DNA of 59,000 nt from an uncultured bacterium (lineage in GTDB: Bacteria > Patescibacteriota > Gracilibacteria > Absconditabacterales > Absconditicoccaceae). The position numbers and the translations under genes are program-made. Where the stretch lies: NCBI GenBank assembly GCA_947170225.1, contig CAMVSQ010000005.1, positions 1 through 59,000 on the forward strand, in the 5' to 3' direction. Below the pieces are notes generated by a model. The model saw only the letters and a list, made by a program, of their open reading frames with translations. It was not told where the DNA came from and searched no databases. Positions 1-59,000 of the stretch are shown piece by piece (the first letter of the stretch is position 1; each line of letters starts with the position of its first letter).

Positions 1-234
1 AATATATCTGGAAAAAACACCAACACTACCAAAATTAAACTCAAATATGCAAAAATTCACATCAAAGTTGGTACAGGTCACCTAACTCATTTCAAATCTG
101 CTCACGGTCTATCCAGTACTTTTCATTTTTTGAAAATAAACCATCCAGCAACAAAAATCAAACATATAAACAAAAATGAAAATATATATTTTAATGTCAT
201 CACGAGCATAGCAAAGGATATAAAAGTAATATAA
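1..234 (+). CDS. C-terminal end of an unrecognised protein (5' partial)
   Basis: The first reading frame is open from base 1 to a TAA at 232-234, giving 77 residues of a protein that starts outside the window. It is rich in Lys, Ile, Asn and His and matches no family I know. Its last ten or so codons (from about base 195) fall in a stretch resembling one arm of the palindromic repeat family described below, so the original C-terminus may have been replaced by repeat sequence. All four glycines are GGA or GGT, none TGA. Coding status rests only on the absence of stops and is uncertain. Confidence 0.4.
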   Translation, partial: NISGKNTNTTKIKLKYAKIHIKVGTGHLTHFKSAHGLSSTFHFLKINHPATKIKHINKNENIYFNVITSIAKDIKVI

Positions 235-301
235 ACATAATCAAAGAATCAATCTTTTCAAGATATTTTAAATACCACACAAAAGACATATTCACAAACA
301 C

Positions 302-329
302 TTGACATAAAACAAAAAATCTATATAAA
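302..329 (+). promoter_or_regulatory. Putative sigma70-type promoter
   Basis: TTGACA at 302-307 and TATAAA at 324-329 are separated by 16 bases. The ATG of the receiver-like gene at 358 lies about 28 bases after the -10 box, giving a short leader. Confidence 0.5.
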
Positions 330-357
330 GATATATAATAACAAAACATCAAATGAT

Positions 358-807
358 ATGAATACAAAAATCTTAATTGTTGACTGCTCAAAAACAGCAA
401 TACAACAAATTAAACAAGTAGTTGAGACTGTTGGAGAGTTCTCAATCCTCGAGTATTTAACCAAGTCTCTGACAAGAAAAGAATGCGACTATACAATTAT
501 GGAGGTCCAAAAATTAGTGGAAGAAAACCATCCCTCCATTATTATAACTAGGATTGCATGGCCAGGATTCAACGGACAAGGATTTAGATTATCCGCAAGA
601 ATCAAGCAGAAATTCCCAGACATCATAATTATTGGCATAAACGATATAAACGATGCCATATTCTTTTGGGAGGATTATGAAAGAAGAAAAACTTGTTGCA
701 AAATGGACTATATGGTAAGACAGACTGAAGAAGAAGAAGAAATCCACCATATACTTACTACATTTTTGCTCGAGCTAAAAAACCGTTTTCAAAAGCAATT
801 AATGTAA
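358..807 (+). CDS. Receiver-like (CheY-fold) protein lacking the phosphoacceptor Asp
   Basis: The 149-residue protein begins with a KILIVD strand typical of response-regulator receiver domains, and a later ITRIAWPGFNGQGF segment aligns with the usual LLDIxMPGMDG loop. At the phosphoacceptor position there is Arg65 rather than Asp, so aspartyl phosphorylation by a histidine kinase is unlikely; it may be a stand-alone pseudo-receiver used for protein-protein contacts. The C-terminal part has a run of five Glu and a Lys/Gln-rich tail, with no output domain. Five glycines are all GGN, none TGA. The gene sits 39 bases ahead of a small membrane protein and probably shares its transcript. The fold assignment is inferred from pattern alone. 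Confidence 0.7.
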   Translation: MNTKILIVDCSKTAIQQIKQVVETVGEFSILEYLTKSLTRKECDYTIMEVQKLVEENHPSIIITRIAWPGFNGQGFRLSARIKQKFPDIIIIGINDINDAIFFWEDYERRKTCCKMDYMVRQTEEEEEIHHILTTFLLELKNRFQKQLM

Positions 808-846
808 AATAAAAAAAGTAAAAACAAAGAACAAAATATCAACAAT

Positions 847-1206
847 ATGGAAAAATCAACTTATGAACTTTCACGAGAAGTTGTAAACCTCAGAGAACGG
901 GTTGTACAACAACAAGAAAATGCCTTGAAACAAGCAAAAAAAATCACTAGATCCTACTTTTTGATCTCTGTCGTATCTGTTTTGATACTATTTGCTATGG
1001 TGATGTTTTGGAACCACTATCAAGTTTACTACAAAACAATCTACATTGTTATCATGGTAATAATTAATACTGTGGCACTGATAACTGGAAAGATGTTTTC
1101 AATATGGTGCGAAAAAGAGAAAGGACACCAACATAAGGTAAATATCGAGAAGATTCAATTAGAAGAAGCCAAAGAAGAATTACACGAACTGTGTGAAAAA
1201 ATGTAG
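847..1206 (+). CDS. Small membrane protein with two TM helices and coiled-coil ends
   Basis: This 119-residue protein has a charged amphipathic N-terminus (residues 1-33), two hydrophobic helices at about 36-54 and 61-82 joined by a short aromatic loop, and a Glu/Lys-rich helical C-terminus. I do not recognise a family. It follows the receiver-like gene by 39 bases in the same direction and ends just before a strong terminator, so the two form a probable two-gene transcript; a membrane anchor for the soluble partner is possible but is inference only. Both glycines are GGA. The ATG at 847 is the first start in the open frame. Confidence 0.75.
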   Translation: MEKSTYELSREVVNLRERVVQQQENALKQAKKITRSYFLISVVSVLILFAMVMFWNHYQVYYKTIYIVIMVIINTVALITGKMFSIWCEKEKGHQHKVNIEKIQLEEAKEELHELCEKM

Positions 1207-1211
1207 TTCTC

Positions 1212-1243
1212 AAAAAGCATTCATCGTTTATGGATGCTTTTTT
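1212..1243 (+). terminator. Rho-independent terminator
   Basis: A 13-bp stem (one G-U pair) with a 5-base loop, AAAAAGCAT paired with ATGCTTTTT at its base, runs into T residues. It lies directly after the stop at 1206. Confidence 0.85.
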
Positions 1244-1389
1244 CGTGATAAAAAACTCATTGAATTAATTTTATAATAACAGAAACACACTCTATTTTCC
1301 ATAAAAGGTGTCAACCAAAAATTTTTTATTTGTCAGACTGCGTTGAAATTACTAATATAAACATGCCAAAGCAGTCCAATAGAATCGGA

Positions 1390-1545
1390 TATAATCACGG
1401 AGTACTCCGTGATGACTCTGGACGAAAGTGGCCCACCGGAGGCACAAAAACAAAAAATCCTCCACCACTTTGTGGTCCCTCCCGCTTTGCGAGGACTCTC
1501 GATTCATCGGAGCCTCCATTAAAAAGGAGGACAAAAACAAATAAA
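1390..1545. repeat. GC-rich palindromic repeat region
   Basis: The gap 1244-1612 holds no convincing gene. In an otherwise very AT-rich genome, 1390-1545 is GC-rich and contains a perfect palindrome (TCACGGAGTACTCCGTGA, 1397-1414), a CACTTTGTGG hairpin, and CCGCTTTGCGAGG and CGGAGCCTCC blocks. The style matches the GC-rich interspersed repeats near 7.3, 25.1, 27.3 and 57.7 kb. The rest of the gap is AT-rich, with a duplicated ATTAATTTTTAAT motif just before hflX. Confidence 0.55.
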
Positions 1546-1612
1546 AACTCATTGAATAATAGCACAAAATCATTAATTTTTAATCATTAATTTTTAATTA
1601 TTAATTAATTCC

Positions 1613-2785
1613 ATGGATACATTGGACTCATTACAGCAAGAATCTCAAGAACTCAAAGTCTTTCTAGCAGATATCACTCCAAAAAATTTGCCAAAAGAAA
1701 TTTTGGAAGATAGGATGAATGAATTGGAAAATTTAGTCGAAACATTTGGTGGAATTGTAATTTTGACCAAAGTCCAAAAAAAAGACCAACCAGACACCAA
1801 AACTTATATTTGACCATGAAAATTGGAAGAAATTACCAGAGAAATGATTAGATCATGAGCAAATCTGTTGATTATTTGAAATGTTTTAAAACCTGGACAA
1901 ATTTTTGAAATAAATGAATATCTCCGTGCAGAAAGCGAAAAAGCATGATTAAAAGAACATATCAAGGCTTGGGATAGAATCGATCTAATTTTAAAAATTT
2001 TTGATAAACATGCAGATAGTGTCGAAGCAAAACTACAGATAGAACTTGCTGCCATCAAGCACATGTGACCCAGAATTTTTGGTATGTGAATGGAGCTAAG
2101 TAGACAGTGATGAAATAGCGGATGATGAAGTGGTGCTACAAGGTGACTTGGAGAAACCAATACAGAAAGGATGAAAAGACACTTAAAAGACAAACAGCAA
2201 AAAATCAAAGATAAACTAAAAGAATTTGAGAAAATGAGAAATTTGCACAGACAAAGCAGAATCAAAAAATGATTGCCTGTAATTTGAATTGTCTGATATA
2301 CAAATGCGGGTAAATCTTCACTTTTAAACGCTATGACAAAAAAATGAGTCCTAGCTGAAAATAAACTTTTTGCGACACTTGGAACAAATGTGTGAAAAAT
2401 GTACGTCTTCACAGACCCAGAAAAATGAATTTGAAAAGAAGTGCTTTTGAATGATACTATTTGATTTATTCGCGACCTACCACCAAAATTAATCGATGCT
2501 TTTTCTAGTACTTTGGAAGACAGTATAGAAAGTAAATTCTTACTACACATCATAGACGCTTCAGACCCTTTTGTATCTGAAAGGATAAATGTAGTAAATG
2601 AAATATTGGACGATATCTGAGCAAATCAACCAAGAATCATGATTTTCAACAAAATTGATTTGATAGACCAAGAAAAATTAAACGAACTAAAAAATACCTA
2701 TAAAGATCAAAATCCAATTTTCATTTCAGTTCACAATGAAATTTGACTTGAAGAACTCAAAAACATTATTGCAAAATTGGTATAG
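1613..2785 (+). CDS. hflX: GTPase HflX
   Basis: This is a 390-residue ribosome-associated GTPase of the HflX family, which binds the 50S subunit and rescues or splits stalled and heat-stressed ribosomes. The N-terminal HflX domain carries the family signature GATRGLGETNTE near residues 170-180, followed by a basic coiled coil. The G domain shows Walker A GYTNAGKS (228-235), DTIG (281-284) and NKID (346-349). Several of these glycines, including the first of Walker A and that of DTIG, are TGA codons, direct evidence for UGA=Gly. The length is normal for bacterial HflX. The ATG at 1613 is the only sensible start. It converges on asnS, with a bidirectional terminator between. Confidence 0.95.
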
Positions 2786-2802
2786 AAAAAATTTAGTATA
2801 AC

Positions 2803-2834
2803 AAAAAAGGATGACTATTTTGCCATCCATTTTT
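2803..2834. terminator. Bidirectional terminator between hflX and asnS
   Basis: GGATG (2809-2813) pairs with CATCC (2824-2828), flanked by an A run on the left and a T run on the right, so it can end transcripts arriving from either side of this convergent pair. Confidence 0.65.
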
Positions 2835-2849
2835 AATTCTTTATTATTT

Positions 2850-4139
2850 TTACGGTTTAATCCTATTGTGATACCTTGGAAATGGAATAGCTTCACGTAT
2901 ATGCTGCAATCCACAAATCCACATTACCAATCTCTCCAATCCATAACCAAATCCAGATGTTGTCACTCATCCATATTTTCTGATATCTAGGTACCATTCA
3001 TAGTCTTCCAATTTATATCCGTGATCCAAAATCTTCTTTTTCAAAGTTTCATAATCTCCAATTCTCTCTGATCATCCTATAATTTCTCCATATCATTCTG
3101 GAGCCAAAAGATCTGCACATTTTGCAGTTCATGGATGTTTTGGATCTTCTGGCATATAAAATGCTTTTATTTCAAGTGGGAAATTTGTCACAAATACTGG
3201 TTGCTCATATTTGGTCATAAGTAATGTTTCATCATCTGCTCACAAATCGTCTCAATCTTTGATATCAGATCCCATTGCTTGCAATTCTTTTACTACTTCA
3301 GCATGAGTTTTGCGGATAAATGGCTTTTGAATTTTTTCCAATTTGGAAATATCTCTACCAAGTATTTCCAATTCTGCTCTCTTGTTTTTCAAAACTCTCT
3401 GGACAATATAGCAGATCAAATCTTCTTGATAATCCATATTTCCATCGTTGTCTGTAAAAGCTTCTTCTGCATCCATCATCCATAATTCATTTAGATGCCT
3501 CCTTGTCTTGCTCCTTTCAGCTCTAAATACTGGCCCAAAATCATACACATTTCTGTGTCATGCAATAGTGGCTTCTATGTACATTTGTCATGTCTGGTTT
3601 AAATACATAGTTTCTCAGTTTGTATGTGTAGTTTCGTATAGTGAAGTACTATCCTCAGCACAAGTAGAAGTAAATATAGGAGAATCTATTTTTGTGAAAT
3701 CATTTTCTTTCATCCAGTCGTATGTGGCATGTACAATTTCATCTCTAACTCTTTGGATAGCTCGTTGAGATTTTGATCTCAAATACAAATGTCTATTGTC
3801 AAACAAAAATTCTACTCCATGCTCTTTTTGTCCAAGAGGATAATCTTTTGCCACACTAATTATTTCAAAATCTTCTGTCTGGATTTCATATTCATCTTTT
3901 TTTGGATGTTTGCTTACAGTTCATGAAATTTTGATTGAAGATTCTATACCACAATTTTTTAATTCATTAAATTTATTTTCTCATATATTTTTTTCTTCTA
4001 CGATACATTGGATGTATCCAGTTCCATCTCTAAATTCTACAAAACCAATTTTCCCAGAAAATCTGATATGCACTATCCAACCTGCTAAATTTACTTTTTT
4101 TCATACATAATCAGCATCAATTTTTTTTATCAAATCCAT
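2850..4139 (-). CDS. asnS: Asparaginyl-tRNA synthetase
   Basis: This 429-residue class II aminoacyl-tRNA synthetase charges tRNA-Asn with asparagine. An N-terminal OB-fold anticodon-binding domain (roughly residues 1-110) precedes the catalytic core. Motif 2 reads [14 protein letters not shown] near residue 206, and motif 3 is GFGYGLERL near residue 400, followed by an IPFPR ending typical of AsnRS. The pattern fits AsnRS better than archaeal-type AspRS, though the two are close relatives. Several glycines are TGA. Upstream there is no Asn-rich leader peptide or terminator hairpin, unlike thrS in this window. The gene converges on hflX. Confidence 0.93.
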
Positions 4140-4385
4140 TTTGATTTTCACAAAAAATAAATATTACAGATATATAATTAGCAATATAAAAACAAAATTC
4201 AAACAATTTTTTCAAAAATAAAATAAACATAAAAATTTAGGTATGTATAAGGGTTGTCTTGTTTGTCTATTTTTGTCCAATTTTGTATTGAAAAATGCAA
4301 GGAATATCATATAAGTATGATTTACATGACGAAAATTTTGTCTGTATACAGTTTTGTTAATATTTATTTTTTAAATAAAAGACGA

Positions 4386-7013
4386 ATGTGATTGTTTTGA
4401 AACAAAAGATCAACCAAGTATGTCTACTCTTTTGCAGAGGGTAAAGGAGTTTGAAAAGACATTTTGGGTTGAAAATGAGCAAATTTGGCCGAAATGAAAT
4501 CTTTAGGATTACCTATTCCTGACTGATTTACTATTTCTACAGAAACTTGTGATATTTACTACAAAAACGACAAAAAGTATCCACAAGAAGTATTGGACCA
4601 AATAGAAGATCATTTGCAAAAATTGGAAAAAACTATGTGAAAAAAATTGTGAGATGCACAAGATCCACTGTTGGTTTCAGTAAGATCAGGAGCTGCTGCT
4701 TCTATGCCGTGAATGATGGACACAGTATTAAATCTTTGATTAAACGATGCTAGTGTAGTTTGATTAGCAAACAAAACATGAAACGAAAGATTTGCTTGGG
4801 ATAGTTATAGGAGATTTATACAGATGTTTGGAGATGTAGTAATGTGAGTAGAGCATCACTTATTTGAATCAAAATTGCAAAGCGTAAAAGATGAAAAATG
4901 AGTAAAAGACGATACTCAGCTAGATGTAGACGATTTACAAAAAGTAGTTTGACTATACAAAGAAGCTATCAAATTATCTACAGGAAAATTGTTTCCAAAC
5001 GATCCTAGAGAGCAACTACAAATGGCTATAGATGCTGTATTTGGTTCTTGGAACAACGAAAGAGCTATCATTTATAGAAGGATGAATGATATCAAATGAT
5101 TGCTTTGAACAGCTGTAAATGTACAATCAATGGTATTTGGAAATATGGGAGAAAATTCTGGTACATGAGTTTGTTTTTCCAGAAACCCATCTACATGAGA
5201 AAATAAATTTTATGGAGAATTTTTGATGAATGCACAGGGAGAAGATGTGGTTGCATGAATCAGAACTCCAAAAAAGATTGATGAATTGGCAAATATTATG
5301 CCAGACTGCTACAAAGAATTGGTAGCTATATACAAAAAATTGGAGCAGCACTACCACGATATGCAAGACATGGAGTTTACTATCCAAGAGTGAAAATTGT
5401 ACATGCTACAGACTAGAAGCTGAAAAAGGACAGCTGCCGCAGCTATCAAAATGGCAGTAGATATGGTACACGAATGATTGATCGACGAAAAAGAAGCTGT
5501 AATGAGAGTTTCACCAAGCCAATTAGATACTTTGTTGCACAAACAAATCGATCCTAGTGCAAAAAAAGATGCAACACTTTTGGCAAAATGATTGCCTGCA
5601 TCTCCATGAGCTGCTGTATGACAAGCTGTATTTACAGCTCAAGACGCTCACGAATGGAGAGAAAAATGAAAAAAAGTTATTTTGGTTAGATTGGAAACAT
5701 CTCCAGAAGATATCCAGTGAATGGTTGCTTCTCAAGGTATCTTGACAGCCAGAGGTTGAATGACATCTCATGCTGCTGTAGTGGCTAGATGAATGTGAAA
5801 ATGCTGTGTATCTGGATGTTCAGATATCCAAGTAAACGAACACGAAAAATCATTTATAGTAAACGGAAAATTGTTTAGAGAATGAGATGTAATTACGTTG
5901 GACTGATCTACATGAGAAGTATTCCAATGAGAATTAAATACTATCGACCCTGATTTGTCTGGAGATTTTGGTACACTAATGTCTTGGGCAGACAAATTCA
6001 AAAAATTACAAATCAAGACAAATGCAGATACTCCTAGAGATGCTGCAAAAGCTATCGAATTTGGAGCTGAATGAATCGGACTTTGTAGGACAGAACACAT
6101 GTTCTTTGAAGAAACTAGAATCCAAGCAGTTAGAGAGATGATAGTGGCAAAAGAAACTCCAGAAAGGGTAAAAGCATTGGCAAAAATCGAACCATACCAA
6201 AAACAAGATTTCGTTGACTTATTCAAAATATTGGAGTGAAAACCTATGATAGTTAGATTGATAGATCCTCCTTTGCACGAATTCTTGCCTCAAGAAGAAA
6301 AAGATATTGAGTATGTTGCTCGTGAAATCAATGTATCAGTAGAAGATCTAAAAGCTACTATCGCAGATTTACATGAATTTAACCCAATGCTTGGATTTAG
6401 GTGATGTAGATTGGGAGTTAGATACCCAGAAATCACTCAAATGCAAGCTAGAGCAATATTCAAAGCTGCATTGGAAGTACAGTGAGCTCAACCATGGATC
6501 GAAATTCCTTTGGTTGGAAACGCTGTTGAATACAAAATTTTGAAACAAATTATTTTGGATGTAGCAGAAGAATTATGAGTAAATGGTAGAGTAAACTACA
6601 AAATCTGATCAATGATAGAAGTACCTAGAGCAGCTATCACAGCAGACCAATTTGCCGATGAATGTGATTTCTTGTCTTTTGGTACAAACGACTTGACACA
6701 GATGGGATGTGGATTCTCTAGAGATGATGCTGGTAAATTCTTGAAATTATATGTAGAAAAATGAATTTACGAAAAAGATCCATTCCAAAGTATAGACCAA
6801 GAATGAGTAGGACAGCTAATGCAAATCTGTTTGGAAAAATCTAAATCTGTAAATCCAAATATACATGTATGAATCTGTGGAGAACATGGTGGAGAACCTG
6901 CTTCTGTAGAATTCTGTCATAGAATTGGATTAGATGAGGTTTCTTGTAGTCCATATAGAGTGCCTATCGCTAGATTGGCTGCTGCACAAGCTGCAATCAA
7001 AGATATGAAATAA
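4386..7013 (+). CDS. ppdK: Pyruvate, phosphate dikinase
   Basis: This 875-residue enzyme reversibly interconverts pyruvate, ATP and Pi with PEP, AMP and PPi in the cytoplasm. The N-terminal ATP-grasp domain carries the LGGKGANLAEM signature, the swivelling domain has [13 protein letters not shown] with phospho-acceptor His462, and the C-terminal PEP-binding barrel ends with GICGEHGG (829-836, Cys831). All family landmarks are in place and length matches PPDK (870-880). Dozens of glycines are TGA. The start at 4386 lies just before the conserved region. It stands alone ahead of a tiny lipoprotein gene; together with the degraded pyruvate kinase at 45.2 kb it suggests PPDK carries the pyruvate-PEP step in this cell. 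Confidence 0.97.
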
Positions 7014-7044
7014 ATTTTGAATTTACTTAATTAAATTAGAAATT

Positions 7045-7179
7045 ATGAAAAAATTATTTGTATTTTGAACTTTATTTGCTTTGGTTTTGTTTGTAGCTGG
7101 ATGTAATAAATGATTTGATCCAGACCCAGACTTTGAACCAACTCCAGAAATGGAAGAAATGGCAAAAATGGCTCAATAA
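7045..7179 (+). CDS. Small lipoprotein, 44 residues
   Basis: The gene encodes a very short protein with a Lys-Lys N-terminus, a hydrophobic stretch and a VAGC lipobox with Cys20 as the lipidation site, then about 24 acidic, Pro- and Met-rich residues. Two glycines (residues 8 and 23) are TGA, which supports real translation in code 25. It starts 31 bases after ppdK and ends just before a strong terminator, so it may be co-transcribed with ppdK. It is too short for a function call; it resembles entericidin-type or other minimal membrane lipopeptides only in architecture. Confidence 0.75.
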
Positions 7180-7203
7180 ATCATATAAAAAAATAATATT
7201 TTT

Positions 7204-7236
7204 AGAGGGGAAAAACAAGATTCCCCTCTTTTTTTA
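7204..7236 (+). terminator. Rho-independent terminator after the ppdK unit
   Basis: AGAGGGGAA (7204-7212) pairs perfectly with TTCCCCTCT (7221-7229) and is followed by a T run. Confidence 0.9.
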
Positions 7237-7302
7237 GCCTGATTTTTCTAGTATAAAAACTACACTTCATGCAATTTCACTGCAAGCTACTCAAAAGAGC
7301 TG

Positions 7303-7475
7303 GTCATTTCGAAAAAGCATAGCAACGAGAAATCCAATTCTTTGTCATTTCACATCCCGCTTTAGCGGGTGAGAAATCCACTAAACGATCTACGGATTTC
7401 TCGCTAGACAAATCCCCAACCTCCTTTTTATCAAGTTTACTCCGCCATACGGGGTTTCCCCGCTCCATGGAACTA
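7303..7475. repeat. GC-rich interspersed repeat cluster
   Basis: The gap 7237-7578 has no gene. It contains GTCATTTC...GAGAAATCC units (7303-7334 and from 7345), a CCCGCTTTAGCGGG hairpin, a CGGATTTCTCG unit and an imperfect CCTCCTTTTTATCAAG block, then GGGGTTTCCCCG. Close relatives lie at 57.72-57.77, 25.1-25.2 and 27.3 kb, defining a dispersed repeat family of this genome. Confidence 0.6.
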
Positions 7476-7578
7476 TTGACTATAATCCAACTTTCCCTTG
7501 AAATATATTTTTGTTTCAATATCTTGAAAGATATGATATCCATCCAAAATGGGCTTTTTTAGTTGATTTCCAAAAAAA

Positions 7579-9642
7579 ATGTCGTTTGTAAAAGAAAAAC
7601 TTACATCCATAAAATCTTTTTTCAAAAAAATTTTCACTCGAATATGGAAAAAAAAATGGTGGACAATACCATCTATAATTGTAATATTAGTAGCTATCGT
7701 GCTAATTTTCAAAAAAACATGAAAACAACCACAAAATGAAATTTTTGTCAGCAATGACCATGTAGTAGCTTTGTGATCAGTACAAAATGTGATTTCTCTG
7801 ATGTGATCTACACAATTTGCCAATGCTCAAAAATTGACTTTTGCAAACAAATGAAAAGTGACTAGTATAAAAGTAAATATTTGAGATGAAGTAAAAAAAT
7901 GAGATGTTTTGGCTACCATCAGTACAGATACATTGGACGCAGAAGTAGAAAAAATGAAAAAAAATATAAAAAACCAAGAATTAAAATTGAAAAAAGCTTG
8001 ATGATACGACAAAGAGCTAGATATCCTAAAAGCCCAATACGCATATGATACTCTAGTAGTTCAGCAGCAAACTCAACCAAAAGAACAAAATTTGGATCTA
8101 ACAAACAAAGAATTTGAATTGCAAGAAATGGAAAAACAGATAAAAGAAAGGCAAGAAAAGCTAGACCAAATGCAAACAGAATACAATAAGTTGGTATCTT
8201 GATGAGAAAAAACAGAAAATCTCATAGCTCTATACTCTGGAGAACTAAAAAATAGAAATATGGAACTAAAATCTATCATCAGATGATTTGCTGACGATGC
8301 CAAATCTCTACAATTACTACTTGACTGATATGATCGTATCATAGGTATGACAGAAGCATACTCTATAGCTACACCATATATCCAGATAGATGATGAATCA
8401 GCATTAAGTAAATCAAAAAAACAATTTTGGATAGTAAAAGACTGCCTAACTACTCTGGAAAATCTAAATAAACAATTTGGAGACAAAAGTTTGGATGAGA
8501 TATCCAAAGACGAAATCAAATCTGGAGCAATCGTTTACAAATTACTATGAGATACTTTTATTGAACGATGAAAAATCAATTACGATATGTTTATGGACAA
8601 TAGTGATGCTTTTTCTAGAGCCGATACAGAAAATTCTACTACTTATGGTACGCAATACCAGTCCAGATGATATAAATACCAAGATCAATACTCTTCTATC
8701 ATAGACAAATTAGACAATATAAAAGATTTGGATTCTTTGCAATGAGAATCTTCAGATTTGTTAAAAAGATATGTCATGGATCTAGTAAAATTACAAAATG
8801 ACTACGAAAAAGCTAAATTGGAACTAGATACTTTCAAACAAAAATCAGAATTGGACAAATTAGAACTAAATAATAAAATAAAAAATGCTCTACAAGATCT
8901 GTCCGATGCCAAAAATTGAGTTTCTCAAAACGAAGAATTGGAATTGCTAAAAAATGACTTAGATAGTCTAAAAGTAGATTTGGAGACTCTCATGAAAAGA
9001 TATGATGAATACAAAATTATAGCCAATTTTGACTGAATCGTGACAAAAATAAATATGCAGATTTGAGACAATATAGATTCTTCTTCATCTCAAGAGCAAC
9101 AATATATTTATGTAGAAACTCCTAATTTGCTAGAAGTAAATTTGAGTGTAGACCAGATAGATATTGTCAAAATTTCTGTTTGACTACCTGTAGAAATTTA
9201 TTTGGATGCTTTTCCAAATTCTGTATATACAGGTACTTTCTACGAAGTAGACACTATGCCAGATGGTGGAGGTGAATACTGATGATCTTATAAAGCAAAA
9301 GTAAGATTTCAAAAAAACAACAGCGAAGAAAGAATTTTGTGATGAATGAATGCAAATGTCAGGATTATTGTGGATGAAGTAAATGATGCTATCGTCGTAC
9401 CAAATCCAGCTATAGTAGAAAATGAAAATTTTGAAAAAATAGTTCGTTTGCAAACATCAAATGGAAACTGGATTGATCAAGTGATAGAAACTTGACCATC
9501 AGATGATATAAATACAGTTGTCACTTCATGACTAAAAGAATGAGATGTGATAAAATGATTGTATATCACGGATGATTCTATGTCAAGGATGGGATTAGGT
9601 CAAGAAAATAATGGTGACGATGATTTTTATATGTGGTATTAA
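7579..9642 (+). CDS. MacA/HlyD-like periplasmic adaptor with a very long coiled coil
   Basis: This 687-residue membrane-fusion protein has a basic cytoplasmic start, one TM helix (about 29-44), a first lipoyl half-motif (NIGDEVKKGDVLATI, about 100-114), a long coiled-coil hairpin (about 120-490), then a second half-motif region (FDGIVTKINMQIGDNI) and C-terminal beta-barrel. Classical MacA is about 370 residues, so the hairpin is greatly lengthened. The ATPase gene starts 5 bases after its stop and the permease follows, making a MacAB-type export or envelope-handling operon. The cell probably has one membrane, so no TolC-like partner is expected; the long hairpin may instead span the wall. Substrate unknown. 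Confidence 0.85.
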
Positions 9643-9647
9643 TCTAA

Positions 9648-10325
9648 ATGACAGATTTCATAGTCCTCAAATGAATTACTAAAACATATGGCTGAAAAGA
9701 TATGGAACCCGTACACGCTCTCAGAGGAGTAGATTTGGTTATCAAAGACTGAGATTTTACAGCAATCATGGGACCTTCTGGATGCTGAAAATCCACACTG
9801 ATGAATATAGTATGATTACTAGATGTCCCTAGTGAATGAAAATATATTTTGCGTGGAGAAGAAGTAAAACATTTGAATACAAACCAACAATCACTCATCC
9901 GTAGAAACAATATTGGATTTATTTTTCAGTGATATAATTTGCTAAAAAGGATTTGTGCACGAGAGCAAGTTGCACTGCCTTTGTCTTATATGTGAATTTC
10001 TCCATCACAAGCAAAAAAAAGGAGTTTTGAAGCTTTGGAGATGGTTTGACTAAAATGAAGAGAAAAGGCAATGCCAAATCAATTGTCTGGATGACAGCAG
10101 CAGAGAGTCTGTATTGCTAGAGCTTTGGTGACAAATGCTGGTCTAATTTTGGCAGATGAACCCACATGAGCTCTGGATTCAAACACTTGACTAGAATTGA
10201 TGGAGCTTTTCAAAAAATTAAATGCTGAACAAAAAAGGACAATCCTTTTGATTACTCACGATGCAAATGTCGCCTCTTTTGCAAAAAATATAATCCATAT
10301 GAAAGATGGTCAATTTGACCAATAA
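9648..10325 (+). CDS. ABC transporter ATPase, MacB/LolD type
   Basis: This 225-residue ATPase powers the MacB-type permease encoded next to it. Walker A is GPSGCGKST (42-50), the signature LSGGQQQRV starts at residue 146, Walker B ends in Asp170-Glu171, and the switch histidine is in ITHD. It is the clearest witness of the genetic code: 13 of its 22 glycines are TGA, including the invariant glycine before the Walker A lysine and the second of the signature motif. The length is normal for the family. It sits 5 bases after the adaptor gene and 24 bases before the permease. Confidence 0.95.
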
Positions 10326-10349
10326 TTTTACTTTTGCTTTGTTATAAAT

Positions 10350-11618
10350 ATGAGATTTTTTTCCTATATCACTACAGCACTAAAAACCATAATAGCAAAC
10401 AAAATGAGATCTGGACTGAGTATGCTAGGTATCATAATATGAGTAATGTCTGTAGTCGTGATGATGGCAATCTGAAAATGAGCAGAAATACAGATGTTGC
10501 AGTCCATGTGAGATATGATGAAAAATCGTATCAGTATCAGACCAGGTGGTGGTTATAGTTCTTGGGATTATGAAAACAACAAACCATGAAAATATATCAA
10601 AAAAATCACATTTGATGAACAGTTGGTCTCTTATATACAAGAATATTTTCCAGAATTGAGTGGAAAAGTAGAATACTCTAGTAGGATAAAAAATTACTCT
10701 TCTATAAGATTTGGAAGTTTTGATGTTTATGGAGAAGTAATATGAGTCCCTACAAATTTTTTTGACCTACAAGAACTAGAAATACAAAAATGAAATATGC
10801 TCTCTGCCAAAAATTACTCAAATCAAGATTTGGTAGCTGTCGTCTCAAATGGTTTTTTGAAAGATTTGGAAAGAACCAGCCAAAGATCTCAAAAAAAGAT
10901 TGATTTCAATAAAATAATTGGCTCAAAAATTAGAGTTTCAGGAAAAGAACTGACCATAGTTTGAATTTTGAAACAAAAAGAAGAATGGGAATGATCTATG
11001 ATCTACATCCCCATCACTACCATGCAAGAAAGGATAAATTACAACAAAAATATATCAGATATGGTCATACACCTTGATCCAAGCATGGATAATCAACTAC
11101 GACAAGATAGGATTACATACTTATTGTTAAAAAAATACAATTTTACTGACAAAAAAAGTGCAGGATTTAATGTATATAGCAATGCTAGATTTGCAGATGA
11201 AATGAAATCTGGAATCAAAACAATGAATGCCTTGCTCATAGCTATTTGAGCTATATCTCTACTTGTATGATGAATTTGAGTCATGAATATTATGCTAGTT
11301 TCTGTGACTGAAAGGACTAGAGAAATCTGAATCAGGAAAGCTATTTGAGCATTAAATCGCGATATTATCGTACAATTTTTGGTGGAATCTGTAATCATAG
11401 TCATCATATGATGAATTATCGCTATATTTTTAAGCTATATTGCAGTATATTTCATAAATAAATTTTTGTCAAACGCTACAGGTTTCAGTGCTGTGATAAA
11501 TGTGGATGTAATATTTTTGGCTCTGATTTTGACTACTTGAATATGAGTTGTATTTGGTATTCTCCCAGCTAGAAAAGCTGCAAAACTAAAACCTATCGAC
11601 GCATTGAGATTTGAATAA
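10350..11618 (+). CDS. MacB-type ABC transporter permease (FtsX-like)
   Basis: The 422-residue protein has the MacB/FtsX layout: one N-terminal TM helix (about 13-40), a large extracytoplasmic domain (about 45-275) and three C-terminal TM helices (about 290-415). The segments after the first C-terminal helix ([23 protein letters not shown]) and at the end (PARKAAKLKPIDALR) match the conserved cytoplasmic loop and tail of MacB permeases. With the adaptor and ATPase it forms a tripartite mechanotransmission-type complex. Many TM-helix glycines are TGA. The ATG at 10350 directly precedes the first helix. Confidence 0.93.
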
Positions 11619-11665
11619 AAATAATTATATATTAAAAATAATCTTTTATATACAAAATTTTTTAC

Positions 11666-12118
11666 ATGAAAAAGTTTTTGATATTTTTGCCTATAATAGC
11701 AATCATTACTGGATGCAAAATTTCTATAAATTTTGACTGAGCTATGCTAGAAAGATTTACAAACAAAATTTCATATCTGTATGCAAATTGCCGATCCGAT
11801 ATAGAGTGATTACAAGAAACTATGACTCCAGAATCTATTGAATCTATGGACCAAACTTGTGCTGCATCTATCAAAGCAATCACAAAAATTAGAAAAAAAA
11901 TAGAAAAATTAAAATGAAGAATATGAGAAAATGAAACTTTAAACGATCTTTTGGACAAAGTTGACGAAATAATAAACTCCTTACAAAATACAAAAGACCA
12001 AATTTCAGATATTTCTACAAACTACGGACAATGAGATCTTTCGACTTTACTTGATCAACTAAATTGACAAAATTTAATCAATAATTTGGAAAATTTAACC
12101 AAAGATTTTGGTAAATAA
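11666..12118 (+). CDS. Lipoprotein with helical C-terminal region
   Basis: The protein has 150 residues with a Lys-Lys-Phe signal start, hydrophobic core and ITGC lipobox (Cys17). The mature part is charged and largely helical, with Cys residues at two further positions and Asn/Gln-rich repeats near the end. No family is recognised. It follows the MacB-like permease by 47 bases on the same strand, so it may belong to the same operon as an accessory envelope lipoprotein; this is inference from position. Several glycines are TGA, which the standard code would read as stops. Confidence 0.8.
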
Positions 12119-12147
12119 TTATATTTTACATCCACATAATCGACATT

Positions 12148-13263
12148 TTGAAAAATACAATCAAAAAATTTATAATATATACCTTACTTTTGTCCATTTT
12201 TTGCATAATTTTTTTCTTTGTTATCAAACAATACGATTTTGACTGAAATACATTAAATTGGATCATATCAAATAGATATTATCTAATTTTTTTGGTTTTA
12301 TCGATAGATATCTATCTTTCTTTGTATTGAAAACAAGACAGTAAATCAAAACTTATTTCATACTTTTTATTACTCATAAATTGTTTGTATTTATTATTTT
12401 TGTTTATTGTATGAAATATCTGACTAGACCAGACACTATGACTAATTATACTATGATTTTTGATTTTGTGATTTGCTGGAATATACATGAAAAATCGATT
12501 TTGATACACAATAATATCAATTTCTATTATTTGAAGTTTGATTATTTTATTTTTGTGAAGTATCCCACTATTTGATCAGTGACCAGATATTTCCTGATTT
12601 GAAAAACAATTTAGTCCAAAATTGCTTATATATTCAAATATTGGCATAAATGAGGATAAAGCATATATCCAAAAAGATCAAAAAAATTACAAAATTTCTC
12701 AATGACTAAGTACTTATGATATAAAAATACCAAATTCTGGCTCTCAAATCATATTTAAATCAGACAATTTATACCAAAATACATATTGATTTATTGTCTT
12801 TAGATGATGAAATTTTGTACAGATAGAGCCACAATCAGCCATAAATATATACAAAACTTTTCAAATAGAAATTTTAACATGAAATATACAATATTATCCA
12901 AGTAATCCAAATAATTTTATGTTTACATGAGAAATTTCAGCAAATTTACAAAATTCAAATGAAATCATAAATATAATACAAAATTGGTATAATAATAATC
13001 TTAAAATATATATAAAAGATCAATTTCCATCAGAATTGATACAAAACAAGACAGTACTCAAAATATCTCAAAAAACTCTAAAAATATTGTCAAAATTATT
13101 TCCAAATAACTATACAAAAAATCTACAAAATTTACAAAATTATTTGGATATTTTTGATATAGATTTGGATACAAAAAATAAATTAGAAAATCAAATAGAT
13201 ACAAAATCCACTATAAACAATATTTTGTGAGGTATGAAAAAATGAATACAAATGGTAGAATAA
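12148..13263 (+). CDS. Membrane protein with about five TM helices and an extracytoplasmic C-terminal domain
   Basis: With UGA=Gly the frame gives 371 residues. Hydrophobic helices at roughly 10-28, 40-57, 68-87, 92-110 and 120-140 are followed by a soluble Asn/Gln/Ile-rich domain of about 220 residues. There is no ATG before the first helix; the TTG at 12148 is the best start because it gives a Lys-Asn-Thr-Ile-Lys-Lys cytoplasmic start ahead of the helix, but the exact start is uncertain. I do not recognise the family. The stop abuts the stop of the convergent minus-strand gene with a single base between. Confidence 0.75.
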
Positions 13264-13264
13264 A

Positions 13265-14278
13265 CTAAAATTCTATTTCTATCTGTTTTTTATTTTTTCT
13301 TTTTTTAGAAATTTTTTTTGGTTTTATATTTATTTCTGATTCTGGGAAAATTCAAAAATTATCTATAGGAGCTACTATATCTCCACGCTCTATCTCATCA
13401 TAATTTCATCATTTCGGATCGCGTACTTCATTTATCACTTCAATTGGTCAAAATCAGTCTCATTCAATCGAAATTCTTCCATTTTCTCCCAAACCTTCAA
13501 ACAAACTTTTTTGAATTTTTTCTTGTACATTTATTCAAGACTTTGTATCAGATGAAATTGCTTCTTCAATTTTTTCTCTATAATATGGTACAAAATGCAA
13601 AAATTTTCAAAAAATAGACCTAATTTCAGACACACTTTTTTCTTCTATATTTAGTAATTTCAAATTTTCAGACAATTTTGAAAAAGAAGTTTCAAAAGCA
13701 TTTAATTTTCAGTCATTTTCTTTTCATTTATTTTTTTGATTTACATTGCTACAAATTTTATAAGCATTCACAAAAGCATTGTACAGTATTTTTAATTCTT
13801 TTTCATCCAACTTATTGTACAGACCTACCAAATATTTGCGTATTTTATCACCATTTTTTCAATTATCATTTTGTACATATTTATGCCAATTTTCCAAAAA
13901 ATATTTCCATTTTCAGTCATACAATTTTTCAAATTTTTCTCTCTTTTTTTCAAACAATAATAAGTCCACATATTCTTTATTTTTTTTACAAAATCACATA
14001 AAACTTACAAATAAACTTTTATATAAATCACAATTTTTTTGCTTGATATATATATTTCAAAAATTTGGTTCTACTATCATTTTTAATTTTGGCAATACAA
14101 CTTCATAAAATACAGCCTCATATCATCTAAAATTTTTTCTATAACTATTTAATCAATCCAAAAACACATCAAATAACTTTAAACCAAATCTATTTGTAGT
14201 TTTAGTTAAATTTTCTTGTTTTTTTCAGTTTTCAAGTAGATAATTTTTAAATTTTAAATCTATTTCTTTTTTATCCAT
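13265..14278 (-). CDS. Hypothetical protein, 337 residues, lysine-rich and soluble
   Basis: The protein has no signal peptide or membrane helix. It is rich in Lys, Asn, Phe and Glu, mostly helical, with a small glycine-richer region near the end (SIEGDGFGPIEVINEVRDP) and a very basic C-terminus (PKKISKKRKNKKQ) that could bind nucleic acid. No family is recognised. It is convergent with the preceding membrane-protein gene and has a 360-base AT-rich region with palindromes upstream of its start. Many in-frame TGA codons read as glycine. Confidence 0.75.
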
Positions 14279-14640
14279 ATACAGAGATATAATTTATATA
14301 AATATATTATATTATAAATATATTTTTTATTTTGTCAAATTTTTTAAATTAACATTTTTTCAACTTTTTCACAGACATACTAAAAATCATTTTAGACAAA
14401 AGTTGTCATTTTTTGACATTTTGACAACATTTCAACACAAAAGTCTCTTGATAAAACATCAGTTTACAAGCTGTATAATTTTATTCAACATTTCAACATA
14501 CACAAAAATATTATAATTATTATTAACTTTTTTTATTATATTTATTTTTAAATAATATAAAAAAAACAAAATGTTTATGTTGAAAACATTTTTCTTTTTC
14601 ATAATATAAAAAAACTAATTTATTTTAATTTACAAAAAAA
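14279..14640. other. Intergenic region between divergent genes, with palindrome and repeats
   Basis: No gene is seen. The region separates two divergent genes and should hold both promoters. It contains an inverted repeat with arms GTTGTCA (14402-14408) and TGACAAC (14422-14428) with a further TGACA between, and two copies of CAACATTTCAACA (near 14425 and 14485). These could be regulator sites; nothing else is recognisable in the AT-rich background. Confidence 0.4.
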
Positions 14641-15039
14641 ATGAAAGACTTAAAAAAAATTATATTTTGAGTACTATTTTCAGCTCTTATTTGTGCTTTA
14701 ATTTTTTTATTTATCAAATGAGTTCAGATAGTTAAACCAGAATTTGAGCAAGCTAATTTGATAATTTATATTACTTTGTGTGTTATATTTTTTTATTATC
14801 TCATTTTTTACATTATCAGACCTACATTTATCAAATGATTTAAAATAATAAATACACTTGTCTGACTTTTGATCATATTTATCAGTCAGTATTTTGTAGC
14901 AAATTCTGGTGTAGACTCCATATTTTATGGAGATATACTATGCTTGATCTGAGTAGCATTGACCATTATCTGACCTACAAATGCCCTAGCTTCCAAAAAA
15001 GAACTCAAAGAAAGAGATCTAGAAATTATAGAAGCATAA
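14641..15039 (+). CDS. Membrane protein with four TM helices
   Basis: The 132-residue protein has hydrophobic helices at about 7-25, 39-60, 68-85 and 95-113 and a short charged C-terminal tail. Six or so glycines within helices are TGA. I recognise no family. It stands divergent from the hypothetical minus-strand gene and is closed by a strong terminator, so it is probably a single-gene transcript. The ATG at 14641 is preceded by an A-run. Confidence 0.8.
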
Positions 15040-15069
15040 CAAATATTTTTTAAATATCAAATAAATTAC

Positions 15070-15098
15070 AAAAGACTACTTTTTGTAGTCTTTTTTTT
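15070..15098 (+). terminator. Rho-independent terminator
   Basis: AAAAGACTAC (15070-15079) and GTAGTCTTTT form a perfect stem around a TTTTT loop, followed by a T run. Confidence 0.9.
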
Positions 15099-15125
15099 GC
15101 ATTTTTTTGTTTTTTTGAGTATAAT
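15098..15125 (+). promoter_or_regulatory. Putative promoter of the 15.16-kb gene pair
   Basis: TTGCAT (15098-15103) and a perfect TATAAT (15120-15125) are 16 bases apart, 31 bases ahead of the ATG at 15157. Confidence 0.5.
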
Positions 15126-15156
15126 TATATTAGTTTTATAAATTAACTACAAAAAA

Positions 15157-15831
15157 ATGACAAACAATGTAGAACAATCAAAAAATTCATTATGATGAAT
15201 ATTGGAAAATATAAAAACAGAACTATCATCATTTTTTGATAAAATCAAAAATACACGGAGTGATCTTTTAAAAAGTTTGTGACTAAAAAAAGAAAAAGAA
15301 ACTCAAGAAGTAGTATCACAAACCCAAAAAGAATTAAACGATTTAGCACAAAAAATAATATCTGTAAAATTAGAAGAACTTGAAGACAAAAAAATAAAAA
15401 ATGATATAGAATGAAATATAAATGACGAAACTACAATACTGTGAATGCTAGCAAGAAATAATGAAGATATAAAAGCATGGTTTAAATGGATTGAAGATGT
15501 TGACGATGAAGATACAAAATCTCGAGAAATTGAAACTATATTATTATCTTTAAAAGAAATATCAAAAGATGGTAATGATGATTCCAAATCAGAACTAACA
15601 GAACAAGAACTAAAAGAACTTTGAGAAAAGACAAAAAACAAAATGGAATTATTGGATGAAGTGCTAAAAAGTGAAGATATCAAAAATTTACCAGATGACA
15701 AAAAAACAAAAACTGAGATATTAAAAGTTTATAACGAACTTTTGAATGAAAATAATTGAGATATTTCAAAAATCACAAAAGACGCAATAATTACAAAATT
15801 AAAAGAAAAATCAGAAAATAATGATGAATAA
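15157..15831 (+). CDS. Hypothetical acidic helical protein, 224 residues
   Basis: The protein is highly charged and rich in Lys, Glu and Asp with heptad-like spacing, no membrane segment and no signal peptide. The N-terminal part has a short amphipathic region rich in Ser and Leu. No family is recognised. It lies 23 bases upstream of the lytic transglycosylase gene, whose own N-terminal half is similarly charged, so the two are probably co-transcribed. About eight glycines are TGA, so a standard-code reading would break it into pieces. Confidence 0.75.
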
Positions 15832-15854
15832 TATTTTTACTAATTCAACAAAAA

Positions 15855-16967
15855 ATGGCAGAATCACGAAAAAAAGATATAGCAAAAGATTTTATCAAAG
15901 AAAATATACTAAATAAAGAATTACTAGAAACTCAATGATCTTTTTTGTCAGAAATAAATTTGCTGAAACAAGAAATAGAATCTATAAAAAATATAGATTT
16001 CAATATTTTGTGATCAGAAAAACCACAAAAAACAAGTGAATTTACAAAAGATACAAAACAAGATTTTTTGTTGAATAATGTCATGAAAATACTATTTAAC
16101 GAAAAATGAAAACAAAGGACCAAACTTGGATATGAAATAGGAAAAATAATCAGCCCAATATCCGATGAATGAAAAAAAAATTTGGATTTGCTGTACGAGA
16201 GTCTACAAAAATCAAAAACAGAACAAGAATTAAAAGATTCACTAAATAGAGAACTAAGTCAATTGAAAAACAATATATCTTGAGATTTACAGACGGAAAA
16301 CACAGACTATTCTCAAACAATTCTGGAGTACTACCAAAATATTGAAAATATATCAAAAGAGCTTACAGAAAGCGAAAATAAAGAATTACAAAAATTATTA
16401 CAAGATTCACAAAATCCAAATAATATAAATTATCTAGACAATAATACATACAAAAAATATTTAAATATCATTGAATCAAAACTAAATCTACCAAAATCAA
16501 CACTTGAATCCATCTGTCTCCAAGAAAGTGGATGAAAATTGTACAAATGAAATAATTTGATTTGATCCAGTGCCGGTGCAAAATGATTGTTTCAGTTTAT
16601 GCCAAGTACGGCAGATCATTATATGAAAAATCAAAAATTAAATGAAAATTATTGAAAAATTTTTTCTTCCAGGGACGATTTTTTAAAAGATCCACTCGCT
16701 ACTGCTCGATCAGCTGGATTACTCATTTCTCAAAATGCCAAAAAATATAATTTGCAGACATCTCTAGCCTGCTACAATCGATGATCTGGAAATATCCAGA
16801 AAAATATAAACTGAAATTTAAATTGAAATAATTTCAAAAAATTACCTACTGAAACACAAAAATATGTAGTAAATATTACAAGCAATATACTAAATCACAA
16901 TGGTATAAATATATCCCAAAATACAGAAAATATACTGTGATACGATTTATCCAAATACAATGCCTAA
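15855..16967 (+). CDS. Lytic transglycosylase (SLT/goose-lysozyme-like domain)
   Basis: The protein has 370 residues: a charged helical N-terminal region (1-205) and a C-terminal SLT domain. The catalytic glutamate is Glu224 within LQESGG, followed by GLFQFMPSTA and a late ACYNRGSG, the three standard SLT motifs. Such enzymes cut the MurNAc-GlcNAc bond of peptidoglycan and often open the wall for secretion or pilus machines. No signal peptide is visible, so how it reaches the wall is unclear. It is convergent with the pilin-like/PilT cluster that begins 12 bases beyond its stop, which fits a role with an envelope-spanning apparatus. Confidence 0.88.
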
Positions 16968-16979
16968 AAAAAATTTTTT

Positions 16980-17360
16980 CTAAAACAAGTTTATTATCAG
17001 ATTTACCAATAGATAAGAAAGCATAGCAATCACAATTGCAATTATACAGGAAAAAGCCAATTTTCCTGCTTTACTTACCTTTGATTTGTCTCATCATGCA
17101 GTTATTAGCTGTATTCATGCATATACTAGTATAGCCATAGCTATTCATGCAATACTAAACCACAGATAAGAATTTATCAATTGTATATATTCAAATAATG
17201 TTTTTTCATTTGTATTTACTTGTGGATTGTCGATATTTATATCTTCTTGCCAGTTTCAGTCTGGTAGATAAACTTTGACAGCAGATACTTCCAAAATTGA
17301 TACTACACCAAATAATAATACAAACAATGATCATACAAACTTTTTTACTATATTTTTCAT
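16980..17360 (-). CDS. T4SS-pilin-like (TrbC/VirB2-type) small membrane protein
   Basis: The 126-residue protein has an N-terminal signal-like helix (about 8-27), a short extracytoplasmic loop rich in Asp and Asn, then two TM helices (about 65-85 and 96-120) joined by a basic GGDKSKVSKAGK loop. This matches the pilin-like family common in candidate phyla genomes and resembling VirB2. It is the last gene of a minus-strand cluster with a PilT-like ATPase upstream, so it may be a subunit of a pilus or secretion channel. The family call rests on topology and loop pattern. Confidence 0.75.
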
Positions 17361-17381
17361 ATCAATTATTTAAAATATAAA

Positions 17382-18143
17382 TTATCCGCCTACTATTTGT
17401 CATCACAATTGACTACATGATGATTGTATAGTATTATTTTTTATCCTAATCCATTTCCAGTTTCCACTATCTTCAATTACCCTACATCTATACGCTCAAA
17501 TCAGACGATCATCCATATGATCTGGTCAATTTGACAAAGCTCTGATATACTGCCAACTACGAGCAGATGGCTCATCACTATAGCCAATGCTGAGATTTTT
17601 GCAGATATATTCTCTAAATTCCAATCATCAATACAAATTTCCATTTATACGACATCAAATTTCAGAAGCATTTAAATCTTCGCTAGTAGTCATAGAGCTT
17701 TTTGGTATAGAAACTACCAAATTTACAGCAGTGACACTAAATAATGCTATCAAAAGTCATACAAATACATTTATTAGATCTTTTTTTGCACCAGCTGATT
17801 TATAATCACTTCCATTAAATACCTGTATCATAAATTTCACACCATAAAAAATTATCATCGTCACAGACAAAACTATAGTCAGCCTCAAAATAATTTTTAC
17901 AATTCTAACCAAAAGAGGAGCTCTCTGATAAAATCCAGTTCATCGTTCAAATACTGTTGATTGTCTCAAAACAGCATGTCAAACATCATTTTTGTTGTCT
18001 CAGATATATATTATATTGTCTTTTGAAGGTGAAAAAACTTCACTAAGTATATCAGCTCAAAAACTATAAGAAAAGTAGGTCAAAACAGGTATAACCAGCA
18101 TAAATAATAATCAAAATATTTTTTTTAATATTTTTTTTTGCAT
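17382..18143 (-). CDS. T4SS-pilin-like membrane protein with extended C-terminal domain
   Basis: This 253-residue protein has a signal-type helix (about 7-25), an extracytoplasmic stretch, then a helix pair (about 75-110 and 125-147) joined by a GSDYKSAGAKKDL loop like that of the neighbouring pilin-like protein, and a 100-residue C-terminal domain with four cysteines that could form disulfides outside the cell. It starts 3 bases after the stop of the preceding helical protein gene and ends 21 bases before the small pilin-like gene. It probably acts with them in a surface filament or channel; this is inference. Confidence 0.72.
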
Positions 18144-18146
18144 ATT

Positions 18147-18557
18147 TTACAGATCTTTTAATAAATCATCAGCATCCCTAGAATCTTGCTCTATCACATT
18201 TTGTTCATTACTACGAAGTTGAGCTACTCTATCATTGTAGTTAGCAGCATCAAATTTCATCTGATATTTTGCTCTAATTTCTTGCTTTTTTTGTTCATAT
18301 TTAGCTTCTATTTCAGCTATTTTGTCTCTTTCTCTGGTCAAAATATCCCTCAATTTTTCTATTTGTTCTTGGTTCATCATAGGGATCAAATTAAACCAAT
18401 TTTGTTTTTCTTCATTTTTTGCCAAAGATCTAGACCTCAAAATTAGCACAGTCAGATCTGTCTCTGTATCCAAAAAATTGTCTGGAATATTTAGCTGTGC
18501 TGCCAAATTCCACAAATCTTGAGGTAATTTTTGTTGTATAAGTTGCAAATTTGCCAT
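18147..18557 (-). CDS. Glycine-free helical protein in the pilT cluster
   Basis: The 136-residue protein contains no glycine at all, is rich in Gln, Asp, Glu and Lys, and is predicted to be helical with a coiled coil over about residues 65-105. There is no signal peptide. It lies between the PilT-like ATPase (20 bases upstream) and the longer pilin-like gene (3 bases downstream), so it is surely part of that operon. I recognise no family; a cytoplasmic adaptor or assembly factor is possible. Confidence 0.8.
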   Translation of the reverse strand: MANLQLIQQKLPQDLWNLAAQLNIPDNFLDTETDLTVLILRSRSLAKNEEKQNWFNLIPMMNQEQIEKLRDILTRERDKIAEIEAKYEQKKQEIRAKYQMKFDAANYNDRVAQLRSNEQNVIEQDSRDADDLLKDL

Positions 18558-18577
18558 AATAATTTTTTTTTAATAAA

Positions 18578-19663
18578 TTAAATATTTTTGTTTCACAATC
18601 ATTGATCATACAACCATTCTACATCATTTCTGTCTATAATTCACTTTTCTATCAATAAATTTGCATATTGTTTCATAGTTATCATTCAGTTTCCGTTTGA
18701 AGTACTGATGATATTGTCTATCTGATTTATATCTCTTTTTTTGATATTATTTTTTATAGAATTATTGTTTATCATCAATTCAAACAAAGCTACTCTATTT
18801 TTTCCATCTTTACTTTTTACCAGAGTCTGTGACTGTACTCCTACTAGAGCATCTCCAAGCCTCTCAGCTACACTGTCTTGCCTATCAGATGGAAAAAATC
18901 ACATAAATCTACTGATAGTATTGGATGCAGAATTTGTATGCAAAGTACTAAACACCAAATGTCCAGTCTCTGCCAACTCCAAAACTGATGCTGCAGTTTC
19001 ACTATCGCGGATTTCTCCTATAAACAATATATCTGGATCTTGCCTCATAGATGCTCTCAAAGCATTTGGGAAAGACCAAGTATCATGTCAAATTTCTCTC
19101 TGTGAGATTATACATTTTTTTGGTTTAAAAACATATTCAATAGGGTCTTCTACCGTGATCAGATTTTCATTTCTGGTTTGATTTATCTCTTCCAGTATGG
19201 AAACAATAGATGTAGATTTTCCACTTCCAGTAGGTCCAGTCACCAAATATAGTCACTTTTTCTTTTTCAAAATATTTCTCCTAATGCTTTCAGCCACACC
19301 AGAAAGTATGATATCTTCCAATTTCATTGGAGTTTTCAAAATTTTTCTCATAACTACTCCTATCCTTCCAGTTTTCAAAAAAGCATTTACTCTATATGCT
19401 GTACCTTCTCTAGAAACATAAGCAAAATCAGCTTCTTTGTCTCCCAAAAATTTTTCAAACCTTTGAGGATTTCATTGAAAGAGTTGTTTTAAAATCAATT
19501 CCATTCATTCTGTAGTCAAGCGTCATGTATCTTCCCTTTTTTTGATTTCTCAATTTAATCTAAAAGATACACATTCTCCACTGGACAAATGTAGATCAGA
19601 GATGTTTGGATCTTGCTCGATTATAGGCAAGATTTTTTCTATGTCCAATCAGTTAGTTTCCAT
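18578..19663 (-). CDS. pilT: PilT-type retraction ATPase
   Basis: This 361-residue secretion/pilus ATPase carries Walker [10 protein letters not shown] (143-151), an Asp-box region ([11 protein letters not shown]), Walker B ([15 protein letters not shown]) and a His-box ([15 protein letters not shown]), all as in PilT. PilT hexamers depolymerise type IV pili and drive twitching and DNA uptake. The length suits the family, and the conserved AIRAN-type C-terminal motif is not obvious. It is the first gene of a minus-strand cluster with three small genes, two of which encode pilin-like proteins. In host-attached candidate phyla such pili are known to mediate contact with host cells. Confidence 0.93.
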
Positions 19664-19840
19664 AGTAATAATTTTATGAAATAAAACTATAACATATACA
19701 TTATAATCAAAAAATTATATTTGTCAAAAATTCAAGCACTTTTTTGTAATTAAATTTGACAAAATCCAAAAAATATACTATTGAAAATAAAAAACCAATA
19801 AATATACAAGTAAACAACTATATATTTTATACCAAAAAAT

Positions 19841-21004
19841 ATGAAAAAAATTGCAGTAATTATTATAGCATCTTTGATATTGGTTTCATGATGTTTCACA
19901 AAAAAAGAAACAGTTTTTTTGTCTTTTGAAGAATCTGAATCCATAGTATCTCAAAATATAAATATTTTGCTAAAAAATTTGGAAACTTTTTCTCAAAAAA
20001 ATTATTTTTTGCTAAATTGCAAAACTTTTTCTGAAAATGATAGTGTCAAATTTGATTCCATCATCAATTTATCATGATTTACAGATCTACCCACATACGA
20101 CCTATCTGGAGATTTCCACAATTCTCAAACACAAATCTTGCTAGATACCTACTTTTTTGACAAAAAGTCAAACAAAGAAATATTACTATCTGGAGATATA
20201 CAAAACATCTCTACAAACCAAAAAAATTTCATCAAATTTTCAGATCCAATCGTAGATCTGTGAACATGAAACTACAAATCAAATTTACTTTCTATGATCA
20301 CAAAAAATCTGTGAGATAAACGAATATCCTACGATTCCAAAAAAATTGACGAAATAAAAAGTCTAAAAAATGATATAAATTTTGTATTAAATACCATATT
20401 TTCACAAAATAGTTTTCAAAATATAGATCAGGTGACATACGAGTGAAATTTAGCATACAAAATTACTATCTCACAATCAGTATTAGACTACATAAATAGC
20501 CATATACATGGCCAAATATCCAATTTTGATTGACTTTTTGTGGTGGTATGACCAGATGAAGTAAATTTTAAAATAAACAATATAGACATCTCGTATTTAC
20601 AAAAAGACATAAAAATAAACTGAACAATCTCAAATCAAAAATGAATCATCAATATCATCATTGACTGAAAAAATACAGAAATATATTTTGAAAACTACAA
20701 AAAAACTACAAATCTAAATATAAAAAATACCAAAAATTACAAACAAAATTGGGCTGGAAATTTCGTCATTTTAGATACCACAAACCCAAAAGACAAAGAC
20801 ACAAATTACTATGAAATCAAATGAGATTTTTCCATATCTCCAAATATTATTTATTGATCAGATCTTGAAAATGAGATAAAAATAAACATAAACTGTCTTG
20901 GTGAAAATTTTGCTGGAAAAACTTTTCCACAAAAAGAGCCAGAAAGCTATATATTGCTAGACCAGATCTTGTGAGATGAATTTTCTATCAAAAATTTTAT
21001 TTAA
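19841..21004 (+). CDS. Large lipoprotein, 387 residues
   Basis: The N-terminus has two lysines, a hydrophobic core and a lipobox ending VSGC (Cys18; the Gly before it is TGA). The mature region is rich in Asn, Lys, Ile and Ser with many beta-type alternations and no motif I recognise. It lies 9 bases upstream of the LytR-CpsA-Psr gene, so the two are probably co-transcribed and both act at the cell surface. A role in wall polymer assembly or surface binding is possible but not shown. Confidence 0.8.
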
Positions 21005-21013
21005 AATACAATA

Positions 21014-22504
21014 ATGATGTGAAACAGTTTTAAAACCAAAAAAATTTGAGAAAATAATTTCAGTGAAAAACAAAAAAAAATCACTTTTTGATCAGTACTA
21101 AAATATTTTACCATATTGGCTTGTATTTGCATAGTCATATTTGGTGGTATATATCTGGTAAAAAGCGAAAAAATCAAATTTCCATCCATCTGACAGTGAA
21201 CAGTAAATGTAGTCAGCAACAAATTTGGAGAAGAGATGAAAAGAGACCAAAACTGAAATGTAAATATTTTGCTAGTATGAATATGATGAGACTGACATCA
21301 GTGATGATACCTATCAGATACTATCATAGTAGTTTCACGAAATCAAGATCTATGAGCAGTCACTATGATTTCTGTGCCTAGAGACTTGTATGTAAAAACT
21401 ACAGGCTATGCCTGAAAAATCAATGGACTATTTGCCCGTGGATACAACAAAGAAAAATCTATAGTTTCTGGGGCTCAACTCCTCACCGACAAACTACAAG
21501 AAATGATGTGACTAGATATCCCATATTATGCTGTAGTAGATTTCAAGTGATTTAAAGAAGTGGTAGACACTATATGAGGAGTAGAAATATATATACCTTA
21601 TACTATCCACGATACAGACTATCCAGATGAGTGAATTGGCTACGAAACTTTCCATATTTCTGCATGACAGCAATTTTTGGACGGAGACACGGCACTCAAA
21701 TACGCCAGATCCAGACACACTACATCAGATTTTTCCAGATCCCAGAGACAGCAAGAACTGATCAAAGCTATCATAGACACGGCTGTGAAAAAAGAAAATA
21801 TCACAAATATAAGCACACTGAGAGAATTGTACGACACATACACTAGGATGGTAAATACAAATATCTCATCCAAAGAAATGATTTGAGCAGTCAAATATAT
21901 ATCAAATCCGCCAAAAATATTTTCATTTGGACTAAATACTTACTGTACATATTCTTCATACAAACTTACAGATACCGCCTGCTTCCTGTACAATGGAAAT
22001 AGAGAAGCTTTCAATGGTATGGCGACCATACTACCAAATGGATGATCTCCATCAAATGTTTCATTTTACGATTATATCCAAAATTTTGTTTCTTTTGTAG
22101 CTCACGATCAGCAATATTTGATTGAAAATCCTAGGATAGTAGTCAAAAACGCTATCGATAAATCCTACGCTTCCCAAAACGGGAAAAGCCCTACTTGACG
22201 AGCGATGAAACTAGCAGTAAAAATGAAAAAATACTGATTTAGTATCGCTGGTACAGAAAATGCAAATGAACCACTGGAGCAAACTACAGCCATAGTCTAC
22301 GGAAATGATTACCCAAATACTATCCAAACATTGCAAAAATTTCTCCCAATAAATGTAGTCAAATCTTGACAAATTTTGTCAATAGAAAATACTTGAGACG
22401 AACTGCAATTTGAGCCAGAAGATCTAGGCTACGATATACAGCTTTTCATCTGAAATGATTTCATAGATTTCATCAAAGAAAATCCATTTAGTTATGAAAA
22501 ATAA
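21014..22504 (+). CDS. LytR-CpsA-Psr (LCP) family protein with LytR C-terminal domain
   Basis: The protein has 496 residues: a short cytoplasmic start, one TM helix (about 33-52), an LCP domain with SVPRDLYV (120-127) and RSRHTTSDFSRSQRQQEL, and a C-terminal LytR_C-type domain (about 385-480). LCP enzymes move lipid-linked wall polymers onto peptidoglycan. The conserved arginines of the active site (PRD and RSRH...R..RQ) are present. Many glycines are TGA, including a GIGGDG cluster before the catalytic region. It starts either at 21014 or at the adjacent ATG 21017. Its presence fits the wall-polymer and S-layer theme of the window. Confidence 0.92.
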
Positions 22505-22507
22505 AAC

Positions 22508-23233
22508 ATGTTGCCACCACAGACATTAGCAAATAGAGAAAAACTGCTAAATTACGCTAAATCTCTAGATATACCAGTAGAAAAGATAAAAAATGAAAAT
22601 ACTTTTCTCCAAGCATTTGTGCACAAATCTTTTGCCGCAGATTTCAAAGAAATATGAGATCACAACGAGAGACTGGAATTTCTGTGAGACGGAGTTTTGT
22701 GAGCTGTGATCTGCAAACTCCTATTTCTAGATCATCCAGAAATGCAAGAATCTAGTATGACACTGTACAAAATCGCACTAGTAAAAGAGGAAACTCTAGC
22801 CACAGTAGCCAGAAATATCAAACTAGATGAGCAAATACTCATCAGCAAATGAGAAGAAAAAACTCAATGAAGAAAAAAAGATGCTATTTTGTGCGATTCA
22901 CTAGAATCTCTCATCTGATATATTTTTGTAGATATGTGATACCAAGAAGCAGAAAATTTTGTAAAAAAATATGTCTACTCTATGTACAGTGAAATAAAGA
23001 AAAATCCAGTAAAAAGCTACAAAACTATGGTCCAAGAATATGTCCAGCACCATACCAAGCAAACTCCAGTGTACATAGATTTTGAAGAAGTCAAAGACAG
23101 TAGATGAAATATCACAAAATATAGGTCAGATCTCACAGTTTGATGAAAAAAACTTTCAGAATGATTTGGTACAAACAAAAAGAAAGCCCAAGAAGACGCA
23201 GCCAAAAATTACTATCTCTCTACCAAAAATTAA
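22508..23233 (+). CDS. rnc: Ribonuclease III
   Basis: The 241-residue enzyme cuts double-stranded RNA in rRNA and mRNA processing. The signature ERLEFLGDGVLG is at 54-65 and the second acidic site lies in CDSLESLIGYIF near 135-145; a C-terminal dsRBD (about 165-241) ends with KKKAQEDAAKNYY. The gene starts 3 bases after the LCP stop. Several signature glycines are TGA. Its stop is TAA, and the same frame then stays open into the downstream surface-protein gene, which is unusual (see findings). Confidence 0.95.
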
Positions 23234-23383
23234 ATTTTTTGCAAATCTATTTTCAAAATTATCGGAAATAAAAAACCACCACAATCAAAGCTTGATATTT
23301 ATTTTTCCCAGTTTTTAGCCAAAAAAATTCCATCTACTCATTCAAAAAACCACAACCATAAACCCTCTAGCAAATGTATCACT

Positions 23384-25009
23384 ATGATGGATCGTAACTT
23401 GTGAGCTACAAAAAGTGGTACATGATGTAGTGCAACAGATACATGAGCATGTGGAGACCATTTTCAGCGATGAAATAACTACTGATTTGCAAATCCAGGA
23501 GTAGGTGAAATCGATTCAATAGCAACCTCAGCAGTAAACTGACAAACAGACGCTAGTAGTTATTGACCAAATAACCCATATAGCAGTGGTACATTTTATA
23601 AATGATATTCTGATTGGTCAAGTGTAAGAAATGACAATTTGCGATGATGAGCAGAAGATAGCGAACACAATAATCGATGATATGATATAGCAAACAATGT
23701 CGCCTACACTGTGACAGGAAGACAGTGACCATGTCCAGATTGATATCATATACCAAGTCAATGAGAACGATGAACAATATTGAAACGATGGTCAGCAAAC
23801 TGGACATGAACAACATCAAATGAAATAACACTAAACTGAACATACCCACTACAAAATTTCAGTAATGATACAGCGATCAACCTTTCAGATCCAATCACTA
23901 CATGACTAGAACTTGTAGCAAGCTGGACACCAAACACAGACAGCAACAACAACTGAATAGCAGACGAGGAAGAGAGTTTCATCATCACACGAGAAGATGG
24001 AGACGGAAACTTCGTTTGGTCTGGAGAGTTTGCATACGGAGTTAGTCCAGCCTTTGGTGGAACTCAACCAGAAAAGACAGGATATATTTTCAGCTCTCGA
24101 GATCCAGCAGTACAGAGCGTGACGGGAGACTTCACATATACTGCCACATGGACAGCAAACGAATATACAATCACATTTGACACAGACTGATGATCTGCAA
24201 TCAGTCCAATCACAGCACCATATAATGCACCAGTATCAGCACCAGCAAATCCTACAAAAGCAGGGGCAGTGTTTGATAGCTGGAGTCCAGCATTTCCAGA
24301 TACTATGCCACTTGGATGAGCGACTTTGAAAGCTATCTGGAGAAATGCACTAAATAATGGATGAACAGCATGATGAGGATGAGTAAAGAAAGAAAAAGAT
24401 GACTGTCCAAATGGAGATTATTCAGACTCATATTACGACGGAACATGTGGAAGTAAAGATTCTTCGTCGAATGACGACAATCTGTCATCCTGAGCGAATG
24501 CGAAGGATATAGATTCCACAGAATGACTAGAAAGTAATGAATTACAAACAGCCTACGAACGAGCATATGAAAACTGAATCACCACAATGGATACAGTAGA
24601 AAAAGCTGATTTGAACGGAAACTTGACTAGAATCGCTATGGCAAAGATGCTCAGCAAATATGCTATCAATGTACTTTGAAAAACACCAGATGAAACAAAA
24701 ATAAATCAATTTAATGATGTAGATGAAAAATTAGATTCTGAATATGACAATGGAGTAAGTCTAGCATATCAGCTATGAATTATGTGAATCAATATGCCAA
24801 ATAATAATTTCAGACCATTTGATTTGGTGAGTAGGGCAGAGTTCGTCACAGCACTATCTAGGATGAAATATGGAACACCAGATGGAGAAGATGTATATTA
24901 TAGCACACATATGAGATTATTGAGTAATTTGTGAATAGTAAAAGTATTAGACCCAGAGATGTTGGAACTTCGTGGATATGTAATGGTGATGTTGATGAGA
25001 AGTAAATAA
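23384..25009 (+). CDS. Surface protein with Listeria-Bacteroides repeat and C-terminal SLH-like domain; 5' end apparently missing
   Basis: From the ATG at 23384 the frame gives 541 residues. It starts inside a CITMMDRNLGA-type motif that in related surface proteins lies well downstream of a signal peptide. Next comes a DGYHIPS region, two beta-repeat units of the Listeria-Bacteroides type (about 205-325, YTITFDTDGGSA), a GGGG linker, a repeat-derived segment (about 358-381), and a 155-residue SLH-like domain (about 386-541) with FNDV and TRAEF motifs homologous to the N-terminus of the S-layer protein at 50.9 kb. No signal peptide is seen here; the frame is open upstream to the rnc stop. It is either 5'-truncated or starts at a non-standard codon. 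Confidence 0.7.
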
Positions 25010-25012
25010 GCA

Positions 25013-25220
25013 AATCTCCCCCAACCCCCTCTTTATCAAGAGGGGGCTTTTTGAAAGTGCTGGATTTTCCCCCCACGCATAGCGTGGTAAACTTGATAAA
25101 GTTTATGCCGCTTTGCGGTAGGGGATTCCCCCGCAGAATTGCGGGGGAGGGGGATTTGTGTGGCGAGGAGAGAGAAATCCATAGAGATCCCCCCTTTGAA
25201 AAACAGGGGGATTTTTTTGA
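25013..25220. repeat. GC-rich interspersed repeat cluster with terminator
   Basis: The gap 25010-25352 has no gene. It holds blocks of the CCCCCTCTTTATCAAGAGGGGG type, a CACGCATAGCGTGG hairpin, CCGCTTTGCGG, CCCCCGCAGAATTGCGGGGG and GAGAAATCC followed by a CCCCC...GGGGG hairpin. The cluster is much more GC-rich than its surroundings and related to those at 7.3, 27.3 and 57.7 kb. The first hairpin (25025-25052) ends in CTTTTTG and can terminate the surface-protein transcript. Confidence 0.65.
25025..25052 (+). terminator. Terminator formed by repeat unit
   Basis: CCCCCTC and GAGGGGG form a perfect 7-bp stem around TTTATCA, followed by CTTTTTG, 16 bases after the stop of the surface-protein gene. 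Confidence 0.7.
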
Positions 25221-25352
25221 TTAAAAATTTAAAATTTGATCTCATTCACAATTATTTTGGTAATTCTCCAAATATTCAACTTTTTCTATTGAATTTGTCA
25301 ATAAAATATTTACAAATCACTTATTGTTTTAGTTAATTTATGTTTTATCAAA

Positions 25353-26309
25353 ATGACAAAAGGTTTTAGTATTATCAAAAATGTATGGACTTGGATAGCT
25401 ATTGCTATCGTTTTAGTTATTGGTTCTTGGCTAGTATTTTTGTCAAATGCTAGATATTCAGAAGAGTTTACCAGTTGAGTGACTATTTCTGTACAGTGAG
25501 ATTATTCCAGCGACACACAAAAGGCAGATATTGAAAATTTCTTGAAAACAAATGGATACAATGATACTCGTGTATATGTAGATTTTCAAGATGATATCAC
25601 TACCATAAAAATCCAGACAAAAATGGATGACGATGCTCAAGTATCACAGCTATCTCAAAGTTTTAGACAATATTTGTCAGACCACGATATAGTACAAGAA
25701 GAAGACGATATCATCCAGCAAAAAATTACATGACCAAGCGTCTGATCTTATATGAAAAAAACTACAGTCACAGCATTGATAGTTTGACTTATATTTATAG
25801 TGATATATTTGCTGATCTCATTTGCTACAATTAGAAATTATGTTTCTCCAGCATCACTATGACTTATCGTCATAATTACTATGATATTTGACATATCATT
25901 GCCAATTTGAGCATACTGAATTTGGATGGCATTGAGCGAAACTGTACAAGTTGATACTATCTTTATCATAGCACTGCTCACTATTATGGGGTATTGTATA
26001 AATGATACTATAGTTATATTTGACAGGATTAGAGAAAATATTACTACAAAAAAATCATCAAAAGATATGGTTTATGGAGAAGTTTTTGAAAAAAGTATCA
26101 AAGATTCTTTGCGTAGATCGATTGCCACATCTGTATCTACTATACTGGTTGTAGTAGCTATGTTTATATTTGGTACATGAGTGATCAAGACATTTTCATT
26201 TACCATCTGAATTTGAGTAATATTTGGTACATTTGCTTCTATATTCTTAGCGGCACCAATAGCATACTTACTTACATGAAAATACAACAAAGAAAAAGGA
26301 AAATTATAA
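25353..26309 (+). CDS. secF: Protein translocase subunit SecF
   Basis: The 318-residue protein has the SecF topology: one N-terminal TM helix (about 9-29), a periplasmic domain (about 30-135) and five C-terminal helices. The family motif TIMGYCINDTIVIFDRIREN lies near residues 210-230. SecF with SecD uses the proton gradient to finish Sec export. SecD normally precedes it in the same operon or is fused; here the upstream neighbour is a surface-protein gene and repeat DNA, so secD must be elsewhere. Many TM glycines are TGA. The ATG at 25353 is well placed before the first helix. Confidence 0.95.
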
Positions 26310-26329
26310 AATTTTGCATAGCAAAATTT

Positions 26330-26402
26330 AGTCGCTAGTTTCTGGTTGCTGGTCTCTAGATTTATTCTAGCGACTAGTGTCTGGTGACTAGCGACTTTTT
26401 TT
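26330..26402. repeat. Inverted repeat after secF, possible terminator
   Basis: AGTCGCTAGT (26330-26339) and ACTAGCGACT (26387-26396) are perfect 10-bp arms with further internal pairing (TCTAGATTTATTCTAG core), followed by a run of T. It resembles a small palindromic element and would also end secF transcripts. Confidence 0.7.
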
Positions 26403-26416
26403 ATAAACTTGTTTAT

Positions 26417-26578
26417 AAAAATCCATGAAAATCAATCGATACTTTTGTTATTCTGAGTGTAGTGTAACGAAACGAAGAATCTAAATTACAAAATTCTTCG
26501 GTTGTTTCGCTCTCTCAGAACGACATAATTTATTACTGACTTTTTATTTAAAAAAAATCCATGAAAATCAATCGATAC
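26417..26578 (+). repeat. 26-bp direct repeats flanking a palindromic element
   Basis: The bases 26417-26442 and 26553-26578 are identical over 26 bp and include the ATG and first codons of the pseudouridine synthase gene. Between them lies a member of the GTCATTCTGAG palindromic family (26447-26525, arms carrying GAAGAATCT and ATTCTTCG). The upstream copy of the start leads into a short frame that stops at a TAA near 26491, so only the downstream copy drives the gene. Confidence 0.75.
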
Positions 26579-27223
26579 GAAGATAAATATTTCTACTATT
26601 TCCGAAAACCATTTGGAATTCCTAGTACATATGGCAAAGAAAAATGTTTTCTCGATTATTTATTACAGTCAGATGACAAAGACATCAAATCAATAATCCA
26701 AGCACAGTCAGAATTTTTTTCAGCTCAAGATGAATACGGTTTGATAAATAGACTAGACAATGATACTACTTGACTGCTTTATTTCGCCAAAACTCCCCTT
26801 TTCAAATCTAAATTTAAACAAGCACAAATTTCTGGAAATGTAAAAAAATATTATCTAGCAGATGTTTATGGCAAATTTTCACAAAAATCAAAAATAATTT
26901 TATATCCGATAACTCATCACAAATTTTCTCCAGATCGCATGGTTGTAATTTCTGACACGAAACAAACTGACAAAATCAACACAAAAATAGACAAAAAAAG
27001 AATCCAACAAGCAACCACCCATGTCCAAATTTTGTATTATGACGAAATTTCAAATACATCCACATTGCTTATCCAAATTTCCAGATGAGTTAGACACCAA
27101 ATCCGTGCTCATTTGTCTAGTATTTGATTTCCAATTGTCTGAGAAAAACTATATATCAAAACTCCATCCAAAGAAAATTTACACTTATATTCTATTTGAA
27201 TGAAAATAGATGATTTTTTATAA
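26561..27223 (+). CDS. RluA-family 23S/tRNA pseudouridine synthase
   Basis: The 220-residue protein is a compact RluA-type synthase that turns specific uridines in RNA into pseudouridine. The catalytic aspartate lies in INRLDNDTTGLL (near residue 66) and the later conserved segment is GVRHQIRAHLSSIGFPIVGEKLY. It lacks an S4 RNA-binding domain. The specific target cannot be told. Its 5' end was duplicated around a repeat element (see the direct repeats), leaving an unused start 144 bases upstream. Glycines in TTGLL and GVRHQ are TGA. Confidence 0.9.
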
Positions 27224-27261
27224 AAAATCCCATATTCTTATATTTATTTAAAATCTTCTTT

Positions 27262-27335
27262 TTCCCCCTTGATAAAGGGGGTGGCCGTAAGGTCGGGGGA
27301 TTTGTACGGCGAACGGTGAGAAATCCATAAAATTT
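27262..27335. repeat. GC-rich interspersed repeat unit
   Basis: A CCCCCTTGATAAAGGGGG palindrome is followed by GGCCGTAAGGTC, GGGGATTTGT and GAGAAATCC. It is one of the dispersed GC-rich units of this genome. Confidence 0.6.
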
Positions 27336-27430
27336 TTCACCAAAACAAAAATTCACTACTTTATATAATTTATTCACAGATTCATAGAAAAGTAGAATTT
27401 TTTATAAATAAAAATTTTATATCGAAAAAT

Positions 27431-27501
27431 TTGACAGAAAAATTTTTTTGATTATAATTTCACTAATTCATAGAATTTATGAAATTTACTAAAACAGTGA
27501 A
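27431..27501 (+). promoter_or_regulatory. Consensus promoter with overlapping palindromic operator
   Basis: A perfect TTGACA (27431-27436) and perfect TATAAT (27453-27458) are 16 bases apart. Immediately downstream lies a nested inverted repeat: outer arms TTCACT (27459-27464) and AGTGAA (27496-27501), inner arms ATTCATA (27466-27472) and TATGAAAT (27479-27486). This suits autorepression by the HigA-like protein encoded at 27502, which is an inference from layout. Confidence 0.7.
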
Positions 27502-28032
27502 ATGATACATCCATGACAAAAACTAATAGAAGAAATCAGAGATAGAAACTGGACACAAAAGCAGTTTGCTGTTTTGGTGTGAAAAAAAAACAGTGAAGTA
27601 AATGAATTGATCAAATGAAAAAGAAATATCACCATCCAGTGGGATTTGATTTTGTCAGAGATTCTTTGAACCCCAGAAAAATACCGAATCAACATGCAAA
27701 TTGATTATGATTACGAGCAAATGAAAATCCAAAGAAAAAAAGAAATGGCAAATCAAAAGCCAGAATTTGAGGTGGTAGAGGATATTTCAGACGATTTTGT
27801 ACATATTTCCACAAATGACAGAAAAGATCCATCTTGAGCCAATAATTTATCATCATGAATGAATGCTATGTCATCCTGAACGAATGTGAAGGATATAATA
27901 AAATTTTCACAGCCTCAAATTGATAAAAATGAAACATCCCGACAAGAAATGACAACTGATACAATAGATTACAATACACCTTTTCCTTTAGAAAAGATAA
28001 AAGAACTAAAAAACATATTTCTAAATTTCTAA
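27502..28032 (+). CDS. HigA-like XRE-family repressor with long C-terminal extension
   Basis: The 176-residue protein begins MIHPGQKLIEEIRDRNWTQ, the standard start of HigA-type antitoxins, with a helix-turn-helix over about residues 5-70 that ends in the family's GTPEKY segment. The C-terminal 100 residues are not typical of HigA; residues about 123-132 (SSGTNVKDI) are encoded by one arm of the GTCATCCTGA repeat family read in frame, with its TGA as glycine. No HigB-like toxin gene is next to it, so it is an orphan antitoxin or plain repressor. A consensus promoter with a palindromic operator precedes it. Confidence 0.82.
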
Positions 28033-28057
28033 ATATTCCAGAAAACAAAAAATATTA

Positions 28058-28083
28058 GATGTGACAAAATCACATCTTTTTTT
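28058..28083 (+). terminator. Rho-independent terminator after the HigA-like gene
   Basis: GATGTGA (28058-28064) pairs with TCACATC (28070-28076), followed by a T run. Confidence 0.85.
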
Positions 28084-28104
28084 CAAAAAAAATTAAAAAT
28101 TTTA

Positions 28105-28292
28105 TTCACACAAATAGTGAATTTTTTATGTCCAAAACTTGTCCACTTTGTCAAAGTAGACAAAAACTTTATCAACAAAAAAGCTAATTCTGACCTAAAA
28201 AATAAACATGCTGACAACCTTTGGTTATCGACACAAATTTTTGTAAAAATTATGTCGACATAGTGTATAAATAAATTCACAAAAATAGTGAA
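28105..28292. repeat. Palindrome-dense intergenic region
   Basis: No gene lies in 28033-28358. The region holds two copies of TTCAC-N7-GTGAA (28105-28121 and 28276-28292, spacers ending AAATA), a palindrome with arms GTCCACTTTG and CAAAGTAGAC-like (28141-28161), and a long inverted repeat TCGACA...TGTCGA (28228-28258) with AAATTTTT/AAAAATT inside. The TTCAC/GTGAA arms echo the operator at 27459-27501, so some may be sites for the HigA-like repressor. Confidence 0.6.
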
Positions 28293-28334
28293 TTTTGTTG
28301 TCAAACAATCTATTTTTCTGTGTCTATTTTTTAG

Positions 28335-28360
28335 ATAAAAAAAACCGGAAAATTCCGGTT
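28335..28360 (-). terminator. Terminator for the minus-strand gene at 28359-28622
   Basis: AACCGGAA (28343-28350) and TTCCGGTT (28353-28360) form a perfect 8-bp stem; on the minus strand a T run follows. It overlaps the gene's stop codon. Confidence 0.8.
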
Positions 28361-28622
28361 AAATTTTTTCGAGTTTTACTTTGAACATTGAAGTTTTGTC
28401 TTGAATCCTCTGGATTTCGGTGACGATCATATCTCCAAATTTCTGTCCAAGAGTAAGTAGAATGGTTTCATCTTTTGTGATAGAGGTGATAACCTTATTT
28501 GTTTCATTAGCTCTCAGATATTGTAGAGCGAAGTCTGCATCTGAATAGAGCCAGTAGTAACCATCATTTTTTGAAACCAAAAAATAGTGGTACCCGTTTT
28601 TGATAAAGTAATGCGAGCTCAT
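28359..28622 (-). CDS. Hypothetical 87-residue protein, TGA-free
   Basis: A small soluble protein rich in Tyr, Lys and Thr with a beta-strand pattern at the N-terminus (HYFIKNGYHYFLVS) and an ITKDE-containing middle. No family is recognised. Its four glycines are GGG, GGT, GGA and GGA, none TGA, and its base composition is a little less AT-rich than its neighbours. With the next gene upstream, which also lacks TGA, it forms a two-gene minus-strand block, each gene with its own terminator. Confidence 0.7.
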   Translation of the reverse strand: MSSHYFIKNGYHYFLVSKNDGYYWLYSDADFALQYLRANETNKVITSITKDETILLTLGQKFGDMIVTEIQRIQDKTSMFKVKLEKI

Positions 28623-28691
28623 AATATTACGATTTTGTTTTGGTGAGATTATAATAAATTTATTTGTACATACAAGAAATTTTTTAATTTG

Positions 28692-28718
28692 AAAAAGCTA
28701 CCAATATGGTAGCTTTTT
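28692..28718 (-). terminator. Terminator for the minus-strand gene at 28733-29035
   Basis: AAAAAGCTACC and GGTAGCTTTTT make an 11-bp perfect stem with a short AATAT loop, 14 bases past the stop codon. Confidence 0.85.
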
Positions 28719-28732
28719 GTTGGTTTTTTGTA

Positions 28733-29035
28733 CTATTTAATCACACCGCTGCCTGGATGTAAATAGAATAGTTTGCAAGCAAATTCAGAAATAGAATCTG
28801 CAATCATGCCTATCGTACAATCGCTACCGAATTGCGACAAGTCCACATTCACAGCGGCTTCATCGCTTGAAAGGATTGAGAGCATTTTGCTGTATTGTTC
28901 GATAACAAACTCATACAAACTCTTCTTTTCGTCAGCATTGTCTTGATTGATTCCATAGGTAGCTTTGTGTGTGGCAATAGTACCGGCTAAAAATTTTGCC
29001 TGTTCATCATTAAGATTAATAATAATTTGTTTCAT
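28733..29035 (-). CDS. Hypothetical 100-residue protein, TGA-free
   Basis: The protein begins MKQIIINLNDEQAKFLAGT and is acidic and mostly helical, with two cysteines in the second half and no membrane segment. I recognise no family. All six glycines are GGN (GGT, GGA, GGT, GGC, GGC, GGT), in contrast with roughly 60 percent TGA in typical genes here, and its GC content is visibly higher. This suggests recent arrival from a donor that does not use UGA for glycine, or strong selection against TGA. Confidence 0.72.
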   Translation of the reverse strand: MKQIIINLNDEQAKFLAGTIATHKATYGINQDNADEKKSLYEFVIEQYSKMLSILSSDEAAVNVDLSQFGSDCTIGMIADSISEFACKLFYLHPGSGVIK

Positions 29036-29158
29036 AGTTTTCTTATTTTTAATAAGAATATTATATTAATTTTACACAAAAAGTCAATCTTTTAATTTCT
29101 CTTGAAACTGCAAAAATATTTCATACCATAAAATAAATTTATTTTCTAATTTGTCGAT

Positions 29159-30307
29159 ATGTGAAAAATAAATTTGGCAATGGCCGGAGGTGGTACTTGA
29201 TGACACGTTTTTCCTGTGAAAAGTATCATAGAACACATAAATAAACATCCAGAATACAGCCAAGAGATATCAAAAATAATTCGATTTTGAGAAAAAAATT
29301 CATTGGAGCATGAAATATTCGACAAGATGTCGACAACGAACCAGAATTTATTTTTTCAAACGGTAGTATCTGGGAAATATCGTAGAGAAACACCATTAAA
29401 ATCAAAATTAAAGAACGTTCGCGATATGTTTAAATTTGGTCGGTGAATTTGTCAGTCAATTCATTATCTCAGAAAATATAAAATCGACACAATTTTTTGT
29501 AAATGATGATATGTAGCATTACCTGTAGTTATTGCATGAAGGATACTCAAAAAAAAGATAGTAGTTCACGAATCAGATGTCCATTCTGGACTCGTAAACA
29601 AAATCGCAGCTAAATTCGCCACGACTGTATTTACAGGCTTCGACAACGTTTTACCTAATTCTGTCACAGTTTGACAAATATTGTCAGATGACATAGTTTC
29701 AAATGAAAGTATCAGAAATATCCCAGTCCACGACAAAGCTTGAGAGGAATTGACAATGTCAGAACAGCTATTTTATTCTGATCCAAACAAAACACATTTA
29801 CTCGTCATGGGATGATCCCAAGGTTCAAAGAGATTGTACGAAAATCTAATTGAATCAATGTCTGAAAATAAACACATATATTCAAATTATGAAATATTTC
29901 TCGTCCTTGGAAAAGAAAATCAAGATTTGAAATCAAAATTTGATTCATTTAAAAACGTACATACTTTTGACTTCGTTTCCCAGCATGATATGGGTCTACT
30001 TTTGAAATTCTGTGACATTTCACTCACTCGTGCGTGAACTACGTCACTTGCAGAACAAAAACTCTACAATTTAAAAATCGTGATGGTACCAATTCCTCGA
30101 ACTCACGATCAGTACGACAATGCTAAATTTTATGTTCAGCATTTCGACGATATTTTGCTTGATTCCAACGACTCAAATTATAAAAAAAATATGCTTTCAA
30201 TATTCACTAAATATCAAAATTTCAAAAAAGAAAAACCAAAAAAAGATATTTTGTCCGAAATATCAATCGCAAAAGACCAAATAGTAAAAGCATTGTTGAC
30301 AAATTAA
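29159..30307 (+). CDS. murG: MurG-type GlcNAc transferase
   Basis: The 382-residue GT-B glycosyltransferase adds GlcNAc to lipid I to make lipid II for peptidoglycan. Landmarks are GGGTGGH (10-16), KGGYVALPVVIAG, VHESDVHSGLVNK, MGGSQGS and LTRAGTTSLAE, with the glycines of GGH, GGY and AGT written as TGA. The start ATG at 29159 is followed at once by TGA (Gly2). The C-terminal half is somewhat diverged but has the UDP-sugar-binding pattern. It is followed after 36 bases by a patatin gene in the same direction. Confidence 0.93.
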
Positions 30308-30343
30308 ATTTATATTTTACCCATTTACATCAAAATAAAAACC

Positions 30344-31141
30344 ATGAAAAAAAGCATCTTCAACAAAATTAAATCTCGATTTAAAAAAGACACAATATTA
30401 GTCCTTTCTGGATGATGATTTAGATGATTTTATACTATTTGAGTACTCAAATGATTGGAAGAATTGGGCCTGGATAAATATATCAAAGCTATTTTTTGAG
30501 TCAGTATTTGAGCAATAGTTTGATCTTTGCGAGCTTGATGAACCAAAGCAGATACAATATATGAATTGTTGAGTAGTATGACACTATGAAAATTTTATAG
30601 CAACGATATTTTCAAAAAGACATGATGACTGCTTTCAAACAAAAAAATCCAAGAATTGATAGAAAAGCATATCAAAAAATCATATGCTGATTTGGACAAA
30701 AAAATGTATGTATGAGCAGTGGACACAAATACAGCACAGTATCATCTTTTTGATTCTTGAGATTTACAAAAGACAGTCCTTGGAAGCATGTCTATCCCAT
30801 GAGTTTTCCCGCCAGTAAAATACAAAAATTATTGCTTGGTAGATGGATGAGTTTTAAATAATTTTCCAGTAGATTTGGCAAAACAGATATATCCTTACGA
30901 TAAAACCATCTGAATTGCACTAAATCGATTTGAAAAAAATCAAGAAATCAAGACCGTAAAAGACAATTTGTTGTTGAGTTTTGAAGTGATTTTGAGGTCA
31001 AAGCTTTTGGAAAATACACAAAAAGTAGATACATTATTTTATAGAGAAGTGCCTATTTGAGTATTGTCTCTGGACAAAGAAAAAATGCAAAAAGCATACA
31101 ATATGTGATATAAAGACTGCATAAAAAAACTTGGAAAATAA
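30344..31141 (+). CDS. Patatin-like phospholipase
   Basis: The 265-residue protein shows the full patatin signature: GGGFRG oxyanion loop (23-28), nucleophile Ser54 in GVSIGA, and the dyad aspartate Asp167 in DGGVLNNFP. These enzymes hydrolyse acyl esters of phospholipids. No signal peptide or membrane helix is present, so it acts in the cytoplasm or on the inner leaflet. Candidate phyla bacteria usually cannot make fatty acids and take lipids from hosts, so a phospholipase could serve lipid remodelling or salvage; this is inference. Several motif glycines are TGA. Confidence 0.9.
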
Positions 31142-31168
31142 GAACCAACAAGAGATAAATATAAAAAA

Positions 31169-32188
31169 TTATCAATTGTTAATCGCTTTCTTTACTTTAT
31201 CCGAATCTGATATACTTTCAAAATCCTTGCCAAACGTCTGCAGTGGATACAAAAAATGTAATCTGGATCCAATTCATCAAACACAGCTAGTAAATAGCTG
31301 GATACTGTCTTTTAGACTGTGTTTTGTCCAGTCGTAAATCTCCAAATTTGGCACTATTTTTCTCACTTTCGCAAACAATTCTTTGTCAATATTTATATCT
31401 GCTGGAAAAAATATTTTTCTTAAATTATCATCATATTTTCATACAAATTTTTTGATCTTTTCCATATTTGTTTCATCAAAATATTTTGGAGAAATATTGA
31501 TCAAAATATTCTTCTTTTGTCATTCTGAACATAGCGAAGAATCTTTATTAACATTTATAGATTCTTCACTTCACTTTGTTTCGTTCAGAATGACTCTACT
31601 ATGTCATTGTAAGCATGGCGAAGAATCTTTAAATATTTCTTTCGAGAAATCCTCATAACAAACAACATTTTTGCATCAGCCAGAAACTGCTCTTTCGCCC
31701 GATATTTTTTCTCTACAAACTATTTTTTTTGCTCTATGTATGATGTACTTAAACAAACTTTTTGTCCTAAATTTTTCTTTTGTTCAAATTCATCCAGCCA
31801 AAATGAAATTTCATTTCCTGATACTATAATGATGTAGCAATACCAAATTTCGTCCATCATGAGGAAAACTCCTGCTTTCATCCAAAACCTCTCAACCACC
31901 AAAAACCTTGAAATATTTTTTATATTTGTTTATTCAAAAAAAAGACAAAATTTGACTAAATCTTTTGCTTATTTCTTTATTTTCTACAAAATCAATTTTG
32001 TCCAAAATTCACTCTTTCAAAAATTCTTTATTTTTGGCAAACCGATTTTGTATCCGTCCAATATCTCATACTTCTATTACAATTTCATCTGGGTTGTATT
32101 CGCTTTGCAAATAATTTAGCAATCAAAAAAGTAGTACTTCATCTCAAAAATTTTTGTATCCATAAAATCCTTTTAGATAAATTTTCAT
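31169..32188 (-). CDS. Polysaccharide pyruvyl transferase (CsaB-like) carrying an in-frame repeat insertion
   Basis: The 339-residue protein begins with KGFYGYKNFGDEVLLFGLL, the N-terminal signature of polysaccharide pyruvyl transferases, and near the end has GGIGSRLHFLYPL, the family's late RLH motif. CsaB adds pyruvate ketals to wall polysaccharides, the ligand that SLH domains bind. Residues about 187-224 are not native: they are encoded by a palindromic repeat (31518-31630) read straight through, with three TGA triplets as glycine. Whether the enzyme still works is uncertain; the insertion sits between the two halves of the fold. It is convergent with the patatin gene. Confidence 0.78.
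31518..31630. repeat. Palindromic repeat element inside the pyruvyl transferase gene
   Basis: One complete element (31518-31594) runs from TGTCATTCTGAAC...GAAGAATCT to its mirror AGATTCTTC...GTTCAGAATGAC, followed by a half element TGTCATTG...GAAGAATCT (31601-31630). Other members are at 26447, 45096, 46609 and 50611, and arms occur inside other genes. Confidence 0.85.
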
Positions 32189-32250
32189 TTTATTTGCTAG
32201 CAAATGAATAGCTTGATTTTAGAAATAACAAAAAAAATTGCAAGAAAATA

Positions 32251-32327
32251 TTTAGTCGACAGCCTTCAGTCGTCAGAATACCATTAATACATAGCTGACG
32301 ACCGTCGACTGTTGACATTTGACTAAA
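32251..32327. repeat. Inverted repeat between the pyruvyl transferase and thrS genes
   Basis: Outer arms TTTAGTC (32251-32257) and GACTAAA (32321-32327) and inner arms CGTCAG (32271-32276) and CTGACG (32295-32300) form an imperfect hairpin covering almost the whole gap. It may end thrS transcripts and resembles another small palindromic element, like that at 26330. Confidence 0.6.
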
Positions 32328-34226
32328 TTATTTTTTGTTTTTTACAATTTCGTCCAATTTATCTACAAATTCATCTAATTTCAATACATATTGTTCTTTT
32401 GATACAAATTCTCTTACTGAAACTGTATTTGCTTCCACTTCTTTTTCTCCTACGATTAAGATGTATGGAATTTTCAAAAGTTCTGCATTTCTGATTTTTT
32501 TATTAAAACTGTCGCTTCATTCATCGACACTAGCCCTAAAATCATGAGTCTTTATTTCATTACAAACTTTTTGTGCATAATCATTGAAAGCATCAGCCAC
32601 AGGAATGATTTTCACTTGTTCAGGAGCTAACCATGTTGGGAAAACTCATTTCGTTTCTTCGATGATATATGCAAAAAACCTTCCAATTGCTCACAAAATT
32701 GCCCTATGCAATACTATTGGAGTTTTCTTTTCTCAGTCTTTATCTGTATATTTTAAATCAAATTTTGCAGGTAAACAGAAATCGAGCTGACAAGTAGAAA
32801 GAGTGTATTCATTTCATACAGCTGGTTTTACATTTACATCCAATTTTGGACCATAAAATGCAGCTTCTCAAATTTCCTCTGTGTAGTCCAATCACATTTC
32901 GTTCATTACTTCTCTCAAGGCATTTTCTGCTTTTTCTCGCATCTCATCATCTTGATGATATTTTACTTTATCTTCTGGATCTCTGAGAGATAATACACAT
33001 CTATAATTTTCAATTCCAAAATCTTTGTAAACATCAAAAATCAAATTTACTACTTTTTTGAATTCCTCTTTCATTTGTTCTGGAGTCACGAAAAGGTGAG
33101 CATCATTTTGACAGAAATGTCTTGATCTCTCGATTCATTTCAATGTACCAGAAGATTCAAATCTGAAATCATGTGCTATTTCTCCTATTCTGATTGGTAA
33201 ATCTTTATATGAATGTAATTGGTTTGCATATATCATCATATGATGTGGACAGTTCATTGGTCTCAAAACAAATTCTTCTCATTCTCTTTCCATGATTGGA
33301 AACATTCCATCTTGATAGTGAGCCAAATGTCCAGAGGTCCTATACAATTCTACATTTCCTAGACAAGGTGTCATTACATGAAAGTATCACAATTTTGTCT
33401 CTTTTTCTCTGATATATTCTTCCAAAAGATGATAAACTATATATCCACGAGGCAAGTACATTGGAAGTCATTTTCCAGTTAAATCATCAAAGAAAAACAA
33501 ATCCAAATCTTTTCCTAATTTTCTATGATCTCTCTTTTTTGCCTCTTCCATCATAGTTGCATATTCTTTCAATTCTTCTTTGTTTGAAAAAGCCCAAACA
33601 TAAATCCTTGTCATCATTACATTATCACTATTTCATCTCCAATATGCTCCAGCCAGTTTGTCGATTTTAAAAGATTTTGGATCGATTTCTTTTGTACTTT
33701 CTACATGTGGTCATTCACACATATCCAAAAATGTAGCAAATTTTCCAGCAAATTTTTCTGGGTATTTAGTTTGAAGATATTGGGTGATTCATTCATAATA
33801 TTTGATATAGTTTTCATCCACTCATTGCAAAACTCTATCTTTTGCAGCCTCTACGATAGTATTTACATAAAAAGAAATGGTCTCTCCAGCAGCCAAAAAT
33901 TCTCTCCTCATTTCATCCTTGTATTTTTGTTTCATGAGAGTATTTACCAAATAATCTGATTCTTCTGCTGGTACATCGATGCGGATCAATTCTTGTCCTT
34001 CTTTTACGATTTTTTCCATCTGATCTTGTACTTTTTTCAAGTCATCTTCTCAAATTTGTTTTTCTGGACTAAACAAAAAATCATAATACAATCAATTATC
34101 TATTGCAGGTCCAATGGCTACTTCTACATCTCGTTGCTGGACTCTCTGTACAGCCTCTGCCAATACATGTGCCAGTGTATGGCGCTGTCTAAATAATAAT
34201 GAATCTTCATGTTCACACATCTTCAT
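32328..34226 (-). CDS. thrS: Threonyl-tRNA synthetase (no TGS domain)
   Basis: The 632-residue class II synthetase charges tRNA-Thr. The editing domain has HTLAH near residue 16 and CEGPH, the zinc-site residues are present in MNCPHH, and the FRFESSGTL and QLDF regions match the catalytic core; an anticodon-binding domain ends the protein. The N-terminal TGS domain of E. coli ThrRS is absent, as the HxxxH motif is almost at the start. Start choice is ATG 34226 or 34220. Just upstream lie a Thr-rich leader peptide and a terminator/antiterminator pair, pointing to attenuation by Thr-tRNA supply. Confidence 0.95.
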
Positions 34227-34240
34227 AATAGTAATTTGAT

Positions 34241-34300
34241 AAAAAAAATCCTACCATCTGGTAGGAATATTTGATTGAAACAATACAAAACTCCTACCAA
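34241..34300 (-). promoter_or_regulatory. Transcription attenuator upstream of thrS
   Basis: Read on the minus strand, TCCTACC (34266-34260), loop AGAT, GGTAGGA (34255-34249) and a run of eight T form an intrinsic terminator 15 bases before thrS. An upstream GGTAGGA (34298-34292) can pair with the same TCCTACC and so prevent the terminator. This antiterminator arm starts 4 bases after the stop codon of the Thr-rich leader ORF, so a ribosome finishing the leader would cover it, whereas one stalled at Thr codons would leave it free. Confidence 0.8.
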
Positions 34301-34302
34301 TT

Positions 34303-34350
34303 TTAGCTGGTCAATGTAGTAGTTGTTGTAGTTGTTCCAAGATGCATCAT
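34303..34350 (-). CDS. Threonine-rich leader peptide of thrS
   Basis: A 15-residue ORF reads MMHLGTTTTTTTLTS: eight of fifteen codons are Thr, seven in a row (ACA ACT ACA ACA ACT ACT ACA). It ends 5 bases before the antiterminator arm and 77 bases before thrS. The layout equals the leader-peptide attenuators of enteric amino-acid operons such as thrL, but here it stands before an aminoacyl-tRNA synthetase gene. The ORF contains no TGA. There is no clear Shine-Dalgarno sequence, which is normal for this genome. Confidence 0.75.
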   Translation of the reverse strand: MMHLGTTTTTTTLTS

Positions 34351-34547
34351 ATTTCACTTGATATGGAATAAAAATCATTCACACAATCTCTGTTTAATCA
34401 TTTTTTTACTAAAATCAAGGCTAAAAATTTGACAAATTTTTTGAAATATCTAAAATATACATGATTTAGTTTTTATTTCTTTATGTTTAGCTTTTAATTA
34501 TTTAGTAAATGTTGTATAATAAAATTTATCTCTTAAAAAAATAAAAA

Positions 34548-35120
34548 ATGAGTGAAGAAAATAAATTTACAGCCCAAAAAACTATTTTTTTATCCATTTA
34601 TCTTTATTCAGTATTATTGTGGATTATATTATTTTTGTGATCTTCAATTTCTGATAAGATAAATTATGCTTTACAGGATGTTATAGATTATGGTTTAATT
34701 ATATTGTTTATGGTTCTTTTACCTCTGCTTTATTTTTTACCAGAAATAAAATCAAGAAAGAAGACACTAGTAGAAGTAAAGCCCAATTCCATAGCTATAA
34801 CTAAAACTCCAAGGAGAAAACCATCTAAAATACAAACAGCAGAATTTTCTTATAGCAACATTTTGTGAGTTTATTTCATACACAAAATTGAAATTTGGTT
34901 TGAAATAAAAGATAAATCAGCGATTGATGATTGAATGTTTGAAAAAGAAAAAATAATAAAAAAAATATACGGAATTAAAAAAGTATCGAAATATGGCAAT
35001 GTTATAAGAATATTTAACATTAAAAATATTGAAAAATTAAAAGATGAATTAAAATCAAAATGAGTAAATGTGTATGAATATATTCTTGATAGATATAAAT
35101 GATGGATAGAGATTGAGTAA
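34548..35120 (+). CDS. Hypothetical membrane protein, 190 residues
   Basis: Two hydrophobic helices (about 14-32 and 48-67) are followed by a basic linker and a soluble Lys/Ile-rich domain of about 110 residues. No family is recognised. A TATAAT at 34515-34520 sits 27 bases before the ATG. It is divergent from thrS. Glycines in TM1 and the soluble domain are TGA. Confidence 0.75.
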
Positions 35121-35151
35121 ATACATATTAATTTTTTATAAATATTTTTAC

Positions 35152-35180
35152 TTGACAAAAGTAGACAAAAAAATTATAAG
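35152..35180 (+). promoter_or_regulatory. Putative promoter of the large LTD/SNase gene
   Basis: TTGACA (35152-35157) and TATAAG (35175-35180) are 17 bases apart, about 30 bases before the start codon at 35210. Confidence 0.55.
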
Positions 35181-35209
35181 CAATTATTTATCCTTATCAG
35201 AACTGATAA

Positions 35210-38200
35210 ATGATGAAAAAAATTGTGTCTATTGTCATGTTGTTGCTAATTTTTTCTAGCAACTTTTTTTATTATAGTTTTGCTGATGAACCAAAATTTG
35301 CGGAAATTTTGAAGATTTCGGAAGATTCCAAGATTTCAGAAGATTTGGAAATTTGAAAAGATAATGGATTAGATTCTTCGGTCGCTTCGCTCTCTCAGAA
35401 TGACGATAATTTGTCATCCTGAGCTGAAAGCACAGCACTCGGCTCAAGCGAAGTGAGTCCCGTCTTCAGCGGGGTTAGCAGAGAAGGATATAATTCAGAT
35501 TCTTCGCAGGCTCAGAATGACGGAGAAGTGAAAATGCAGGACAACAGCGAAGAACTAGCCACACAAGAACAGCCCAATTTGATAATATCAGAAGTGTTTT
35601 TTGGATGAAGTAATGAATGGATTGAAATTTACAATGCATGAGAAGATTTTTTGTGAGATTTGACATTTGCTGGAGTTTACAATGGTTGATGAACTAGAAG
35701 TTTTTTGGATGTGAAAATTGGCAATTGAGAGTCAAAAATTTTTGGAAATTCTACCGCAATTGCTATTTTATGAGATATTCCATTTCTGATTCCTGACAAA
35801 AAATTTCAAATATGAGATAGTTCGGAATTTGAAATACAACTACTATTTTCTGGAGAAGTTTTGGATGAATTTTTTGGAGATGCTGGACAGTTGGACAAAA
35901 ATATTTCATTTCACAAAATCATAGAAACAAGGGAAATTTTTGCTACAACGCTAGATTATTCAAAAAATGTGGATGACAATTATTTGGCAAATCCATGATT
36001 TGTATTTTTTCAAGAAATTGAATCTGACGAACCTGATCCAGAGGAACCACAAGATCCAACATTGACCTGAAATACAATACAAGTACCAGATCTAAAGATT
36101 ACAGAAATCTACTTTGATGGAAACGATAATTGGTTTGAAATCACAAACCTTTGAGATAATAATTTTTCATGAGATTTAATTTTGAACTGAAATCTAAATT
36201 TCACTATTTCGACACAAATTCAAGCCTGAATTTCCAAAGTCTTTGCAAACAGTTTGGACATGTTTCAGACATGAAAAAATATTGAAATAATTGAAAATAA
36301 TATTTCATTTGCAAATGAAGAAATCGATTTGGATTTGATCTGGTCTGGACAGATTTTGGATACATTTTTTGTGCATGAATCACGAGTAGATTTTTTGCAA
36401 GAGTATGAAACTTCTTTTGAAAAAGTTTGAAATTGAAGCGATTGGACGACCACTTATGTGTGATTTAATGATAGAAGATACAATATAAATCGATGAATTG
36501 CCGCAAATCCCACCAAGTATTTCACCGCATGAGAAAATATAAAAGATGTGACTCAAAATAGAAATTGATCTGAAATATATACTGGTAATGATTACGATTT
36601 GCCTATTGATTGTGATGATTTTTGGAATGATTATACTGCAAAAATATCTGAAATTTACTTTTGAAATGATATTTATCCATCCTATGTAGAGCTAAAAATT
36701 GATGACGATATTTCAGATTACAAGCAGATTTTACTGTCTGGAAGTGCTGTATCAAATCCTGTATATTTCAATACAAGATGAATTAAAAAAAATACATTTG
36801 TGTTGCTTACAAATAGTGATGTATGGTATAATGAATGACGAGAATCAAAAATAAACAATGATTTTTCTTTACATGCTTCATGATGGCTTATTGTGTATGG
36901 AGTAGATTCTTATTGAGAAGATGTGCTTGATATTGTTTATATCACGAAATCAAATACTGGAAACTCTATTTATATGGGAAGTGAAATTTTGGATTGTGCT
37001 GGAGTTTTTGATTATGAGGACAAATTTTCTCCCTGAATAACACTTTGACAAAGCCAATTTATACAGATTACTCCAGATCCTATTGTAAAATATGTCAGTC
37101 TGTGATGATGAGGATCTTGTGCTGGCGAGGAAAAACCAAGATTTGATAGTTCAACTTTTGAAGCTTCTGAAATCCAAATCTCGGCAATTAAGTATTATGA
37201 AGACAGACAAATATTAAAACTAAAAAATAGGACAAAAGATGACATAGATTTACACGATTACTATTTGCAATTTTTGGATTGAACAAATGAAAATATACAG
37301 TGAAATACCCTTTTTGCCAAATCAACTATGTCTTTTGTTTGAAATTATTGACTGGCCAAAAATCAGGATTTTTGTGTAAATTTGATGAAAAATTGAGAAG
37401 TGATAGATAGATATTGTAGAAATTCTCTGACAAAAGCCAGTGTACAAGATGAGGAAAATATAAAAAATCAATTAAAATTTTGGGAAGATCTAAATGAAGA
37501 AAATATATCTGATGATGAAGATATTGAAGAAAAGGAGGAAGATGACGAACAAAAAAATAAAACCAATGATGAAAATATATTTCAGACAAATGTGATAAAA
37601 ATTGTGGATATAGATTATGATCCTCCTGGAGCTGACTGAAACAACGAAAGTGTGACTTTGTTGCTTTTGAGCGGAGATTTTGTGGATTTATCTGGTTATA
37701 ATTTTTATTATACAAAAGATGGCAAAACCCAAAAAACCAAAGCTCAAATAAATGGAATTTTGTCACATGGAAATAAGCAAACTTTCAAATGATGATTTGC
37801 TTTTCCAAATAGCACTACTGACAAAAATTCTGTCACTGTAAATTTGATTTGACCAGACAAAAAAGTAGTCGATACCTATATTTACAATCCAAACAAAATT
37901 ACACAAATACCAGCTGGGGAATATGAAGTAATTTCAGTAATTGATTGAGATACTATCAAAATTGAGTATGAATGACAAGAATTTACAATCAGATTTGCTG
38001 GAACAGATGCCCCAGAATCTTCAGCTCTCAGGTGTGGAAAAGTAGAGTGTTTTGGTCCTGAATCCAAAGAATATTTGACATCTTTGCTTGAATGAAAAAA
38101 AATATATTTTGAGCCAGAATCTATAGATGGATACGATAGATTTGTATGATATATTTTTTTGGATTGAGAAAATATAAACGAAAAAATGATCAAAGAGTGA

Positions 38201-39487
38201 TATGCTCGAGAATATTCATACAAAAACCAAAAATACAAATATCAATCGGATTTTAAATCTGCACAAAATTTTGCACAAAGCAACAATCTAGGATTGTGGT
38301 GAAATCAGTGTAAATGAGCTAGATTTTGTCCAGTGGATGAAACAAACAAGCAATACAATTTTGTACTTAATATAGAAAATATCGTTTACGATCCACAGTG
38401 AGATGACAATGGCAAAGAAGAAATTTGGATCAAAATGATTGATGGAATTACCACAGAATTTGGTACAGATTTTTATTTGCTTGTAAACGATACAAAAAAA
38501 AGTTTAAAAAAATATGGAGCTATTGCTCCATGAGAAACAGTGAAATTAATGTGAACTTTTTGATTTCCAAATAGTAAATTGACTACAGTTTCACTGCTTT
38601 ATAATTGAGAAATTTTGGATACCTACATGTACAATCCAAAATTGGACAAACTTGTCGATACAGGGTCTACCTTGTCTACTTGAGATGATTTACTGGCCAA
38701 AATAAGCCAATTTTCTATTTTGTCCATACTGCCAAATCCGTTTGGAGCAGATGGAGCAAATGAAGAGATAGAATTGTTTTGTAAATCAGAATTGGAAAAT
38801 TTGAATTTATCAGATTGATTTTATTTGCAGGTTTGAACCACAAAAAAGTATCTAAAATGAGAAATTTCTACAAATGAAGGTGTAAATTTGAAGTGAGCAT
38901 TTACTTTTCCAAATAAATGAGCATGTGTGGAACTGGGTTATAAATGATTTATTTTTGATAAATTTTGCTACAGCCAGCCTGATGAATGACAAAAATTTTT
39001 TGTCTCAAATGGTGTGATAGAGAGTATTAGCACCTTGGATTTGAGTATTTTAAAAAATTCTAAACTACAAAATATGGGAAACAAAGTTTGTTTGACTTAT
39101 GCTGGACAGACTTTTAACTGCAAAAACATGCCCTACTCCAAACTGTCTACCAAAAGAGTAAATGAAAACAAAATGTACAAAAGCTTTTTCAAAAATTTTG
39201 AAACATATATGAAACAAAACTGGAAAATAATGTATTATGATTCGGAGATAAAAAATTATTTTGAATTATTGGATGAAATTCAAGATGTGATTTCGCAGTG
39301 ATGAACGAGTCTAGCTATTGACTGATCTAAATTCGCCATATCAGATTTTGAAAAAATGTACGAAGCAAAGTACAAAAAAACAGCTAGCAAAACTCTGTGA
39401 GATGCTATAAAATTTTTGCTCCCAAAAGAAATTGTCGACAAATACAAGCAACTGGAATCTGAATATTTGGAAATTTTGAGACAGTAA
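35210..39487 (+). CDS. Giant secreted protein with lamin-tail-like modules and a thermonuclease (SNase) domain
   Basis: With UGA=Gly one frame encodes 1425 residues. A signal peptide (about 1-24) is followed by a repeat-derived linker (about 54-104). About seven lamin-tail-like modules start near residues 124, 297, 480, 653, 795, 1056 and 1174, each opening with an I-x-E-I-x-F/Y strand or a NPxGxDxxxE pattern. A staphylococcal-nuclease domain lies at about 900-1045, with VIDGDTIKI, IRFAGTDAPES and YDRFVGYIF supplying the catalytic Asp, Arg, Glu and Arg. An acidic segment (about 765-790) precedes it. It probably degrades extracellular DNA or RNA, which a nucleotide-scavenging cell with ComEC and pili could use. 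No SLH domain or sortase motif was seen. ATG 35213 is an alternative start. Confidence 0.85.
35371..35522. repeat. Palindromic repeat sequence within the LTD/SNase gene
   Basis: The stretch contains AGATTCTTCG...CTCAGAATGACGATAA, then TTGTCATCCTGAG, a GGCTCAAGCGAAGTGAG core, GAAGGATATAA and a last GATTCTTCGC...CTCAGAATGAC. These are arms of the dispersed palindromic family joined in tandem and read in frame as a Ser/Asp-rich linker. Confidence 0.75.
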
Positions 39488-39492
39488 AAATT

Positions 39493-40461
39493 TTAGCCAA
39501 ATTCGTTAAATATTTCGTAAATTATTAGTAATAATGAGAATATTACCAATGCTGTCACCAAAATTCAGACTATGATATTTTTTGCTTTCTTCATATTTTC
39601 ACTGCTTCACTGGTCTGTGATAAAAAGGAATCCAGCATAAAACAACATAATCAACATCAAAGCTCATATAATAAATCATATAATTTTGGCTATTTCGATG
39701 ATTAGATCTGTAGTTTGAGATACCAAATCTGGTAGCTGTGCGATATAGTAAATATAATCTATCAGTTTGATAATAACCAAAGCAGCAATTACATTTATCA
39801 GACCTTTTAGTCAAACTTTTACTTTGTCAGATTTATCTACACTTGACATCATTTTGAGTCCATGGATCACTATCATCAAAATGGCTGCTATAAATGCAAA
39901 AGTTTTTGCAAATGATAATACAATGAAAAGCAAAGACCCTTGATTTCCATGGATGCTCTCGGACAATCAAGCCGTTCATCTTGCTGTTTCCAGCTGTAAT
40001 ACTGATCACAAAATTCGGATCGATCAAAAAAATAGGATAGCTCACAATATTATGTATAGCAGAGATGACAACGAAGATTTTACTTTGTCTGGGCTTGATC
40101 ATGATATCAGCAAATTTGCTCAAGCAATTATGATAAACAAGACAACTATAGCATATCATATATATTTTAGCAAATCTCGGATAGATCATCAGCGACTGAC
40201 GCTACTACATCATGGTACATTGTAGCTATTTGGATAAAATAAACATCTAATATTTTCTTGAAATGATTTTTCTGAGGATATTCAATTTATATTGTAAACA
40301 TCGACAATTTCTCAATTTTCATCTGGCATACCACTGGTAAAATATTTGGAAAAATTGTCATAATACGATGGTGCATCTCAGATAGCTGCATTTGTATACG
40401 AAGTGGCAAATGGTAGCAACAGTAGGCTAAATAATAATATTTTTTTTAAAATTTTTTTCAT
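39493..40461 (-). CDS. Membrane protein with three pilin-like helix pairs
   Basis: The 322-residue protein has a signal-type helix (about 8-26) and then three helix-loop-helix units, each with a G-x(2)-L/F-hydrophobic end, a short Ser/Asp/Lys loop and a second helix: AGANLLISGSSPDKVK, HGLKMMSSVDKSDKVKVG and AGFLFITDQGSSENMKKAKN mark the loops. Each unit looks like a single T4SS-pilin-like (VirB2/TrbC-type) protein, so this may be a triplicated fusion. It is the last gene of a minus-strand cluster with another pilin-like protein and a large membrane protein. A channel or scaffold role is inferred. Confidence 0.78.
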
Positions 40462-40482
40462 TTTTTTTATTTATAATCTAAA

Positions 40483-40968
40483 TTATATATTGTTTCCAAA
40501 AAAGGTGTTTATCACTCACACTATTAGCTTGATGATGAGATAAAATCAGCTCAATACAAAGACTCACAGCAGAGCATTTATTATCTTTCATTTTACTTTT
40601 TCAAATCAGCTTGATTTGGATATTCATCCAGTGACGAGCAAAAATCCAGCCACGATCAATCAAATGGTGGACAAAACTAATCAAATATATGCTGCCCACT
40701 GTATATATGGATCAATATTTTTTCTCAAGTAATCTAGTGTATTTGAAATTTTGTACTGTCTAGGATAACTTCATTGCAAATCTGTAATCCCATCCAATGC
40801 TGTTTCTTGGATATTATAATTTCCATGATTGGCTTCATTTACCACATTTTCAAAAACTTGTATAGGCGAAGATCCTCGATTTCATCGCCTTCATTCTTGA
40901 GCAAAAGAAAAAGAATACGCACACAAAATAGCAAATATAGAAAGCATTATCTTTGTAAAATTTTTCAT
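40483..40968 (-). CDS. T4SS-pilin-like membrane protein, 161 residues
   Basis: A signal peptide (about 1-23, ending SFAQ) is followed by a Gly/Arg/Asn-rich loop, an extracytoplasmic segment and two TM helices (about 95-115 and 128-150) joined by a GGISKSSGFEKVKG loop. The pattern matches the pilin-like proteins of the pilT cluster at 17 kb. The gene is 21 bases upstream of the triplicated version and 76 bases downstream of the large membrane-protein gene, all on the minus strand. Confidence 0.78.
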
Positions 40969-41044
40969 TTGAGATCATTAATATATAAATCATATACCAA
41001 TTATACTCAAAATGAAAAACTTTTGCAAATTTTTGGATAGATTT

Positions 41045-42367
41045 TTATGATTCAATATTTACTTCTTGGATTTTTTTGATATATTTGATGGAATAATACA
41101 CCATAAATCATTGTATTCACACATACAACAAAATCATAGGAAACAAAAAAGCTTTTTGTATCTGTGTATTTAGTAGCAATATTATATTTACTATTAGTGC
41201 CAATAATGTGGTAAATATCCAAAATGAATAATCAATTTTTTTTAGGTAAGATCAAATTTTGGTTTTGTGTATAGAAAATACCATGCTAGTGGACAAAATA
41301 TTTCGCACTATGGCAAACAAAGCAACTGATTCTATATCTCATTTAAATGCAGAGAATAGGCTGATGTATATAGCAAAATTTATGACCAAAAATGTGATAA
41401 GTCTCTGGATGACAGATGTATAATTTATCTTTTTGAGCGAATATACATTTACTATAAATCATAACATGATCACTCGATAAGATAGCTGTTCTACCGATCA
41501 TTTCAATGATAGAGTATTTTTGAAATAAAGATAAATCAAAAGCAATATGATAAATGTATTTATTCACTCCAAACAGTATTTGACGGCTTGTGGTATATCT
41601 GATACAAAATCGTAAACTTCTTGAGCAATTTTTATTTTTCAGTCTGGCTGTTTTTTTAAAATCCTCTCTCATGCCAAAATACGCCTAACAGAAATTTCTT
41701 TTTGTTCGTATAGTGTGGGTGGTTTGTGGTTTAGGATATAATATATGGTGGAGTACAACAGTTGCAAAAGCAATACCAAAACTATCAAAAAGACATAAAA
41801 ATTTGGGATAAGCTTGTGCAGTACCAAAACAATTACACCTCCAGCAAGTATAAAAAATAAGTACTGAAAATTTTTGTGTACATCATATTTTATGCTTAAA
41901 ACAAAAACGGTAAATCAAATTAATGCAAAGTATAGTGTCCATATATGAGAAAAAATCTGAAATGTGGTGCTGGCTCCATAGACAATCCGCGTGTAAATTA
42001 GCAATGATATTGCCGATACCAAAAATCATATATGGGCAATATTTTTTCCATCTTCGTATTTAAATACATAAGATCCCAAAAAAAATACTATATTTACTGC
42101 TATCAAAAATAAGATGGAATTTGTGGTAGATACATCAAAAAATTTAGCTGACAAAAAGAATCATAGCAAGATAATTATCCAAGCCAAAAATAATCAGTAT
42201 TTGATGACTAGGCTATTTACTTTGTTTTTTATAGATATATCTCATATGCTGTAAACCAATATTCAAATCAATAAAATTAGTGGGATCAATCACAGATACC
42301 ACAATCATATAGCATAGAAATATGCTATAAACATGCTTACAGACAATATAGATACAAATAAGATCAC
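41045..42367 (-). CDS. Polytopic membrane protein, C-terminal part (frame differs from upstream part)
   Basis: This 440-residue frame (from an in-frame GTG) encodes about ten TM helices and a cytoplasmic-looking segment near residue 240-290 (rich in Lys, Glu and Gln). It has no good start codon of its own: a helical, open sequence continues upstream to about 42380, where it meets the end of the preceding gene in the neighbouring frame. The two parts together would make one protein of about 826 residues after a +1 shift at TTT-TAG. I recognise no family. It precedes two pilin-like genes and may serve the same machine. Confidence 0.6.
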
Positions 42368-42377
42368 CTTGTATTTG

Positions 42378-43523
42378 CTAAAAGATAAAATTTTGTTTCA
42401 GTGAAAATATTAATGATATTGAAATCAAAATCCATCACAACAACAATATTATATCAAAAAATATTTTTTCTCTTTTTAGAAAGTTTGCGCCATATAGTAC
42501 AAGTCAAAAAACTCAAAAATAGACCAACATGACATAAGCATAATCATTCATATTTGGTGAATACATTATTTTATTTATTCGGATATATATGGTAGAAAGC
42601 AAAATAGTAAAAATCAATCATAGCAACAAATACCAAAATATTTTGATAAATTTTGCTGAAAATTTTTGTGCTTTGGCAAAAAGATCTTTTTTTACCATTT
42701 TTAGGTACAGCAAAAATCATCACAAATTTGCATACCACACATCTTCTCCACTCCTAGCTCATCATGCTCAAAACAATCATTTTGCTTTTTCTAATTTTTG
42801 GATTTCTTTCATCACATAAATATCGGATACTTTTGATCCAACTACATCTATACGAGATGCGTCTTGTATGGATAGATATTCTTGCTCTATTTCATTGAAT
42901 TCATTGTACACCGTCTCCAAAAGAGCCACTATTTTTTCTGTATTACTTCACATTTTTAGTTTGGAAAGCTCTTGTCATTGTTCAAAAAGGTGTTTGAGTT
43001 TTATATCTGGTACATATCATTCTGATTTTTCTATTAAATCAGGAATTTTTTTAAGCAAATCGTTTACCAGTACCAAAGCCTTTTCTAGCTCTTGATCATT
43101 AAACATTTTTTCATCTTTGGCCTTTTTTTGTTTCAAAAGTGCCTCTTGGTTTTGTGTCCATTTTTCGGCTCTATCCTTTTCTTGTTTTATTATTTCATCA
43201 ATTTTGGTCTGCTCCAAACTACGATTATCTACATAATTTATGTTTTTTATATCAAATCAAAGTATGGACAATGAATATATAGTCTTTGCCAAATCTTTTG
43301 CATTTGAGAGCATTTTGATCTCCTGTCAAGCGAAATTTATCAATATTTTCAAAACTCAATAGCTTTCTACGTATTGCTTTTTGTATTCATAAAGCTGCAG
43401 TATGACTAGCTTGTATTCACCCAATATTTCTCTAATTTTTTCTTCTGATACTCAAAAAAATAGCAAATCTACACTATAGTTTGTGCCAAAAAGTTCTCTT
43501 ATAGCTACCACATGAAATATCAT
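42378..43523 (-). CDS. Coiled-coil protein with C-terminal TM helices; N-terminal part of a frameshifted large protein
   Basis: The 381-residue frame begins at ATG 43523, with a helical N-terminal region, a coiled coil (about 100-160), a further helical domain, a Gly-rich loop (GLFGAGGARSGED) and three hydrophobic helices near the end (about 300-375). It stops at TAG 42378-42380 in the middle of a membrane domain. The frame one base further on continues the hydrophobic pattern for 445 codons. No family is recognised. The start region is divergent from the PilT/KH ATPase gene. Confidence 0.65.
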
Positions 43524-43666
43524 AAGTAAATACCAGTTTTTAAAATTTAAAAATTCCCAATATATAGATTTTTTATTGAAAAATTAAAAAAAATCAATAT
43601 ATAGAGTTGTTTAATTTTATTTAAAATTTTTTAAAAAGCAAATTTTTAGATCTGAAATATAATAAA

Positions 43667-45082
43667 ATGCAAGAAATAAAATGATGCTGAAGTATCTTGG
43701 ACCAGTATTTTGATGACAATACTATGTCAATCCATATCAAAGAATGAAACCCTTTTTTGAAAAAAAATGGATGACCTGATGGACGAAATCCTATAATCAG
43801 CAAAGACATAATGACAAAAGATATGGTAAACAAATTGATTGATGAAATTTTTAAAGAAATTGAGACAAGAGACGATGCAATACTGGAAATAGATAGGCAA
43901 ATGTCCAAAGTAATCCAACTGTGACCATATAGGATCGTAATTGTTTACCCTCCGCTGTCTGATGGGTTGGAAATTACAGCTGTAAAACCTATCAAAAAAC
44001 TATCATTGGAAGATTACAATTTGGATCAAGAAGTTTTGGATTTGTTCAAAAATTCAGCCAAGGGAATATTGGTTTCTGGTGCTCCATGAAGTGGAAAAAC
44101 CACTTTTGCACAAGCTCTGGTAGAACTATACGAGCAGCAAAACAAAATAATAAAAACTATAGAATCGCCTCGTGATTTGATGGTGCCAGAAAATGTGGTA
44201 CAGTACAGTTTTACATACTGATCTCACGATGAAGTGAGAGATATCCTTTTGCTTTCCAGACCCGATTATACAGTATATGACGAAGTGAGAAATACCAGCG
44301 ATTTTGAGCTATACAAAGATATGAGATTGACTGGAATTTGATTGATTTGAGTGATACATGCTACCAGACCTGTAGATAGTATCCAAAGATTTTTGGGAAC
44401 TATCGAGATGTGAATAGTACCACAAGTAATCGATACAGTAATTTTTATAGACAAATGAAAAATCAAAGAAATACTACAATTAAATTTGACTGTGAAAGTG
44501 CCAGAATGAATGGAATCTGACGATTTGGCCAGACCTGTAATCCAAGTTTCTTCATTTTTTGACAAGCAAATTGTATATGAAATATATTCGTTTGGAGAGC
44601 AAATTGTAGTGATGCCACTTGGAGAGGAAATTCAAACCAAAGAAAAATGATGAAAATTGAGCCACTATGCAAAACTTTCTATAGACAGTATTTTAAAAGA
44701 ATTATTGCCATGTAGCTTTATTTCCAAAGTTTCATGAGATACTGTGCAGCTTTTTGTGCCAAGATCTGAAAAATGAGCTATAGTATGAAAATGATGACAA
44801 AACATACAATCACTAGAAGATCAATTGTGACTTAGGATAAATGTGCAGACTTTTGAAGATTTGCCAATACTAGATATAGATGTGCAGACAGAAAAAAATG
44901 GAAATACTATCGTGATTTATTTCCCAAAACATTATGTAGATAGAAATGTATATGTGATGATTGGAAAAGAATTGCTACATACACAGACAAATAGTCATGC
45001 ACAAGTGGTAGTAAAAAACAAAAATATTGTAAAAAGTATCATTTCAAAATGATTTACCTTGATTGATTATGATAGAATTTAA
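43667..45082 (+). CDS. PilT-family ATPase with KH domain (COG1855-like, without PIN domain)
   Basis: This 471-residue ATPase matches the archaeal-type PilT/KH family: Walker A GAPGSGKTT (138-146), IESPRDL, the [20 protein letters not shown] region with Walker [14 protein letters not shown] and [10 protein letters not shown], then a KH domain with VGKGGQNI (373-380). Archaeal members (COG1855) carry an N-terminal PIN nuclease domain of about 150 residues, which is replaced here by a shorter region. The function of the family is poorly known; RNA-binding by the KH domain is likely. It is divergent from the large membrane-protein gene. Confidence 0.88.
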
Positions 45083-45095
45083 TTGATATTTAAAA

Positions 45096-45163
45096 TGTCA
45101 TTCTGAGGGAATGAAATGACCGAAGAATCTAAAATAGATCCTTCGCTTACGCTCAGAATGACA
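45096..45163. repeat. Palindromic repeat element (GTCATTCTGAG family)
   Basis: TGTCATTCTGAGG...GAAGAATCT on the left mirrors AGATCCTTCGC...GCTCAGAATGACA on the right. It lies between the ATPase and the pyruvate-kinase-like gene and could fold into a long hairpin in the transcript. Confidence 0.85.
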
Positions 45164-45196
45164 GATGGATTAAAATTTATTTTATAAAATTTTCAC

Positions 45197-46606
45197 ATGT
45201 GAAATTTCAATTTTTCAAAGATTGTTGCTTGAGTTTGACCAACATTGGCAAAAGAAACCGTATTGTCCAAAGTGATAAATATGGTAGATGTTTTTAGATT
45301 AAGTTTGTCTGGATGATTTGACGACAACAACAAAAAATATATAGACACAATCATGAAACTGGACAACAGCAAAACTATCATGATGGAGACAAAATGATGT
45401 GATGTCAGAGTAAAAAATTTGCTAAATATAAACTTGAAAAAATGAGACATAATAAATGTCGATTATTCTGAATATGCACAGGAAAGTGAAAAAACTATTT
45501 TTGTTGACTATGAAAAATTAGCTGAACTTTGAATTTGAGCAAAAATAAAATTTGAGCAGAGTAATATTTTGCTTGAGATTGTAGAGATAAAAAAAGAAGA
45601 CAATGTAGACTGCAAAGTAATTGAATGATGAGAGTTGTTGCAGTTTGATAGGGTGAGATTTTTGGACAATAATATTGATTTTGGAGTGCTGACAGAAAGA
45701 GACAAAAAAGACATTTTGTGGTGAATAGAACACTGAATACACATCATAGCACTTTCTGGAGTAAATGAGCCTGACGACATTTTGATGTTGAAGTCATTTT
45801 TGGCAGAAAATAATAAATGAAATATGAAAATTTTGGCAAAAATAGAAACTCCAGAATGACTAAAAAATTTAGATGTGATAAACTCTCTTGCTGACTGAAT
45901 TATTTTTGTATTTGACAAGCTGGAAAGCGAAATGGCAAAACACAATTTGGAAATGAAAGATCTGATCCAGAGAGTAAAAAGTACATGAAAACCAGTTTCT
46001 GTGACATTTATTTCATGACTAGAATCCCAAAAATATCCTTTTAGAGATCCAAAATCTGTACAAGAATTTTGTGATTGTGCCATAGATTCTTTTGTATTAG
46101 AATGGATAATCAAAGAGGATGACACCTTGGATATTATCACACAAGTTTACGATTTATTGACAAAATGTGAACCAAATAGTCCAGAAATCACCAGAGATAG
46201 ATTTGACAAAGACGACGATTTTGTGGTCAGAGACTATATAATTTACAACGCATACAGGATTACAAAAGAATTGGATATCAAAGCAATTGTTTGTTTTACA
46301 GACAATGGGTATACTTCTGCCAGATTGTCTTCATTGTCCCCAAAAGTACCTGTAATTACTTTCACAAAATCTGATGAAACTTATAGATATCTAAATATGA
46401 TTTGGTGAGTAAAATGATACAAAATTTCTGAATCTTTTGACTACGAAAATTTGAAAAGAATCGGAAAGGAGATGATTAGGATAGTTTTCAAGTGAAATAT
46501 ATCGCTGGATGACAAAGTAGTGATAGTGCAGTCCAATGAACGACAAAAAGATGAAAAAAATGATATGATAAATGGAGTAGAATTGTATAAATTTAAAAAT
46601 ATATAA
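45197..46606 (+). CDS. Pyruvate kinase-like protein, probably catalytically altered
   Basis: The 469-residue protein follows the pyruvate kinase layout from KIVAGVGPTLAKE through VDVFRLSLSGG, ETKGCDVRV, a B-domain insert, KDILWGIEHGIHIIALSGV, ILAKIETPEG and PVSVTFISGLES to a C-terminal domain. Key positions deviate: the usual RLNFSHG is RLSLSGG, DTKGPE is ETKGCD, and MVARGDLGVE is FVFDKLESEM, which removes the RGDLG metal/phosphate site. The lysine and glutamate of AKIE remain. It either has changed chemistry or serves as a regulator; with PPDK in the same genome, loss of kinase activity would be tolerable. TGA supplies many glycines. Confidence 0.8.
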
Positions 46607-46608
46607 TT

Positions 46609-46716
46609 GTCATTTTGAGTAACAATATCGTCATTCTGAGGCAATAGCCGAAGAATCTAAATATATATAAATAGATTCTTCACTTCGTACCGCTAACGGC
46701 ATAAATTCAGAATGGC
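46609..46716. repeat. Palindromic repeat element with an extra half unit
   Basis: A half unit TGTCATTTTGAG (46609-46620) precedes a full element from CGTCATTCTGAG (46629) through GAAGAATCTAAA and TAGATTCTTC to ATTCAGAATGGC, with a TACCGCTAACGGCA insert in the right arm. Confidence 0.8.
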
Positions 46717-46746
46717 TGAGTAATTATATTTATCTAATCAAAATAT

Positions 46747-48318
46747 ATGCTCTTCATTGTTTCACTAGCAATATTTACCACAATACTCACTATCACAGAA
46801 AATATTTTTTTGGCAGTTTTTGCTTTGTTTTTGCTGATTTTGTGGATCATAATTTCAAATCTTTTGACCAAAAAACAAAAAATTTGGCAAAAAATATCTT
46901 TGATATTTTTGGCTTTTGTATTGGCGATTTTGGCAATATTTATCAAAGTACACAGATACGACCAAAAATTATCAACAATTTTCACATCCACAGGACTGAT
47001 TTATGAAAATATGCAATGACCGCATTGACCGTATTTTGTCTGAACATGAATTATATCAGATATCTATTCTCACCAGAAATATATTTTTCAAGATGGCTGA
47101 GGTCGTGAATATTTTTTGAAATCAGAAAAATCATACAAAATCTGAGATGAAATTTGGTTAAATTGATATGTTTCATTTGGCTATACTGGAGCAAAGGATA
47201 TTTTTGATTTTAAAAAACAGCTTGAAATTTTTAAAACAAAGCCCGACTTCCAATCAATATTTCACTATGAATTCAACTACCACAAATGGGAAATGATGAA
47301 ATGATATTATGGCACTATCTACGAACAAAATTCTATAAAAATAGATAGTAGCGACAAAAATATTTCTTTTATCCAAAAAATTAGAAAAAATTTGCAAGAT
47401 ATGATAATTTCAGCTTATGGAGAGACACCACAAGCAGGACTAGTTTTGTGAATGCTCGTATGAGATAGGTCTCAAATTCCTAGCGATGATTATCAGACAT
47501 TTATTGATTCATGACTTGTACATATTATTGCAGTTAGTGGTGGAAATATAGTGATGATAGTGGTTTTTTTGTCTGCAATATTGTTTTTTGTTCCATTTTA
47601 TCTCAGAAATACCATCATTTTAGTCACTGTGATACTGTATTCGCTAGTTTGCTGATTAGATAGTTCTGTATTTAGAGCCACTGTAATGTGATGATTGTCT
47701 CTTTTTGCCCTTTTTTGGTGAAGAGAGATAGATGTGTGGAGAGCTATGGGTATCGCCTTCGTAGTCATGATTTTGGTAAATCCATATTTTTTGGCTTATG
47801 ATGTGGGATTTTTGCTGAGTTTTTCAGCTATAGTATGAATAGTATATTTTTCAAATTTTTTGGAAAAATTGAAGCAAAAAATAGCAGAAAAAAAAGTAAA
47901 ACAAACCATAAACAAAAATGAAAAAAAGACAGCAAAAACAAAAATTTTGAATTTCATAAAAAATAGTGCAAAAGATTATATTGTCCCTACGCTTGGAGCG
48001 ACGCTGGGAGTTTTGCCAGTCATGCTATTTTTTATGTGAAGTACAAATCTTTTGGGGATTGTGGCAAATTTTTTTGTCAGTCCAATCATAGCAATTGTGA
48101 TGATCTACGGTTTTATTAGCACAATTTTGTTTCATATAGTACCGCGAAATATATTTTTATTGCCCGAAAAATGGCTAATTGATTATATTTATTGAATTTC
48201 ACAGATTACGGCCCAATGGTGAGTCTACTTAAATGCGAACTGATCATGGATAGTGTATGTTTTGCTAGTTCTCTTTATTTTTCGAATTATTATTAAAAAA
48301 AACAAGAGCCAAAGATAA
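46747..48318 (+). CDS. comEC: ComEC/Rec2-type competence channel protein
   Basis: The 523-residue polytopic membrane protein has an N-terminal helix pair, a DUF4131-like soluble region (about 85-225) and the competence domain with the family hallmark GLVLGMLVGDRSQIPSD, GLVHIIAVSGGNIVMIV and LSRATVMG-like SSVFRATVMGG segments. ComEC carries single-stranded DNA across the membrane during natural transformation. The metallo-beta-lactamase domain found at the C-terminus of larger ComEC proteins is absent. With PilT and pilin-like genes in the window it supports DNA uptake, a plausible nucleotide source. Confidence 0.92.
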
Positions 48319-48497
48319 GCAATTGGCTCTTGAAAATAAAAAGTTCATTATGAAAAAGTCGGTTTTTCTCTTCCAGTTTGAGATATTATTGAAAAGTTTT
48401 GATTTGTCAAGCATTTTTTTTGCAAAAGTGACTATAAATTTGTTTTTTTTGTATTTTGGAGTAAAATATTGATAGTTTATTTTATTACAAAATTTGG

Positions 48498-50183
48498 ATG
48501 ACATTTGGAAATATAGCACAGTTTCTATGATGATTGGGACTTTTTATGCTAGGTATCATATTTTTTGATGAATCGAGTAGAAAAGTTGTGTCTGGTGGTA
48601 TCAAAAAAGTGATAAAAAAAGCCACAAATAGTGTTTTTAAATCAATATGAATTGGATTTGTAGCGACATTGCTATTTCAGTGAAGCTCTGCAGTATTGCT
48701 TATTTTGGAGTCTTTTGTATCAGCGGGTATGATAGAATTTTCTCATGCTGTCAAAGTCGTTTTGTGAGCAAATATAGGTAGTTCGGTGGTTGGAGTGGCT
48801 TTGTGAACATTGGGACTGGAATTTGATTTGCTGACCATAGCACTTCCTATGCTGTGAATCTGTGTGCTCTTGCACTTTTTGCTCAAATCAGATAAAATAA
48901 AAAATGTATTAAAAATATTGATTTGATTATGTCTGATATTTTTGGGGTTGGATTTTATGAATACTGGTATGTGAGTCGTAGCCGAATACGCAAATTTTGC
49001 AGCATGGGCAGAATACTCCATATTTTTGTTTTTTATTATATGATTGTTTGGTACAATTATTGTACAGTCAAGTTCAATTACAATAGTTTTGACTTTATCA
49101 GCAGCAAATGCTGGTCTGATAGACTATCGTATGTGAATTATGCTGCTTTTGTGAGCTTTTGTATGAACTACGGCTACTGCACTTTTGGGGTGTCTGGAGT
49201 GAGGACATTTGAAAAAACAAGTTGCAGCTACTCAAATAATTTTCAATTTAATTGTAGCTACTATTTGAACAATATTATTGCCAGTGTTTGTCCGGATTTT
49301 AAGCCAATTTTCATTTAGCATATTTGTGTGACTTTCCATATTTGCTATATGATACAAACTAATCTGTGTATTGCTGATGATACCATTTATCAAGCAATTT
49401 ACAGCCCTAATAAAAAAACTATTTCCAAAAAAAGATTTTGATTTTTGATTGCATATAAAAAATACATCGCCAACCGTAATTGATGCAGCATTTACAGCAC
49501 TGCACGATGATTTGGTATCTATACTAAAAAGAGTCTTTAAACACTGTCTAAATACCCGAAACATTGATGAAAAAAAGATAATAGAATCTGATTTCAATTT
49601 GAATCTGATAGATCAGTATTTTGTTTTGTATTCAAATGATGAACTTAGGATACAGTATGATGAAATAAAAGAGATAGAACAGCTGATTTTGGTTTTTGTC
49701 ACAAAAATTAGGCAAAATATAGACAATAAATATGATTTGGATATACTAGATCTGTACCAAGAATCTCTATCCAGTATCGTATATGCTACCAAATATATGA
49801 AAGATGTGCACAAAACTATCTGAAAATTGAAAGATAGTGACAATGAATACCTGATAAATATCTATACAGAATTCAAAAAAATATTGATCCAATTGTATCA
49901 ACATGTATTGACCATAATAGGCAGATGATATGATGAATCTATAGTAAATAAGATAGAAAATTTGATACAGCAAATCAAAGATGTGGTAGACAAAAGGGCC
50001 CTAAACCCGCTTATAGACAATCTAAAAGAATCAAAAAATGATGCCACAATAATTTCAGATACCTTATATATGGATCATTATTTCCACCTTTCATGTTTGA
50101 GTATGGTCTCAGCATTGGCAAATTTGTATGGAAAAGATTCTTTCCGCTTAAATGATGACCAAATTTTTGAACAAATGAGATAA
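48498..50183 (+). CDS. Na/Pi-cotransporter family protein with PhoU-like C-terminal domain
   Basis: The 561-residue protein has two inverted repeats of the NptA/PNaS type: the first with LLFQGSSAVLLI and GANIGSSVVGVALG, the second with VQSSSITIVLTLSAAN and GTTATALLG. After the last TM helix (about 315) comes a helical soluble domain of 230 residues like the PhoU-related tails of bacterial family members. It probably imports phosphate with sodium. Standard-code reading would break it at more than fifteen TGA codons. A hairpin with arms CAAGAGCCAA and TTGGCTCTTG lies at the end of comEC upstream, without a T run on this strand. Confidence 0.88.
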
Positions 50184-50484
50184 TTGTATATTTGTTTTTT
50201 TGGCTTAATATCAGTTTTTGTCGGATGTTTTCAGCCGATCACAAATCGCAATCTATATACTATATCCCAAAAACACAAAATGGCAAGAACTTTTTTTGTC
50301 ACAAAATGACAACTCATTCGTATACCAAATTGAAGGACAGAAATTTTTTGTCTGATCGTGATTTGAAAAACGAATGAAAAATAAGTAGAAATGCGAAATT
50401 TGACTACATAGTCAATTTTCTGTCTATTTATGTCCATTTTGTCTTGAAAATTATTTTCAGATGATTAAAATTCCTTCTGTCGAT

Positions 50485-50508
50485 CTTGTCGTGTGGAGAC
50501 ACGATAAG
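50485..50508 (+). other. Hairpin with GGAG loop
   Basis: CTTGTCGTGT (50485-50494) and ACACGATAAG (50499-50508) form a 10-bp stem with one G-U pair around a GGAG tetraloop. A second hairpin with the same GGAG loop closed by G-T/A-C pairs occurs at 50761-50776. Confidence 0.6.
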
Positions 50509-50610
50509 TAGGTCGGTTATTTATCAGTTTGTCAGATATTGACTATTATATAGGTATTGTGTAATTCATATTTCCTAAACCTACGAGGAATGAGAATATG
50601 CAATATCAAC

Positions 50611-50675
50611 TGTCATTTTGAGGTGAAATCGAATAATATAATGTAAATTATATCCTTCACTTCGTTCAGGATGAC
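50611..50675. repeat. Palindromic repeat element (diverged GTCATTCTGAG family)
   Basis: TGTCATTTTGAGG on the left and TTCAGGATGACA on the right frame an AT-rich core with ATTATATCCTTCACTTCG. It lies in the S-layer upstream region. Confidence 0.75.
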
Positions 50676-50742
50676 AAACAAATTAGTCGTGTCTTAGTAC
50701 AATCTGATACATCCTACAAATTAGTTTATTTACACCGTGTAG

Positions 50743-50818
50743 ATCTTTAACAGACAATCAATAAGTGGAGACTTATTTTGCATGTTAACCGATCAATAAT
50801 CACGATTAACCTAAAGAT
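50743..50818 (+). other. Possible three-way-junction element upstream of the S-layer gene
   Basis: ATCTTTA (50743-50749) can pair with TAAAGAT (50812-50818), enclosing a perfect hairpin ATAAGT-GGAG-ACTTAT (50761-50776) and a second stem with arms GTTAA (50784-50788) and TTAAC (50806-50810). It may be a small RNA, a DNA-level regulatory site, or part of a leader from a farther promoter. Confidence 0.45.
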
Positions 50819-50848
50819 TGTGGTACTATTTTATATCTTTTTTATAAT
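50818..50848 (+). promoter_or_regulatory. Putative promoter of the S-layer gene, near-leaderless
   Basis: A perfect TATAAT at 50843-50848 lies only 6 bases before the ATG at 50855, with a weak TTGTGG (50818-50823) upstream at 19-base spacing. Transcription from it would start at or next to the start codon. Confidence 0.45.
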
Positions 50849-50854
50849 GTACAC

Positions 50855-53800
50855 ATGAAAACATTAAAAAAATTATTCTCTGTTTCTGCAATCGTTGCAT
50901 TGCTAGGAACATTGGCTCCTATGTATGCTTTCGGTGCGACTTATTCTGATGAATTACAAGACGCATACAACTACGCATACGCACACAAAATCACTACTAT
51001 GAACAGCATAGAAAATGCTGACATGTATGGTAGTTTGACAAGAGTAGCTATGGCTAAAATGATAGCTAACTACGCTACAACAGTTTTATGATTAGAACCA
51101 GACACATCTGCTACATGTACATTTACAGATGTGACAGCTGCTTTGGATGCTCAATACGATAATTGAGTGACAAAAGCTTGTCAATTAGGTTTGATGGGAC
51201 AAAACATCACTGCTTTTAGACCAAACGACTTAGTTACAAGAGCTGAATTTGGTACAACTTTGTCTAGAGCATTAAATGCTAACTCTGATGAATTAGCTTC
51301 TATGAATGCTGCAAATCCTTACTACAAAGAACACTTAAACTTCTTAAACAAAGAAGGAATTATGAAAGATATTTCAAATCCTTTCATGACAGAAGTTAGA
51401 GGATATGTAATGTTGATGATGATGAGATCTGACAACACATACAAACCTGTAGAAGGATGTACAGCTGAAGAATTGTTGGCTTGTTTGACAGCTGAAGATT
51501 TCGATGCTTGTACAGCTAAATGTGCTAAACAAGAAGACAACAACACAAACAACGAAGTTTCAAAATCAGGAACTCTAAAAGTTACTGTATCTGAAAACAA
51601 CGGAGCAAAAGCTATTATCGGAGGTATATCTGATCTTGATACTATCAACTTCAACGCTAGCGAAGCTGGAATATCTGTAGACAGAATCGTTTTGGAAAGA
51701 TACGGATACTCAAATGCTAGTGGTGTGACAGTTTGGTTGGAAGATGAAAATGGAACTAAAGTTACAAATGAAAAAACTATCAACTCAAAAGATGAAGTTT
51801 CTTTGACAATCAAATCTGCATACCGCGAAATGGATAGGACTGATTCTTTGACTATAGTTACATCTATTGCTTCTGGAACAGAAGGATCTACTATCTGATT
51901 TAAAGTAACAGAAGTTTCTAGTTCTGCAAAAACATTGAATTTTGCTAACTACCAACCAGCTACTTACGAAATGGTTATTTACGATGGATCTGAAGCAAAA
52001 TTTGGATACAAAGGAAACAGCGTAGTATACAACTACACAGCAAACGAAACTTATGATGTTGCTAGATTAAAAGTTACTGCTCCAAACAAAAACATCAGTA
52101 TCAATGGATTCACATTGGAAAACAGAGGAGACTTGAGTCTAAATAGATATGTTGATTCAAAGAACATAAAAGTATCTGTTGATGGAACAAACCTTCCAGC
52201 TACAGTATCTATCAACAAAAATGACGAAATAGAAGTTAATTTGAGAAATGCTCAAAGCATTGATGCAAAGAAAAACACTATATTCGTTGTTAGCTTGAAT
52301 TTTGATGATTTAGATGTATTTGGAAGAACTGTTAAATTAGAAGCTAAAGAAATCAGATGAGTAGAAGACAAAACAAACACAAGATTGTCATTTACTGGAG
52401 ATACATCTACAGCTCCTACATACACATTTAATGGAGGACAAATCAAATTGACAAGCACAAAACTAGGAACAATCGATGCTGCTGCATGAGCTACAGAAGT
52501 TGTATTTGCAGAATGAGACATCGAACTAAATGGACAAGTTATCAATATGGCTAACTTCACATTGACTGCTAGTGCTACATGAATCGATAGCATAGATATG
52601 TTGTTGAATGGTGTAGTTATCTGAGATGCTACAGCTGCATGAACAGACTTCACATTCAAATGAGTTACTATAGACAAATCTGGAAAATTGAGATTTAGAG
52701 TAAATATGGATTCTGAAGCAACAGGAAACACAATTACAATGACTCCTGCTTCATTCAACAAAGCACAATTCTCTGGTGCTAAATACGATGAATCAAATCA
52801 ATATGTAACTGGAAATGTTGTTATTGGATCTATCTCATTCTCTACAATCAAAGTTCAAGCTGCTAAATGAGCTTTGACAAATAATACATCAAAGAGCGTT
52901 GAATTCTTGACAAATCAAACAACAAGACAAACAGTATTTGATGGAGAATATACAGCAAAGAAATGAGATTTGTACTTAAATGAATTTGCTATCGCTGAAA
53001 CAAATGCATTACAAGCATGAGATACAGCTACATTCTATCTTTCAATAGATGGAAGAGATGTGGCATCTATAGACTTGTATGAAGGTAATACATGAGATAG
53101 TATGACATTCTCAAATGTAAAAGTAAAGAAATGAGACAAAGTTTCAGTTAAATTGGTAGCTGAAGTATACGCTGCAAATACTGGAAACTATACATACGAT
53201 CTTACTCTAAAAGGAGAAGATATGGATGGAACAGAAGCTGGAGAAGCTACAGCTAAAACTGTAAGAATGAATTTTGTTGATCAAGGTGGTGTGACAATAT
53301 CTGTTGCAAACGCTGATGCTGCTAACACAGTAGTATTGAGAGACAACAACATCAAATTGGCTAAATTCACAGTAAAACCATCAAAAACAGAATGAACAAC
53401 ATTAGATTCATTTGTATTTGGTCTAGTAGTACCTAATCCATTGGATGTAGTTGTAAAAGTTGATGGATCTGAAATAGATTCTGACAACATTACTGAATCA
53501 TCAAATACATATACAGTTTCATGATTAGCTGAAACATTAGACAATGATGGAGTAGTTGTAGAAATCTCTTATAGAGACGAACTTCCTGTAGATTCATATT
53601 CATTGAATCTTACAAAAGTTAATGGAACAAATGCGACAAAGACATTCAACAAGAGAGTTGCTGACGCATTGGTTACAGTTACAAAACAAGAAAACTTGTG
53701 AGATACAACTAAATTCACATTTGGTGTAGAAAAATATGATGATACAGTAAATGCTGATAGTTTGGTATTGTCATGATCTGCAAGAGTTCGAAATATTGGT

Positions 53801-53971
53801 GATGTAGCAGATGGAGATACTTTCGAAGCAGAAAATGGAACAACAGCTGAATTCATCATTTCAATTCAATACGATGATTGAACAACAAATCATAATATTG
53901 ATAAAACAACATACAAAGATTACTTCAAAGTTGGTTCTGAATACTTAAAAGTTTTCAAAGCTAAAGACTAG
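50855..53971 (+). CDS. S-layer-like surface protein with N-terminal SLH-like domain
   Basis: The 1038-residue protein has a signal peptide (1-28, cleavage after AFGA), an SLH-like region (about 30-195) with LTRVAMAKM, TFTDV and LVTRAEF motifs, a Cys-containing Glu/Ala-rich linker (about 200-235) and about 800 residues of Thr/Asn/Val-rich beta sandwiches, ending in a TAG. SLH domains bind pyruvylated wall polysaccharide. The codon use is more GC-rich and regular (AAC, TAC, GAC favoured) than neighbours, as expected for a highly expressed gene, yet TGA still encodes some of its glycines. A strong terminator follows. It is likely the main surface-layer protein. Confidence 0.88.
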
Positions 53972-53993
53972 TATCTTTGTATACACCATACAA

Positions 53994-54023
53994 AAAAACC
54001 TTCCTCCGGGGAGGTTTTTTTTT
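53994..54023 (+). terminator. Rho-independent terminator of the S-layer gene
   Basis: AAAACCTTCCTC and GAGG-TTTT frame a CGGG loop, with nine T residues following. Confidence 0.85.
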
Positions 54024-54099
54024 GTTGAGTTTTTTCTTGAAAAGGCTTGATGAATAGCTATAATCAATATACTATAATTTTTATATTTCATAAAATAAA

Positions 54100-54315
54100 A
54101 TGTGAACTATGAAATATACCATAAAAGTATTTCAAGAAAAAGATGGAAGTTTTTATGCAGAAGTTGTAGAACTCCCAGGATGTTTTTCCTCTTGAAAAAA
54201 TATTGATGAATTGAAAGTTAATATAAAAGAATCCATATCATGCTACTTGGAATGAATGCAAAAAGATATTGAAAACGAAGCTGTTTCATATGATTATTTC
54301 AAACAATATGCCTAA
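54100..54315 (+). CDS. hicB: HicB-type antitoxin (pair 1)
   Basis: The 71-residue protein carries the HicB fold pattern: MKYTIKVFQEKDGSFYAEVVELPGCFSSG, typical of HicB with partial RNase-H-like fold, then a helix and a short tail. It lacks a separate DNA-binding domain, so it is the short form. Its stop overlaps the toxin gene by 8 bases (54308-54315), the classic arrangement for co-translation. ATG 54109 is an alternative start. The ELPGC and SSG glycines include a TGA. Confidence 0.88.
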
Positions 54316-54517
54316 AGTAATTACATCCAAAGAATTGATAAAAATATTGAAAGACTATTGATATGCCGAACACCACCGAAAATGAAGCCATTGTATGCTA
54401 AAAAATATAAAAACATGAAAATATGTTGTAGTGCCATGCCACAATAAAGACCTTTGAATATGGTTAACTTTGAAAATATTGGACCAAGCATGAATTGATC
54501 GTAATATATTAAGATAA
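54308..54517 (+). CDS. hicA: HicA-type mRNA interferase toxin (pair 1)
   Basis: The 69-residue protein shows the HicA dsRBD-like fold: SKELIKILKDYGY, then KGSHCML with catalytic His28, and VVVPCHNKDLGIWLTLKILDQAGI. HicA cleaves mRNA when not bound by HicB. The glycine before Ser-His is TGA, so the standard code would destroy the active site. It follows and overlaps its antitoxin, and a second, diverged hicBA pair lies 62 bases downstream. Confidence 0.9.
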
Positions 54518-54579
54518 AAATACTCACGAAATCGGTTAGTTAAAATAAATAATGTTGTTTTATTTCAATCTACATAATT

Positions 54580-54792
54580 ATGAAAATAATAATAAAAAAA
54601 GATTGAGAATGATTTATAGCTGAAGTTGTTTGAAAACCAAATGCGTATGCTTTTTGATATACCAAACAAGAAGCTATACAAGAATTAAATAATGTGGTAG
54701 ATATGATGATAGATTATTATAACGAAGAAGTATTAGCACAAAAAATGATTAAACATTTATTAGATGAAAAACAATATTCATATGCCATATAA
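54580..54792 (+). CDS. hicB: HicB-type antitoxin (pair 2)
   Basis: The 70-residue protein begins MKIIIKKDGEGFIAEVVGKPNAYAFG, the strand pattern of short HicB proteins, and ends in a helix with many acidic residues. It differs strongly from the first HicB, so the pair is not a recent duplicate. The toxin gene starts inside its last codons (overlap 54782-54792). Glycines in DGEG are TGA. Confidence 0.8.
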
Positions 54793-54991
54793 TTTTCGTG
54801 ATATTGAAAAAAGATTAAATAAATTATGATTTGTTGTCGTTAGACAAAAATGATCCCATGTCCTATTTTCCAATTGAAAGAAAATATTTCCAGTTCCAAA
54901 TCATGGATGAAAAGACATTTCACCATGAGTAGAAAAAAAGATTATATCACTTTTGGATATAAGCAAAAATGAATTTGATAAACTAAAATAA
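54782..54991 (+). CDS. hicA: HicA-type mRNA interferase toxin (pair 2)
   Basis: The 69-residue protein has NFRDIEKRLNKLGF, KGSHVLF with catalytic His26, and FPVPNHGGKDISPG, the HicA signature. It overlaps its antitoxin by 11 bases. The C-terminal helix is present, so the toxin appears intact. A terminator follows immediately. Together with pair 1 it makes a tandem of two unrelated hicBA modules next to the S-layer gene. Confidence 0.88.
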
Positions 54992-54996
54992 ACTTT

Positions 54997-55020
54997 CCTT
55001 TCCTTTGGGGAGGTTTTTTT
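54997..55020 (+). terminator. Terminator after the second hicBA pair
   Basis: CCTTTCC (54997-55003) pairs with GGGGAGG (55007-55013, two G-U pairs), followed by seven T. Confidence 0.75.
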
Positions 55021-55094
55021 GATTTTTCCTCTTTATTTTTTATACATAATAGATAAAAGTAAAAGCATATGTTTTTATTTTATTTTAATCACAA

Positions 55095-57587
55095 ATGAAA
55101 TATTCACTAAATCTTTTGAAACATTTTATCTCAATCAATGATTCTATACAAAATATTGCAGACAAAATTACACTCAAAACTGTAGAAGTAGAAGAAATCA
55201 TTCAAAGACAAATCGATAAACACATCGTAATATGAAAAATATTATCTGCTGAAAATCATCCAGATTCAGATCACATGAGTGTCTGCCAAGTGGACTGTGG
55301 ATCAAAATGAAAATTTCAGATAGTTTGCGGAGCTGCAAATGTACAATGAGCACATTATGTAGTCGCTGCATTGGAGTGAGCAGAATTTAAAGAAGCAGGA
55401 ATTACTATTGCACCAAGGAAACTTCGTGGAGTAGAATCAAATGGAATGATTTGTTCAAAGAATGAATTATGAATACCAGAAGATACAGATAAACCTCGAA
55501 TATGGGAATTAGACAAAGATTTTGATGATATCACAGATGCTGATTTATGAACGCCATTGACTGATAAATATCCTCGATTGGATTCTGCAGTGATAGATGT
55601 AGATAATAAATGACTCACAAATAGACCTGATTTGACAGGTCATTTCGGTATGGCTGTAGATTTAAACGCCATGTATGATGACACTCAGATATCTTACAAC
55701 TGATTGACTAAATATTTTGATGAATTGAAAAATACAAACATATTGGAGCTGATAAACAATAAATGAGCTACAAAAATCTGATTAAAAGCTGAAACAGACA
55801 ATGTAAATTCATATATTTTGATGGAAATAAACGATGTAACTGTCCGCCCATGACAGATGCTTTCTAGACTACATATGTATGATTTATGAAGCAAACCAAT
55901 CTCAAATTGGGTAGATTTCAGTAATTTGTTTATGAATATCACATGACAGCCTGTCCACTTTTTTGATGCAGACAAGATAAAATGAAGTATCATAGTCAGA
56001 CAAGCAAAAGAATGAGAAAAATTTGTAGATTTATTTGAAAAAGAACATACATTACAGGCTTCTGATATGGTAATTGCTGATGAAGAAAAAGTATTGGCAT
56101 TGGCATGAGTTGTATGATGATTAGACTCTGGAATTACGGACAGTACAAAAAATATTTTAGTTGAGATAGCAAATTTTGATCCAGTATGCGTTAGGAAAAC
56201 TTGAGTAAGACTTGGTTTGAGGACAGATGCTGAATTGAGATATGAAAAAAATATCAGTCCATCATTTAGCCAATATGTATTCATATTGTTTTTGGATTTG
56301 TTGAAATATTATTCAAAAGACTTATGAAATTATGAAATTGGATGAATTAGTCATTATTCCAAAAATCAAAACCTTTCATATTTCCAAAATACAATCACAC
56401 TAGATTACAATTTATTGCAAAATTTCATTTTTGGAGAAACCGTAGATTGATTTGAATCTACTGCCCAAAGCATTTTGACCAGATTGTGATTTGGAGTAAA
56501 TGGAAATGAAGTTTCCGTACCGTTTTGGAGATCTCCAGACGATATTACCATAGTCCAAGATATTTACGAAGAAGTGGCAAGGATTTACTGATACGAAAAA
56601 ATTCCAAATATAGCTATGAAATCAGATGTATCTCTGCCAAAAACTCCAAGTTTGGTAAAACTTTCCAGAAGTATTGAAGAAAGTTTTGTCAGAGATTTTG
56701 GATTTGATCAAGTAGAAACTTATCCACGAGTAGACCAAAAAAGCTTGAATTTGTTTGGTATAGATACTACAGATTTGTATTGACTAAAAAATCCTATAGA
56801 TACAGATAAGCCGTATTTGAGAGATGATATGGACTATATCATGATAAATTATATAACCAAAAATAGTAAATTTTTTGATGATTTCAAAATATTTGATATT
56901 GGTAGGATTTGGTCCAAAAAATATGATCTCCAAAATGAAACTGCCAAATTTGCAAACGAATTTGTAGGTGAAAGATTGTGGATTTCTGCCATGTATTACC
57001 AAAAATCTACAAAAACTTGGTCAGATGATTTGCTCCTATTGGCCAAATGAGATATAGAAAAATTGTTTATAACTCTTTGATTAGCAGGAGAAATTTCTTA
57101 CGAAAAAACAGCCAAAAAAGCTTATCATCCAAAAAAACAGTGAAATATAGTTTACAAAAATCAAGTAGTCTGATTTGTCTGAACTATCCATCCATTGATT
57201 CTCAAAAATTACAAATTATCAGAATCCTCAAATTTGGTTTACCTTTCATTGGATTTGCACACGATCAACGAAATACTAAAAAATACAAGTTATGTGGTAG
57301 AGTGATATGAAACTCTACAAGATCAGATAGTTTGGAGAGACTTGTGTTTTGTGATAGATGAAAATTTGGATTACGGTACTGTGCTTGATGTAGCAAAAAA
57401 TGTACATTGAGTGAGTGATTTGGAAGTTTTTGATTTATATCAATGATCAAATTTGCCACAATGAAAAAAATCTATAGCATTCAAGATAAAAATTAAATGA
57501 GAAAATATGCAGACAGAAGAAATCAATGCAGTAATGGACAAAGTAATAAAAAAAGTAGAATCCACTTGAGCAAAATTGAGAGAATAA
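55095..57587 (+). CDS. pheT: Phenylalanyl-tRNA synthetase beta subunit
   Basis: The 830-residue protein is the beta chain of the alpha2-beta2 enzyme that charges tRNA-Phe. An EMAP/tRNA-binding domain (about 40-150, AENHPDSDHMSVCQVDCG), a B3/B4 editing domain, a B5 domain and a catalytic-like core are followed by a C-terminal anticodon-binding (FDX-ACB) domain. The length is normal. The alpha-subunit gene pheS, usually just upstream, is not in the window. Dozens of glycines are TGA. The start is the ATG at 55095 after the hicBA terminator. Confidence 0.95.
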
Positions 57588-57593
57588 AAAAAA

Positions 57594-57765
57594 TTGCCCT
57601 CATCCCCTCTTTATTGAACAAATCTCTCCAAACCTCCCTTTATCAAGGGAGACTTTCCATAATCTGGACATTTCCCCCTTGATAAAGGGGGATTAAGGGG
57701 GATTTGTCCAATAAACTAGGTCATTTCGATCCCGCTTTAGCGGGGAGAAATCCACTACATGCGAT
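57594..57765. repeat. GC-rich interspersed repeat cluster
   Basis: After pheT come CCCTCATCCCCTC, CTCCCTTTATCAAGGGAG, CCCCCTTGATAAAGGGGG followed by GATTAAGGGGGATTTGTCC, and GTCATTTCGATCCCGCTTTAGCGGGG with GAGAAATCC. This is the fullest copy of the dispersed GC-rich family. Confidence 0.65.
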
Positions 57766-57810
57766 TAGTAAAGTAAGTCACATAAATTTGAAATGGCTTA
57801 ATTTCAGTTT

Positions 57811-59000
57811 TTAATCACTTGAATAATTGTCAAAATATCATTGAATAAAAACTACTGGAGTTCATTTGTCCCCAGACCCAGAAGTCAAATCACACAAAGA
57901 TCAAATCAAATCCGTGTACCTCCTTGGTGTTGTTCATTGAGTTTCTATTTTTCATTTCAAATTAGATTCTTTTCATTTTATTTCATTTTTTATAGCATTA
58001 TTCAAATCTTCTCATTTCAAATCAGCAAACTTATTATCTGAAATATACTTTAATTTCAATTCATTTGGACTTCATTCCAATCATTTTGTGTATGCTGGAG
58101 ATACTACAGGATCGGCTAATTCCCAAATTTTTCAAACAGGATCTTTGAATGCTCCATCTCCATAAATCATCACTTCTATTTCTCTACCCGTCACGCTTCT
58201 CAATTTATTTTGGATTTCTTCCACCAATTTTTGTCCATTTTCTGGAAATAATTTTACTTTTTCCTGTGTGGCTCTATTTGATCCCAAAAGCCCATATTTG
58301 CTATTGTATCCGCTATCTCATATTGGAGAGGTCATAATTTCATCCAGTCAAATAATCTTTCCAGGAGAATACATTTTGAGAGTTTGTTTTGTCTCATCTC
58401 TTGTATGGATATCGCAAACTAGTACATCTGAAACATAATTCAAAATAATTTTTGGATCATTTGCCAAAATTATTTCAGCTTCACAATTTTCTTTTTCTAT
58501 CAAATCTCTATAAAATTCTATCATATTTACTCATGTAAATATATGTTTCCAGTCACCAAAATATTTCCAATATTCTTCTTCAGAAATTATATCTGTATAT
58601 GGGTCAATATCACTTTGTCTCAATTTTTCTCTATCCATGATGTCGTTTCCTACCTCATCACTTGGAAAACTTACTTGCAAAGTGATTTTGTCCATAGCTC
58701 TGGCCATAGCAGATAGCAATACAGCAAAACGATTGCGAGAAAGTATGGGAAACAAAACTCAAATATGATCAGTATCAAATTTGGAAACTATATCTTGAGA
58801 AATTTGGTCTACGGTCACATAATTTCCGCTAGCAATCCCAACTACAGCCTCTGTGATGGCTACGATATCGCGATCTTTAAATTGAAATCATTCAGATTCT
58901 TTGGCTTTCATTAGACTATCTACCACAATATTTGCCAGATCATCTCACTCTTTGATTACAGGTGTCCTAATTCATCTCACTACTGTACCTACATATCTTT
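57811..59000 (-). CDS. CofE-like (F420-0 gamma-glutamyl ligase family) protein, 5' partial
   Basis: The frame runs off the right edge, giving 396 residues of an incomplete protein. The N-terminal part reads VVRGIRTPVIKEGDDL, and DRDIVAITEAVVGIASGN, RNRFAVLLSAMARAMD, FPSDEVGND and SGYNSKYGLLGSN follow, in line with the F420-0:gamma-glutamyl ligase family. Cofactor F420 itself is not expected in candidate phyla, so the protein may add glutamate to another molecule, as MurT/GatD-like or folate-like relatives do. Many of its glycines are TGA. It converges on pheT across a repeat cluster. Confidence 0.8.

What the first reader, a model, noticed from the sequence alone, without database searches (positions are those of the whole stretch)
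34241..34350. Threonine leader-peptide attenuator in front of thrS in a code-25 bacterium
A 15-codon ORF with seven consecutive Thr codons lies before a GGTAGGA antiterminator arm and a TCCTACC/GGTAGGA terminator with a T8 tail, 15 bases before thrS. The arms are mutually exclusive. This equals enteric thrL-type attenuation, but controls an aminoacyl-tRNA synthetase; Firmicutes use T-boxes for thrS and E. coli uses translational autoregulation. I know of no description in candidate phyla.
Basis: partly seen in the sequence, partly recalled or inferred. Interest (0 to 1): 0.87.

Follow-up and report, generated by a model that had tools for sequence, protein, structure and literature searches.

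The report
Threonine-sensing leader peptide before thrS
In front of the gene for the enzyme that loads threonine onto tRNA, these tiny candidate-phylum bacteria carry a short threonine-rich reading frame and a switchable terminator that should let a starving ribosome turn the gene on; the same design recurs across their class, which makes it a well-supported attenuator in a group where none seems to have been described.

Summary
On the minus strand, 34350-34303 encodes MMHLGTTTTTTTLTS* (seven consecutive Thr codons). It is followed by GGTAGGA (34298-34292), then TCCTACC...GGTAGGA and T8 (34266-34241), 14 nt before thrS.

Neither the Thr run nor the three-arm array occurs in 100 shuffles of the window. 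Of 43 relatives in the order with readable thrS upstream DNA, 24 have a Thr-run ORF plus arms before thrS. The peptide is otherwise not conserved. The stop codon lies within -2 to +8 nt of the antiterminator arm in all 22 aligned leaders. Partners from the same genome pair better than swapped ones (z -8.0, -3.9 and -5.3 for arms 1:2, 2:3 and 3:4). In the window the terminator probability is 0.98 without a ribosome, 0.00 with a ribosome on any Thr codon of the run, and 0.98 with it at the stop.

The element recurs before thrS in at least six other families of the class, including standard-code ones, with unrelated arm sequences. Related Thr leaders precede thrA-like and asd genes; Asn leaders precede gatCA/aspS genes. 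It was nearly absent (1 of 25) from other classes sampled.

The mechanism is classical; the lineage, breadth and target are new. No RNA data exist.

The parts
34303..34350 (-). leader peptide ORF MMHLGTTTTTTTLTS* (two in-frame ATGs, 15 codons, TAA stop)
   Evidence: read directly; Thr-run ORF conserved before thrS in 24 of 43 relatives
34315..34335 (-). run of seven Thr codons; also the core of segment 1
   Evidence: synonymous third bases vary while AC is kept
34315..34340 (-). segment 1: pairs with segment 2 when no ribosome is present (1:2 structure)
   Evidence: fold; 1:2 cross-genome swap z -8.0
34275..34299 (-). segment 2: antiterminator 5' arm (core GGTAGGA 34298-34292), 4 nt after the leader stop codon
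34260..34270 (-). segment 3: TCCTACC core (34266-34260); pairs with segment 2 or with segment 4
34241..34266 (-). intrinsic terminator TCCTACC-AGAT-GGTAGGA plus T8; its 3' arm is segment 4
   Evidence: P(terminator) 0.98 / 0.00 / 0.98 in the three ribosome states
32328..34226 (-). thrS, threonyl-tRNA synthetase (code 25); the start may be the ATG at 34220
   Evidence: Pfam; orthologues

Best explanation
A ribosome-mediated transcription attenuator controls thrS. RNA polymerase makes the leader RNA while a ribosome translates MMHLGTTTTTTTLTS. With enough Thr-tRNA the ribosome reaches the stop codon, which sits at the edge of segment 2 and masks it; segments 3 and 4 then form the terminator and thrS is not made. 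With little charged tRNA-Thr the ribosome stalls in the Thr run, frees segment 2 and leaves it to pair with segment 3, so the terminator cannot form and thrS is transcribed. Without a ribosome, the Thr codons pair with segment 2 and the terminator forms by default. Shown here: the ORF, arms, conservation and mutually exclusive folds. Inferred: transcription, translation, stalling and response to threonine.
For: Observation and chance controls. Conserved Thr-run ORF before thrS in 24 of 43 relatives, with peptides otherwise different. Stop-to-arm distance -2 to +8 nt in all 22 aligned leaders. Cross-genome swaps lose pairing energy: 1:2 z -8.0, 2:3 z -3.9, 3:4 z -5.3; synonymous Thr codon choice favours 1:2 pairing, mean z -1.2. 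Terminator probability averaged over 24 order members: 0.77 free, 0.13 stalled, 0.88 at stop, and 0.82 in the stalled state if the spacer holding segment 2 is shuffled; 18 of 24 switch fully. In the window, P(term) is 0.00 for the A site on any codon of the run and 0.98 at the stop. Same design with unrelated arms in standard-code family f5, e.g. GAAGGGG / CCCCTTC / GAAGGG. Related Thr leaders before thrA-like and asd genes. No homoserine dehydrogenase hit in the window's genome or in any listed member of its order, so charged tRNA-Thr should depend on uptake and ThrRS.
Against: No RNA or expression data. The sigma-70 scan finds no minus-strand promoter before the leader, and no clear Shine-Dalgarno is seen. 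Column-shuffle covariation is weak: most paired changes are one-sided, such as G-C to G-U. Equilibrium folding does not switch in G018, G036, G043 and most f14 leaders, but it also fails for E. coli thrL, taken here as a known attenuator, so this is a limit of the model. Nineteen of 43 readable relatives lack the element.
Confidence: 0.92

Rival explanations
1. ThrRS binds the leader RNA and represses its own gene, as in E. coli thrS; the Thr run is incidental.
For: The target gene is thrS, and ThrRS autoregulation is known in E. coli (general knowledge; PMC2965389 mentions it).
Against: The conserved element is an in-frame Thr codon run with variable third bases, a stop codon fixed against segment 2, and a terminator. 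Similar Thr leaders precede thrA-like and asd genes, which are not ThrRS. No tRNA-like fold was noticed in the region.
Confidence: 0.03
2. A T-box or another known riboswitch senses uncharged tRNA-Thr directly.
For: T-boxes control thrS in Firmicutes (general knowledge).
Against: No Rfam family reaches its gathering score in the window; a permissive scan of the region lists no T-box; the leader is only about 120 nt and holds a conserved ORF.
Confidence: 0.01
3. The hairpin is an ordinary transcript terminator and the Thr ORF is a chance repeat or an unrelated small protein.
For: Intrinsic terminators are common.
Against: The gene upstream (34548, plus strand) is divergent, so there is no transcript to end. 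The array is absent from shuffles and conserved across genera and families. Shuffling the spacer abolishes the switch.
Confidence: 0.02
4. The same leader acts by arrest of a Thr-rich nascent chain or on translation of thrS rather than on transcription.
For: The T run lies only 14 nt before thrS, so structures could also affect initiation.
Against: Leader peptides share little except Thr codons, unlike arrest peptides; a canonical terminator with a U tract is conserved.
Confidence: 0.02

Closest known systems
E. coli thr operon leader (thrL, Rfam RF00506 Thr_leader)
   Same: Short ORF rich in Thr codons, terminator just downstream, adjacent Thr-related gene, predicted ribosome stalling.
   Different: Controls thrS, not thrABC; only Thr codons, not Thr and Ile; sequence match below threshold (20.1 against 55 bits); antiterminator arms unrelated.
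Leader-peptide attenuators of other aminoacyl-tRNA synthetase genes (E. coli pheST; Streptomyces trpS and leuS, PMC1262725; bacillar hisS, PMC2965389)
   Same: The cognate amino acid run controls the cognate synthetase through competing hairpins.
   Different: Other amino acids and other phyla.
Proposed thrL-thrS leader of Streptomyces lividans (PMC8079986)
   Same: Threonine leader before thrS.
   Different: Two Thr codons (MKRVRPFLETTPGFVPAR), one hairpin, no U tract and an unclear terminator; here 7-10 Thr codons in a ten-codon window in most leaders, a full three-state structure and class-wide conservation.
T-box control of thrS in Firmicutes
   Same: The same gene answers to tRNA charging.
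   Different: Direct tRNA binding by RNA, no translation; not detected here.

Membership tests
Leader-peptide (ribosome-mediated) transcription attenuators | Short translated ORF with a run of codons for the regulated amino acid | tested here: met
   Seven Thr codons in frame in the window; 24 of 43 relatives. Translation itself not tested.
Leader-peptide (ribosome-mediated) transcription attenuators | Rho-independent terminator between leader ORF and structural gene | tested here: met
Leader-peptide (ribosome-mediated) transcription attenuators | Mutually exclusive antiterminator, controlled by ribosome position | tested here: met
   By computed folding only: P(term) 0.98 / 0.00 / 0.98
Leader-peptide (ribosome-mediated) transcription attenuators | Downstream gene belongs to metabolism or charging of the same amino acid | tested here: met
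   thrS, Pfam; also thrA-like and asd in relatives
Leader-peptide (ribosome-mediated) transcription attenuators | Expression rises when the cognate tRNA is uncharged, depending on leader translation | not testable with these tools
   needs RNA or reporter data
Rfam Thr_leader RF00506 | Match to the covariance model at its gathering score (55 bits) | tested here: not met
   20.1 bits, E 0.21
T-box (Rfam) | T-box covariance match / specifier loop and antiterminator | tested here: not met
   No match

The most novel reading that the evidence does not exclude
Members of this patescibacterial class use ribosome-mediated attenuation as a general sensor of tRNA charging, as Firmicutes use T-boxes: Thr leaders control thrS, thrA-like and asd genes, and Asn leaders control gatCA with a GatB-AspRS fusion or a separate aspS, with arms rewired many times while the logic is kept.
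Probability: 0.5. Interest if true: 0.76.

Novelty: new member of a known kind. Interest (0 to 1): 0.62.

Why it matters
Nothing in the searches made describes attenuation in Patescibacteria, which are hard to culture and whose gene regulation is little known. This element predicts tight transcription-translation coupling and sensing of host-derived threonine in cells that lack homoserine dehydrogenase. It is small and complete and can be tested in a surrogate such as E. coli. Its spread over many families with changed arms makes it a good case for studying how a regulatory RNA logic survives replacement of its sequence.

Tried and rejected
T-box or other Rfam element: none. Chance: excluded by shuffles. 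The MAFFT-based column-shuffle test gave little covariation and is not used as support. E. coli thrL as positive control does not switch under equilibrium folding, so non-switching relatives are not counted against the model. G044 was first scored from a chance stretch of a coding gene; its true leader was found 458 nt upstream. A thrS tree needs about 7 gains or losses of the leader and is no more clustered than shuffled labels, so gain and loss were not resolved. A Lys-rich candidate leader in G006 and G045 was not pursued.

Full report
What is there. The window is one whole contig (G000:C5) of a 0.95-Mb genome that reads TGA as glycine (17 TGA inside thrS). thrS lies at 34226-32328 on the minus strand. 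Its 5' region holds, in order: MMHLGTTTTTTTLTS* (34350-34303), GGTAGGAGTTTTGTATTGTTTC (34298-34277), TCCTACCAGATGGTAGGA plus T8 (34266-34241), 14 nt, and the ATG. The seven-Thr-codon pattern and the three-arm pattern each occur once, and never in 100 shuffles. The neighbour at 34548 is divergent, so the hairpin does not end an upstream transcript.

Three structures. Folding gives the full classical set. Without a ribosome the Thr codons (34340-34315) pair with 34299-34275 and the terminator forms. With a ribosome on the Thr run, segment 2 pairs with segment 3. With a ribosome at the stop codon, segment 2 is covered and the terminator forms. With a footprint reaching 14 nt past the first base of the A-site codon, the terminator probability is 0.00 for every codon of the run and 0.98 at the stop. 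Shuffling the spacer that holds segment 2 restores the terminator in the stalled state (0.98).

Conservation in the order. thrS was found in 45 of 49 genomes. Of 43 with readable upstream DNA, 24 have a Thr-run ORF before thrS: 22 at first sight and G044 and G045 further upstream. The peptides share little but Thr; codon bases 1-2 are kept while the third varies (75 ACA, 44 ACC, 42 ACT, 18 ACG). The stop codon lies -2 to +8 nt from segment 2 in all 22 aligned. Swapping partners between genomes weakens 1:2, 2:3 and 3:4 pairing (z -8.0, -3.9, -5.3); these swaps do not correct for relatedness. Over 24 leaders the mean terminator probability is 0.77 free, 0.13 stalled and 0.88 at stop, with 18 of 24 switching fully.

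Beyond the order. A covariance model of the leaders hits just upstream of thrS in other families of the class. Reading 60 upstream regions finds Thr leaders in 9 of 15 f14 genomes (some with only four or five Thr codons), 6 of 8 f5, 2 of 2 f15, and single cases in f29, f16, f6, f7 and, weakly, f22; none clear in f18, f4, f10, f26, f24, f13, f20, f21 or f23. f5 uses standard stops and has unrelated arm sequences of the same logic. Outside the class, 1 of 25 genomes (G461) had one, 390 nt before thrS.

Other targets. Thr leaders also precede an aspartokinase (partial)-homoserine dehydrogenase gene in two f18 genomes and asd in f24. In G042 an Asn leader (MKIVLTQVNNNNNNLPPRGFF*) with a switching terminator precedes a gatC-like ORF, gatA and a GatB-AspRS fusion; G011 has MVAFLTNNGNNDQLCKERFF* with the same arms before an aspS paralogue. 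The gatC, gatB and aspS names rest on my reading of the sequences; only the amidase was confirmed by Pfam. These cases support the leader-peptide reading independently.

Physiology. Homoserine dehydrogenase was found in 36 of 192 genomes of the class; the window's genome and all listed members of its order were negative. For such cells the controllable step is charging, which fits control of thrS. This is inference.

Prior work. Leader peptides before synthetase genes are known or proposed in Proteobacteria, Actinobacteria and bacilli (PMC1262725, PMC2965389, PMC8079986), including a weak thrS case in S. lividans. Searches of the held library found nothing on attenuation in Patescibacteria; papers outside it could not be checked.

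What is not shown. Promoter, translation of the leader, termination and the threonine response are all untested. Covariation by column shuffles is weak, and equilibrium folding is an imperfect model, since it does not make E. coli thrL switch.

Noticed in passing
G042:C1 about 789980 (minus strand; L183): Asn leader MKIVLTQVNNNNNNLPPRGFF* with a folding switch before a gatC-like ORF, gatA and a 1086-aa GatB-AspRS fusion gene, next to an asparaginase-like gene. The fusion is also found in G001:C2:5531-8743, without an Asn leader in the 4 kb read upstream.
   Followed up: partly
L349 about 3567-3690 (G011:C51): Second Asn leader, MVAFLTNNGNNDQLCKERFF*, with GAGATTTTTCTAG arms like those of G042, before an aspS paralogue 60% identical to the fused AspRS.
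   Followed up: partly
L337 and L338 (G072:C2, G081:C1); L344 (G170:C39): Thr leaders before an aspartokinase (partial)-homoserine dehydrogenase gene and before asd, in other families of the class.
   Followed up: partly
L333 (G109:C3), L334 (G096:C8): Thr leader and terminator before an unknown 54-60 aa ORF starting MCN; in G109 a pheS-like gene follows. Function unknown.
   Followed up: no
L339 (G006:C19), L340 (G045:C28): Lys-rich short ORFs (MISMPMATTKKSKKLLR*, MKNIHNIIKKKNNKLLQ*) with GTAGGAG / CTCCTGC / CAGGGGATTTT-like arms before unidentified genes: a possible Lys-type attenuator.
   Followed up: no
window 34350-34241 compared with G042, G043, G044 leaders: The window's leader is nearly identical to those of genus g20, while its thrS groups with genus g19: leader and gene seem to have different histories.
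   Followed up: no
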